A stretch of DNA of 64,000 nucleotides from Dromiciops gliroides (taxonomy: Eukaryota > Chordata > Mammalia > Microbiotheria > Microbiotheriidae), in the NCBI RefSeq assembly GCF_019393635.1, contig NC_057864.1, forward strand, positions 477,542,617 through 477,606,616. The letters are read 5' to 3'. Below, piece after piece: positions 1-64,000 of the stretch. A program made the position numbers and the translations under genes. Positions within the stretch are counted from its first letter, which is position 1, and each line of letters opens with the position of its first letter. The notes beneath the pieces were generated by a model. That model saw only the letters and a program-made list of their open reading frames with translations. It made no database searches and was not told the DNA's origin.

Positions 1-1228
1 TAACCCATACACATCAAAAACTGGAATACATAATAAAATGCTTTAAAGGCAGCCAAAGTGTTGAGGTTGGGGAAGGAAAAGGGCATTCCTGGAGTAAGTG
101 GTATTAGAGTTGGGCTTTAAAATCATTGTAGGAATTTAAGAGGCAGTGCGTGGAGGTGGAGGGAACAAGGGGTACAAAGACCGTAAAGTTTCAGGCACGT
201 GGCACAGGTGGCCAGTTGTCCAGTTTGGATGTGTTATAGGTTGTAGACGGAGCATGCCCAGAAGGGACAAGGTAGGCGTTCCATCTTAGAAAGGCCATCG
301 ATATGGGAGAGAGCATCCCATAGAGGGTGACAGGGATAATAAATGAGTTCGATTTACAAGATGCTTGGTTTAAGGCACTGGTGATGTTTGATTTGGAGAA
401 GACTGGGGGAGGACTTTAGAGCTATTGTGTGGACAAGGATTAGACTTGCTTTGCTTGGCCCCAGAGGCCTGATCCAGGAAGGTGAGGGGGTGGTGGTGGA
501 GGGGAATGGAAGTGGCAAAGCTACAGATTTCCGCTCCATAAGAACGGAGGGAGCTGTCCAGCAGAAGGACGGGCTCCTTGGGGAAGTGGTGGATCGTCCC
601 TGACTGGGGTCTCTCAGCAAAAGCAGGATAACCAGGTGTTAGGAATATCTGAGGGGATCATCAGTCAGGCCCAGCAAACTGGACTAGGTAGACTCAGGTC
701 CTTCCTAACTTGGAGGGTCTGTGGTTCTGATTTTGTGAGTAATAAGAGATTAGGGGCAGCTAGGTGGCACAGTGGATAGAGCACCAGCCCTGGATTCGGG
801 AGGACCTGAGTTCAAATTCGGCCTCAGACACTTGACACTTACTAGCTGTGTGACCCTGGGCAAGTCACTTAACCTTCATTGCCTCACCAAAAAAAAAAAA
901 ATAATAATAATAATAATAATAATAATAGATTAGGTGATGTCAGGGATGGGGACCTTGAATCAAGCAAACAACTTTGAACTTTATTCTCTGAGACAATGGG
1001 GAGGCAGTGGAGGGTCTTGAAAAGATGTTAGATCTGGGCATAGAGAATTGAATTCAACCATCTGATTGTGGGATGATTTGAAGGGGAAGGGGAGAGAATA
1101 AAGGTGGAGAGCCCTGTTGGGAACCTGCTGCAGGAGTGTGGGCACATTGTAAGGGGATGGAGCGGGGTGGCAAAGAAGCACTCAAGGAAGCAGAAGTGAA
1201 AGCTATGGCTCCTGTCCTGTATCAGCAG
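1..1228 (+). other. SRRM3: SRRM3 intron (3' part; upstream exon outside window)
   Basis: Non-coding sequence before the first visible SRRM3 exon. It ends in the acceptor TATCAGCAG. A WSINE1-type SINE sits at 753-928. No coding exon, promoter or RNA gene is recognisable in the rest; the reading frames here have no protein-like composition. Confidence 0.7.
753..928 (+). mobile_element. WSINE1-type SINE with (TAA)n tail
   Basis: Full-length tRNA-derived SINE starting GGGGCAGCTAGGTGGC and carrying the B-box-like GAGTTCAAATTC. It ends in a poly(A) and (TAA)n tail. AGATTAG flanks it on both sides as a probable target-site duplication. Confidence 0.93.
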
Positions 1229-1291
1229 CTGCGGGAGCTCCTCACCCCTTCGGAAGAAGAAGAAAAATGGAAAGAAGCATAGACGTGACAG
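1229..1291 (+). CDS. SRRM3: SRRM3 coding exon (63 nt)
   Basis: Acceptor CAG at 1226-1228 and donor GTACCT at 1292. It reads CGSSSPLRKKKKNGKKHRRD and ends with AG, the first two bases of an Arg codon completed by the next exon. It closely matches the equivalent block of human SRRM3 as recalled. Its length is a multiple of three. Confidence 0.93.
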
Positions 1292-4200
1292 GTACCTAAA
1301 AAAATCTCATCACCTCCCCAACCTCGGAGCCCTGAGCCGTCCTTCCTATGCCTGCCCTGCCCTCCCCCACCTCAGCAGGTGGCAGGGCCCAGGCAGGGGA
1401 GGAGAGGGATTGCCCCCAGCCCAGCATGGAGGGGAGGGAGGGCAGCTTCAGTTCCTCAAATGTCTGCTAAATGGGAACACATTTTATCACATCTAACAGG
1501 TCTGACTCCGGATCCCGGAGGAAGAGAAGACACAGGTGAGCAGGAGCCTGCAAAGGCTGCGGCAGGGCTGGCTGGAGAATCCGGTCCAACTCCACCAAGG
1601 TTGTTGGAGCTGCGACAAGTGGGGGCTGGACTTGGAAACTGAGGAACAAAGTTGAGATGGAGAGCCAGACCCAGCTCAAGCCTGCTTCCAACACTGTTTA
1701 CCCTAAGAACAGAGCTCTACAAGGACTAGAGAGAGTGCCGAGCCCTTTCATTAAAGGAGCAGTGGGTGTCTAGTGGGTAGTGCTGGAGGCTCCTAACCAA
1801 AGTACCTCATCCTGAGAGCTTTGGGGCTGGGAGATGGGAGCTCCTGGTCCTCCCCATAAGGAGGACCTATGCTCTACCTACATAGTGGGGAACAAAGCAG
1901 CCTAGATGCTCCAAGATGCCCCAAAGGTCCACACCCCACTTCACTTCACCTTTCAGTCCCTTCTACTGGGATAAGACCATCCCTGTGACCTTGGGCAACT
2001 CATTGACCTCCTGACTTCAATTTCCCTATCTGTAACATAGAGTGTGAACTCCTTGAGGGCTGTTTTTGCCTTTCTTTTTATCCCCAGCTCTCAGGATAGT
2101 GCCTAGACCACAGTAAATACCCAATAAATGCTTGTTGACTTGACTAGATGACCTCTAAGGTCCTTTCCAGATCTAAATCTATGAACCTAAGTCACTTAAT
2201 CTTTCCGGGCCTCAGTTTCCTCATCTGTAAAATGAAGGTGTTGTGTTATATGGCCTCAGAGGTTTTTGCAGTCCTAAACCCATGAGCCTATGATTCTCTT
2301 CCCCAGGCTCCCATGCTGGAACCTTAGAGACATGGCTGAGCCAGAAATTGGGCTGGTGTTCTGCTGCCCTCCAGTGGTGGAAATCTCTGGGAGTGGGGAT
2401 CTATTTAGAAACTCACCATTAAGAACCCATTTCTACTCCATTCTACCAAAGACAGACTGGGGGGGCAGTCCCAAGCCAGGCTGTTCTAGCATTAGGCAAT
2501 CAGAAGACACGGTTTCTTCCCTCTGGGAGGTTGCCAGACTTGCTCATAGCCCTTGGGTGTGATGTTTAAAACCCCCTCCAATACTATTAATAACTAACAG
2601 GCATTTATTAGGTCCCTGTGCTGGGTACTGGTCATACAAAGGCAAAACGACAACAGACCCCTGTCTTCGAGGAGTTTCCATTCTATTGGGAGAACGAACA
2701 CGTACATGCAAAAAATGCATTCAAAATAAATACAAAAGAGAAACAAGGAAGTTTAGAGAGGGACAGCATAAGGAAGAAGAATGAAAGAAACCAGTATTTA
2801 TTAAGCACCTACTAATGCCAGGCACTATGGGAAGAACTTTACACATGTTTTCTCATTTGATCTTCATGATAACCCTAGAAGACAGGTGTTATTATTATAT
2901 CAACTTTACAGATGAAGAAACTTGCCCCAGGACACACAACTAGTAAGTGCCTGAAGCTGGATTTGAACTCAGGTCTTCCTGACTCCAGGCCCAGTGTGCT
3001 CGCTCTATCCCCCGTGTAACCCAGCAGCTAGGGTGGACTAAATTCAAAATCCTAAAGTCGTAGAATATGGAATTAGAAGGCCTGGGTTTGAATTCTGGTA
3101 ATCTTCGTGACCTTGTCACATGACCTCTTTGGGCCCCAGTCTCTTGTAAATAAGGGGTTAGATTAGCTCTCTCTGAGACCCCTTCCATCTCTTAAGTCCC
3201 AGCATCCCTTGCTCACTAACATTCTACAATGCTGTGATCTGGTAAAAACTGGAAATTATTTGGGCTAAGGGCAAAACTGAGTAAGCCAGCTGGCAGGCAT
3301 TGGATGGGTTGGGTTCCACCAGCATGATTGGAGGGAATATCTGAACTCAACTGAGTAGCTGAGCACAGACCTAAAAGTGAAGCTAAAAATTCAAAGGCAA
3401 GAGAATGGGGGGAAGGGAGAGGAGGGGAGCGTGGGCGTGAGACAAGAGCCTTCTGTTTCAGAAGGATCCCAATCCATCTCACTCCAGCTTTGACTGGATC
3501 TGCCTGCACAGTCTATGTTCTGGGCAGGGGCCCCTTAAAGGCCAAGCTAAGGTTGCTCACTCCGCCCTGCAGGTGAATAAGATGTCTTCCTTCATTTCTC
3601 TCACATAAATTAAGTCAGCTCCAAACTAACTATACATAAGAGCTGAGCTGCCCAGAGGGAAAGAATGGAATAAACTGGGATTAGAAGCCTGGGAAAGCTT
3701 CTCAGAGGAGTTAAGCTCTCAGCCGGGTCTAGGGGGTCTGTGGTTCTTTACAAAAGCGTTGAGGTGGAGGTGAACAGACCCTGTGTTTGGTGTAATAAGC
3801 AGAGCTGTGGGACAAGCTAGGGTATCCCAGCATGGGGTTCAGCTCTCGGGGAAAGGTGAGCTTTCTGGGAGGTTCTCAGTCAGGTAGGTGAGGAGCCAAT
3901 GACCCAAGTCTTTTCTACTCACCTCTTAACTTCCTGGGCACTGAGCTTCCTGTTGTTTGTAGGTCCCGGAGCCCCAAAAGCAAAAGAAAAGAGAAAAACA
4001 AAGAGAGAAAGAGGTAAGAGACCCATATTTCTGCCTTCTTTCAGGGTGGGGTGCCAGGAGCCAGACAAGCCTGGTTTGAGGCCTGTGGTCAAACCACAGG
4101 GAAAATTTTGGTTTAGACTGAGTTATGCCATGACTGGGGGAATAGGTTTTGGGGGCAAATATTCTCTCCTACCACCCCTGCCCAAAGGGGCTGGGACCCT

Positions 4201-7200
4201 TTCCTTTTTGTGAAAGGGTTGGGTTGGGGCTGACTGAAGCCCAGAGAGAGGTGCTGGAGGATGTCAGTGGGCAGGGCCAATCTTAACCAGAGGAGCGGTA
4301 GGCAGACACTGATGTGGTATGACCGAAGGCCTGGTGAAGACCCCCTGGGCCCCAGATATTTACACCATCTGCTCTGCTCTGCTGTTGCTTATTATCCTTT
4401 TGATGGGGGCTGGATTCCCCCCAAACACATGCACCTTCCTGGGTGAGGCCTCAGGCTGATACTCTAACAGCTACTCCTGGGATGGGGAGCATAAGGGTTA
4501 TCTCTCATTCATACTAGAGTGGAAAGGGCTGATGTCAAAGCCTTCTCCCAGAGCAGGGTTTGATGGTGGCGAGGCGAGAACAGGAAAGGCACAGGAACTT
4601 CTTTCATTCTGAGGGCAACAGAGCCCAGCCGGCCTATGCATCCAGCCTCCCCTCTGTCTGTCTCTTCCCCTCACCTTCTCCTTTTCCAGGCCTCATAGTG
4701 AGTCTCCATCAAGAAGGTCTCATCGACACAGTAGCTGTAGTTCTCCTAGCGCCTCCATATCTTCCAACTACAGCAGCTCCAAATCACCCAGCAGGTAGGC
4801 TGGCCAGCCTATAGCAGACCACAGCCATGCCAAGAGCATGGCAGATGGCACGTGGCCAGGCCCGTGGGCTGAGGTCAGGGGTTTGGGGCTTGGAAAATGG
4901 GGGTGAGGATGTTTTCTTTCCTTCTGAGTCCTCTGTGGCCCTCTGTGGAGGGCCTCAGTGCCTAGAATTTGGTCGGGGGGAGAGTTGGGAGATGGAGCAA
5001 TGGAGGGTTACAGGCAGCTCCATGATGACCTGCCCATGATGGGATCTTGGGTCAGTCCATCAGCCCATTCATCGAACCTTCCATCAGGCCCCCAGGGCTA
5101 AGTTCCCAATTCTTTGGGGGTGACAGGAGAAGAAGACTGGGGCTCTGCCATCAGGGAGCCCATGGTCTCATGGGAAAGGCATGGAGAAAGGTAGGGAGTA
5201 ATGCTAGGGAGTGGAAGCTAAGTGCTTGCTTGACTGGCTGAGTATACAGAGTTCTGGAAGAAGTCAGAGCAAGCAGAGATTGTTGGGAGCTGGAGGAGTC
5301 TGGGCAGACATCCTGGAAGAGGTGATGCCTAAGGGATCCAGCCCTCAATCTCTCTCTAAGGCAGAGAGGGGTGGTGCATGCTCAGAGAGGCTTGGGGCTC
5401 CAATTGGTTGTCCAAGACTGCCTCAGTGGAGGGAGAATGAAGTAGGAGGGTCCCACCCTGGCTCCCTCCATCCCTCCCCTTGCTACAGACTGAGCCCCAA
5501 GCCCAGAGACGATGGCCCAAAGGTCAGTAGCCAGCGGTCCAGCAGGAGCAGAACATCCTCTCCGTCGGGCCGCAGCCGATCGGGGTCTCCACACCAGAAT
5601 GGCCAGCGGAGCAGGCGTCCCAGCCAGGCCCGAGGCAGCCCATTGGACACACCACTGGATGTATGTACCCCTGGCTCTTGCCACCATTCACCTTCCCCTG
5701 TCCACCCACCTCCCCAATCTTTGGCAAAGGTCACTTCGAATTTATAGAAGGTCAGGTGGGGTCAAGCTCAGACCCTCCCTCACACCAAGTCTGTAGATGA
5801 ATCCCGTTCCTTGTGTGTGTATGTGTGTGTGTGTTGGGAATTAGGGGAGACTGCAGTCCATTGCTCCTCCCTCTCCCTCTCCCCAACCATCCTGTACTCT
5901 GACAAGGACCGATCATACCAGACCCCCTACTCCCCACAGTTCAACTAATTAGGTGGAAAGAGAAAATGGAGATCTTCCTAGATCTATGATTGGGCTGAAG
6001 ATGCACACCAGGGTGGTAGTAGAATAAGCTCCCTCCATTTGTGCCGGCGCTTTATCCTTCCTCAAGAGATTTTCCCATCCATTATCCCATTTGATATCTC
6101 ACCACCACCCAATGAAGAAGGCATGGAAAAGATTATTCTTATTTCATGGATGAAGAAACTGAGGTACAGCTAGTAAATGGAGGAAGGGCACACTTAAAGC
6201 TCAGAGTTCCTAACAGCCATATGTCCTTGTAACTTGAAAGTCCCAGTGACCAAGCCAGAGCTCCCTATTCCCTCTGCTACAAGAGTAAGACCCCCCAGGA
6301 GTTCCCTCCCCTGACTGGGAGTGGGGAGACACCCAAGGACCCCATCTAGAATGTGTAACATGGGCTATATTACTGGGAAGCAGATCAGGATGCCTTGGGA
6401 TCAAGAGTCATAGGTCTAGAGCTGGACAGGATCTCAGAGGTCACCTAATCCAAGCCCCTCATTTTACAGATGAAAAACCCAAGGCTTGGGGAAGAGAAAT
6501 GGCTCAAGAGACTAGGTCTTCTGCCCAATCTGTTAGTGTGTCATTCCCCCACTCCCCACCTCCTTTGTTTCCTGGAATCTCTGAATAGGAAATGCACATC
6601 TCTCTTTGATGATCTTAGAGCATTTGCTCTAAGAGGACATGGTTTAATTCCAGCTCCTAGCATTAGCCTTGGATAGTAATGGCAAAGAGGGGGTTTTCTT
6701 TATCCTTTGTCCCCAAAAGCAACTAGAGTGGTTCAACATGGTATCTCTGAGTCCACAAATCCCCATGCCTGACATTCATGCCCCAGCTCCAAGACTGAGT
6801 CCCCCTCAGCTGCACTGAGCACCCCTCCACACCCATCCCCAGTACTGCTCCCTATCTGTGACATTGAACCCCCATAGCGACACTGATTCCAGGCACTATT
6901 TGCCCCCAAAACTGAGATCCTCATGTCTAGGAGTGAGTCCCCTAGAACATTTCAAACCCCATGAAACTTTTGAGGGCTCAGCACAATTCTCACTCATTCT
7001 TTAAAGGCTCTGATCTCTGGGCCAATTTTTTTTCCTCTACCACCAATACAGCACTTAATTCATGAATGTCCACACTAAGTGCTTGATCCCAACTGGCACC
7101 CTTTTGCTTTGAAAGACCAACTTCCTCATCCACCCTACTTTTTTGTCTTTGTACCACACCCATCATCCAAGGAATCTCTGCCTTGAAGAGTGATTAGGGT

Positions 7201-10200
7201 TTTTTGGTTTGGCCCCATGGGACAAAAGACCAGAAGTTAAAGAAAAACCAAGTTCTGTTCAATATCACTTCCCAACAATTAGAACTGTCTAGTAACAGAA
7301 TGGAGAGTCTAGTAGGTAATGAGCACCCCATCATTAGAGATACACATAAAGAGACCGGATGACCCCTTGTCGGGGACATTATTGATGAGTTTGAACTAGG
7401 CAACATCTGGTGTCCCTTCTAATTGAAAGATTCATTGACCAGCTGGTCACTCCATTACTCTCGCAAGGCATGACCCAAATCTATCCTATACCTATCCTTT
7501 GTAGGAGGGCATGGTTCACTGAGGCCCAGAGGGGGCACTGGACACTCAGAAATCATGTACTGAGAGGGGAGATTATAGGGACTAAACTAAACCCAAGTCT
7601 CCCTGACTCCACATTCATCACTCCTCCTACAAAGACGATGGAGACAAGGGCTGGGGACGATGTATTCATGTCCTTGTGGGGACTAGACTCACAGCATTTC
7701 AGAGCTGGAAGGGCACTAGAGATTGTCTAGTCCAACCCTGCTCATTGGAAACTGAGACCTGCGAAGTTTAAGTGATTCATCTTCAGTCACAAAATGAGTT
7801 GGTACCAACCCCAGGAGTATTAAAGTTTCCTAGCTTCTAGTCCAATTTTCTTTCTAATTTACCTCAGCCCTTTGAATACTTAGCTCAACTCTCCCTCATT
7901 CCTCTGGGACACAATGTCACTTCACCTTGCCTATCTAAAACCTTTGCCTATCCCCAAACATGAAGGTCAAGATACATCTTCCTGGGGCTAGAAAATTACA
8001 GGAAAGCCTTCTAGATTCTAGAATATCAGCTGCCTTGGATAGTCTTTCTCATCATACCCCTGCTTCAGAGCAGGAACTATGTGTAGTACAATTCATCCCC
8101 AGAGCCTTTGATACCCACCTCTCAGGTCTTAGAATAGCAGCAGCCATGTATGTGTTGCTTTTGATTTTTATTTCATTTTTTAGCTGTTTCCTTTCATTCT
8201 TTTTCCCTGTTTTTTCAAAACAAAATTTCCCATTTCCCTAGACACAAAAACTAAGGGCGACTATTTTGTGAATCCTAAGGGAATTCAAGAAAATATCTCT
8301 ATGTTCTATATGTTATCATCCCGTGGCCATTTTTAAAGGAAAAAAAAAAAGTTATTTCAAGAAAATGATTTACAATCCAACCTGGATTGAATATTCTTTA
8401 GTGCCTTCCAGGCCCTGACCTCTCTTTGGTCAAAATCTTCTGGTAGTCAGAAGCTCCTCCCTTGGTTCATAACTGAAAGGCAGTGGAGTTAGTCAGGGAG
8501 GAGATACTCCCTTCTCTAGGTCAGTGCAGGAAATATCTAAATGGATCATCTACTATTGGTTTTCCAAGCCACAGGATGTACTCAACATGACATAGTCCAG
8601 GCTAACCAAGAGAGGCACAGACTCACAAAAGTAATGGGGATAGAATGCATCAACCCAAAGAAGATATAACCCACATCCTTAGAGTGGACTAAACTCATAC
8701 ATCTAAAGAGGACAACACCTGCATGCCCAGTGGGACTGGACCCATATACCCAGAAAGGAAGGGACCAAACATGAGTTTCCCAATATATCAATATTCTCTG
8801 GGGCCTCAGGGCCTTCATTAACTAGCTTACACAGGGTAATGCCATGCCTTCTGTGAAGGCCCAAAAGGGGTGACATTAGGTTACTTAGAGTTCGTCAAGT
8901 TAAGGAGAAGCCTTAACTCACAATAGGGAGTATACACTCCTAAGCCATAGCAAAAGAAAGAAAGAAAGAGAAAAAGAAAATCCTATCTGACCCTGATCTT
9001 TTTTTTTCTTTGATTATGTCTAGCACCTAGGACAGCAACAACCATGTTGTCATGGTAGGATGAAAGACAATGAAAGGTCAGACTGTCAAAGAGAGACTCT
9101 TTATGCCACTTCCCAATTGCCGCCAACCTCTAAGGTTCTCTACCCATTCGTTTTGAGAACACTGAGACTAAGGGAAAAAAAGTCCCTCTCCCCCTCCCCA
9201 TGGCTTTAAATTTGTCATGTGTTCTCAGGGACTTATCATTTGTTCTATCCTATGAGCCCTAAAACCCTCCCTTAAGGTATTAATAGTAAGACAGGACAAC
9301 ATGAGCCCTGAAATCCAGGAAGAGATCAGGTATCAACCTCTCCTCAACAGTGTTTCCCTCCAAATAAAGGGCTCCACTTTGGCCTATTTTGAACCAATTT
9401 CAAGGGAACTCATCCAGGTTAAAGGTGGCAAGGGAAGGGAGTGGGAGAAAGCAGCCAACTATCACCTCTCTCCAAGAAAACAAACCAAATGAGCCTTACA
9501 TTCTTTACCATTAATATTCTAGAGGTCCTCAACCATCTCCCTACCCTCTCCATCCCAAGATAGTCATGCCCCTTGAGCCTCTTCTGAAACAGCTCCCTGA
9601 GGAGTACTCTTGCAAGCTTCTCTCTCTCCCTTTGTTTGGGGTGCTATTGGGTGGGATGGCTACCATCCTCCAACCTCCCCTTCTTCCCCTTGGGAAGGTA
9701 TTTTGGAAGTAGAATGAAAGCCAAGAAGAGACCTGGCCCACTCTTTTTTCAGGTTGGGGTGTCCCAGAGTTTAGCAAATGATGAGAAATGTTTTGGGTGG
9801 GGGTGGGGATGGCAAAGTGATGGGGAAGACTTTTGCTTACTCTATCTTTCAAAAGCCACACAACACTTTTTAATCCCATCTGTGTTTTTGTTTGTTTTTT
9901 AGCCTCCCATTTGAACCGTGGTAATATGGGGAATTACAGCAGGCAAGGGCTGGGCTGGGGGAGTTCACCTACCTTGTCCTGTGTTTTTTCCCCTTTCTTT
10001 TCATGATCTTATATTTTTCCCGTTTGTAATGTACAGAAATGCAAACTATTTCTCCATTTATTTTATTTTCTGGTATCTACTGTGTTGTTCTAGAATTTTG
10101 CGTTTGTGTGTGTCGCTGTGGACGCCTTTGGCCACGTCAATGCAGAGACATGTTTTTGAATTTCAAGTGGACACTGATCATTGTTTCAAACTGTTTCTTT

Positions 10201-13200
10201 TTACCCCCTCCTCTGTAACTGGAATTTAAAAGGGAAGATGACTGTAGAAAGAAATGATCCATACTGGGAATACCTTTGTCAAGTGAGCATCCCTTCCTCC
10301 AGGACCCTCCATTTGATCACAGGATTATAGATTTAGTTCTGGAAGAGACTTTAGATACCATTGAGTTCAACTTCCTCATTGTACAGACGAGGAAAACTGA
10401 CTCTCAGAGAAGATAAGTGACTTATCCTGAGTCACACAGAAAATAACTGGTGTTATTTTAATTTAGATCTATTTTGACATTCTATCCACCATACTGCCCA
10501 GCTGCATCTCACAGGGTAAGGTCTGGAGTTGCTTTGTGTTGTGGACTGACAGAGAGTCCATATGATAATGGAGCAGAAAGGGGTCTTAGAGGTCATTTGT
10601 TCCAACCTTCTCATTTTATGGATGAGCAAACTGAGATCCAGAGAGGGGGAGTCATCCACTCCATATCCCATATATGCCAGGAGACCCTAGGGGTCTCCTG
10701 ACTTGAGCTGATGCTCTTTTCACTACACCCTAGTTCAACTTCCAAAGAAGGATGATGGGAAGGGGATATGATATGATATAATCAAGAGCTATATGACTTA
10801 CAGAACCCCAAACACTTGGAACTCCAAAATTCAGGAGGGAGACCAGAGAAAGGCTGTCAGGCAGCCCATAGGCTGTCAAGAAGCCCAGATTTATCACAGG
10901 ACACCAAGGAGAATCCAAGGGATGAGGAATATTCTTGTGAAAATAGACAGTGTTAGGAAGAGCAAGCATGACTTCTGGTCTTCCCTAGAGCATTTCCTTA
11001 GCAGCCCCTCATAATAGGATCCCTTTGGGAGGTGGTCATCATTCACCCTAGAATTCAACAATCAAGGCCCCTGGCACCAATTAGAACTCCAAGCAGAAAT
11101 CTCATACCAGTGGAATCCCAGAAAGTTACAGAACACATAGAAATGTAGGAGGATACTTGTCACCTTGTTCCCCCACCCCCACTTGCCATGTCACTGGCCA
11201 GCTGAGCCATGAAGCAGGATGAGGCCAGCCCATCAATGATCATGACTCACCATAAGAGATAGGTCTTGGGCGACAGGCTGAGAATGCAAAGCTATTCTGT
11301 GTTTTTGGAAACACTAGGCTAAGGCACTGAGTGCTCACAATGCCTAGTTTTGCCTTTGCCACTTTATAAATCCTCATAAATAACTTGGGAGAAGACACGG
11401 GGAAAAACCACTATTACCTATGCTCCCCCCCAGCATTCTCCAATGTGACATCTCCAAATGCCTCAGTGTGGTAGCTGACCAGATTTTAGCCTTGGCCCCT
11501 GTGACTTTCTGTCCCATAATGTTAGGACACACCTACTGTAAGCCTACCAAGGTCAGAGAGAGAACTCTTTGTAAAACCCATGGACCCCAACTCTAGAGGC
11601 CCAAGAAAAGGAAATGCCCAAATTAAGTCGATTAGTCATTTCACTAGAGAATATGTCCACTTTTCAAAAGGATTTTGTTTTAAATAGTTTGTTTCCTTGG
11701 TGTGATTTTTTAATGGGATGTAATTTACAAAATATCCATGTCCAGTTCTATTTTTCAGAAACACATTGGGTGCCTAAAGGAAAATGCATCTGTTTCTAGG
11801 AAGGAGTTGCGCATTGGCCCCTCACCCTCCCTAGAGATCTTTGAACTTCCAGCAGAGTCATAAGCCCTCCCCCTTGATTCAACCTTTATTCATCCCAAAA
11901 GAAACAACATGGCAGAGTGGGTAGAGAGTTGACCTCAAAGTCATTGAAACCATGGGTTCGAGTCTCACCTCTGACACTTACTGGCTGTGTGACCCTGGAC
12001 AAGACATGTGGCCATTCACTATTCTAGTTAGAAAAGGTGTAGAGCTGCATCATTAGAGGGAGTTTCCTGACCTCAGTGTTCTCTACACCAATGAAAAAAC
12101 AGGTTTCGTCCCTATCGCTATGTCCCATCCCAAGATTCTTTTCTCTAGATTCCTTTTTTTTTGGGGGGGGGGGATGAGGTAATTGGGGTTAAATGACTCG
12201 CCCAGGGTCACACAGCTAGTAAGTTGTCAAGTGTCTGAGGCCGAATTTGAACTCAGGTCCTCCTGATTCCAGGGTTGGTCCAACTGCGTCACCTAGCTGC
12301 CCTGCATCCCAAGATTCTTACTGAAGCTGGTAACTAATACTTCCTCATGCACTTAAGAGTTCCTCTGCTGAGCCCTTCCATCGGTCTCTATTTGATGTCC
12401 TTCTGTGGCAGTGAGGTTGGCCCTCTACAGCTCCCTCCCCACCCTTGGTCAGTTTAGATTAGATGTCCAAATTCAGGAGAAGGATGATGCTCCAATTGGG
12501 ACTTGCCAGGAAGATATAAGCCACTCCCCACCCAACTCCAGTCACCCTTAAGAGAGTTAAGCAATAAATCCTCAAGCATTTACTGAGTTCCAACCACAAG
12601 CCAGATGCTGACCTAGGTGTGAAGAATAATAAGACAAAAGTGAAACTGTCCCTTCCCCCAAGGAGTTTACATTCTAATGGTAATTGGGGAGGAGGTTCTA
12701 GGGAGAGGAGATAAGAAAATCTTGAAAGTGCTTCCAGAGCCACTTTCTCCACCTGAAGAGAAAGTGAGAGTTTCCTTTTGATGCAAATAGCCCTCACTTG
12801 TATAGGACGCACTGAGTGACCAGTGGGGAACAGGTGTTGAAACCTCAGAAACCCAACCTTGTTGACTTCCCTTTTAAATGGACAGTTTTCCTTTCCACTT
12901 TCATCCTTCCACTCTGACTGGCTTCTTTTGGATTGCCCTCTCTTCTCTCTCTCTGTCTCTCTCTCTTTCTCTCTCTGGGTCTATCTCCTTCCCTTGCCCT
13001 CCCCATCTCCGTCTCTTCCTTCCCATCCCCCCGCTATGGGCCCCCTCCATGTTGTTCCATCTCCATCTGCTGCTTATTGCATGCTCTCTGGAAGGTCTCT
13101 GTTGGTAAGAGAGTTAAAGGCAACTCGGCTCAGACATTCGGAACAACAAAAACAAACAAGAGCAGAGAAAAGTCAAATGGCTGCTTGGGGTGTCCTGAAA

Positions 13201-13462
13201 TGCCGCCCTACAGGGGGGTGGGGTGCAACCCCTTCTCCCCTGCCCCAGCCAAAGCAACTGCTTTATTAGCCGGGGGTGGAAAGTGGCAAATACTAAAAAG
13301 AGTCATTGTCTTTTTCCCATTCTGCATCCAAATGGGAGATTTTCCTTTTCTTTGTTATTATTGCATTCCTGTCACTGACCAATTGGAAGGTAGGTATTTG
13401 TCTGGCTACGCACGTTCCCATCTCCAGATAAGCCTTGCAGCACTGAGCTTGGTTTTAATGTG

Positions 13463-13548
<86 letters not shown>

Positions 13549-16500
13549 CTGTCTCTTTTTCTCTCTTTCATATGATTTTTTGGTTCTATATGTTTTCAAC
13601 ATATTTTTTGAAAGCTAAAAGGCCATTTGTTTCTCCTTTCTTGTTTTTTTTTTGGGGGGGGGTTCCTTTCTTGCCCTTCCGTCCCTCCTACTAATTCATC
13701 TTTTTCCTTTTCCTTTCCTCCTTCCTTCCCCTCATGTATTCCTTCCTCCTCCCTTCTATATCTCCCTCCTTTCTTCCTCCCTTCTCTTCTTTCCTTCTCT
13801 TCCTTCCCTCTTCCTTTTTTGCTCTTTTTCTTCTCTTCTTTCCTTCCTTCTTTCTTTTCTGCTCTTTCCCTTCTCTTCCTTTCTTCCTTCTTTCCTTCTT
13901 CCTTGCCTGTCTCTCTCTTGCTCTTTTGTTGTTGTTAGAATGCATTTCTGTGTGGTTTTAGCCTCCTGACTCTGTATTTCCTGTTGTGAACAGTGCATTG
14001 TGTTGAGTCCATTGGATTTCCTCTGCTGCCTGATGTGGCGAGTAACCAAAATTCACCCAACCTGTGAAGCCATTCTTTCAGACTGGCCAGGTTGGGGGCT
14101 AGCTTGAGAAAGAAAGAGGAAGGAGTACATTGGTTTTGATCCCAGCTGCCCTGAACACAACTACAACCCTTTAGTGCTAAACTTTGGCACCAAGATTTTC
14201 AAGGAAGTTTCAGGATGACAGCCAGGAAGAAGAGAAATAATTCATCCTTCTTCTGTTATGAAAAGGGATCTTTCACAAAGAGACTCTAATGAATGAAATT
14301 TGCCCTTCTTTTTCCATCTACCCCAAGTCTCCATTTCCTTCCCCCTGTGGGCTTTGGCTGAGCTCCATTGAGTTAAAGTGCTAGTTGAACATCCCTCTAG
14401 GATAACATTTGAGGGGAAGCCTGGAACAAAATGGGCTTCTCCTCTCTCCTCCCCTTGGGCTTTCTTTGGGGCCTCAGAGCTAATGGCAGCCTGGGGCCAA
14501 TGATAGGACTCTGGGAAAGCAGCTATGGACTGCAGATGGGGGGCGGGGAGGATGCCAGGATAGCTCAGTAGTGCCTTCTGGAGATCCTCGGGGGTTGAAG
14601 GAACTCCCAAGAATGGAGCCTCTGCACCAGAAGTAGGGGCTGAGCCATGCAACATGGCTATTTTGTATGCACTGAATTTTAGTTAGTCTTGAGGGAGAGA
14701 AGCCTGGGTTTTGAGAGCTGCCTTGCCAAGGAAAATCCTCACAAAGATAAGAGCTGTCAAAGGTGGAATAGGCTCCTCCCCACCCTTTTTGCCGGAGGTC
14801 TCCAAGGAAAGGCTGGGTATGTGATGGGGGAGGGGAGATTCCTTTGTGGGTGTTGGTTGAATAAGATAAGTCCTGAATTCCCTCTCACCTCTAAAAGTTC
14901 TATGGGAAAATGGGCACCTGGGATTTCTAAAGTATAGTGGAGTCCAGCTCAACTAGAATGATCTGGATTCCTTCAAAGGAACATAGGGAACATAGAGGTC
15001 CCTTTCCCTGAGCTAGCTAAGTATCACCCTTAGAAGGCTGTGCCATAGCACCCAGTGTACAAGAGCTCAGGCCTCTGATCATCTCTCCTCCCACCCAAAG
15101 AAAGGCCCATTGGCTTCCTCTAGCAGACTTCCCATCCCATTGTCTCCTGAGGAAAGGAGAAGAACCTTCCTCCCCCTGGGTTTATTTGCATTTCCATTTA
15201 TGATCCTTCCTCGGGAATATAGATGAATGGGGGAGATACTTTGGGGGTAAAGGGAGGAGAGAAGAATTATAGACCCATTATTTCAGTAGTTTAAGGAAGG
15301 GCTTCTTAAACTTTTTCCACTTGAGACCCCTTTGCACTTGAGAAATTTTTATGCGACCCTTGGTATATATGTCTATAAAATAGGTACACGTACCCTTTTA
15401 CTGTTGCCAATTTTTGAGACCCCCCCCCCCACATTCAGTTACTCGACCCAAAGTGGGGTTTAGGGGATTCCTGGTGTATTGAATCCTCTCCATGGATGCA
15501 GATCAGCAACTGAATTTGTAATTTTATAGTCTTAGAGTTTTCCTGGGGGTCACTGCCTGGGGTCAGAGGGTAACTGACCTGCCTGATCTATCAACCAGCC
15601 CGTAGTGAGTGAGTGCTTACCTTCTACCTGGCGGCACTGAGCAGAGTCCTAGAGATACAAAGAAAATTCAAATACAGTCTCTGCTCTCAGGAGGTTTACA
15701 GTCTATTAGGGGAGGGCATTTATAAGCCCATAGAGCAAGTTTGTATCAAAGACAGACTGGGAACTCAAATATTCCTGACTCCAAGGCTACTTTTTCTCAA
15801 AGGAGAGCAAATTTGGGGGTGGGTGGGGATTAAAGGACTAAAATAGGGAGAGGGCTTTGCCTTGGTAAGATAGCTGGCACTCTATTCCCTTTGACCTCTT
15901 CCTCTGCTTCCCCCTCCCTTACAATTTCACCATCAAAGACCCTTCAATTAATTAGGCCATTCTCTCAAAGCACCAACAGCAGCTGACCTCCCCACACATT
16001 ACCTCCTTCTCCCAAGCTTCCAGGGACTTTTCAAGCTGAATGACACATACCAGACAAGACCCCACCCCAACCAAAGAAGAAAGTTTGGAGGGACCCACTG
16101 TGCCAACCAACCTCATCTCCCCCTCAACAGGCCTGAGATTGGATCAGACTTTTTTTTAAAGCAAAGGATTTTTTTTTTTTGCCTTTTTTGGTAATACAAA
16201 AATATTTGGGTATGAGTCATTCATTTTTTTTACTTTCTTCTCTTCCATCAGGATCTACCACTGAGGCTTTATCCCTGCCCTTCATTCTCTATGACTACAT
16301 CTCTTTCTACAGGCAGATGGAGCTAAAACACTCATGTTTTTATCAAGCTTTATGCTTTCTTTGACCTGCACACTCCCCCTTCCCCCACAAAAATAAAACC
16401 ACTCCCTACACAATTTCATTCAAGACTCATAAGGCAGGACAGACATGAATTGTCCCCATTTTGCAAACAGGGAGACTGAGGCTCAGTGAAGTTAGATCAT

Positions 16501-19500
16501 TTTCGAGGCCACGCCCAGCAAGTTATTGTAGAAGAGGAAGTACCAGGCCTCTGGCTCCTGCAGGCAAGTGGACTTGATCCCTATGCATTTCTGCCACTCC
16601 AAAATTCTTTCCCATCTATTAGCAACTGATTTCATTGGTTTCCAGTTCCATGTTATCTCCAGTTCTTACTGGCACATTATTGTTAGTGTGAAGGTGACTC
16701 GAAGTTGGAGAGAAGCAAGGCTAGAAAGACTCCTGGCCTAAAGCATCAGAGCTGAGGCAGGGGTGGGGGGCGGGGCACAGGGGGAGTGGAGGAAGGTGAG
16801 GCGACAGAACAAAATGGGAAGAAGTCATATGATGAGAGCACTTTATGGAGCCCAGGGTGGCCATTGTAACTTCCTAGTATTACTTGCTTCCAAATCAGGA
16901 CTTCCTCTAATATCATACTTTGTCTCCTCAAAAAGCATAGTATTAAGAGAGATTTTATGTGTTCAGAAGTGAGGAACAAAGTCAGCTTGAGTTTGGGGGG
17001 TGCCCTACAAAGAGACCGGGAGGGGGAGGGGGGAACTGGTGCAGTAGGAAGCTAGATTTGGAACCAGAGCACTTCAGTTTCAATTACATCTCTGCTACTT
17101 GCTGTGTGATCTGAGCCTCAGTTTCCTCCTCTGTAAAATGGGGACAGGGCTTTGGCTTGATTAGGTGATCTCTAAGGTCCATTTCAGCCTCAAATCTATG
17201 AAGTCATGTGAGCAGGAGTCTTTGGGGTCTATTCCTACCTCCACTCTTCATGCCAACTCAGAAAATAATCCTAGGGTGCCTTTTCCCAGGATCACAGTTT
17301 CTCCTTCCCATTTTCCCTGCCACCCCAACTTTCAAGTTCAAGAGCAGAGGATGTGGTCACCAGGGAAACCAACTTCTCAACCAGATGGATCCCTCTCCAT
17401 ATTCATCTTGGTCCTGGGGCAGGAAGGTGGTACTTGGGGAGAGCAAGAGGCACAGGGTACATAGATCTGAGTGGAATTTAACTCTAAGTGACTTATGAGG
17501 TAGGAAGAAGAGGGCAATGTCGCTAATGTTGTAAGATGTCGTAAGAGGAAGAGATTCAAACATTGGCCAGAAATGGGGTTAAAAGACAGGTACTTGCCTG
17601 GCTATGAATTTTTGAGGTCCCTGAGAATTTCATTCCAGGATTGACCAAGCTATTGCAAGACTGTCTCTTGCTCCATCCCAGAGTTAGGTAGTGCTTTCAG
17701 GGAGACAGGAGGAGACACAGTCCCTGCTAAGAGTGTGGTTGGGAGGAAAAGATAAGCAGCAAATACCGAAATTTCAATCAGATGACAAGTTGAATATTTC
17801 AGATACTAACAGAGTTCAGGGGAGTGAGTGATCAACAAAGTCATGAATAATTTAATGAGCATTTATTAAGCACGTGCCTGGTATAATGCTAGGTGCTGAG
17901 GTTACAAATAACAATCAGAGGAGGCTTCCTGGAGGAGGTAGGACCTAAGTTTGGCAAATAGACTTATTGATCTCCATGCATTTCTGCAGTTTTTACCTCC
18001 AAAGCTGTTCCCCATCTTTTAGCTATTCATTTTCTTTTCATGACATATCTTGGGAGACTGGGATGGAGACAGGGATAATTCTCCCCATTTCAAAGATTCT
18101 AGAAAAGAAACTGAGGCCTAAAGTGCAGAATGGACTGATGATGGGGATGAAAACAGAGTCTAGGTCTCCTGACCTCCCAGCCTGGGGTTGGGGAGGCCAG
18201 GCTGGATGCCACTGAGAAGGGTAACAGGTGATAGAGGCGAGCCCCTGGGGAATCAAGAAAAGTCGGGTCCTGAATATTTGATGGGGGGCAGTTGTGATGA
18301 TTCCTCAGGGTCATGGGCCAGACTGGTCATGTGTGGTGGGTTCCCATGCCACTGAGGAGCCATTCCAGTCATAGCACTGCTTGACCATCTCATTGAACCC
18401 GGGCTTAGGGCATGGGGGATAGTGCTACTGGCGGGGAGGAGACAGATCTGGATTAAACAGCCACCTCATCCCTCCTTCCACCTCTGCCCTCTCTTCATCC
18501 AAAGGCACCTAGAGAATGTTATCATAGTTCCAAGGTCTGAGACTTCCCAGCTTGGCTGCCCCGGGGAAGCTGTCTTCATCTCTCTCTTTGGTTTGTGCCA
18601 TTGGCTGCTTAGGTTATCAGTTGGTGGCTCTCCACCAAAGCTTGGGTCTCAGAGTCTTGGAGGTCTGACCTCAGTCGAGGTCAAGCCAACGTCTGGCTAA
18701 GAGGAAGACATGGACAAACAGCCTCCTCTCCTAACCCCAGGGGCCTCAAATAGCCTTGCAGAGAGACACCTTTTTACTGACCCCCTAGACTGCCTTAACA
18801 TCATACCCGGGAAATCAACTCTTCCCTAGAAACCTCCTGGCATTTCCTGAAGTGTGGCTACTGCTCAAGAGTTGAGCCTTCCTCATAGACCTATTCCCTA
18901 TAATCCTCTCCAACTCCCCCCAACCCCATCTAAGGACCCTAAGAAAACATTCCCCTGGTGGTGTTGATGGTAGAAAGAAATCGAGGAGAGAGCCAACTGT
19001 GGCACTGTCTACTAGCCACTTCCCAAGCCCTCCACTCTTTCCAAGGTTTCTGCCACCTCTTTCAGGATCCTCCTGCCAGGGTAAGCCATTGATCTCTGCT
19101 GAGGGCAGCTCAGCAGAATATTCGTGAGCACAGGTAGCCTTTTTTCTTTCTTTTTATTTTTCTTTTTTATTCTTTTGCTTCCAACCTTTGTTTTAGCTTC
19201 CAAAAATCCAAGGTGATCCCTGTCCAACCTGTTTCATGACTTGGTTTTAAAATCTATACACACACAGCTAAAAACAGGAAAGCAAAGATGCAGGTGAGCT
19301 CATTCACCAGACATTCCTTCCTGAGTCAGTGGCTCAGCTGTTGGTGATGCCTGGTGACGGCCAGGCTAAGGTCGAGGAAACGGGTTGGTTCTTTTTGATC
19401 TCTCTCTATCTCTATCTCTCTTGCATTTTTGTGAATCTAATGATGAACTTATGTTGCCCCACTTTTCCCTTCTCTTCACACCTTACCTACTAAAGGAGGA

Positions 19501-20669
19501 AATGCCACTTTTTTGGTAAGTGGACGTTAACCAAGAGGGACTTAAAAATCAGAATTTTTTTAAAAAAGAGAAAAAGAAAGACAGGATGAAGCTACTTACA
19601 GCTCAACAGCTCTCTGCAGGGCCAAAAAGAAAAAAAAAAGCAGTTTCCCAGGAGTTCAGAGACATATTTTATTTCAGTATCTATGACATTTGTGGTTTTT
19701 ATTTTTATTTTTGTTTTTTTTTCTTCCTTTTTCTGGTTCTGTTTTCAATTGAGTTCTCCCCAACCCTTCCCTGTCCCGCCCCTCCTCCCCCTTCCTTCCA
19801 CAGCCCTTTGCCATCTGTGTGTTGTTTGACCTCATCTCTTCATTATATAGCTCCATCTATATCTCTTGGTCTCTCTCCATACACGCTGTTCCCTTTAGCC
19901 CCACCTATGACCACCTTTTCTGTTTCTACCATCTCTTTGTGATATTCCTGTGTTGGTCCCCACCCCCTCCCTCCCTCCTCCCCCCCTTCCTTTCTTCCTT
20001 CTCCTCGCCCCCACCCTTTGGGCGGAAAGGTTCTTCGCCCTACTCTGGTCTCCCCCTTCTCCTCTCTTTCCCGCCCCCAATCGTTCTTTCATCACCTCTG
20101 CCCAACCCCCACCCCATCCTCAGCCTTCTCCCCACCGTTGTCCCCACCCACCTGATCTTCCCTTCTCCTCTCTTTCCGATCCGTTCCTTGGTGTTTTTGC
20201 ATGCGAAGAGACTTGCATGAGCTGCATTTATGGAGGCCCACCCAGAAGGTGTGATCAGGAAGGAAGGAAGGAAGGAAGGAAAAAAGGAAAGAAGGAAAGA
20301 AGGAAGGAAGGAAAGAAAGAAGGAAGGAAGGAAGGGGCAGGGCAGCAGGGTCTATGTAGTTTGCAGAATGCACCGTGCGTTGACGATGTGAGCGACAGCG
20401 CGTACCGGGAGGTTCTCTTTAAAAGCCCATCTCTCCTTCTCTCCTTTCCCCTCCTTCTCTCTCCCCCTCTGTCTCTCGTCTCCTCTCTCTTTCTCTGTGT
20501 CCCCTGTTCAGAGGCCCAACTCGCCCGAGGCCCGAGCCCACACCAAAGCGGAGCCCGCCCTGACCACACCGCCTCGGGGGAAAGAGGGTCGAAGCCCCAG
20601 ATCGGCTTCGCCGCAGCCACCGGCCAGGGGTGGCCGAGGCGGCACAGGAGGAGGAGGTTCGACCGGAGG

Positions 20670-20705
<36 letters not shown>

Positions 20706-23700
20706 GGGAGCGGGAGGAGGAGCAGGAGCAGGAGGAGGAGGAGGAGGCGCCTGCGGGAGCGTACCGGGAGAAGCCAAACACCGGCGGCGCTCGCGCTCCA
20801 CCACTTCGGCACCGCGTCGTAAAGGACGAAGGCGGCCCCGCGCCCCGGCCCCCAGGAGCTCCCCGCGATCGCTCAGCCGCGCCGGCTCCAGCAGCGACTC
20901 GGATGCGTCGGGCGCCTCCCATCAGCCCGGCCCGGAACCCAGCCAGGATCGGAGCCACTCCGCCCCCGGGAAAAAGTGAGAGCCCGCGGGCCTGCGGGGC
21001 GGTACTGAACTGGGGTCCGGGAGCCCGAGCTGGTGGCTGCTAACCTAGCCTTGACACCTAGAACCCCGCCCTAGCCCAGCCAGCCCCGACACCCAGCACC
21101 CTGGCCCGGCCCGGCCTGGCCCATGTGTAGACCCTCCAGGACCACTGCAAGGGACCTCAGAAGCCATCTGGACCAACCCTCCATTTTAAAGACGGGAAAA
21201 CCAAATCCTGGAGAGAAGTGACTTGCCCAAGGCCACACAGTTGAGATCCTAGACTTAGAGGTGGAGGGGCCCTCTAGTCCAAGACCCTCATTCTATTTTA
21301 TTTTATTTTTTGGTGAGGCAATTGGGGTTAAGTGACTTGCCCACGGTCACACAGATAGTAAGTGCCAAGTGTCAGGTCGGATTTGAACTCAGATCCTCCT
21401 TAATCCAGGGCCGGTGTTTTATCCACTGCGCCACCTAGCTGCCTCCTCGATTAGTTCCTTAATCCTCCTTCCTTCCCCCTCCCCTCCTAGCCTCCCTGTA
21501 TGATCCAAAGTCATTCTCCTTAGCCCTTAGCCTGGTTACACACTTTGCTTAGACGGATATTCAAATGAGGCCAGGTTTCTTAAGTACATCATGGTTGAAA
21601 GAAAGGAGATTGGAAGTCTAAAGGACTGGATAGGAATCCCAGCTCTTTGACTCACTACCGTGTGACCTTGAACAAATCACTGCACCTCAATGGGCCTCAG
21701 TTTCTCCCACTGTAAGATGAAGAGTCTGGCCTTAGTGGTCCCTAAGATCCTTTCTAGCTCTGGAGGGATCTTCTTGTGCTTTTAGATGAAGGGGGATGGG
21801 AATATACCGAGAAGGTTCAGACAGGACCCCAAATTAGTGACCTGGAGCATCCTATGCTTATATGTGAGGATCCCAGAAGTCGGAAGGTACCTGAAAAGCC
21901 ATGAATCCCACTCCCTTCCATTACAGCTGGGGAAACTGAGGCTGAACGAGACCCGGTAATGCTTCTGCAGTCACATTTTCCCAGGATCAAACAGATTTAG
22001 TTAGCCTTCCGCTGACCCAGTCTGTATCACTGAGTGATGTAATGGGTTTGGAATCAGAAGCCTGAAACTGGTTTCTAGCACCAAGACTTTTTATCTGTGT
22101 GACCCTGGCAATGTACTTGCCTTTGGTGGGCTTCCAGTTTCTCCTCTGCCACATGACCAAGTGCTTAAAGCCTGGACTGAGCTAAAGGCTGTGACTAGAA
22201 GCAATGGCCTAATGTCTGGAGCTAAAACCCCTCTGGCTCTCCTGGACAAGGCTCATGACCCCCCCCCAATCCTCCTCAGTTTGACAAAATGCCTTCCCCA
22301 GGTAGGCCTGGCTGCCATCCAAGCTTGGTGGTGGCACAGAGAGGGGGTACCCCTCCTAGGTCCCAGGCGCTGGACCTCCAGCTACTAGCCCTTCAAATCC
22401 TACCCTCCTACCCCCCCCCTTCAGGAGAGGATACTGATGGAAGCCACACTTGCTCCTCTATAGAAGAAAACCATAAGTTGGCAAGCCTCTGTCTGGTGGG
22501 GGCGGGGGAGTCAAACAGGGCAGCAGCCCCTGGCAGGCAGTGGGCACATAGACCCTCAGAGAAATCCCACAGAAAGGATCTGGCAGGGCCATGCTGAGGG
22601 TGCAGCAGACATGGCCACAGTCACAGGATGAGGTGGGAGTGTAGAGAAGGCAGCCCCAGAGCTTGGGGGCTTTGGATGTTGGAAGGTCTCTGCATCCCAG
22701 AGTCTGTGGGAAAGTATCCAGGATGAGAGAAGGAGCAAGGGGAAGCACAGTGGGTGGGAGGGGTAAAGGGAAAGAAGACTTGGAAATTCTAAGATCTGGC
22801 CCCGGGGCTGACAGTCCACCATCAGCTCCTGTTAATGTGAGCCTGTTCCGGTTTCAGAGAGAAGGAAGGTGATAACCGGATGAGGCACCCAGAGGGGGAA
22901 GCTACTAGGCCCCGGAGACGGTCCCGGAGCTACTCACCCATTCGAAAGAGGCGTCGGGACTCACCTAGCTTCATGGAGCCCAGGCGGATAACCAGGTAGG
23001 GAACCAAAGGCGGGGAAGAGGGGGTGGTCACTGACCCAGGAGGGCCCTGATCAAGGGTTTGGGTATCATGGCCACATCCATGGGCTCAATACAAAAGGGA
23101 TTTGGGGTATCTGACCTTGAGTGCTTGATCCTAGAAAATCAGAATGAAAAATTCTTCTGAATGCCTGAAAGCTGTGTAGAAAACGTTTTTGACCTCAAAA
23201 GACTCTTCTGGGGATAGGGGCTCATTGTTGGGTTCACCGACCAATGACAGGAACCAAGGCTCTGATGGAAATGGAAATTCAAGGTCAAGGTTGACAGCTC
23301 AGCGTTGGAGATTGGGGCTCTATGTCTAGGGGCTCCGAATAGGTGATGGAGGCTTAGTGTCAGATAAGGGCTCAGCGCCAGAGAGGATGACTCAATGTCA
23401 GGGATCGGGGTTCATTGTCAAGGATGGAAGCCCAGTATAAGCTCTGTGCTGAGAAAGAAGGTTGGGATGCTGGGGACTGAGGCTCAATGTCCAAGATAGG
23501 GGCTGAGTGTCAAGACTTAAGGCTCAGTGTTAACACTGATGGGTGGGGGCAGCTAGGTGTTGCAGTGGATAAAGCAGTGGTCCTGGATTCAGGAGGACCT
23601 GAGTTCAAATCCGTCCTCAGACCCTTGACACTCACTAGCTGTGTAACCTTGGGCAAGTCATTTAACCCCCACTGCCTTGCCAAAAACAAAACAAAACAAA

Positions 23701-25939
23701 ATACTGATGGGCAAGGACCAGTGCATGGGAGAAAGAGAGAAGTTCTGAATTGGGAATCCTATGGGTTTAGGGGACAGATGTGGAAGAGAGTTGGAGAAGT
23801 TAGCCAGCCTTTTATCAGTAGGGCTAGGTGAGGCAGGGTCTTCTGTGACCCCTCCCACTCACCCTAAGGGGCCCCATTCCCCCACTTGACCTCTTCTTTT
23901 TCCCTTCCATCTCAAGGTTCCACCCGGAGGGAAGCTGTGGCCAGGATGGGGGAGGGGGGGGACCAGCTCGGTTACTATGGTAACCTTCCATCAGGACCCT
24001 CCCCCATCCCTGAGGGATGCCTGGAAAGTCCCCATGTGAGGTGTTCAGCTCTCTCAGTCTATCTGTCTGCCTCTGACGAGACTAACCTTTCCGCCTAACT
24101 TCCAGTTCTCTCTCTAGGAATTGGGATGGGGAGAGGGGAAGAAAACAAGCTCTAGTGTCCGGGGGTGTTCTCCCTTTCTTCCAAGCTCCACATATGCCAT
24201 GCCCCCTTTCCCAGTGTATTTCTCTTTAGGTCTATGCCAAGAGAAAAAATAGCGGGCGTGATCCTAGCCTGAGATAGATAGCCTAACCCTTTGGACATCG
24301 ATTCCTTTAAAACCCCTTGAAATGTCCCCCACCCCTGGAATGAGATAAAAAGGCTCAATGTCAGAGCCTGTCCTGAAATCAAAGAAATGCCAGTTATGAC
24401 TTGAGACCACCCCCCATCCCCAGAACTGACTGAGACTTGGGCCCCCTGTTGGTGTCTCTCCTGGATGAAGGACTCCCCAGCCCCTCTCCACCCCTCCAAG
24501 GCCGAGCCTCACTTTCTCTCTGTCCACCAAATACAAGGTGTGAAGACTGAGCATGGTGACTTCTTAACCAGACCCCAAGGCAATGTGATATAGCAGAAAG
24601 AATTCTGATTTTAGGGTCTAAGCCCCCAGGTTCACTTCCAGGCAATTCCAATTAGTCAATGAACCTTATTAGGTACCAACTATGTGCCAGGCACTGTGTT
24701 AAAAGCTAGTACCACTGTGCCCCCAAGCAACTTTGCCTCAGTTTCCTCATCTGAAAAATGAAGGGGTTGAACTAGCCGGCCTTTGAGATTCCATGCAACT
24801 CCCAAACTATGGTCCTATCTTTTCCCATTTGTGAGTGGGGAGAGGCACCAGCTCTGATCATTGGGCCATTACTGTCCCCTCCCCCGAATCAGACTGCCTC
24901 CCCCTCACTAACCCCCCCCCAGTATTTTCCTTCCCTGTATTAACTGGGGTGTCTGGGGTGCTACCTTCTAACCACTCATTTCTCCTATATTGATCACAGC
25001 TTCCTGGTTCTAGACTAATCTCTAAAAATCTGAGCACCTAAGAGAGGAAGTAGGGGAAGGGGGAGGGAGACTAGGTAACTACTTTTTTCTTAGGGATAGG
25101 GAAAATGGCCTCCAGAGTCATTTCCCCCAGATCTGAAGTGTGGAAGATATCCTGGTACAGTGCAAAGAGCTCTGGACCCAGATTCAAGAGCCCTGGGCTA
25201 GAACTCCATTGCTGAGCCCACTGTATGACCCTGGCCAAGTCACTTGCCCACTTGGGCCTCAATTTTCTCTTCTGGAAAACAAAAGCCAGGGAATGAAGGT
25301 ACCTTTGGGGCTTGGGCCACCAATTCCCTTCCCATGTTCTTTGAGCACCCACAAAATGAACCCAGATAACTGGGTGGTGCTCTGCTGAGCTTCCGGAGCA
25401 GACCTTTGGCTTTGGAATCAGTGGGCCTGACTTTGAATCCCAGTTTGGTGCGACCTCGACAAGTGACTTCACTTTTCCAAGGTCTCAGGTTCCTCATCTG
25501 TAAAATGGGTTGCTTAGATTCAATGACCTCCGTGGAGGACCTCTTTAGGGTCCTGTGGATCTTTTCCCTACTGGAAAATGGCATTCTCCCCCTCCCCGAC
25601 TTCTCTACTCAAGTGCTCAGGTATTTTCGGCCGAGTCGGCCCTTCTGGGTGGGCTGGTCATTGCTGCTGCTGCTGAGCCCGGTGTCCTTCCCTTCCCTCT
25701 GCAGTGCCCGGAAGCGCCCGATCCCCTACTACCGGCCCAGCCCTTCCTCCTCCTCCTCCTCCTCCAGCTCCTGGAGCAGCCACTCCTATAGCCGCAGCCG
25801 GAGTGGCAGCCACAGCCCGAACAGCTACAGCAGCCGCAGCGGGAGCCGAAGCCGAACTCGGAGCCCCTCCAGGACCCCCAGCCCCAGCCCCAGCCCCAGC
25901 TACAACAGCCGCAGCAGCTCGGAAAGCGGTGGCTTCTGA
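1229..25939 (+). CDS. SRRM3: SRRM3, serine/arginine repetitive matrix 3 (partial, eight 3'-terminal coding exons)
   Basis: SRRM3 is the paralogue of SRRM4/nSR100, a nuclear regulator that promotes inclusion of neuronal microexons. The coding parts join as 1229-1291, 1500-1535, 3963-4013, 4690-4794, 5489-5660, 20512-20975, 22858-22995 and 25705-25939. They form one open frame of 420 codons plus stop. The N-terminal exons, including the cwf21-type region, lie left of the window. Visible in order: a Lys/Arg-rich segment (SSSPLRKKKK), SR-rich blocks (RSHRHSS), a Gly/Ala tract followed by an Arg-rich segment, and the eMIC signature SYSPIRKRRRDSPSF then RKRPIPYYRPSPS shared with SRRM4. The C-terminus is rich in SR and SP dipeptides. 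Every junction has GT-AG borders and keeps frame. HSPB1 follows in the same orientation, as in human. Identification rests on recalled human SRRM3 and SRRM4 sequences and on synteny. Confidence 0.95.
1500..1535 (+). CDS. SRRM3: SRRM3 coding exon (36 nt)
   Basis: A very short exon bounded by AACAG and GTGAGC. With the split codon it reads RSDSGSRRKRRH, then AG of the next Arg. It is symmetric (phase 2 in, phase 2 out), so skipping it keeps the frame. It is too short to show as an ORF and was placed by frame, splice sites and similarity to SRRM3. Confidence 0.92.
1536..3962 (+). other. SRRM3: SRRM3 intron with LINE2 and CORE-SINE remnants
   Basis: Non-coding. It contains a MIR-type SINE (about 1975-2285) interrupted by a LINE2 3' end (about 2040-2145). 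An L2/CORE-type fragment lies at 2588-2760 and another MIR-type SINE at about 2790-3010. The rest is unique sequence in which no exon was recognised. Confidence 0.6.
3963..4013 (+). CDS. SRRM3: SRRM3 coding exon (51 nt)
   Basis: Acceptor TTTGTAG, donor GTAAGAG. It encodes RSRSPKSKRKEKNKERK and ends in a split AG codon. It matches the KCKRKEKNKEKK block of human SRRM3 as recalled. Symmetric phase-2 exon. Confidence 0.93.
4014..4689 (+). other. SRRM3: SRRM3 intron, 676 bp
   Basis: GC-rich unique intron sequence between two symmetric SR exons. No mobile element or alternative exon is recognisable. Confidence 0.6.
4690..4794 (+). CDS. SRRM3: SRRM3 coding exon (105 nt), SR-rich
   Basis: Acceptor CTTTTCCAG, donor GTAGGC. 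It encodes a Ser-rich block opening RPHSESPSRRSHRHSS and closing SSSKSPS, then a split AG codon. It aligns with the recalled human block RPHTESPGRRSHRHSS. Symmetric phase-2 exon of 35 codons. Confidence 0.93.
4795..5488 (+). other. SRRM3: SRRM3 intron, 694 bp
   Basis: Unique, moderately GC-rich sequence ending in the pyrimidine-rich acceptor CCTTGCTACAG. No repeat or RNA gene was recognised. Confidence 0.6.
5489..5660 (+). CDS. SRRM3: SRRM3 coding exon (172 nt), SR-rich
   Basis: Acceptor GCTACAG, donor GTATGT. It opens RLSPKPRDDGPKVSSQRSS and closes GSPLDTPLD on a whole codon, so the phase changes from 2 to 0. Many RS, SP and SG dipeptides match the recalled human segment RLSPKHRDEGRK...QRSSGSRS. 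The phase-0 end fits only the 20512 exon downstream. Confidence 0.93.
6740..6947 (+). repeat. 20-bp-period degenerate tandem array (locus A, + orientation)
   Basis: Successive units such as TTCATGCCCCAGCTCCAAGA and CTGAGTCCCCCTCAGCTGCA are 19-20 bp apart. They share the pattern CTGAG-YCC-C-TC--TGACA with the other arrays in this window. It lies in the SRRM3 long intron. Confidence 0.7.
11908..12110 (+). mobile_element. Older tRNA-type SINE (Mar1-like)
   Basis: Contains GGGTTCGAGTC (B box) and GGCTGTGTGACCCTGGACAA, and the family 3' part GAGGGAGTTTCCTGACCTC...ACCAATGAA. Diverged from the WSINE1 copies. Family naming is from memory. Confidence 0.65.
12141..12303 (-). mobile_element. WSINE1-type SINE, reverse
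   Basis: Reverse copy ending CACCTAGCTGCC. CATCCCAAGATTCTT lies on both sides, a 15-bp target-site duplication. Confidence 0.92.
13466..13550 (+). repeat. (TC)n microsatellite
   Basis: About 75 bp of nearly pure TC dinucleotides in the SRRM3 long intron, the start of a larger pyrimidine tract. Confidence 0.97.
13664..13926 (+). repeat. Polypyrimidine tract (TTCC/CTTC-rich)
   Basis: About 260 bp that is almost entirely C and T on the + strand, with CCTTCCTT-type runs. Mirror-rich homopyrimidine DNA of this length can form triplex structures; that consequence is inference. Confidence 0.93.
15298..15472 (+). mobile_element. hAT-like MITE fragment
   Basis: Opens AGGGCTTCTTAAACTTTTTC and shares GAGACCCC, TATATAAAATAGGTA-like and CACATTCAGTTAC segments with the copy at 51594-51758. 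The right terminal repeat is weaker here. Confidence 0.6.
20257..20336 (+). repeat. (GGAA)n purine tract
   Basis: Eighty bases of pure purine, mostly GGAA and GAAA units, about 175 bp upstream of the next SRRM3 exon. Confidence 0.97.
20429..20511 (+). promoter_or_regulatory. SRRM3: Extended polypyrimidine tract and 3' splice site of the 464-nt exon
   Basis: About 75 bases of almost unbroken pyrimidine lead to the acceptor CCCCTGTTCAG at 20511. This is far longer than a usual polypyrimidine tract and is complementary in kind to the purine run at 20257-20336. Confidence 0.8.
20512..20975 (+). CDS. SRRM3: SRRM3 coding exon (464 nt), Gly/Ala tract plus Arg-rich segment
   Basis: Starts in phase 0 (RPNSPEARAHTK) after CTGTTCAG and ends GKK with AA of the last Lys codon before donor GTGAGA. 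The flanks align with recalled human SRRM3: TTPPRGKEGRSPRS on the left and RRRSRSTTSAPRRKGRRRPR on the right. Between them codons 20665-20751 are 29 consecutive Gly or Ala residues made of GGAGCA/GGA repeats, where human SRRM3 has an Arg run. Shifted by one base, the same DNA reads as RSRSRSRS. CpG-rich. Phase 0 in, phase 2 out, so skipping it breaks the frame. Confidence 0.9.
20976..22857 (+). other. SRRM3: SRRM3 intron, 1.9 kb
   Basis: CpG-rich for the first about 150 bp. MIR-type SINE sequence (about 21140-21290) is interrupted by a reverse WSINE1 (21293-21445). Further MIR-like sequence lies at about 21600-21770 and 21855-21965. The rest is unique. Confidence 0.6.
21293..21445 (-). mobile_element. 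WSINE1-type SINE, reverse
   Basis: Reverse copy: (TATTT)n-like tail, GGTCACACAGATAGTAAGTG, then GCGCCACCTAGCTGCC. It is inserted beside older MIR-type sequence. Confidence 0.92.
22858..22995 (+). CDS. SRRM3: SRRM3 coding exon (138 nt), first half of the eMIC domain
   Basis: Acceptor GGTTTCAG, donor GTAGGG. It completes a Lys codon, reads KEKEGDNRMRHPEGE and ends SYSPIRKRRRDSPSF then MEPRRIT with a split codon. This is the conserved enhancer-of-microexons signature shared with SRRM4, needed for interaction with early spliceosome factors. Symmetric phase-2 exon, so skipping it would remove half of eMIC without a frameshift. Confidence 0.96.
23208..23543 (-). repeat. 20-bp-period degenerate tandem array (locus B, reverse orientation)
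   Basis: Reverse units such as TGTCAGGGATCGGGGTTCAT, TGTCAAGGATGGAAGCCCAG and TGTCAAGACTTAAGGCTCAG follow one another. Most units are exactly 20 bp. Confidence 0.75.
23545..23699 (+). mobile_element. WSINE1-type SINE
   Basis: GGGGGCAGCTAGGTGTTGCAG start and (AAAAC)n tail. ACTGATGGG flanks both ends as the target-site duplication. Inserted at the edge of the 20-bp array. Confidence 0.93.
23970..23985 (+). promoter_or_regulatory. RFX-type X-box in the last SRRM3 intron
   Basis: GGTTACTATGGTAACC: arms GGTTAC and GTAACC with a 4-bp spacer. It differs from the textbook X-box GTTRCCATGGYAAC at one position. Motif match only; binding is inferred. Confidence 0.5.
25705..25939 (+). CDS. SRRM3: SRRM3 last coding exon (eMIC end, SR/SP C-terminus)
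   Basis: Acceptor CTCTGCAG. Completing Ser, it reads SARKRPIPYYRPSPS, an eMIC segment near identical to SRRM4 as recalled. A run of Ser (TCC codons) follows, then YSRSRSGS-type repeats and four PS repeats from CCCAGC. The protein ends SSSESGGF with TGA at 25937-25939. Confidence 0.96.
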
Positions 25940-27591
25940 ACCCCAGAGAGATCCGTGCTCCCTTTCCCTTGGATGCCTGCTCCTTCCTGCCCCCACCCCA
26001 ACCCCTGGCCCAAGGGACCCAGCTTGGTCGGGCTCAGAGGACCAGGAGGCAGGACAGAGCCAGGGGGCAGGGGCAGGCGGAGCCATTCTCTCCTGTGGGG
26101 TGCAGGAGACATTCCCCTCCATACCCACTCATTCCCTCACCATTCATATTTCTTCATATTCCACAGGGTGGACCCAAGTATTTGGGCAGCCCAGGCCAAA
26201 GGCCCTGCTAGGCCAAACTCACCCATTCCATCTGTTGCTGTCACCCTCCAAACCAGCACCAGGGAGACCCCCTACCTCCAGTTTGGGGGCAAAGAGAAGA
26301 CCAAGAGGTGGATGGAGACTCTTGACCTCTGGATTGGCCCCAGGGCAGGGAGTGTCCAAGGAGACCTAAGCCTGACTGGGGAAGAAAGATTCTCTCCCAT
26401 CCTCTCACCCCTTTTCCTCTGACCCTGTTGTACAAGTCTGGGTTGGCAACAGGGGAACTCTGTCCTCACGGGAATGGGGCTGGTGCACCCCAGAACCCCA
26501 GAGACCTCTGCCCAATTTGGGCACAGGGCCTGATGACAAAGATCGGGATCTTACTGCTTCCAGAAGGTGCCCTCTCCATTCCTTGGGGTGGGGCACTGCC
26601 CCTCAGAGCACCAAGAGCCACTGAACACAGGACGTGCTCAATCGCTGCCCCCCAACCCAACTTTGCCCTGAGCCCCCCACCCCACAGGAAAGGGGGCATG
26701 GGAATCACTTCCTGGGGAGCTGACACAAGGAGATGAAACCCCTCCCTGCCCCCAGAATGTATCCCTAGCCCCCTTCCCCTTCCTGTTTGGTCGGTAGAAG
26801 ACGTGAGGCCTGGTAACTTTCCAAGGCTCCCTTCATGTCTGCCTCCCTCTCTCAGCCTTCCCTTTCTTTCCTTTGACCTTCTCTTGAGGGAATTCAATGC
26901 TTGATGTACAGGAAGAGAGCATCTGGCTTCAATTCCCATTAGAAACAACTGGGAGGAAAGGTCCAATGATACAGTGAATGGGACCTAGATTAAACAGGAG
27001 AGACTCCCTGACCATTGAGCCATGGGGCCATTAATGGAGTGATCGATCCCAAGGTGATCTCTAGAGACTCCAAGGAAGGAAAGAGATGAGGCTCTTGTCC
27101 TAAGGTGGCACATCCCCAGAGGCAAAGGGATGGAGTAGTGACCTCCCCATCACTGAGAAATAGAGATGAATATGTGGGGTTGGGGAGAGGTACGTGTGAT
27201 CACAGCAGTCTGACTGTTGGACTCAGGAAGGAAATCTCACCCAAAATGTTCTTTCTCCCCTCCCCAGGACTAATACCCCCCTGCCATTAGGTATTTCATC
27301 TGGGTTGTGGCTCCATCTTCTAAGCCTTCAGTGTGGCCCTCCCCTAAGGTAAACAACCCTTTCCCACATACACACATTGCTTTCATCTGTCAGGCCCTGG
27401 GGTCTACAGCTCTGGGCCTGAGAAGTGACTCAAATTCCAATGAGACTTATGGAGGCAGGCACTTGAAGGGGTCTAATTAACCCTCAAAGTTGGGCTCAGA
27501 GGGATTGTGAATTCCAGGGCCAGTATTACACTAATGGTAGAAGAAGTGAGCAACACTCCCCTCCCCAAAGGACCTAGGCTGCTACGTAATG

Positions 27592-27628
27592 TATTTATTA
27601 ATTTATTTATTTGTGTCTTATTTATTCT
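27592..27628 (+). promoter_or_regulatory. SRRM3: AU-rich element in the SRRM3 3'UTR
   Basis: Overlapping ATTTA pentamers, including the nonamer TTATTTATT (27603-27611) and a further TTATTTATT (27619-27627). Elements of this class bind TTP, HuR and ELAVL proteins and control mRNA stability; neuronal ELAVL control would suit a neuronal gene. Confidence 0.7.
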
Positions 27629-28141
27629 CCCCCCAGGTCAGTACCTATCCCCACCACACACACCCTATCCACCTTTCCAGGCCAGGTGTCCAGGGTCTCT
27701 AACCCTTGCTGCTCCTTCCTGGGGGAAGAGGAGAGGCTCTCTTCCTCACCACCCCTGCCCCAGGCACACATCGAACTGGCCAATTCTCATGAAGGTAGGG
27801 CCCCAGGGATCCCACCTCGCCTTGTTCCTTCTCAATTCTCCCAGCACCCCCTCATCCCTTCTGATCCCCACCCAAACCCAGGAGCTGTGCATCAGGGATA
27901 TCACCAAGTCTTCCTCAGTCCAGTCAGTGTCCATCTGGGGGGAGGCAGAGGAGGAGTAACCTGACCCACAGTATGGAGAATAAGCCCGTGCCTGCCCTGT
28001 TCCCTCAGGTAGGCCAGGATGCTCCTCTGCCTCAAGCAGCTTTGAGGTGCCACCGATGCAGCCTGGTTTCTCCCCTCATTTTTCTTTTATTTCTTTCTGA
28101 TCCTGAGTCGAGGTGTAGTTTCCTTGAGATGGTTGGAATAC

Positions 28142-28147
28142 AATAAA
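28142..28147 (+). terminator. SRRM3: Poly(A) signal of SRRM3
   Basis: Canonical AATAAA about 2.2 kb past the SRRM3 stop, with U- and GU-containing sequence around it. Repeats resume beyond this point. Confidence 0.75.
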
Positions 28148-28989
28148 ACACAAAGTATACACTGTCCCAGTCACATGGGGCTGAGCGTTCAGTTGTTCCC
28201 CCATATGTGGGGACTGGCTTTTATTTTGAAGGGGGGAGATTAGTTTTTAGCCACTTCATTATAGAAGATCAGTTCCAGAAGGAACATTAGGGATCATTTA
28301 ATCAGCAAGCATTCATGTTCCAGCTATGGGCCCAACACAGTGCTAGGCACTAGGGACACAAAAAAATGTTTAAAAAACCCCACAGACTCTTGGGGAGCTT
28401 ACGTTCTAGGATGTGTGTGGAGGTGGGAGGGAGAAAACAAGTGCATATAGAAGTGTATACAGAACAAACATAAAGGGAATACATACAGACAAATGCTAGG
28501 TGGTGTGGGGCAGGGGACTCTAGCAGTTGGGAAAAGCAGGAAAGGCTTCACGGAGAAGATTATGCTCGAACTAAGTCTTGAAGGAAGAGAAGATTTCTAT
28601 GGAGTAGAGCTGAGAAGAGTCCCTGAAGACACAACCAGAGGAGAATACTGAGGCCCAGACAGGGGAACTCATTTGACCAGGATAAAGTCACAGAGACCCC
28701 TACCTACCTTCCCTTCCTGTGCCCTCCCCTCCCCATCTCCCTTTGAGCATCCTTTAACATGTCTGCTACCTCTCTCCCATGCCCTGCCCTCACCTATCTA
28801 GATAAAAGAGTCTGATCATTTCATTCACTCTGAAGTATGAGATTGTGGGATCGAGAGAAGGTAATGTTGAATCCAAAGGAATGAATTCCTAATAGTAGAA
28901 TCTGGCAGTGAGAGAAATCTCTGATTGGAGGGAGCAGCTCCATAGGGCTTGCCCTGTTCTCTTCCATTTCAATCCAATTCGACAAACGT

Positions 28990-29250
28990 TTATTAAACAC
29001 CTACTATATAAAAGGAAGTGTGGCCCAATGGAGAGAGAGAACTGGCCTTGGAGTCAGGAAGACCTGGGTTCAAACCCTCCCCCCACTTCTGACATATTGG
29101 CTGCATGACCCTGGCCAAATCATTTAACCTGTTTCTGAGGTAGCTCTTTAAGATTATACTTTGCAGAGGAAAGGATTTCCCTCCCTGGGATTTCCCCACC
29201 TTCAAGAAATCACAGACTGGGGGGGGGGTAACCCCAACAGTTCCTGCCCT
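28990..29250 (+). mobile_element. Older tRNA-type SINE (Mar1-like)
   Basis: GAGAACTGGCCTTGGAGTC, GGGTTCAAACC (B box) and CATGACCCTGGCCAAATC, then the family tail with TTGCAGAGGAAAGG and a GGGATTTCCCC block. Confidence 0.65.
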
Positions 29251-30394
29251 CAAGAAGTTTATGCAGACAGTATTCTACTGAAGGGACAAGTATTGACTGA
29301 GCATTAGCCATCACTATGAACAGATCAGTAATTACAATTTCAGAATTGAGAGGGCACTTAGAGATGTAGGAATCTGGAAAGGTCTCATGGGGGAAGGGGA
29401 CAAGTGCATGGTCCCCAGGAAACTAGTTCAGGCATCCACACCTAGACAACAAGGTGGAGGTTAGGTGAGGAGGAGAATTCCCTAGGGAAGGGGAGGAATT
29501 CTTGGAAGACACTGGCTCCTTGGCCCCTTGGGAATACAATGATCTGATGTCTGTCTTAACCACACCTGGAGACTGTGTCCAGGGAATAGGAAAGGGGGAC
29601 ACCTTGTGTCTGGGGTCAAGGTGGTGGTTAGGTTTTTATTGGGCTTTTTGAGTCTCCTATAGCTTAATGAAGAAGAGTGGTCTGAAATGTCCCCTTCCGG
29701 TAGGAATGGGGACAAGGAATCCCTACCCCCTTCTCCAAACAAAGATTCAAGGCAGCTTCCCCCTTCCCTTTCCTTGTTCTCTGAGAGAGCAATCCAGCCC
29801 TCCAGAACACAGCAGCCCCACTTCCCCACTTTCTTATACTGCCTCACATACACCAGTTTCCTCCTCTCCTTTTCCCATCTCCCCACTGTAGTCAAGGACT
29901 GCATCCACCATTGCTAGGCAACAGGACGCTGGGCATTGTTACCTACCTGACTTCTTGGGCTGGACAGTTGCTCCAGGTGCAGCAGTGAGAGTGGTGGAAG
30001 CCCAGGCCAGGCTGAAGGTGGGGAGGGCTGAGAAACACAGATTACCTTCTTGGGTCAGGGCTTCCATAGTCGATGCAGGCAGATTGTCGCCCAGAGGGAG
30101 AACAATGAACGGGAAAAGGCTGACGATGCCGAGTTCTAACGGGAGGAGGCAGCAAGGACTTCAGGTGCTGACTTGGGATTCGGCTGGTTTAAGTCAGAGC
30201 AGTGCTGAGGGTGCGTGCACAGCTTCAGTGGCTTCAACATCAAAGTACATTTAAGAGCCGAGAGATGCCCAGGGGTCAGAGACTGGAAACGAGAGTGAGG
30301 GTTTCTTCTGTTCCCTCAACGCCTTCAAATAAAGGAGTATGACATTTGTCAAGTCTCTGAGGCAAATTAAATATACAGACTTGGGGGGGGGTGT

Positions 30395-30790
30395 CAGTGT
30401 AAGGGGAAGGGGCTCCCTGCCGGTCATGGAAACCAGGAATCAGTACTGGGGGAGGGGGGAGCTCAGTGTCAGGAATCTTCAAACAATATCAGTGTGGGGG
30501 CAGCTAGGTGGCGCAGTGGATAAAGCACCGGCCCTGGATTCAGGAGGAACTGGGTTCAAATCCGACCTTAGACCCTTGACACTTACTAGTCCTGTGACCC
30601 TGGGCAAATCACTTAACCCTCATTGCCCCCCCAAATAAAAACAATATCAGGGTGCCCCTTGCTAGGGATGACGTCTCGAGATCTGGGCTAAGAGAACCAT
30701 GTCTGGGATGGGGAATCGATGTCAGGAATTGGGGCTCGGTGTCAGGGATGGAGGACTCATTTCAGGGGAAGGAGGTTCGGTCGTGTGTAG
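30395..30790 (-). repeat. 20-bp-period degenerate tandem array (locus C, reverse orientation)
   Basis: Units such as TGTCAGGAATTGGGGCTCGG and TGTCAGGGATGGAGGACTCA on the + strand. Split by a WSINE1 at 30496-30635. Confidence 0.7.
30496..30635 (+). mobile_element. WSINE1-type SINE
   Basis: GGGGGCAGCTAGGTGGCGCAG start and a short A-rich tail. AACAATATCAG occurs on both sides as the target-site duplication, inside the 20-bp array. Confidence 0.93.
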
Positions 30791-32350
30791 TCTAATGGAA
30801 AAGTCTAATGAATGCTGCGTTGTAGACGGCTGCGCTGTCTAGCCTTAGTCAGACCTCGGTTCGACTTTTATTTTTTCCTTGTATCCCCATAATAAATGCA
30901 TATCGATCGATTAGCGAATGGAGGACTGGATGTCTCCCCTCTGCCTTTCATCTTCAAAGGCTAGGGGAGGGGAGGCTCTGCCCTCTGGCTGGGCAAGATC
31001 CAGCCCTCTCAGGGTCTTCCTTAGTAGCTACAGTTGTCGGCCCCACTCTTCCCCATTTTGCCCTACCCCCTCCTTTAATATTTGATGCTACGTGAGTCAG
31101 CAGATGGGGGGCGGGGGGGGGGAGCGCATGGGGAGGGGAGAGGAACCAGGAGACGGAACCATCCAATAACAAAGCTGGAAAGAGGCCTTAAAGCTCATCT
31201 CATCCAATCTCGTTTTCCAGATGGGGAAACTGACTCCGGGTTGGGGCCACGCCCGGTGGTCGCCTACCTCCCAGTCTTCTGTCTGTTCCCTTGCACTAGG
31301 TAGTGTGGTGGGGTGGAGGCTACTCCGATTCACACACTCCAGCAAACCTATCCCCGTGATGCTCCCCAGAGGCAGAAACGGGGTAGAGCTTGGTCCAGCA
31401 GATGCTATTTTTCTGAGAGGAGAATCCTTTTCCTTGGGTCAGGGGAGGGACAGAGACGCAGAAGAGTTTTCTCGAAGCCGGCCCTCGGGAAATTGCCCCG
31501 CCCCGCCAACCGCTCGGGTGCCAGTCTCCCCGCTTGGTGCTTTGGCGTCTGGGAAGTCCAGCGTCCCGCTGCCTCCCCCCCCGGGAGTTGCCTCTCAGAT
31601 CTGCCTCAGACCTGCAGCAGGGACCCTGCTGGAGCTGGAGATGTAGAGGAGCGGACGTCCTCCTTGGATGGATTCGTGCCCCACCCTCCTGGGCTCTTCC
31701 TCCGGGCCATACGCCATCTCCCCCCAGCCTCTGTAAATCCCCCGCAAGTGGACCTCTCGTGCTTGCTCTGGAGGGCAGGGTGCCAGGGCGGCCCTGAGGT
31801 TGTCACAGGGCCCTAGGATCTCGGACCTAAAACTGGAAGCACCTCAACTTACAGACGAGGAAAGGAGCCCTGGAAGGCTTCTTGGTAGCCCCTGCTCCAG
31901 ACTCAGCCCACTGCCCTTCCTGGGTCTAACGTCCCCTGACCATGGCCTTGGCGACGCTTCGCACATAGAAGTTGTCATTGGGATTTGGGTCACCTAATAC
32001 TCATGAGATTGGAGGAGGGGCCACAATACGGCCATCGGATAAAGAAGTCTGAGCCTGCAGGAGGGGGCGCGGAGGGGCTCTTGGAGACCGGCAAAGCGCT
32101 TTCTCCTAAACTCTCCGTGATCATCAGAGACAGTTTGAAATGTCCTCCTCCCCGAACTCACACACTCTCTACATAGGCCAGGATGGCAGCCCCCTCCCCA
32201 CTGCCCTCCCCAGTCCAGTAGTAAGTGGCTCGTCTAAGGAAATCCTTCAGAGCCGGGCTACCTTTTTCTCAAAAACAAAACAAAATGCTGTTTAACCCAC
32301 AGGGGTTGTATGTTTGTTTTTTAAGCTCTCTTCCTCTTTGGAAGTATTAG

Positions 32351-32504
32351 CTTCCGGGCAGCTGGTGGCGCAGTGGATAGAGCACCGGCCCTGGAGTCAG
32401 GAGGACCTGAGTTCAAATCCGTCCTCAGACACTTAACACTTACTAGCTGTGTGACCCTGGGCAAGTCACTTAACCCCAATTGCCTCACTTAAAAAAAAAA
32501 AAAA
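32351..32504 (+). mobile_element. WSINE1-type SINE
   Basis: Perfect 10-bp target-site duplication GAAGTATTAG at 32341-32350 and 32505-32514. The body is close to the family consensus with a pure A tail, so the copy is young. Confidence 0.95.
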
Positions 32505-32831
32505 GAAGTATTAGGTTCAGAAAACTTGAGTCCCAAAGGACCACGGAGGCCACGTAGTACAACCCCAGCATTTTACAGATGAGGAAACTGAGGCCCGACC
32601 AGGGAATTTATGTGCCTAAGATCACATAGGGAAAGGGTCAGAGGTGGAACTGGAACCCAGGTTTCCAAAGCCAGTGCTTCTCCTCTGCTCCACACTGCCT
32701 GCCTCTACAAGAGCAGAATGGCCCAGCCAAATCAAGGGATCTTAGAGATCATTTAGTCCAATCTCCTCAATTTACATAAAGGTAGCTTGGTGCTGGGGAA
32801 AGGTCTGTGAATTTGGAAGAAAGAGCATTGA

Positions 32832-32978
32832 GGGGCAGGTAGGTGGTGCAGTGGATAGAGCACCAGCCCTAGATTCAGGAGGACCTGAGTTCAAATCGGA
32901 CCTCAGACACTTGACACTTACTAGCTGTGTGACCCTGAGCAAGTCACTTAACACTCACTGCCCCACCAAAAAAAAAAA
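32832..32978 (+). mobile_element. WSINE1-type SINE
   Basis: GGGGCAGGTAGGTGGTGCAG start. Target-site duplication AGAGCATTGA. It interrupts a MIR-type SINE. Confidence 0.93.
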
Positions 32979-33289
32979 TAGAGAGAGCATTGAACTTGGG
33001 TCAGAGATAGAAACTGAGACCAAGAGAGGGTAAGTGACCTGCCCAAGTCACACAGTACTATCACAGAACTGGTGACAAAACTGGGACTGGTACCTACGTC
33101 CCCTGACTCCCAGTTCAGGGCTCTCTCCTAGAAGGTATATAATAAATAATCGTAGCATAGAGACTAGACCTGTGATTTCATTGATATAGGGAACTCCCAG
33201 ATGAAGACAATTGCTCCACCAATACAAGTCAGCACCTTCCTCAAAATACATAGTCTTAGTTTCCTAGAGATTAAACAACTTGCTCAGAG

Positions 33290-33438
33290 GGGCAGCTAGG
33301 TGGCGCAGTGGATAGAGCACCGGCCCTGGAGTCAGGAGTACCTGAGTTCAAATCTGACCTCAGACACTTAATACTTACTAGCTGTGTGACCCTGGGCAAG
33401 TCACTTAACCCCAATTGCCTCATCAAAAAAAAAAAAAA
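33290..33438 (+). mobile_element. WSINE1-type SINE
   Basis: Perfect 12-bp target-site duplication ACTTGCTCAGAG (33278-33289 and 33439-33450). Third copy within 1.1 kb in the same orientation. Confidence 0.95.
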
Positions 33439-36274
33439 ACTTGCTCAGAGTCACACAGCCAGGAGGTTAGCTTTCTACCCAATCCTCCAAACTGCTGTTG
33501 GTAGGAGTAGGAGGAGTGGTAGTGATAGTGGTAATAAATGACACTGTTATATTGATTCTTTATGAACGCTTTTGTCTCATAGCAACCCCAGGCAAGTGGT
33601 GCTACTAGTAACCCACTTTACAGATGAGGAAACTGAGGCTCAGAGAGGTCATTTATGCCTTTGTGACTTTAGGCAAATAACCCTCCTGAGTCTCAGTTTC
33701 CTCATCTGTAGAATGGGATCAGTTTAGATGACTTCTGGTTCTCACCTTCAGTGAGCCAGGATTCTAACCCAGCATTTCCAAATATGTCCTCTTTGCCCCA
33801 GGAAACCTTCAGTCTCTAAAAGGAGGTAAGGAAGTGAGGAGGACTCAGGGGATGTGGAGGGCAGGGAGATAGAGGGTGGTGTAAGATGAGAGACCAAGTG
33901 CTGGACTGGGTGGGGAATGAGGACCCCAAGTTTGGATGTGGGAGCACAGTTCAGGCTCAATCCTTGTATTTTTGTCTTTAGTGTTACCCTCATACACCCC
34001 CAGGACCAGGCAGAGTAGGAAAAGCAAATCAAGGCTCATGGGATCATAGGATTTAGAGTCAGAAAGTCATCACATCATTCAGATCAACCGAGACATTATG
34101 TAGCCCAAACCCCTCATTGCACAGGAGAGGGGAAGTGCCAGGAGCAAACAGCTAGTAAATGACAGAGCAGCAATTTCTACCTAGTTCTCCCTCCTTGTCC
34201 AATACCCTTCCTGCTGCTATCTGGGCTCTCTTCCTAGTTCTATCATTGTCACAGTGTGACCTTGGACAAGTCCCTTTCTTGCTCTTGGCCCCAGTTTATT
34301 CCTCTGTAAAATGAGGGGGGTTGGACCAGATGACTCTAAGCTGGTTGGATTGATGACTTCATGGCACATGGACAGACTGTTCCCACAGCAGGCAGACAGA
34401 GACACAAAGAGAAGCTGGCCTTGAAGAAAGTTCTTTCTCAGATCCATGTGCCTCCAGATTCACCCCTCAGAGTTGAATGTGACCCTAATATTAGCTCCCT
34501 GTGGCTTACTCCCTCAAGGCTCTAGTTCTGAACTGATCCCCTTGGCTGCTCGAGATATCTTTCCTCTTCCTAGGCCCAGCCTTCTCCTTTTCTCTAAGTG
34601 TCCTTTCTACTCTCTTCCTTTGGGCTCCAGGCTACACATAGAACCTTGTCTACACTTGCACCCAGTTTCATTCTTGACCAAGTGAGTATTGACCGAGGAG
34701 GACTCAAGGAAGAACCAACCTACTACAGCCAGGAATTTAGGAGGTGGCTGGAACAAATCGATCTGCAGTTAAGATATCACTGATTCAAGGAGGCTGAGGG
34801 GAGAGGGCATGAATTTGGAGGGATGGGACAGGAGAGACAAAGCAGAAACAGATTCAAGGGATACAGACTCGGGTTCTAATCCCAGTTTAGCCACTGACAG
34901 CTGTGTGACATTCCAGTGGTTTCCAGACCTTTCTAAGGGTGGGTCCATTTCTAATGAACAAGGGGAGGGGAAGATGAAGGGAGATTTAACCTGTCAAGTG
35001 GTTTGGAGCCCACACCCACAGAACAGAGCTGGCATTTGTGGAGTTATAAAATGCTTTGAGATTCTAACTTGAAAAAAGTCCAAAACATGACAGCTTCCTC
35101 CTCCCAATGAGGGGAGACTCCCAGACCCCACCCAGGGGCAAGGTGAGCAGGGAAGATCGACTCTCCCTGTGGTTTCTGATCTCACCTATTTTTCAGAAAA
35201 CATGGCTGGGTGGAGCTTGGGAGAACCAAAGAGCCAGGCTACATAGAAGCAGAGCAGAATTCCTGCCCCCCCCCATCTTCCCCATCCCAAGAGGAGGCAG
35301 GGGGAGACGGGGTTGTCTAATGGAAACAGGGAGGCATCCACAAACGCCCTCGTCCATTGTTTAATAATTCCAGGGCTCACTTCATCTACCTCATCAGCTT
35401 AACCTTGTCTGATGCCCAGACCAGCCCCACCCTTGGCTGGAGTAACCTGTTGGTGAGAGGAGAGAGTGAGTGAGTAGGAACAATTCAGATAAAAGAATCC
35501 TGCTTGGATTAATTTGTTTTCTCTCTTTGGATTATCCTTGTTTTCCTAAATTGGAAAATACCTGTGGGGATGAAAGCAGGGTAAACTGTGTGTATTTTCT
35601 CCCCTTCCACTCCCTTTCTTCCAGATTGCTCAAAGCACTTTATAGGTGTGATCTCACCAGTTTTGACCCTGCCCCCTCGGGAAGGGACCTGGTGTGGGTT
35701 TCAATCATCTGTCTCATCTCTGAGCTTGGAGCCTTTTACGGGCTTGATCTCACTCATTCTATTTCTCCACTTCTCCTTGACCTAGGAGTGGGGAGACACT
35801 GATGAGTAATAGGAGCATAGATTTAGATCTCTGATAGAACTTAGAAGTCACTGGATCATAGAAGCATAACTCTAGCTGGAGACCATTTATAAAGTCCAAA
35901 CCCCTCATTTTAGACATGAGGAAACTGAGACCCCAAAGAATTGGGGGAGGGGACCAGCTGGACCTCTTCATAGCAGCTTAGCTCCAGAGCTGGGAGAGAC
36001 CTCAGAAGTGGTCTAGTCCAATCCCCTCATTTTACAAATAAGGAAACTGAGTCCCAAGGAGATGAATGACTTCCCTAAGGTCACACAGGTATTGTTTCAG
36101 AGGTGAAATCTGAACCTCAGGTCTTGAACAGTTCTTTTCATAGAGTGTCCACAGAGGACAAACAGGCTTCAAAAGATAGAAGAACTTGCCCTGTGCTACC
36201 CAGCCCAGAAGATGAAAAGGATGCTGTCTCCTCAGTGGCTCTCTGATAGAGTCCCAATCCCTGCCCCGCCTCCT

Positions 36275-36325
36275 CACACTATTTTAGACTAGGACATTTA
36301 GTATGTTTCACAAATAAAGGCCTCC
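36275..36325 (+). pseudogene. Second copy of the HSPB1 3' end (relic of a tandem duplication?)
   Basis: CTATTTTAGACTAGGACATT onward to AAATAAAG matches the end of the HSPB1 3'UTR (40840-40881) at 34 of 41 positions without gaps, including the poly(A) signal. It sits 1.2 kb upstream of the HSPB1 start in the same orientation. No matching coding exon was found upstream of it. It could be the remnant of a tandem duplicate or a small local duplication. Confidence 0.5.
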
Positions 36326-37158
36326 AAGAATAGATGTTGGGGTCCCCAGCTTCCTAACCCCCCTGGGAAGTGGGAGGTCAGTGTGTATGTCCCTGTTGTG
36401 AGGGATTAGGGTTATGTCATAGGGACAGCCATAGCTAAGATCCAACTGGAGCCTGGGCAGAGGTGAACCCCTGGGGTGGGGGCTAAGGACAGGAGATGGA
36501 CAGGGGCAGGGGGTAAGTGCAGAGAATAAGGAGGAGAGGGAATACCCTTGGAGAGAAAGGGAGGGGGTAGGGAGAAGAGGAAAAAGGAGTTGAGATCCAA
36601 AGCTGAGACTTTTTCAAGATATTGGAGCAGAGAGGACAGTCCCCTGTGTGTGTCTCACTCTCCACCCCCAGCTCCTGGTTGTGGGGTCAATGCTGTACTG
36701 CCCTCCTCCCCAAATATCCTCCCATTAGGGTGGATGTATAGAGACAGGAGTAACATGGTTCTGCTATTTACAATTCACAATGGGTGACCTTAGATGAGTA
36801 ACTGACTCCTAGAGCCTCAGTTTCCTCATCAGTAAAATGGGGGAGGGGGCTTTAAGGTCTCTTCCAGCTCTAAACTTCATGAACCTACAAGTCTTCTGGT
36901 TCAAGTCCCTGTTCTTTGTGTACCTGGCAAAGTTCCAACCCTCTCTGGGCAATGGGGAGAGGTACCTTTTTCAGGGGGTATCATAGATAGGGTAAGGGGC
37001 TCCCAGTCACACTCCGTACCCTGGGACACCCGCTAAACCTGTACTCTCTGTACCCTGGGCAGGGTCTTGGTCCAGGTCCCTGGGGAAGTGAGGATGAAAG
37101 AGGAGATTCTCTCCACCCCCATACCCCATCCCCCATCTCTCATCACCTCACCCTGAGC

Positions 37159-37193
37159 ATTCCTTCACTTTCCAGAAAGATGAGTGAAGGTTC
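37159..37193 (+). promoter_or_regulatory. HSPB1: Heat-shock-element-like sequence upstream of HSPB1
   Basis: On the reverse strand TTC-TG-GAA, seven bases, then GAA (37160-37177) fits the gapped heat-shock element spacing. GAAGGTTC follows at 37186-37193. HSF1 binding is inferred from the motif and the gene. Confidence 0.5.
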
Positions 37194-37298
37194 GAGGTCT
37201 GGGGCAGGGCTTGGGCTGTTCTGCCTCCCTCCTTCCTTTTCTCTCTCCCTCCCCAAGGAATCTAAGGGGGAGGACGTTGTCCTGGCCCGGCCCCCTGC

Positions 37299-37389
37299 TC
37301 CCGCCCCCCAGGCTTTCTGCCCCAGTGTAATTACCATTAATAGAGTCTTGAGATGGTCTGCTAAAAATAACTGGCTCTGACTCTTTAAA
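37299..37389 (+). promoter_or_regulatory. HSPB1: HSPB1 core promoter: GC box, MEF2 box, TATA-like box
   Basis: A GC box CCCGCCCCCC lies at 37300-37309. CTAAAAATAA at 37361-37370 is a perfect MEF2 consensus. CTTTAAAGC at 37383-37391 stands where I recall the human TATA box. The stretch ATTAATAGAG...CTGCTAAAAATA resembles the human HSPB1 promoter from memory. Start of transcription is expected near 37415, giving a 5'UTR of about 70 nt. Confidence 0.65.
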
Positions 37390-37486
37390 GCCAGGGCCAG
37401 CCCAGCCCAGACACTCACTCAGTCCCAGAGCTCCAGGGGAGAGTTGTAGGTACTGAGCGTTACCCACCTACCGCCGAGAATTCAAC

Positions 37487-37895
37487 ATGACTGAGAGACG
37501 AGTTCCTTTCACCTTCCTCCGAAGCCCCAGCTGGGACCCCTTCAGGGACTGGTACCCAGCCAGCAGCCGCCTCTTTGACCAGTCCTTCGGGCTACCCCGC
37601 CTTCCAGAGGACTGGTACCAGTGGCCCGGCCACACCAGTTGGCCTGGCTATGTCCGGCTGCTGCCCAGCCCTGTGGCTGAACAGGTTCCTGCTGCTGCTG
37701 CTGCTGCTGCTGGGCCCCTGGGTCCCCCACCCCCTGCTGGCCAGGCCTATAGCCGGGCACTCAGCAGGCAGCTGAGCAGAGGAATATCCGAGATCCAACA
37801 CACTGCTGACCGATGGCGGGTGACCCTCGATGTCAACCACTTTGCCCCTGAGGAGTTGACTGTGAAGACCAAGGATGGCGTGGTAGAAATCACGG
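37487..37895 (+). CDS. HSPB1: HSPB1 exon 1 coding part
   Basis: From ATG ([19 protein letters not shown]) to the first base of a Gly codon in VVEITG, donor GTGAGC at 37896. Contains the N-terminal domain and the first half of the alpha-crystallin domain. A (GCT)7 run encodes Ala. Confidence 0.98.
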
Positions 37896-38803
37896 GTGAG
37901 CAGACATCACAGCCCCCTTGCCCCATTTCTTCGTTTTGCCCCTGGACGTTACTGTGTTCCCAGTGGAGCCCAGTTTGGGGGTGGGGTGGGGTGGGGTGAG
38001 GTAATAGCCCTGGCTATTGGGGGGGGGGGAGACGGAACAAGTATTCCTGAGGGAGAAAGCCTTCAGAGGGAGAAAACAGATAATGCCACCAGCCCCTGTC
38101 TGTCCTGGGATAGGGCGGGGCATGAGTGGCAGGGCTGGATACCCCAGATCCTGGGCCAGGAGTGCTCATCCTGGGGCAAGAGGTGATGGGTTAACCAGGG
38201 GACCTTAGTCAGAGGCCCCTCCCAGCATCCTTCCCTCCTACCCTCATCCTGAAGAAAATCAGCACACTCTGTCCTCTCTCCTAGCCTGGACTTGCAGAGA
38301 GAAAACATGTTTATTGTTGCTGCACATGAGAGAGGAAGGAAACTAGATGGGGCTTGGCTCAGAAACCTTCCCCCTGCCAATTGCCAGGCCCAAACTTCAG
38401 CCCCAGCTCCGACAGGTTGTAATGCCTCCCCCATTAAACTAGTAGAAGAGCTAGCGGACAAGCACTTATGAAGTGCCTACTATGTGCTGCCAAGCACTGA
38501 ACTTAAGCTCTGGGCATACAAGGGAAGGCAAAACTGTTCCTTTGCCTCTGAGCCCAAACATCTCCCTACCTCTGGAAGCTTCTGATCCTGGGCCACGGGG
38601 CCCCAGTGAAGCTCCCATCCCCAGCTCCAACCTGTCAACCCTAGAGGCCGGGTCTGCTTCCAGTTCTTTCTGTCATACCGAGGCTTCAGACAAAAGTCCT
38701 TGCCCCTCTCTAAAAGCTTCTCTGGCCTTTGAATGGCCACACACATCCCCCTCCCCCTTCAGGACAGTGGCAGAATGGGCAGTAAATTGGTAGATTGCCC
38801 CCC

Positions 38804-38850
<47 letters not shown>

Positions 38851-40735
38851 CCAGTCAAGAGAAGGGAATTCACAAATTATGGAAAACCACTGGATCATCA
38901 GCCAGAGGTCCTGAGTTCAAAAGCTTGGTTCTGCTATGTGCTGCGTAACCTCGGGAAGAGTAATTTCCTTTCTCTGGACTTCTATTTCCTCTTCTAGTAA
39001 ATGATGGTCTTTAAGGTCACCAGTCCTGTGATCTTCTGAGAGAACAGCTGCGGGGGAGGGGGGTGGTATTAGTGCGTATTATTCTATTAATTTGTTTCTC
39101 TCCTACCTCCCTCCAGGCAAACATGAGGAGAGACAGGATGAGCATGGATTCATCTCCAGATGTTTTACTAGGAAATATACGTGAGTATTGGGAGGGTGAG
39201 CTGGCCCTTGGGGAGAGGTCTCCAATTCCCAGTCATATCTCCTTTTTTTTTTCATTCCCCCCTATGCCTCTTCCCTCTCCCACACCTACCCCCTACAAAG
39301 ACCCACTCCAAACTGATGTCAGGGTGTGGTGGCAATTGTCTGGCCCTTAAATATCAACTCGAGCCTGATCCTTCATTCCTCTGCCCAGGAAGAAGGAAGG
39401 CTGCTTCTCAGCCCAAGGTTAGAGAGAAAGTATGGCACTGAACTTAAAGGTCAGAAAGACCTGAGTTCAAATCTCACCTTTGCCACTTTTTTATCTGTGT
39501 GACTCTGGAAAAGCTACTGGGGGGGGGGATTAAAAAAAATAGAAAAAACCCACATCGGGACAGCTAGGTGGCACAATGGATAAAGCACTGGCCCTGGATT
39601 CAGGAGGACTTGAGTTCAAATTCAGCATCAGACACTTGACACTTACTAGCTGTGTGACCCTGGGCAAGTCACTTAACCCTCATTGGCTCACAAAAAAAAA
39701 AAAAATAGAAAAAGCTACTGGACCCGAGTCTCATTTCATGAACAAGTGAACAAGAAAGGGCTGGGGCTAGATGCCCTTTAAGGTCCCTTTCAGCTGTAAA
39801 GCCATGGTCTAGATGAGTATAGATGGGTCCCTGGGATGGAGACAGAGGCTTAGCCTTAGAGACAGGGACTCAGCTTCCAAGACTGAAGGCTTATACTTGG
39901 TAATAGGAGCTCAGTGCTAGGGCTCAGAAACAACTACCACCCCCTTAAAAAAAAAAGAAAAAGAAAAGAAAACCACCATATTTTAAGAGTCTAGAAAGGC
40001 CGGGTGTCAGACTAGACAGAAAGCCAGCCTTGAGTCCAGAAGGACAGGGGTTCAAGTTCCCCCCAATACATCCTGGCTGTGTGACCCTGGGTAAGTCACT
40101 TAATCTCTCAATATCTTTAGGTAGCTCTCTAAAACTTATGGTTCAGAGAAGGGGTTAGCCTAAATTATTAGAAGGTGTTTCTTCACCTAGGAGTTTCTAT
40201 ACCATAGAAATCACAGGACCAGTCCCTATCCCTATATTAAGTGTCTTTGGTATAGAAAACACTCTTCGGGGACTAGAGAAAATATAAAGTTAAGAAGGGA
40301 CATGGGACAGCTGGATGGCACAGTGGACAAAGCACTGGCCTTGAATTCAGGAGGACCTGAGTTCAAATCTGACCTCAGACACTTGACATTTACTAGCTGT
40401 GTGACCCTGGGCAAGTCACTTAACCCTCATTGACCCGCAAAAAAAAAAAAAAAGGTACATGGCTCCTGCCCTACTAAGCTTCTGACAGACAAGCATCCCT
40501 CCAGTAGATTTGCATCTCAGACCTCTCTGTCCTTTCTCTCTTCAGCCTGCCCCCTGGTGTAGACGCCACTTCTGTTGTGTCCTCCTTGTCCCCTGATGGG
40601 ACACTGTCTGTGGAAGCTCCTCTGCCCAAGCCTGCCATCCAGTCTGCAGAAGTCACCATCCCGGTCACCTTTGAAACCCGTGCTGAGATTGGAGGTTCTG
40701 ATGCCAAGAAGTCAGAGGGGGAAGCCACCAAGTAG
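37487..40735 (+). CDS. HSPB1: HSPB1, heat shock protein beta-1 (Hsp27), complete, three exons
   Basis: A small heat-shock protein: an ATP-independent chaperone that forms large oligomers, protects actin and is regulated by MAPKAPK2 phosphorylation. Join 37487-37895, 39117-39180 and 40546-40735 for 220 residues (human 205). Visible: WDPF at residues 16-19; phosphosite contexts LRSPS15, S93 and S97 (equivalent to human S15, S78, S82); alpha-crystallin domain from about residue 100; the conserved Cys (C152, human C137) in SRCFTRKY; and the C-terminal IPV motif in VTIPVTFE. The extra 15 residues come from a Pro/Gly-rich insertion with seven Ala after residue 65. Splice sites are GT-AG and all joins keep frame. 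The start matches the human MTERRVPF. Confidence 0.98.
37896..39116 (+). other. HSPB1: HSPB1 intron 1
   Basis: Mostly unique. An L2/CORE-type fragment lies at about 38440-38560 and a (CA)n microsatellite at 38804-38847. No alternative exon was recognised. Confidence 0.7.
38804..38847 (+). repeat. (CA)n microsatellite
   Basis: About 22 uninterrupted CA units in HSPB1 intron 1; likely polymorphic. Confidence 0.97.
39117..39180 (+). CDS. HSPB1: HSPB1 exon 2
   Basis: A 64-nt exon reading [20 protein letters not shown] with split codons at both ends. Acceptor CCCTCCAG, donor GTGAGT. Carries the conserved Cys and the Arg equivalent to human R140. Confidence 0.98.
39557..39706 (+). mobile_element. 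WSINE1-type SINE
   Basis: GACAGCTAGGTGGCACAATGG start, A-rich tail. AAAAGCTACTGG occurs right after the tail and 37 bp before the element, so the 5' junction carries extra G- and A-rich sequence. Confidence 0.92.
39815..39930 (-). repeat. 20-bp-period degenerate tandem array (locus D, reverse, short)
   Basis: Units such as CCTTAGAGACAGGGACTCAG and a 41-bp double unit ending AGGAGCTCAG. The weakest of the six arrays. Confidence 0.55.
40305..40453 (+). mobile_element. WSINE1-type SINE
   Basis: GACAGCTGGATGGCACAGTGG start, pure A tail, and ACATGG duplicated at the flanks. Confidence 0.92.
40546..40735 (+). CDS. HSPB1: HSPB1 exon 3 coding part
   Basis: Acceptor CTCTTCAG. Reads [19 protein letters not shown], the end of the alpha-crystallin domain, then [15 protein letters not shown] and ends EGEATK with TAG at 40733-40735. 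The IPV motif is the C-terminal oligomerisation contact of small heat-shock proteins. Confidence 0.98.
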
Positions 40736-40874
40736 AGACCCTAGACCCTGAGCCCAGCATGTGGCCCTCACTCTCTCCTGGGCTGACCCCTTGAAGCACA
40801 CCTGTCAGTCTGCTTGCTCTCTACCTCCCCCCACTCCTTGCTATTTTATACTGGAACATTTACTGTGTTTCCTA

Positions 40875-40880
40875 AATAAA
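40875..40880 (+). terminator. HSPB1: Poly(A) signal of HSPB1
   Basis: AATAAA 140 bases past the stop. The 3'UTR between is short, and its last 40 bases recur at 36275-36325. Confidence 0.92.
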
Positions 40881-43231
40881 GCTGGGAAAAAAACAATGGT
40901 GAACCTGACTGGGTCTCTCTGTTGGGGGGAACTCTAGAATCTGGGGCAGGGTGGTTGGTGCTTACCAATTCAATTGAATTGGACACTCATATAATAAGTA
41001 CTTATTATGTGCCAGGAACTCCATTAAGGTCTGGAAGTATGAAAACAAAACCAAATCATTTTCCCCTCAAAGAGCTTACATTCTATTCACTGTCCTTTCT
41101 GGGGAAGTTACTGGTCTGGCTTGTGGACAGTGTGAAAAGGGGTAGTGGGATGTAGTAGGTTTAGGACAGCTGGTAACTTTATTGAGCCCTCAGCTTCTTA
41201 AAGGTTTTATCAAATGGATGAATGAAAAAGCAGTCATCAGCATTTATTATTTGCAAAGCACTATGCTAATCAGGCGAGATACAAAGAGAACCATAAGACG
41301 AACTTTGCTCTCAAGGTGTTCACATTCTATGAATGGGAGGGATATGTAGAGATTTCAGCTGGAAATCATATGGATGGGAATGTACCAAGGTCCTTAGGGT
41401 GCAGAGGCAAAGCTGATGGTGATGCTTCTCCAGTAATAATGCATTTCTACTGAGAAAACCATACCCTTTTCTGATCTTGAATCATGTGACAATATCAAGG
41501 ACTTTAAACAGTGAGATCTCTCTTTTCTGGGTCTTCAGTGGGTATGGATGCTGAGGATTAAGGAACAGAGAGGCATACAGAAGGTGTATCAGAGACCCTC
41601 TGGTCATAGCAAGTGGTCAGACTCCTTAAAAGTCTCCAGTTCTAGGTACAGTGCTCTTCCAACCCAACCACACAAGATAGAGTCTAGGATGTCTGTGACA
41701 CCCTCACTAGGAGACTATAGACGGTGGAGAGAGAGTGGCTATGATCCTCCAGCACAGCCCTTGGGGAAAAAGTGTGTGATGGGCTCTGAGGGAGCCCCAA
41801 GGTTAAAATGCATCCAATAACACCTGATCCCAAGAGGGTTTTCCAAGATGGTGGGTTACTGACACAGATGAAAGGTACTCTGGCCTAGTGGATAGGAAGT
41901 TGGCCTGAGAATCAGGAAGACCTGGGTTCAAGACCTCCCTCTGATACATTGGACTCTGTGGGCCTGGGTGAGCCACTTGAATTCTTAGAGCTATCCCTTA
42001 GGCTGTAAATTGCATACAAGTTGCCAATAAGTATTGGTAGAGAGAATCCTCACACTGGGAGTGCCCTACAAAGATCAACAATGATAGAAATGGACCCAGG
42101 TGGAGTCTGGTTAGGGGTAGGGAGAGACAACAATTCCTGAGCCCAACCTTGGTCCACTTGTTTCTCCAATCCTTTGTATACTAGGGTTGTTCTAGCTGGG
42201 CAACATCTTCCAATATCTTAAGAACCATTGGCCAGTAGCTAAGGAGTTTCCTTTAAGAGGTCCAGATCAATCAGTCAACATGCATTTATTAAGCACCTAG
42301 CATACCCTAGGTACTGTGCTAACCATTGAGGACACAAGACAAAATCAAAAGTCCCAGTCTTCTGAGAGTTTATACTCTAGCCCTCCCCACCTTGTTTCCT
42401 AACCCAGCCCCAGCTCCAGCCCTCAGAGCCTAAAACCCAGCCTATAATTCCAAAGATTTCATCACCCTTTGACCTTATCCCCAAGTCCCCAGCCCTCAAC
42501 CTTCCACTCTCTAGTGCCCTGAGCTCTCAGCCCCACAGCTTTCAAAAGCCCCAGCGGGCTCCCAAGCTGCTGCTTGCTTGCCTAGTTTCTTATCATCCAT
42601 AGAGACCATTAATAAAACCCTAGTAGGTGCAATGAAACTCCTGAGCTTGACTAGAGAGGGAGAAAGGAAGGTAAGGGGTGGCTTGGGAAAGGTTATTCAG
42701 AGATAACACTCAAATTGACCCTTCAGGAATAGGTCTTCTTGGTAGTGATTGTGGAAGAGAAGGACCATACAGATTGCTATCCCTGACGTGTCCTAGCAAT
42801 AGTTCATCTTCAGGCTCAGCCTTGATCCCATGGTCTCCTTAGGACTTTCTATACCTAAGTAATTTAATATCTTATGCACTTATTAAGGGTAAGCAATGAG
42901 AGGCAGAGTGACCTAATGGAGAGCTGGCCTTGGAGTCAGGAAGACCTGAGTGAAAGGCTTACTTCTGGCCCATCCTGGATGGGTGTCCCTGGGCAAGTAG
43001 CTTCACCTCTCAGTGAAACCCTCAAAGACCAGTGAAGATGTTTCAGAGAAGATGCTGAGTTCCCCATGCCACAGAAATCCCAAGCCCCTTATCCTATCTC
43101 TACTATGTGCAAGGTACTGGACTAGGCTGTGGGGGAGCAAGGATGAAATGAAAATAAACCTTTGTCCCTCAAGAAACTTACATTCCATGGAAACAACCTT
43201 TCCTGGCACTCTAAGGGACTGTGTAGATAGA

Positions 43232-43240
43232 TAAGAGAGA

Positions 43241-43310
<70 letters not shown>

Positions 43311-43398
43311 AGGAGGGAGGAGAAGGAAAAGAGAGGGAGGAGGAAGTGGTGGAGGAGAAGGAGGAGGAGGAGGAAGGGGAAGAGAGGAAAAAGAAAAG
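43232..43398 (+). repeat. (GA)n microsatellite with flanking purine tract
   Basis: About 29 uninterrupted GA units followed by GGAGGA-type sequence. Over 160 bases are almost purely purine on the + strand. Confidence 0.96.
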
Positions 43399-44199
43399 CC
43401 AATTAGAGATAAATAGATAAAGGTCAGTAGATATATGTAGTGAGAGATGTATGTATGTACACACATATATACATACGTATCAATATCTATAAACATATAT
43501 AGAGATGATATATAGATACAGGTGAGATATTAACATCAGTATCTCCAAGGGCTTCCCTCTGACCCCTGAGTTCCTCCAAGAACATGAACATATCCTCCCT
43601 CCTTCCCTTGGGGACAGTAAGAACAGAGCTGGATCTGGAACCACAAGCTATGGGCCACTTTGCCACTTGCTGCCACTGTGACCTAGAGTTGTACCTCTTG
43701 TCTGCTGGAGGGTCTTATCATGTAAGCCTCGATTGACAGAGTAGGGGATGTTCAGCCTGGAAGAAGAGAAGACTTAGGGAGAGGCATCAGAGCTGTCTTT
43801 GAGTATCTGAAGGGTTTCCAGGTGGTGGTTTGGCTCCAGAGGGCTAAACCAGGGATAATAGATAGAAACAGGGGTGAGCTGGTAAGTGTTTAACAACCAG
43901 CTCTCCATGTGTGGCAGGGTGGGGTGTGGGAAGGTGGTGTAAGCTTGACAAACTTTTAAGCTTATTAAATAACAATACTCTTACTTAAGCATTATTAACA
44001 TCTTCTCCATCATTTTCTTAAGACTAGGCAATCAACAGAACAATAAATCAAGTTGTAATGTGTAGCCCTTGGTGATTTCCAAGGTGTAGTTGCTCACACT
44101 GAACAATTAACAAAGGAGAGCCAGTGTGAGCTGACTCCCAAATGCTTCCCCCCCCCACCCCCTTCTAGGCTTGATGTCCTAAAGATAAAGAGTTGTCTT

Positions 44200-44455
44200 A
44201 GAATCACCCAGCTAGGTGGGTCTGCGGTAGATAGAGTACTAGTCAGGAAGACTCATCTCCATGAGTTAAAATCCAGCCTCAGATACTTACTAGCTGTGTG
44301 ACCCTGGGCAAGTCATTTCACCCTGTTTGCCTCAATTTCCTCATCTGTAATAAAATGAGCTGCAGAAGGAAATGTCAAACCACTCCAGCATTTCTGCCAA
44401 GAAAACCCCAAATGGGATCATGAAGAGTCAGAGAGGACTAAACAACAAAAACCAG
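44200..44455 (+). mobile_element. RTE-tailed tRNA-type SINE
   Basis: tRNA-like head, CTGTGTGACCCTGGGCAAGT, then CAAACCACTCCAGCATT, AAGAAAACCCCAAATGGGAT and a GAGTCAGAGAGGACTAAAC end. That tail resembles RTE-mobilised marsupial SINEs as I recall them. Confidence 0.75.
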
Positions 44456-45221
44456 CTAATAGGTAACATTTATATAGCACCTACTATGCGCCAGGCACTC
44501 TGCGAGCTCTATGGCCCAATGACAAAGCCTCAGTCACTTCCTCTCTCCAGATCTCAGTTTCCCCAGCTGTAAAATGAGGGGGTAGGAATGGATGGCCTCT
44601 GAGGTCCCTTCTAGAGCTATGCCTCGGGGGCTCCCCTGGTGGCCATTTGTGTCTTTGGAGGGAGTGCCCATGTTGATGAGGTCACTGATCCATTAGAATC
44701 CTGAAAAATGTAAGATCTCTGAAGGCAGGAACTGTTCCATTTTTGTCCTATTAGCCCATAGCCCTTGTGACCGGTGCATAGTAGGTGCTTAATAAATGCT
44801 TGTTGAAGTGAATTGAATGGACCTATATAGAAATACCTCTAAAATAGAGTGGTAAGTGCATCCGAGATGTAAAAGAAAGCTCAGAAATGGAAGGTATTAC
44901 TTATGATTGTGGTGGTGGAGAATCACAGAAGGTTTCATGGAGGTGGCCTTTGAGCTGAGCCTGAAAGGTTGAAGAGCAGGCAGGGAGAAAGCGCTTTAGG
45001 CAAAAGGAATGAGATTTGGAGATCCTAAGATCCTTGATGCTCAGAGGACATCTGATCCAACCTCCTCATTTTATAGGTGAGGAGACTGAGAGACAGAGAA
45101 GTTAAGTGACTTGTTCATCATCGCACACCTAGTAAAGGTCCCAGACATGATTCCAATTCAGGTCTTCCTGACCCTTAGAGCACCACACGACCCAGCTGAC
45201 TAATGTTTAAAAAGAAGTCCT

Positions 45222-45400
45222 GGGGGCAGCTAGGTGTTGCAGCGGATAAAGCATCAGCCCTGGATTCAGGAGGACCTGAGTTCAAATCCAACCTCAGACA
45301 CTTGATACTTACTAGCCGTGTGACCATAGGCAAATCACTTAACCCTCAATGCCACACAAAAAAAGAAAAAGGAAAAAAAAAAGAAAGTTATTAAATAAAT
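45222..45400 (+). mobile_element. WSINE1-type SINE
   Basis: GGGGGCAGCTAGGTGTTGCAG start and a long A-rich tail. Exact duplication AAAAGAAGTCCT follows at 45401-45412 and precedes the element. Confidence 0.94.
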
Positions 45401-47534
45401 AAAAGAAGTCCTACTGGTTGTGATGCCCTAGGCAGCTGCCCACTTTGTCCACCCCTTGGCCTACCTCTAGTAAATGCCTCTGGCTAGAGTGTAGGGTTTG
45501 AGCAGGAAAGTAGAGGAAGATGAGGCTGCAAAGGGAGGCTGGGGTCAGCACTGAATATCAAACTCATTTGATTATTCTAGTTAACAATGGGAAGCCTCGG
45601 GGTAAGGAGGCAGTGTATGTGGGCATCAGATGATTAATTTCACTCTGATTCACCTTCCCAATGATGTTAGCTTTGTTCTGATGTCAGATGACTAAGGCTT
45701 TCCTCGGTTCATTCATTTATTCATTCGCTCATCTAGCCATCAGGTATTTCATGTGCCCAGACCAGCAGGGGAAGAAACCTTTGCGGCCCTGCCTGGGAGT
45801 TTAGGGTAGAGTTAGAGATCTAAGGTTCACACACATGAAATAGGCAGATAAAAATCAAAGAGAGGTCTCTGATCACCAGTGGACCAATTTAGGGACAAGT
45901 GCCGGGCAGAGACAATGGAAGAAGGAATGACAAACATCCCCCTCTCCCTGCTTTGTCTGTGGCCAAGCTGGTGGCTCCCTCTTCATTGCCCCCAGTGGAG
46001 GCCTTGACAAGCTGATCTGGAATTGAACCCTGGCTCTGACACTGAATATCTGGGCAAATCACTAAACCTCTTTGGTCTCAGTTTCTTCCCCTGGGGAAAA
46101 AAAAAGAGAGACATTGGACTAGGTGACCTCTATGGTCCTGTCCTGCTCCTGTGGTCCTGGATTCTATCACTCTGGGACTGCCAGGGCCCAGTTCACTCCA
46201 CAGAACAGGCACCAGTGAGAGAAAACCCTCAGAGACCCTTGGGAATATCAGGATCCAGCCTGTGACCTGTCTATTTAGGTTGAGAGGAGGAGAGAGAGTG
46301 GAGGAGGCAATTTTGGGGTCATGAGTGGGGGATTGGGGCACACTTCTGGCAGCTAAAAACAGACCACTCCAAGGCTTCCCCCCAAATACCCCTTCTTCCC
46401 CCTCTCAAATGCCACACCTCCTGCCCCGCCCCTTGAGCCTGCCTCCAAAATTCTTATGGGGTCACAGGCATCTGAGTCAGGGGGTAGGATTAGCTCTGGA
46501 GAGGGAGAGCTGGAGAGGGGGAATGAAGGAAGATGCCCAGAGCAACTGTGCCAGGCTGCTTGCCCTAGCCTGCTCCTCCCCTCCATGACTCAGCAAGGGA
46601 GATTTGGCAAACTTCTCCCTACTGAGAACTCCAGAAAAGGGGAGAAAATGCTGGAATCAGAGCTAGGCCAAGTCGGAAGAAAGCCCAGGACTCCAAAATC
46701 CTTCTCCCTCCAACTTCCTTCTGGAAAACAAGCTGATACAACTAGAGTTGGAAGGGGCATCTAGTCCAAACTCTTCATTTTATAGATGAGGAAACTGAGG
46801 CTCAGAGAGGTTCTATGACTTGTCCAACGTCACATAAGTAATAATCAACAGAGGCAGGATTTGAACCCCAGGTCCTCTGACTCCAAATGCATTTTTTCCT
46901 ACTACCAATGGGTGTGATCTTCATCCTGGCTTTGCCACTATCTGGGTGACCCTGGACAAGTTACTTACCCTCACTGGGCCTCAGTTTCTCCCTGGTGTGA
47001 AATGAGAAGATTGGACTGGTACTCTCTAAGGGCAGGGGCTGTGTGCCTCCTGGCTCTAGCATTCTATCTTATTAAATGACTGATAGATAGTCTAGGACAG
47101 AGAATACTGCCCTCCCCAAGCCTCAAGATCCATCAGATTTAATTCTCTAAAGACAGACTCAGTCTGAGAGCATCTGATGGCAGACACATAGCCGCCTCAG
47201 CCTTGGGGGAGGCCCCGGTCAGATGCACCGCCAGATTGACCAGGATTCAAGATGGAGAGCTAGAAGAGACCCTGGATGCCATCTCAGCCAACACCCTTAC
47301 AGATAAAGAAATCAAAGCCCTGAGAAATGACGTGATGTATGGGAGAGACAGTATCCTCTGAGCATCCTAGGGTGACCTCCAACTGCCCTAGAGGGTCATG
47401 GTCTTGCTGGTCATCTGTAGGGATAGAATGTGAACACAGGCCCTGTCTGAACCACTGGGGACAGCTCCCAGTCTGCCTCCTTCCTGTCGCCCCCTCCCTC
47501 CTTCTCCATCTGTCTCTCCTGAAATCCAAAGACT

Positions 47535-47547
47535 GTTGCTTAGCAAC
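47535..47547 (+). promoter_or_regulatory. RFX-type X-box-like palindrome
   Basis: GTTGCTTAGCAAC, two perfect half sites with a 1-bp spacer, in unique intergenic sequence. Motif only. Confidence 0.4.
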
Positions 47548-49064
47548 ACCTGAGCCAACAGGAAGCTGGGATGCCCAGATGGAGATAACAGACACCAGGA
47601 TTCCACCAAGAGGCGTTTCTCTCTGTTCTATCTTCCCTGCCAGCATCACTATAATTCCGGGGCCTCTTCTCTCCAGAGCACCCCTCTAAGACCATACCAA
47701 CTTGTCCGTCTGCAACACAAGATTCCTCCCTTAACCTCTCTGTCTAGCTACACTCTATCCATCCTTCAAGGCCCAGTCCAGCTCTCACACTCCCATGCTG
47801 CCATCTTCCCTGGCTACTTTGACCCACAATGACTTCCTTTGATCTCCTGCAGCACTAGTCAGTATTGCTTGTTAGTCTTGTGGCCCCCAGCTAAGCTCAG
47901 AGACGGTGTTTTCTCCTTCTCTGGTTTTATAGGATCTTATGATTGTAGATCAAGGCCAGAAGGGACCTCAGGGGGCATCTAGTCCAACCCTCTCGTTTCA
48001 CAGATGAGGATAACTGAGGCCTAGAAAGGTTAAGAGACTAGCTTAAGGTCACACAGGTGACAAGTATACAAGGCAAGACTTGAACTCAGAGCTAGTGTTC
48101 TTTTCATATAGATTTAGAACTGGAAGAGCCCTAAGAGGTTACTTTGTCCAAACCCTCTATCTTACAAAGGAAACCACAGAAAAGCTGAAGGCAAGTGGAA
48201 GTGAATGGATCACAAGGTCCACAGAAGACTTCCCGTTCCCCAGAAAGCACCTAGATACTAAGATGGGATGGTGATTGAGACCCTGGGGAAGGGGGTCCAG
48301 GATGGGAAAGAGCTTTCTGTTAGATTTCCTTGTTAATATTTAATCAATCTTGGCTCTATAATTCAACAACCCCTCATTTTACAGAGGGGAAATTGAGGCC
48401 CAGAAAGAGTAGGTGAAAGACAAAGGCATAGTGAAATGGAAAAATCACACTGGGCCTGAAATCAGAGGCCCTGGGTTCTTAGGGCTTTGCCACTTTCTGC
48501 CTGTGTGTTCTTGGACAAGTCACTTAACTTCCCTGGGCTTCAGTTTCTTGATCTGTTAAACTGAGAGGATTGGACTAGCTGGCCCCTGAGGTCCCTTCTA
48601 GCTGTACATCTATGGTAGAGTACAAACTCCTTCAGGGCAGGGATCGCTTCATTTATGTCTTTGTATGCCTACCCACCTGGCATAGTGCCTGGCACACAAG
48701 TGGTCTTGTTGATTCCTTGACTGAGCGAGCCATCCTGATTGTTGTTAGAGAGAAGGTCAGTGTCCTCACTTCCCATTGTAACTTCTGTGGACCCTCATCT
48801 ATAACCCATGGATTTGGAGAGGAGTTTCACTAACAGGTGCAAGTCAGACAGACTCCTCTGAGCAATCAGGCAGGCTCGAGCTAAGAATGACCAGATGCCA
48901 GATTCAGAACTGTAAGAAATTTCAGGGGTCATCTGGGACAGCCCTGTCATTTTACAGATGGAAAAACTGAGGTCCAGAGAGGTGAAGGACTCGGCCAAAG
49001 TCACACAGGAGCAAAGCTAGGATTTGAATCGAGGGACTCTGCTGGGTCCTTCCATTCCCTCAGG

Positions 49065-50030
49065 CTCCCAACCTAGGAGTCACCCTGGACTCCTCTATAT
49101 CTCTCACACCCAGTATCCAATGTGGTGCCAAGGCCTGTCGATGTCACCTCTCTGGCATCTCTTGTAGCAACTCGTTGATTTCACCTCTTCAGCATCTCTT
49201 GAATGCACCCCCTTCTCTCCTCTAACACTGCCCCCACACTGGTATAGCGCCTCATCCCCTCACACCTGCACCACTGCATCAGCTGCTGGAGGTGAGGTGT
49301 CTCTCTGCCTCGAGTCTCTCCCCACTCTAATCCATTTTCCATTCACTAAAGGGATTTTCCTAAAGTGTAGATCCAGCCATGTCACCTTCTCCACTCAATA
49401 AACTCCAGTGAGTCCCTATTGCCTCAAGGATGAAATATAAAGTCCTCTGCTTGCTACCCAAAATCCTCCCTAACCCAGCCCTTTCCTACCTTCCCAGTCT
49501 TCTTATGCCTTACTCCCCAACATGTACTCTTTGATCCAGTGACAACAGCCTTCTGGGTGTCCCACAAACAAGACACTCCATCTCCCAGCTCTGGGCGTTT
49601 TTTCTGGCTGTTTCCCACACCTGGAGCATTCTCCCTCCTCCACTTGACCTACAGATCCCTTGGATTCCCATCTTTTACAGGAAGCCTGTTCTAACCCCTC
49701 TTCATTCTAGTGCCTTCACTCAGCTAATTACTTCCTATTTATCCCATATACTTTGCTTTGTATGTATTTGTTTGCATGTTGGTGAACTCTTTAAGGGAAG
49801 GGACTGTCTTGCCTCTTTTCTGTGCCCCCAGAGCTTGGCATATAGCAAACTCTTTTTTTTGTAAGACAATTGAGGTTAAGTGACTTGCCCAGGGTCACAC
49901 AGCTAGTAAGTGTGTAAAGTGTCTGAGGCCGGATTTGAACTCAGGTCCTCCTGAATCCAGGGCCGGTGCTCTATCCACTGTACCACCTAGCTGCCCCACA
50001 TAGCAAACTTTTAATAAATATTTATTGATT
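49065..50030 (+). mobile_element. LINE2 3' end, interrupted by a SINE
   Basis: The diagnostic LINE2 path is readable: GGAGTCACCCTGGACTCCTC, TGTAGATCCAGCCATGTCAC, AGGATGAAATATAAAGTCCT, GGAAGCCTGTTCTAACCCC, and the 3'UTR end with a TTTAATAAATATTTATTGA tail after the SINE. A reverse WSINE1 at 49853-49996 splits the last 50 bases. Old and non-functional. Confidence 0.85.
49853..49996 (-). mobile_element. WSINE1-type SINE, reverse
   Basis: Reverse copy inside LINE2. ATAGCAAACT flanks both ends. Confidence 0.93.
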
Positions 50031-51590
50031 GACTGACCAATGACAAAGTCAGTGCTTTTCCCCAGAGCTAGGGTGGCCACCACAGTTGTCCAGTCATTGG
50101 AGAACTGATCCTCAGTGGGAAGTAGAGCCCCTCACAGGAGGATTTCATTCAGTGTTGGGGATTCCTCAGTGGGGCGTTGGTTACTAGGGAAGACATAACA
50201 GGGAGGAAGACTATACACTGAGCCACCTAAAAATGTGGCAGCTCCCTAAATCCCTAGAGAGAGACCTGGAAAGGGGGAAGGGCTTTGGGAATGAGTCATC
50301 TAAATTCCTTACTTCTGACTAGTGCTTTTAGAGCAAGTAAAAAAAAAATCATTAGGGAGAAAGTAGGATGCTGGAACTAATGCAGAGATATAGCAGTGAG
50401 CCAGTGCCAACAGTGGGACAGGCTGTCAGATAATCAAGACAGTCATGAGGACCCGATGCAGATCAAAGGAGGGACCCGAGAGTCTGAAGCTACCGGCCTT
50501 TGAGGTCTTCGGCCCCCAAAGTGTGCAGTGGCCCCAAGTCCCAGGATGGAGATGCTTGCCTGTGCAGGGGAGAGTCATTCAATGGCTCTGTTAGCTCAGC
50601 TAGGGGCCTCCCAATAGGAAGAGGAAACAGGTCTCCAGTTTTGTGTTAAGGCTGGAGAGGCTGCTTCCGAGAGCGATAAAGGACCGTGATTGTGGAGGCC
50701 CCACACAAGCAGGTAGATCCAGGGGGTCAGGTGTCTCCTGGTCACCAGGCCTTTTCCTGAATAACTGTGTTTCTTATAACAAGCTTTGCTCATAGGTGCA
50801 CACACATTTCTTTGTAAGTTGCTCAGAATTGTGGGTCCTTTCCCTATTCCTCCATCAGACCAGGACTTCCCCATGGGTAAAGGCTGGGGCTCTCCCGGTG
50901 GCCTGGGATCTCAGGGACTTCATTACCTAGGCTCTGCGGGCCTAAGACAATGAATTCTCCAGAATCCTTGGAAGAGGAGAAGTCTGGGTTCCAGCCCTTG
51001 GGGGAGGAGGGGCAGGGGCACGGATCCCCGGCTGCCTGCTGGGGATCCTGACAGTACAATGGAAACAGTGACTCTCCCGCTCAGCTGGCCCAGCTCCAGC
51101 CCCCACATTCCCTCTGCATTAGGTAAATGCCCAGAAAAGGGATGAGTGAGATAACTCAGAGCTGACCCTAAGTGAGTGTCGTTGCAGCTCTCGTCACTGG
51201 GAAGCAGGCTGGGATGGATGTATCACAGATGGAGGTGGGGGTGGGGAGGGAAGGGCCTTTTTCCTTTTTAATGCCAAGCCCCAGTGGCCAGAATCCTGCA
51301 GTCAGAGCTGAAGGAGCTGAGTTCACCGCCCCACTGTGCTCCCTCCACTTCCCAAGGGCCTTCAGGCTGGTGGCTTAGCTTTTCTTCACCTCATCTAACT
51401 CATCTAGAAAGTGAAGAGGAGGAAGGGGAGTGAAATCAGAGAGTTAGAGCCACAGAAGGAGGGAGCCCCTTCTAGTGCGGTGGGGCAGAGGGCTAGGGGC
51501 TTGGATGCTGGGGATCTGAACCAAGCCTTCCCAGGTCCTAAGTCACCTCATCTTCATGGGCTCTGCCCTTCCTCCTCTGCTGACTGTCTA
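50031..51590. other. Unique intergenic stretch
   Basis: About 1.5 kb without recognisable mobile elements and with moderate GC content. No open frame here has protein-like composition. It could hold regulatory DNA, but nothing in it identifies a function. Confidence 0.5.
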
Positions 51591-51593
51591 GAG

Positions 51594-51758
51594 CAGGGCT
51601 TCTTAAACTTTTTCCACTCATGACCCCTTTTCCCCCTGAAAAGTTTTTACATGACCAGAGTATATAGGTATATAAAATAGATATACATAACCTTTTGCTA
51701 TTGCCAAATTTCTAGCAACCTCCACATTCAGTTACGAATACACAGTTTAAGAAGAAGC
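51594..51758 (+). mobile_element. hAT-like MITE
   Basis: Terminal inverted repeats CAGGGCTTCTTAAACT and AGTTTAAGAAG at the two ends, with the same interior (CATGACCCC, TATATAAAATAGAT, CACATTCAGTTAC) as 15298-15472. Non-autonomous, about 165 bp. Superfamily assigned from the CAG...CTG-type ends only. Confidence 0.65.
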
Positions 51759-51761
51759 AAT

Positions 51762-52007
51762 GGGGCAGCTAGGTGGCGCAGTAGAGAGAGCACCGGCCCT
51801 GGAGTCAGGAGGACCTGAGTTCAAATTTGACCTCAGACCCTTGACATTTACTAGCTGTGTGACCCTGGGCAAGTCACTTAACCCCAATTGCCTCACCAAG
51901 AAGAAGAAGAAGAGAAGAAGAAAAGAAGAAGAAGAAGAAGAAGAAGAAGAAGAAGAAGAAGAAGAAGAAGAAGAAGAAGAAGAAGAAGAAGAAGAAGCAG
52001 CAGCGGC
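51762..52007 (+). mobile_element. WSINE1-type SINE with expanded (GAA)n tail
   Basis: Normal SINE body to about 51896. The A-tail has become GAA repeats for about 100 bp (51897-51997), mostly uninterrupted. Confidence 0.92.
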
Positions 52008-52009
52008 AA

Positions 52010-53160
52010 TGACCTCTTGGGCCCCTCCCTGCTCTATCTGACCAGTACCCAGAGGGAGGGGACAGGGAGGGAAGGCCCTGCAGATCCAAGGACACAAAGC
52101 CAGCTCACTGCTCCCCCACCCCATTAAGAGCCTCCGGTTTCCTGCTCATTCCCAAAATGTTCTCCCAAAGGTCCCAGGGTTGGGGGCTTAGACTCCTGAA
52201 GTAGTGAAAAAAGGAGTTACTGCAGGATAGGAATCATACTAAGTGATGGAATCACAAATACAAACAGGCAAAGTAGCATTCTAATGAGGAAATACAACAG
52301 CTCTAGGGGAGCAAGAGGTGGAAAGCCTAGACATGTCCTTATTCTCTTGAGGAGACAGCCGGTCATGACAGCAAGTAGGCTTGGACTACTGGAGTCCGAG
52401 GGCCTTAGTTCAAATCCCACTCGCTACCTGTATGACCTTGGACAGGTCACCGTCTCCCTTGGTCTCAGTCTCCTCATCAGTAAAATGAGGGAGTTGGGCC
52501 AGAGGCCTTCCAACGCTAAAGCTATGATCCTATCAGCCTTGCCTCAAATTATTGGATGGCCCCACCCCAATTCAAAGAGGTGTTAGAGAGGCCTGGGATG
52601 GAGGAGATGGGCTGGGAGTTAGGGTTAGGGAGGGCAGGAGGGGTGGAAAGAAGAACCTCTGATAGACAGAGGAAGGTTGCTTAGATCTGGGACTGGAAGA
52701 AGGGGGCAGAAGGAAACAGGCCTATGAGTAGCCAGAATGAACAACTGCTCTCCAAATCATTCCCCAACTTGCCAAGTCACTGTGTCTGAAATCCCACCAT
52801 TAGAGCTTCATTCCCTGAGTCGTCCTCCAAGAGTCCCCTTTTCAGGGCAGACACCCCTGGGAGGGGGAACATCTTAAGCCTCACCAGTCATCACCTCATA
52901 AGGGATAATATGGACAGCTGAGAGCAGTGTCCTAGGAAATGGAAGCTTCTGGGAAAAGGGGCAGGTGCCAAAAACACAGATTTCACGAGTTACCCAGGAC
53001 ACCCTGGGCCAGGCTTGTGTCTTGAAAGGGAAGAGAGAATGGGAGGGCAGTCATGAACTCGCCATGAGCTGGGCAAAGGGACCCTAGGAGCTTGGTATGC
53101 TCTTATCACACTGCTTTGATGCCCTTTCTTAACCCAGAGCACAGCTTTAGATGACATATA
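52010..53160. other. Unique intergenic stretch
   Basis: One MIR-type fragment at about 52380-52530. Otherwise no recognisable gene or element. Confidence 0.5.
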
Positions 53161-53189
53161 TGTGTGTGTTCATTTGTGTGTGTGTATAT

Positions 53190-53830
53190 TGTTGTTCAGT
53201 CGTTTCAGTCATGTCTGACTCTTTGTGAACCCAATTGGGGGATATCTACACATACATTTACATATATATCACATTTATATGGCACTTTAGACATTGTGTA
53301 TAGAGAGTTGGCTTCTGGGTCAAGAAGACCTCAGTTCAAACCCCACCCCCCTGTCCCCCTGGACTTACTGGTTGTGAGACCTTGGATAAGTCACCTGGGG
53401 ACAGGAAATTCTCTAAGACTAAGTTAAGGGAGTAAGTAACAATCAGCATTGGGAAAGGGAATTTCTTTTTTTAGGAGTTCCACATAGCAAGAAATCACAG
53501 GTCCCATTCTTCAAAAAATGTGTCTATATGGCAAAGTGGCTAGAGTGCCGGGACTGGAGTCAGAAAGACCTGAGTTCAAATCCGGCCTCAGATATTTACT
53601 AGCTATGTGACCCCCTAAGCAAGTCTCTTCACTTCTATTTGCCTCGGTTTCCTCATTTGTAAAATGGGCATGATAATAGCACCTACCTCCCAGGGTTGTT
53701 GGGAGGATGAAATGTGATATATATAACTCTAAGTTTACAAAGTGCTATATATCATTTGCCTCTCATAACAACCCAGTGAGGTAGATGTTACCGGTCCGTC
53801 AAAGTTCAATGGAATGCATAAGAAAGCTAC
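53190..53830. mobile_element. Stack of older SINE fragments
   Basis: A reverse RTE-SINE tail (GTTGTTCAGTCGTTTCAGTC, about 53190-53242), then a forward Mar-type SINE (about 53300-53510), then a forward CORE-SINE (about 53520-53800) with GGGTTGTTGGGAGGATGAAA and CAAAGTGCTATATATCATT. Confidence 0.65.
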
Positions 53831-53986
53831 ACAGACAGCCCAGGTTTAAAGCAAAAGAAAGAAATAAAATCTGTTACATTTATGCAGTGGCTTGTATCCT
53901 TTTAAATGACAACATGAAGTAGGTTGTGCAAGATACATTATCCCCATTTTGCAGATGAGGAAACTGGGACTCAAAATAGTGAATTA

Positions 53987-54191
53987 TGGGCAGCTGGGTG
54001 GCACAGTGGATAAAGCACTGGCCTTGGATTCAGGAAGGCCTGAGTTCAAATCCAGCTTCAGACACTTGACACTTACTAGCTATGTGACCCTGGGCAAGTC
54101 ACTTAACCCTCAGTGCCCCGCAAAACAAACAAACAAACAAACAAACAAACAAACAAACAAAAAACCAAAACAAAACAAAACAAAAAAACAG
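53987..54191 (+). mobile_element. WSINE1-type SINE with (CAAA)n tail
   Basis: Exact duplication AATAGTGAATTA at 53975-53986 and 54192-54203. The tail is a 60-bp CAAA-type microsatellite. Confidence 0.94.
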
Positions 54192-54231
54192 AATAGTGAA
54201 TTAACTTGTCCTAAGGTCTTGGGTACATAAC

Positions 54232-54269
54232 TCTCCTCCTCCTCCTCCTCCTCCTCCTCCTCCTCCTCT
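54232..54269 (+). repeat. (CTC)n microsatellite
   Basis: About 12 CTC/CCT units. LINE2-like 3' sequence follows at about 54270-54600. Confidence 0.93.
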
Positions 54270-54600
54270 TCCACATAGTCAATATTCCCATCAAACTGCC
54301 CTACTTGCTATTCCCTGACCTTAGTATTACATCTCCTCCTACCAGGCCTTTACCCAGGCTGTATCCCTTGCCTATACTCTTCTCACGTAACCATGACTTC
54401 TCAGAACACTTCTCTTCTGACAAAGATCAGCTCAGACATCACTTCCTCAGTGAAGCTATCCTGTTCTCACCTGTTATCTTTCCTTTCTCACATTACTCTG
54501 CATAGTGATGTATCCATGCATCCCACCCCCAGCAGACTGTAAGCTCCTTGATTTGAAATTTCCATAGAAACTCTGGCTGTTATTATTAATGAATACTTGT
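54270..54600 (+). mobile_element. LINE2 3' fragment
   Basis: Contains CTCAGACATCACTTCCTC, AGTGAAGCTATCCTGTTC and AGACTGTAAGCTCCTTGA, ordered as in LINE2 3' ends. Confidence 0.65.
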
Positions 54601-54699
54601 TCATTAATTGATTATTGATGGCTTCTCATTCATTAAAAAACTAAACAAAATGAACTTTCCTACCATAGCCCCAACTAAAATATCACACTTGAATCTCCT

Positions 54700-54848
54700 C
54701 CTTTTGGGGGGGGGCAGGCAATGAGGGTTAAGTGATTTGCCCAGGGTCACACAGCTAGTAAGTGTCAAGTGTCTGAGGCCAGATTTGAACTCAGGTCCTC
54801 CTGAATCCAGGGTCAGTGCTTTATCCACTGTGCCACCTAGCTGCCCCT
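54700..54848 (-). mobile_element. WSINE1-type SINE, reverse
   Basis: Exact 12-bp duplication CTTGAATCTCCT at 54688-54699 and 54849-54860. Confidence 0.94.
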
Positions 54849-55008
54849 CTTGAATCTCCTTTAATGTTGGAGGTGACCATGAATTCCATGAGATCAAAGG
54901 GACATGTCTTATTTAAATTCTGTATCTCCCCCCGTGCCTAGCACAGTGCCTTGCTCTTCATGAATTAGGAGTTTAATCAATTTTTGTTTGAATAAGTTAG
55001 TGGACAGA

Positions 55009-55090
55009 TGAATGGATGGATGGATAGATGGATGGATTAACGAATAAATGGATGGATGGATGGATGGATGGATAGATAGATGGATGAGAT
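55009..55090 (+). repeat. (GGAT)n microsatellite
   Basis: GGAT/GATG units with GATA variants over about 80 bp. Confidence 0.93.
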
Positions 55091-55119
55091 GATTTCTACT
55101 TCCATAGCTACTACTACAA

Positions 55120-56010
55120 GACTTCCTCACTTATGGGTTTGCCCTGCTCTTCCCACCTCCCATCCTCTTCTGAGAGGGAAAAGATCATAGAATAACAATA
55201 TTAGAGATAGAAGGGACCTTCTAGCTCATGGCGGAACTTCCTCATTTTACAGAAGAGGGAACTGAGGTCCAGCAAGCTTGATTTAATTATCTATCACACA
55301 GCTAGCAGGCATCGAACATAAAGCTGGGGTTCTTGCTGCTTGCCTTCTCTCCTGTCGGGTGAGTCTGGGGAAGAAGAGGTCATGTTGCAGGGGAGGGGTG
55401 TAGAGTTTGGACCCAGGAAAGTTGCCCACATTTCCCAGTTGTGTTTCTGAGTTTCCTTGGCTGCCCTCTCCTGACCATTCTCTCAGTTTGAGAAGAAACT
55501 CTGGCCTGGGCTTCTCTCCAGCAGCGGCTGCCGCAGCACAGAAGCTGAGGCTGGAATTGAGCTGCAGGGCTCTGGCTCCACCCCAGAGGGTGCAGTAGTA
55601 TCATCTGCTGCTGCAGTGCAGGGAGGGCTGGGCCCCAGCAGTCACTGAGCTCAGAGCCGGTGGGGGTAGGAGGAGGCGTAGAGGTGGGGAGCATGAAGTA
55701 AGGAAGGATGGATGAAATCAGAGGGAGGTGGGGACCAACAGGTCACTGGAGGAAAGGTATCTGTGATGGCTGGCATTACGTAGGACCTGAGGGGACAGGA
55801 ATCCCACCACCACTGGACTGCTGCAGCCTTTCTCTGGGCCTTGGTTTCTCATTCTAAAAAAACGGGAAGGGAAAGGTACCAGTTACCCTGGCTAAGAAAA
55901 CTAAGAAGAAAGTGATATTGTCAGGCCTAAAGAGTGCTTTGAATTCTCTGTAAGGAGATCCATACTCTTGCCCTAATTCTGCTTACATTTCCTCCCTCTT
56001 AACCCCTTTA
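55120..56010. other. Intergenic stretch, mostly unique
   Basis: A MIR-type SINE at about 55190-55330. The block 55380-55680 is unique with CTG/CAG-rich sequence and open frames on both strands, but none looks like a known protein. Confidence 0.5.
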
Positions 56011-56017
56011 TGAAGTA

Positions 56018-56212
56018 GCTAGGTGGCTCAGGGGATAGAGCACCGGCCCTGGAGTCAGGAAGATCCGAGTTCAAATCTGGCTTCAGACACTTCACCCTGT
56101 TTGCCTCAGTTTCCTCATCTGCCAAAGAAGGAGAAGGAAATGGCAAACCACTTCAGTATCCTTGCCAAGAAACCCCCAAATGGGGTTACAGAGAGACAGA
56201 CACAACAACAAT
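56018..56212 (+). mobile_element. RTE-tailed tRNA-type SINE
   Basis: TAGCTAGGTGGCTCAGG head, then GGAAATGGCAAACCACTTC, CAAATGGGGTTACAGAG and an ACACAACAACA end. Confidence 0.75.
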
Positions 56213-56284
56213 CCCCTCTACCCTCAACTTCCTTCTCATTACTGTGGGTATGATCTGTAATTAACTATTTTTCCTCTTTGGACA

Positions 56285-56678
56285 AGGCAGCCAGATAGAA
56301 GAGTTGATAGAGAATCAGATTTAGAATCAGGAAGACCTAGATTCAAATCTTGACTAAGCTGTGTGACCCTGGGCAAGTCACTGTCTCAGACTCATTTTGC
56401 TAATCTATAAAATGGAAATGATGGGGCAGCTAGGTAGCTCAGTGGATAAAGCACCAGCCCTGGATTCAGGAGTGCCTGAGTTCAAATCCGGCCTCAGACA
56501 TTTGACACTTACTAGCTGTGTGACCCTGGGCAAGTCACTTAACCCCCATTGCCCTGCAAAAAACCCCCAAAAACAATAAAATGGAAATGATGATAGCAAC
56601 CAGGGTTGTTGTAAGGATCAAATGAGATAATATTTGTAAAGTGATTGACAAAACATTTAAGCACTATATAAATGCTAG

Positions 56679-56710
<32 letters not shown>

Positions 56711-56712
56711 CC
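56285..56712 (+). mobile_element. CORE-SINE split by a WSINE1, ending in (TTG)n
   Basis: The left half (56285-56423) and right half (56576-56710, GGGTTGTTGTAAGGATCAAA, CACTATATAAATGCTAG) are one older SINE, interrupted by the WSINE1 at 56424-56575. A (TTG)n run closes it. Confidence 0.75.
56424..56575 (+). mobile_element. WSINE1-type SINE
   Basis: Perfect 17-bp duplication ATAAAATGGAAATGATG at 56407-56423 and 56576-56592. A young insertion into an older CORE-SINE. Confidence 0.95.
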
Positions 56713-56804
56713 CAGGGAGAGGCTCTACTCTGTTGGAATGACTAAATTGTAATCCTGACAGGAGGCAGGGGAACTAAATGACCAGGGGTAAAGTTTCCAC
56801 AAAT

Positions 56805-57690
56805 GGATGCCCTATTCCAGCACAGAGAGACCCTCACCCTTGGTACTTAACCTGCACACTTCTCCCTAGCACTGAACTCTCCATCCTTTCATTGAGCTGC
56901 CCATCCTTAGCAAGTCCCTCTAGGGTCATAGATTCAGAGCTCAAATGGATGTCAGAGGCCATCAGGTACAACTTCCTGCCCTCTCCCCATTTTCCTGAGG
57001 AGGAACCAAAGGCCAAGATAATGAAGTGATTTTTTCCAAGGTCATGAAAGAAATAAATTGCAGAGTAAAGATTCAAACTCACGTCCCTTGCCTTTTCACC
57101 ATACTCTCCTGCTTCCCATGTCTCACTCCCAAGCTTACAAACCATCACTAAGTTCCCATTCTAAGCCCTGAGCCCCAAGCCCCCCCCCACCAATCCCACA
57201 ACCCCTAGACTGAGCTTCCATCTCTAGCACTGAACACATCCCTCCACCACTGAGCCCCCTTCCCCATTTCTGATATTTCATGCTACCCTTGACCCTGAGC
57301 TCCCCTTGCTCTGCACTAAGCTCCCATTTGCATCACTGAACTTTTGCCCTTGTTATAGAGACCTAGTTCTGGGCACTGAACTCCACTTCTAAACATTGAT
57401 TCTCTAACCCTGGCACTGAACTCTTTTCTCTGGGACTGAGTTCTCCCTCACACTGAATCCTGATCCCTACAATTATGCCCACATTCCTGGTGCAGAGTCC
57501 TCATTCCTGATGCCAAGTTCTCCCTCACTATCACTGAGCCCACACCAGCAACACTAGCCCTTCATCTCTGACATCGAATAGTCTTTCTTCTCTCCCAACC
57601 ACTGAACTCCTATCCCTCCCCAATAATGGGTTCCCATCCCTGATGACAAGACTACATCCCTGTAGTATTGAGGTCCCATTGCCAATGGAG
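56805..57690 (+). repeat. 20-bp-period degenerate tandem array (locus E, best phased)
   Basis: Unit starts at 57210, 57230 and 57250, and again at 57316 and 57336, then 57376, 57396, 57416 and 57436, are exactly 20 bp or a multiple apart. Examples: CTGAGCTTCCATCTCTAGCA, CTAAGCTCCCATTTGCATCA, CTGAACTCTTTTCTCTGGGA. A MIR-type SINE (about 56925-57115) lies within the array. Units diverge strongly while the period holds. Confidence 0.8.
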
Positions 57691-58225
57691 AACCCCAACC
57701 ACTGTTCCCAATGATCTCTTATTGCCAAAAGTGATGTTCTTTTTCCAGTTCTCAGCTTTGCCACCTTTCTGAAGCATTTCAAATGGTTGACCACACTCTC
57801 CTCCTGAATACTCTTTCTCCCCTTAAAGAAATTTTATTACATAATATTATTATTTAAATTCATGTTATTATTTAATATTTAAATTATTTCATTAATCTGA
57901 ATGATTAAGTTTAATTATTTATTTAATGAGCAACAAAGCACAATATTTCAAAAGATAAAGAACAAAAAAGAGGATTGTATATGAAAAGAATTATATATGA
58001 ATTTTTACTTTGTATTGTTTGGGGTTTTTTAAAGTATAATTTTAGATTTAAGGAGCTATTAACCAAATTGCCATGTTTGCATCTTATTCTGAACTTTTAT
58101 TTTCTTTCTATGTTTTAAATGTCATATTGATGTTATTTTCTTTCTTCTTTTTCTCATCTCTATCACTACCTACTAACTCATTTCCTATGCCCCAAATAGA
58201 AGTCTTACCTTGTAATAAATAAGTA

Positions 58226-58780
58226 CAGACAGTTTTCACTTTATGTAAGTGGACCATTCTAAGACCTTTATGTAAAGTGATGTTTATGTAATCTGAATTT
58301 GCCTGGAGGCATAGGGAAAGGAGGGAGGCAGGAAGGGGGTCTTACCCCTGTGGATGGAGAAGTTGGCACACAGTTCAAGGACACACATAGGGGCCAGGGA
58401 CAGAGAAGTGATAGCAGGAGGAGGATGGAGGGAGGTGAGGGGCAGGGACAGACATTGGTACCAAGTGCAGACAGAAGACAGATGTGAGCAGGGTGGATAT
58501 GGTCTTCCCCTCTCAGAGTCAGAGGTCTCAGGGCAAGCCCCCAATCCAGCAGCAGCACAGCCTGATGATCTCTTTCTGAGAAATCATGTCTTCTACTTCC
58601 ACCTGAAGGGACTTTTTTTTTGGTGGGGGTTGGTAGACCATGGAGCACCAAGCCAAGAGAGCACAATATTGTAAAGTTAACATAGTTGTTTCTTTTGCAA
58701 TGTGGATTGCTTTCAGAATTCTTTACATAAAGTCAAATTTGCATAATGGGAATTTAAATAAAGCAAGAACTAACTGTGTG
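58226..58780 (+). mobile_element. Non-autonomous Tigger/mariner-type DNA transposon
   Basis: The two ends are imperfect inverted repeats: CAGACAGTTTTCACTTTATG on the left; CACACAGTTAGTTCTTGCTT is the reverse complement of the right end. TA lies at both borders (58224-58225 and 58781-58782), as for Tc1/mariner-class insertion. The interior is a purine-rich filler with no transposase. About 555 bp. Confidence 0.65.
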
Positions 58781-58887
58781 TACAGTTAAGCAAATTACAC
58801 CAACATATAAGCCATGTCTGAAAATGGTGCCTCATTCTGAATCTCTAGTGTATCACCTCTCTGTCAAGAATCAAAAAGTATGCTTTG

Positions 58888-59046
58888 GGGCAGCTAGGTG
58901 GCACAGTGGATAGATCACTGGCCCTGGAGTCAGGAGTATCTGAGTTCAAATCCGGCCTCAGAAACTTAACACTTACTAGCTGTGTGACCCTGGGCAAGTC
59001 ACTTAACCCCAATTGCCTCACTAAAAAAATAAAAATAAAAAAAAAG
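58888..59046 (+). mobile_element. WSINE1-type SINE
   Basis: Exact 12-bp duplication AAGTATGCTTTG at 58876-58887 and 59047-59058, inside the L1-like segment. Confidence 0.95.
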
Positions 59047-59659
59047 AAGTATGCTTTGCCATCAGTCTTCTGAAGTAAGGATTGGTTACTATGTTCATCA
59101 GAATTCTGAAATCTTTCAAAATTGTTTCCCAAGACAATATTGTATTCACAGTACAAATTATTCTCCTGGTTCTGCTCATGGCATTCTGAATCAATTCTTA
59201 CAAATTTTTCTAAATTTCTCTGAATCTATCATATTTGCCATTTTTTACACATCAACAGGTTTTCATTACTTTTGTAAACCACAATTTGTTCAGCAGTTTC
59301 CCAGTTGGTGGACACCCATGAACCTAAAGCAAGTCTTTGATCTCCAGTCCAGACATTGGTTTTGACAAGAACAGACCTAATGTTAGTCTGGAGTTATTCT
59401 TCCTGCCTTTTCTTGGTTATCTCTAGTGATCATCACTAAAAAAAGTTGTCAGTGTGTCTTAACAGGTCAGGTTCTACCTTATCGGTCATCATATCCTAGA
59501 AAAATGAAGACCCAGCAAGGCAAAAACTGCATACCCAGCAGAGTGGGCACACACATTAAGAAGCAGGCCCATCAGGTTCAGTAGAGATTCCTCATTCAGA
59601 GAGAAGCAAGCCCACTGAAAACAGTATGATAACATCACTAGAAAACATCTTACTGGTCA

Positions 59660-60420
59660 GAGGTGTGAGTTGTTTCAATACACATATTCCCTGAGAAAAA
59701 AAATGACTATTAAATAACAAATTATTGGGGAGATCCTTGACCTTTCCAAAAATTTACCCCACCCAGATTATTTTCTCTAGGTGGAGTCATTGCCTCACCC
59801 AATAAGAAAACCTTACAAAGAATTTAATCGAAGGTGAATTCTGGTCCATTGTGTTCCACTCGAGCAGGTTTGGGCAGAGGGGTAGGTCCTTTGTTTAGAT
59901 TGACCAAGGTTGGGGGTGATTTGAAAGTAAATGACAAGATGAAAGTCACGAACCCCCAACCCCTCATTAGAATAGGTCCACCTTTCATTATAGTTTTTAT
60001 TCTCCCTCATTGTTAACCAATCAGAATTCACTGCCATTCTTAAGAACACTTCACTCTTCCAAAGGCATATAAGCTTTGAGTGGGTTCCATGATGGGTCTT
60101 TGGCATTCAAGAATGTCACTGGCCCCTTTTATTAATTATATGCTAGCATGATTAATTACCCAGAAACTATGTCTCTCCTACTTTTTAAATATTATATCCC
60201 CAAGTGTGGGCAGAGCCCCTAATGCACTTCCTCAAGTGTAATCCCTATGGGTATATACTTTCCCTATTGATGGTACATTTATTTGTGGGAGAGTATATCT
60301 ATATTTAGGGGTGGGATGTTCTATTGCAAAACTCATTAATTGGCTATTTCATTAGATATTTATGCTCTGAGTTAATTATATCCTCTGACAGACTAAAAAA
60401 AATAGACACCAAAGTGGGGG
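59660..60420 (+). mobile_element. Possible LTR-type fossil (uncertain)
   Basis: The composition differs from the flanks. It has a promoter-like run: AACCAATCAGAATTC (CCAAT type) about 60 bases before GCATATAAGC (TATA type), as LTRs often have. No internal retroviral gene is visible beside it. It could be a solitary LTR or simply unique AT-rich DNA. Confidence 0.3.
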
Positions 60421-60539
60421 CTCATAAGTCATCATTTTGTGTAGGTGTATATCCACAGAGAACCTTGAACCTGAGGGTAGCTATCTAAAGGACCTTATAT
60501 GGAAATTAAAAATACTCCAGATATTATGTCCTCTCATTG

Positions 60540-60775
60540 ATCTCATCATCTCTCATAAGTTCTAATATCATCTCTATGTGGATGACTCCCAGCCCTGATC
60601 TCTCTCTCTTAAAGGCTCCAGTCCCTCACTGCCAACTACATGTTGAGCTTCTATCTCCACCTGGGTGCTCCTAAGCATCTCAGAGTCAATGTGAACAAAA
60701 GAGCATTCTTTATCTCCCCTACTCCCCAACATTCTGCCTCTAAATTTTATTTCTGCTGAGTGCACCAACTTGGTA
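60540..60775 (+). mobile_element. LINE2 ORF2-derived fragment
   Basis: ATCATCTCTATGTGGATGAC followed by CTGATCTCTCTCTC and CTATCTCCACCTGGGTG follows the order of LINE2 ORF2 sequence. A decayed relic. Confidence 0.6.
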
Positions 60776-61016
60776 ACTTCTGGCTACCCAAGTTTAAAAC
60801 GTCCTTATCAAAGGATCCTAGGTTTCGAGCCAGAAGTCTCCTCAGAAATCTTCTAGTTAATCCCTTCATTTTACAGATATAGAAAGTGGGGCCAGAGAGT
60901 AACTTGGATGACTTTACTCAATGTCACACAAGGAGTAAGTCACAGAGCTAGTCTTTGAAGTCTAAATCCAAGTTGTAAAGAGCAGTAGTGTGGGACAGGG
61001 TTGAAAAGGGAGGTGG

Positions 61017-61188
61017 GGGGGTAGCTAGGTGGTGTAGTGGATAGAGCACCGGCCCTGGAGTCAGAAGTACCTGAGTTCAAATCTGGCCTCAGACACTTAA
61101 TACTTACTAGTTGTGTGACCCTGGGCAAGTCACTTGACCCCAATTGCCTCACTAAAAAAAAAAAAAGAAAAAAGAAAAGAAAAGAAAA
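61017..61188 (+). mobile_element. WSINE1-type SINE
   Basis: Duplication GAAAAGGGAGGTGG at 61003-61016 and 61189-61202. The tail is (GAAAA)n-like. Confidence 0.94.
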
Positions 61189-61504
61189 GAAAAGGGAGGT
61201 GGACACCTGTTTGCCCAGGGCCTTAAAAGTCAAACTGAAGAGTTTGTCCTAGCTGAAGGGAGTCTCTGAAAGCTGATGAAGTGGTTAGACCTGTGCCTTA
61301 GGAATATTATTTTAGCAGCAGTGTGGATGATGGTTTGGGAAGGGGAAGACTGGAAATAGGGAGACCAAGTCAAAGCTACCTTAGTAGTTCAGGTGAAAGG
61401 TGATGAGAACCTGAATTATAACATTGTTGTAGGGGGTGGAAAGAAGGGGACGGAAGTTATTCTCAGCCCCTGTCTCTAATAATGATCCTTCATTTTTAAG
61501 TCAG

Positions 61505-62530
61505 AGCCTGAAATAGCCTTCATCCCTAAGCAATGAGCATCCCATGTACCATATCATTAACCCGGAATCTACCCCTCTGACGCTGAGTCCCTGTTTGTGA
61601 CTTTGAGCTCCTATCCCTAAGACTGGCACCCTTACTGAGCTCCCATCCCAAGCAATGTGCCACTGAGGCACTCATCTCTGTCCATTAATCTATCACAAGA
61701 ACTAGCTCCCTTTCTCTGCACTATGCTCCCATACCGTTAACCAAGCCCTCAGTCTTGACAATGAACTCACCTCCCTACTATTTTTTTTTTGCAGGCAATG
61801 GGGGTTAAGTGAACTCAGGTCCTCCTGAATCCAGAGCCAGTGCTTTAACCACTGTGCCATCTAGCTGCCCTCACCTCCCTACTATTAAGCCCCATTCATG
61901 TCCCGAGACTCATTCATTCCCTCTCCTGAACATAACCAGCAGGTCCCCATCCTTGATGTTGAGCCCTCATCGTCAGCACTGAGTGCTCCACCCCACCCCC
62001 ACCAGACAGTGAGTCTCCATCTCTGATATTGAGTTTCCATTCCCATAACTAGACTCTATCCCTGACACTGAACTCCCATCCTTGGCAGTGGGCCCTGACT
62101 CTCACTGTGCTTCCATCCCTGTAATTCAGACCCCCTCCTGAGAAATGTGCACCTTCCACTGACATTGATTTACTTAATAATAGGTTATTTGAGGGGAAAT
62201 AAATTGATTTGACAGCAATCTCACATCTCTAGCATTGAGTTCTCTTCCCCAATTCTGGGTCCCCTTTTCAGATTCTGAGCCCATGTCTCTGAGAGCCCCA
62301 GCACAAAGTCCCCACTCCATGACCTACTCACTGGTCCTCAGCACAGATCACTCAAGTCCCCCTCCACAGCAATAAATCAGCATCCCTGCAATGGAGTCCC
62401 CATTCCCAGCACTGAGCCCCATTCTCTGCTTTTGATCTCTTATCTCTGACACTGAGCCGCTATCACCTGGTGCTGGATTAGTGTCCATCCCTGACATCAT
62501 ACCTCCATGACTGTCACTGAGACTATCACT
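61505..62530 (+). repeat. 20-bp-period degenerate tandem array (locus F, longest)
   Basis: Units such as TTGAGCTCCTATCCCTAAGA, CTGAACTCCCATCCTTGGCA, TTGATCTCTTATCTCTGACA and CTGAGCCCCATTCTCTGCTT are mostly 20 bp. Irregular stretches occur (62170-62230 is AT-rich). It holds an internally deleted WSINE1 at 61783-61869. Confidence 0.8.
61783..61869 (-). mobile_element. WSINE1-type SINE, reverse, internally deleted
   Basis: Only 87 bp. The middle part with the TGTGACC...CTAGCTG block is missing, but a perfect 17-bp duplication CTCACCTCCCTACTATT flanks it. The deletion either followed insertion or came from a shortened source RNA. Confidence 0.92.
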
Positions 62531-62534
62531 TGAT

Positions 62535-63235
62535 TCCACTTGCATCTCCCCATCCCCGTGGCTGACTTCCTTGTCACTAAGGCCAGGGGAGAAAGCACTG
62601 AGTCAGTCTTTCTTGCCCTGAATCTTCATTCTGTGTTTAATCCACTTAGTGATCCAGAGAAATTCTTGTCCACATTTTCAGAGCCTCAGGGCTAGCCCCT
62701 CCCCAACACCCTCACCCCCTCCTCTTCTGCACTTAGACCTTATTTGTGGTTTCACTGGCTGCACTTTCAGCATTTCCCTGCTGGGAAGTCATCCGTCTGT
62801 AAGGGCAAGATATTTCTGGGTTAATCGATTTTTCTCTGATGCCATGTCCCTTCACCCTAATGGTTATGATGAATGGAGATGGTTACCAAAATCCAGGAAC
62901 CCAAAGTCCTGGCTGTCTGACAAGCAGGGGGAGCCTGGAGGGACTGTTGGCATAGGATGGGATTTGGTTTGGAGAGGAGAGGAGGCTGGAGCTTGGAGTA
63001 TATTCAGAATGTGAAGGACAGCCATCAAAGAAAGAGACAAAACATCCTCCCTATCGGGGCACTGGGTCTTCCAAAGGTGCCCATCTGAGCGAAGCTTTGT
63101 GCTTTCCCATGGCCTCCCTCAGTCTCAAACTCATCCCATTCAAGAAGTGACTCCTGACTGACCATTGACCTGGTCATTCACCGGGTCTATTTGGCCTTAG
63201 CTCCTGACTGTTAGGGATAACTGAGGCAAGGTTTA
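62535..63235. other. Unique intergenic stretch
   Basis: No mobile element or gene was recognised. The open frame across 62649-63014 has no protein-family character I can name. Confidence 0.45.
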
Positions 63236-63239
63236 TGTC

Positions 63240-63340
63240 AATCCCATCCAATCAAAAAGCATTTATTCAGTGCCTAGTATGTGCCAGGCACTAGGGTAAG
63301 TGTTAGATATACCCTCAAGGTGTTTACATTCTACTGAGGG
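63240..63340 (+). mobile_element. L2/CORE-type fragment
   Basis: CAAAAAGCATTTATTCAGTG, TATGTGCCAGGCACTAGGG and ACCCTCAAGGTGTTTACAT: a common older element also present at about 2588, 12555, 15605, 28295 and 40955. Confidence 0.7.
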
Positions 63341-63345
63341 TGAGG

Positions 63346-63590
63346 GGATGTTGTTGCTGAGTCATTTTTCAGTCATGTCTGACTGTTTGTGAACCCCATC
63401 TGGAGTTTTCTTGGCAAAGATACTGGAATGCTTTGCTATTTCCTTCTCCAACTCATTTTACAAATGAGGAATTTGATGGAAGCACTTATGTGACTTGTCC
63501 GGGGTCACACAGGTAGTAAGTGTCTGAGGTTGGACTTGAACACAGGTCTTCCTGACTCTAGGCCTGTGTTCTATCCACTGTGCTAAGATC
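63346..63590 (-). mobile_element. RTE-tailed tRNA-type SINE, reverse
   Basis: Starts TTGTTGCTGAGTCATTTTTC, then TTTTCTTGGCAAAGATACTG and CCTTCTCCAACTCATTTTAC. It ends in a reversed tRNA-like head (TCTATCCACTGTGCTA). Confidence 0.78.
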
Positions 63591-63850
63591 AGGAAAGGCT
63601 TAGAGAGGCTGTTGTTTGAACTGAGCCTTTTAGAAAATATGAGATTCTGGGAGGCAGAAGAGAAAGGAGTGCATTGCATGCATGGAGAAGAATCTGTACA
63701 AAGGCATGGAGATAGTGCCTTCTCTGAAGAACAGTTAGAAGGGCCAAGGTAGTGTGAGTGAAGGAAGGGGGCAAGAAGTAGAATGTAATAAGGCCAGAAC
63801 AGCAAGTTGGGACCAGGTTAGGAAGAGTATTAAATGCAAAATAAAGAAAT

Positions 63851-64000
63851 GGGGGCAGCTAGGTGGTGCAGTGGATAGAGCACTGGCCCTGGATTCAGGA
63901 GTACCTGAGTTCAAATCCAGCCTCAGACACTTGACACTTACTAGCTGTGTGACCCTGGGCAAGTCACTTAACCCCAATTGCCTCACTAAAAAAAGGAAAA
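63851..64000 (+). mobile_element. WSINE1-type SINE (runs to the window edge)
   Basis: GGGGGCAGCTAGGTGGTGCAG start. The body reaches the A-rich tail exactly at the right edge, so the 3' target-site duplication is not visible. Confidence 0.93.

Follow-up and report, generated by a model that had tools for sequence, protein, structure and literature searches.

How one minisatellite unit comes to occupy many separate sites is, in our judgement, poorly understood. The question is raised by a stretch of 64,000 nucleotides of the Dromiciops gliroides genome (C4:477542617-477606616; hereafter the window), in which six degenerate arrays had been predicted from the letters alone to share one approximate 20-bp unit, three in each orientation, and to have arisen by spreading, perhaps with a carrier element, rather than by independent slippage.

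The 20-bp unit and its arrays in the window

We scored each array with a cyclic HMM of period 20 that had been trained on the five others, starting from the originally proposed unit. All six held-out arrays (24.8-223 nats) scored well above shuffled sequence (maxima of 8.4-25) and above column-permuted profiles (maxima of 7.2-42), and the predicted sharing of one unit, with three arrays in each orientation, was borne out (A, E and F on the plus strand; B, C and D on the minus strand). Random-start profiles learnt on B, E or F alone converged on this unit too, agreeing with it at 18, 18 and 19 of 20 positions, respectively. The consensus common to the six arrays is CTGAGCYCCCATCCC(T/C)(G/A)ACA, to which the window units have a mean identity of 0.66 (n=107). 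The arrays total 3.0 kb as spans that include inserts, with borders taken from the HMM:

6758..6942, plus strand: array A, 10 units including partial ones; held-out profile 42.1 nats against a shuffle maximum of 11.2
23208..23532, minus strand: array B, 18 units including partial ones; 104.9 nats against 14.2
30376-30476 and 30650-30781, minus strand: array C; 64.1 nats against 9.9
30503-30620: tRNA-type SINE separating the two segments of array C
39825..39922, minus strand: array D, 6 units including partial ones; 24.8 nats against 8.4
56810-56912 and 57142-57757, plus strand: array E; 188.0 nats against 25.0, lag-20 z 7.0
56929-57105: MIR-like SINE separating the two segments of array E
61462-61782, 61943-62168 and 62210-62521, plus strand: array F; 223.2 nats against 19.4, lag-20 z 7.0
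61810-61865: SINE fragment in the first gap of array F

No 200-bp tile outside these six passed the shuffled and column-permuted controls by the margin used, and extra stretches that came from an uncontrolled posterior scan of the window failed those controls. Weak candidates found with an 80-position model (window 14607-14643, E 0.022; L026:8478-8526, E 0.0048; L027:719-762, E 0.033) are not counted here. Minisatellites have tandem units of roughly 10-60 bp, a range into which the 20-bp family falls.

The period had been described as strict, with an autocorrelation peak to be expected at 20 bp. Lag 20 is indeed the top lag for arrays B (z 6.1), D (2.7), E and F, whereas array C, with z 3.0 at lag 20, peaks at 46 and 40, and array A is weak (z just 1.8), its peaks lying at other lags. 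Likewise, the unit length stays at 20 but the register is lost: in the 264-kb region around the window that is described below, the 274 internal units have 136 indel events among them, or about one per two units. At its default threshold TRF reported a single 20-bp array, 30699-30767, which is a piece of array C; families of this kind may therefore be under-counted, only one of the six window arrays having been caught.

The window is dense in SINEs, which we take to be of CORE type, as fits a marsupial; profile matches, which overlap one another, number 58 for the tRNA type and 82 for the MIR-like type. AACAATATCAG is present at both ends of the SINE inside array C. Neither of two SINE-based sources for the unit held up. 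When the 3' tail of the SINEs was considered, one copy scored 27, a value equalled by 6 of 500 shuffled units and lying within the 99% point of random window pieces (30), and against the two SINE consensuses the unit did no better than 36-213 of its 500 shuffled versions. Array D lies between exons 2 and 3 of an HSPB1-like plus-strand gene at 37457-40735: HSP20 domain matches mark its first and last exon (37457-37999, E 3.8e-7; 40508-40735, E 5.8e-6), and short motifs put the middle one near 39.13 kb. For the serine-rich frames near 20-26 kb we assume an SRRM3-like identity, the SRRM_C match to them being sub-threshold (19.4 bits against a cutoff of 27). Within a long arginine/serine-rich open frame, 20665-20746 holds 13.7 copies of GGAGCA, a repeat that is probably coding, in the SRRM3-like gene. 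Neither an Rfam scan nor a tRNA scan matched anything in the window.

Extent of the family and history of its units

The assembly searched comprises 3.30 Gb in 17 contigs. A genome-wide excess over control had been anticipated, and the outcome depended on the pattern used: the single 20-mer with two mismatches showed none (122 matches against 123 for the reversed pattern), whereas a 35-place, two-unit pattern with two mismatches gave 34 matches against 0 in the control, all of them on C3 and C4. Among 13 stretches examined around listed 35-place matches, 11 hold arrays and two (L045 and L046) do not. The 20-mer with one mismatch gave 5 matches against 2 in the control, and the loci reached in this way have arrays in L029 (C1), L031 (C3) and L032/L033 (one C4 array), with none in L030 (C2). 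Ten loci served as incidental controls, with tile scores of 1.2-4.7 for L002-L008, 10.5 for L030, 11.9 for L045 and 7.3 for L046.

Within the 264 kb that comprise the window and 100 kb on either side of it, 16 arrays exceed the score cut used, divided evenly between the two orientations (8 each). All of these are confined to 155 kb (C4:477.450-477.605 Mb) except one, a 69-bp scrap at 477.685. Together with 14 arrays elsewhere, the family thus has at least 30 arrays on C1, C3 and C4, and one unit occurs at many unlinked loci. The family is dispersed, as had been proposed, but it is clustered rather than evenly spread over the genome. Array-level matches concentrate in C3:594-618 Mb and C4:475.9-477.6 Mb.

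If arrays had grown independently, neighbouring units might be expected to resemble one another more than they resemble units elsewhere; adjacent units in the window have an identity of 0.521+-0.012 (98 pairs) against 0.515 between arrays (4722 pairs). Among 28 segments with at least eight units, similarity between neighbours stands out in L031 (z 5.4), followed by L013:5595 (2.7), L035 (2.4) and L012:3336 (2.1), so that there is little such signal outside L031. Base frequencies differ between arrays when all are taken (total z 5.5, 365 units); without L031 and L032 the total z falls to 1.8 (301 units), with position 19 alone at z 4.3, and most arrays have a near-identical consensus. Divergence, with positions 16-18 left out, is uniform at 30.3% in the 16 of 23 cluster segments that have enough units for the test (chi2 8.2, 15 df, p=0.92). 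This uniformity weakens when the test takes in each of the 23 segments from C4:475.9-477.7 Mb (p 0.071), may in part be an effect of the detection limit, and does not extend to all 30 tested segments, which are heterogeneous (p 1e-11; C3:594 stands at 12.9%). The equal identity within and between arrays, together with the common divergence of the cluster, points to a fast spread of near-identical units that then decayed independently. Taken together, these patterns suggest that the cluster arrays go back to one fast spread followed by decay with loss of CpG, and they favour spreading over independent slippage, as the original prediction had it. Order-preserving duplication of arrays was not convincing: over 325 pairs, z averaged 0.26 and reached 4.3 at most.

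The loss of CpG is seen at unit positions 16-17, which read TG in 103, CA in 57, TA in 48 and CG in only 4 of 272 units of the cluster and L029; in the window, CG was observed 3 times against 16.2 expected, of 113. This pattern is what an ancestral methylated CpG would leave behind, and the founding unit would accordingly have been about CTGAGCYCCCATCCC[CG]ACA, its CpG having decayed to TG or CA. Substitutions in the units comprise 471 transitions and 244 transversions. Array units are off the consensus at 33.6% of positions (30.6% without positions 16-18), more than the MIR-like copy in array E (27.9%), the tRNA-type copy in array C (13.1%) or the SINEs of the window at large (medians near 19%), which indicates that the arrays are older than the SINE insertions in C and E. 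For one SINE family of marsupials, WSINE1, the accessible text of a published study places the origin at around 73 million years ago (PMC3403934). Indels per substitution come to about 0.05-0.06 in the arrays, as placed by simulation, and to about 0.14 in window SINE copies, or about 0.09 after recurrent indels are discounted; the two values were obtained with unlike alignment methods, and SINE subfamilies confound the comparison.

Some of the C3 arrays were renewed later and contain younger, more homogeneous stretches. In L031, 17.6 copies with 87% matches are embedded in older units, and higher-order periods are present in L034 (78 bp) and L035 (39/98 bp). For the founding unit, the G-rich strand has predicted G4 potential (mean G4Hunter score 1.4-1.75); the L031 core scores 1.46 and the decayed cluster arrays 0.3-0.9. 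This G4 potential may be linked to the turnover of the arrays.

A segment that recurs 3' of part of the arrays

A carrier had been proposed to account for the dispersal, and the flanks of the arrays were accordingly compared. Pairwise searches revealed none: 38 flanks of 600 bp gave 8 matches against 11.3 per random set (3 sets), these 8 consisting of 6 between neighbours that share one stretch and one pair at E 0.0015 and 0.0029. With 60 flanks there were 22 matches, and the five pairs inspected comprised CA/TG repeats, a presumed SINE tail and a weak similarity (E 0.005) between flanks on opposite sides of two arrays, the 5' flank at L044:716-860 and the 3' flank at L013:5595-5924. Because pairwise searches have little power at 30% divergence, we used a joint motif search, which recovered an invented 30-mer planted at 31% divergence as a positive control.

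With the C-rich strand taken as sense, this search indicated that a segment of about 50 bp recurs in fixed orientation 3' of part of the arrays, with no enrichment on the 5' side. The LLR for 3' flanks was 132 against 103+-6 in 10 shuffles at 30 bp and 96.5 against 72+-4 at 20 bp; for 5' flanks it was 100 against 104+-5 and 80.7 against 74+-4 (shuffle maximum 80.5). Similarly, when 40 sets of random genomic pieces were run at widths of 22 and 30 bp, none attained the 3' score, whereas the 5' score was reached in 12 and 22 of them. The tail core reads about GAGGGCTCAGAAGAAATCCTTGTCCACATTTTCAGAGCC, with conservation from about -10 to +40 that fades after about +40; the way in which sites were selected inflates its strength within the core. 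The proposed carrier thus has some support from a 3' flank common to part of the arrays, but none from a common 5' flank. The sites in the window, with p values from the motif trained outside the window, leave-one-out E values and p values from a model of array-free copies (see below), are as follows:

6974..7003, plus strand: candidate tail core by array A (weak); p=0.007, E 0.063, array-free-copy p 0.07
23135..23164, minus strand: tail core by array B; p=0.0009, E 0.10, array-free-copy p 0.054
30286..30315, minus strand: tail core by array C; p=0.010, E 2.9e-5, array-free-copy p 0.003
62649..62678, plus strand: tail core 127 bp past array F, beyond the 110 bp covered by the outside-trained motif test; E 1.9e-5, array-free-copy p 0.0009

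Array D has no convincing tail (best p 0.12 in held-out scoring), and the site proposed by EM for array E (11.0) is unsupported by held-out scoring, whose best p of 0.067 falls at another offset.

Twelve train/test splits were made in all, with masked flanks. A motif from the 23 3' flanks outside the window performed well on the six window arrays (Fisher p 9.4e-5 at 22 bp, 0.012 at 30 bp), four 3' half-splits with 13-15 training flanks mostly failed (p 0.97, 0.55, 0.045 and 0.94), and six 5' splits gave p 0.083-1. Eleven array-side sites were chosen by eye from the joint EM list; three others (array E, score 11.0; L034, 13.0; L043, 13.5) were left out although their scores equalled or exceeded those of certain chosen ones. 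Models built from the sites of one group and scored on the other put four of the six window arrays and seven of the 24 outside it at p<0.01 per 150 bp, the sites having been chosen jointly.

The tail also occurs without an array, at L014:2720-2770 and L028:7449-7500 (leave-one-out E 4e-7 and 7e-6), with no unit decoded within 260 bp of either; these copies may belong to an older dispersed element. In leave-one-out scoring of all 13 sites, seven reached E<1e-3 (5 of the 11 beside arrays and both array-free copies) and six lay between 0.06 and 1.1. A model of the array-free copies, which is not fully independent as these were first found with the array-flank model, picked out five 3' flanks of the 30 at p<0.01 (Fisher combined p 7.5e-7), including L043, which is outside the 13 sites, and 0 of 30 both for 5' flanks and for the wrong strand. 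The full tail model gave a further match (E 0.0074) in L012, where it follows an internal segment of an array immediately, and a weak one away from arrays (window 4883-4941, minus strand, E 0.028). The distance between array and tail varies from 11 to 127 bp, and a fixed unit phase at the junction is unsupported (10 arrays, Rayleigh p 0.34). In Helitron-like elements with a tandem array, a 3' hairpin lies near the end; no common hairpin was found in the tail (typed consensus z -1.3; z -3.0 to 0.1 for the 6 of 13 copies folded).

How the arrays may have spread

The reading that we favour, to which we assign a probability of roughly 0.55 on the sequence patterns described above, is that array and 3' tail made up a composite repeat that spread copy-wise in a short burst. 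Such an element would have entered many sites in the neighbourhood at a time when its units had scarcely diverged from one another. Its copies would begin at varying points in the array, through 5'-truncated retroposition or some other one-ended copying, which would leave the 5' sides different. Most arrays would then have been frozen, decaying like ordinary methylated DNA, and slippage or unequal exchange would have gone on enlarging a few C3 arrays. One-ended copying would be expected to give copies that agree on the 3' side and differ on the 5' side, that lie in both orientations and that arose in a burst, and it is the 3' motif, not the 5', that exceeds all 40 random sets, the tail being firm in few arrays. 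Against this reading, most arrays, D and E among them, have no convincing tail (at 30% divergence absence looks the same as decay), and the variable array-tail distance and unfixed junction phase run counter to a simple fixed element. We rate a strict, retroposon-like form of the element below the composite reading. Rather doubtful, too, is the full scenario of an extinct copy-and-paste element, with a G-rich 20-bp minisatellite and a short constant 3' tail as its body, whose insertions planted ready-made arrays, which seeded the cluster in one burst before most of the window SINEs and reached C1 and C3, some arrays being renewed since.

Two other routes we consider unlikely, and about equally so. 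If a dispersed old element had carried one or two 20-mers beside its tail, with each insertion expanding by slippage, then tails without arrays would be natural, the C3 arrays, renewed locally with array-specific units and higher-order periods, would be instances of the process, and human TE-derived minisatellites enlarged by local duplication, as the accessible text of PMC3389668 describes them, would be a precedent. Independent later expansion would, however, have fixed different variants, unlike the cluster arrays, which have little neighbour similarity and whose base frequencies, with L031 and L032 left out and apart from position 19, differ little; and no unit was decoded within 260 bp of the array-free tails. 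Alternatively, template switching at nearby breaks may have inserted copies of pieces of a homogeneous G-rich array, or such pieces may have returned to the chromosome from circular DNA, with the tail as an occasional fellow-traveller. Spread of this carrier-free kind would account for the lack of a 5' partner, the unfixed junction phase and the tight clustering of 15 of the 16 arrays, and it accords with the predicted G4 potential of the founding unit, the G4-forming CEB1 being known to drive rearrangement in yeast (PMC3486850, in the part accessible). It does not lead one to expect a tail that recurs on one side, in one orientation and on more than one chromosome, or one that occurs without arrays.

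Selection on a 20-bp spacing, for instance in a nucleosome-positioning or protein-binding array, is very improbable. The apparently lower number of indels per substitution in the arrays than in SINE copies would agree with it, subject to the confounding noted above, but one indel per two units persists, the decay spectrum is ordinary and accompanied by CpG loss, and arrays C, E and F are interrupted by SINEs. We infer no present function for the family and see no evidence for a role of two helical turns.

Among titles and opening lines of abstracts in the open-library literature, we found no prior description of the 20-bp repeat. Dispersed and TE-linked minisatellites are already known kinds, and the present family is a low-copy, old, dispersed minisatellite family. 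It resembles MSR1 of human chromosome 19, whose numerous distinct clusters occupy promoters and introns and are densest in one region; it differs in that the MSR1 unit is 36-38 bp, that a shared 3' flank is unmentioned in the accessible part of the MSR1 report, and that MSR1 copy number affects expression (PMC4725990), the 20-bp family being known from sequence alone. Like the human TE-derived tandem repeats of PMC3389668, it may be linked to a dispersed element, with enlargement by local duplication; those repeats, as far as the accessible text goes, expand over time by local duplication once started, whereas the cluster arrays seem to have been amplified no later than their spread. CEB1 and CEB25 likewise have GC-rich units with G4 potential (only predicted here, for the founding unit), but in the part of PMC3486850 available they are studied as single loci. 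The marsupial CORE-SINEs WSINE1 and MIR3/THER-2 (PMC3403934, accessible part) are similarly dispersed, old and found in both orientations, to judge the last from the window SINEs, whereas the 20-bp unit has no clear likeness to those SINEs, and the SINEs inside arrays are less diverged. What one genome displays here is a series of stages, from near-synchronous seeding through neutral-looking decay with a CpG clock and age-bounding SINE insertions to renewal elsewhere, and the one-sided tail offers a handle on the question of whether some copied element had tandem arrays within it as it moved.

Two further tandem structures lie close to arrays of the family. At L031:378-697, some 700 bp away from the C3:618 array, lies another minisatellite, with 33/64-bp periods and unrelated to the family, and L032:2278-2486 is a 104-bp tandem duplication with 82% matches near the C4:476.18 array. 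The array-bearing loci examined have 43-58% G+C.
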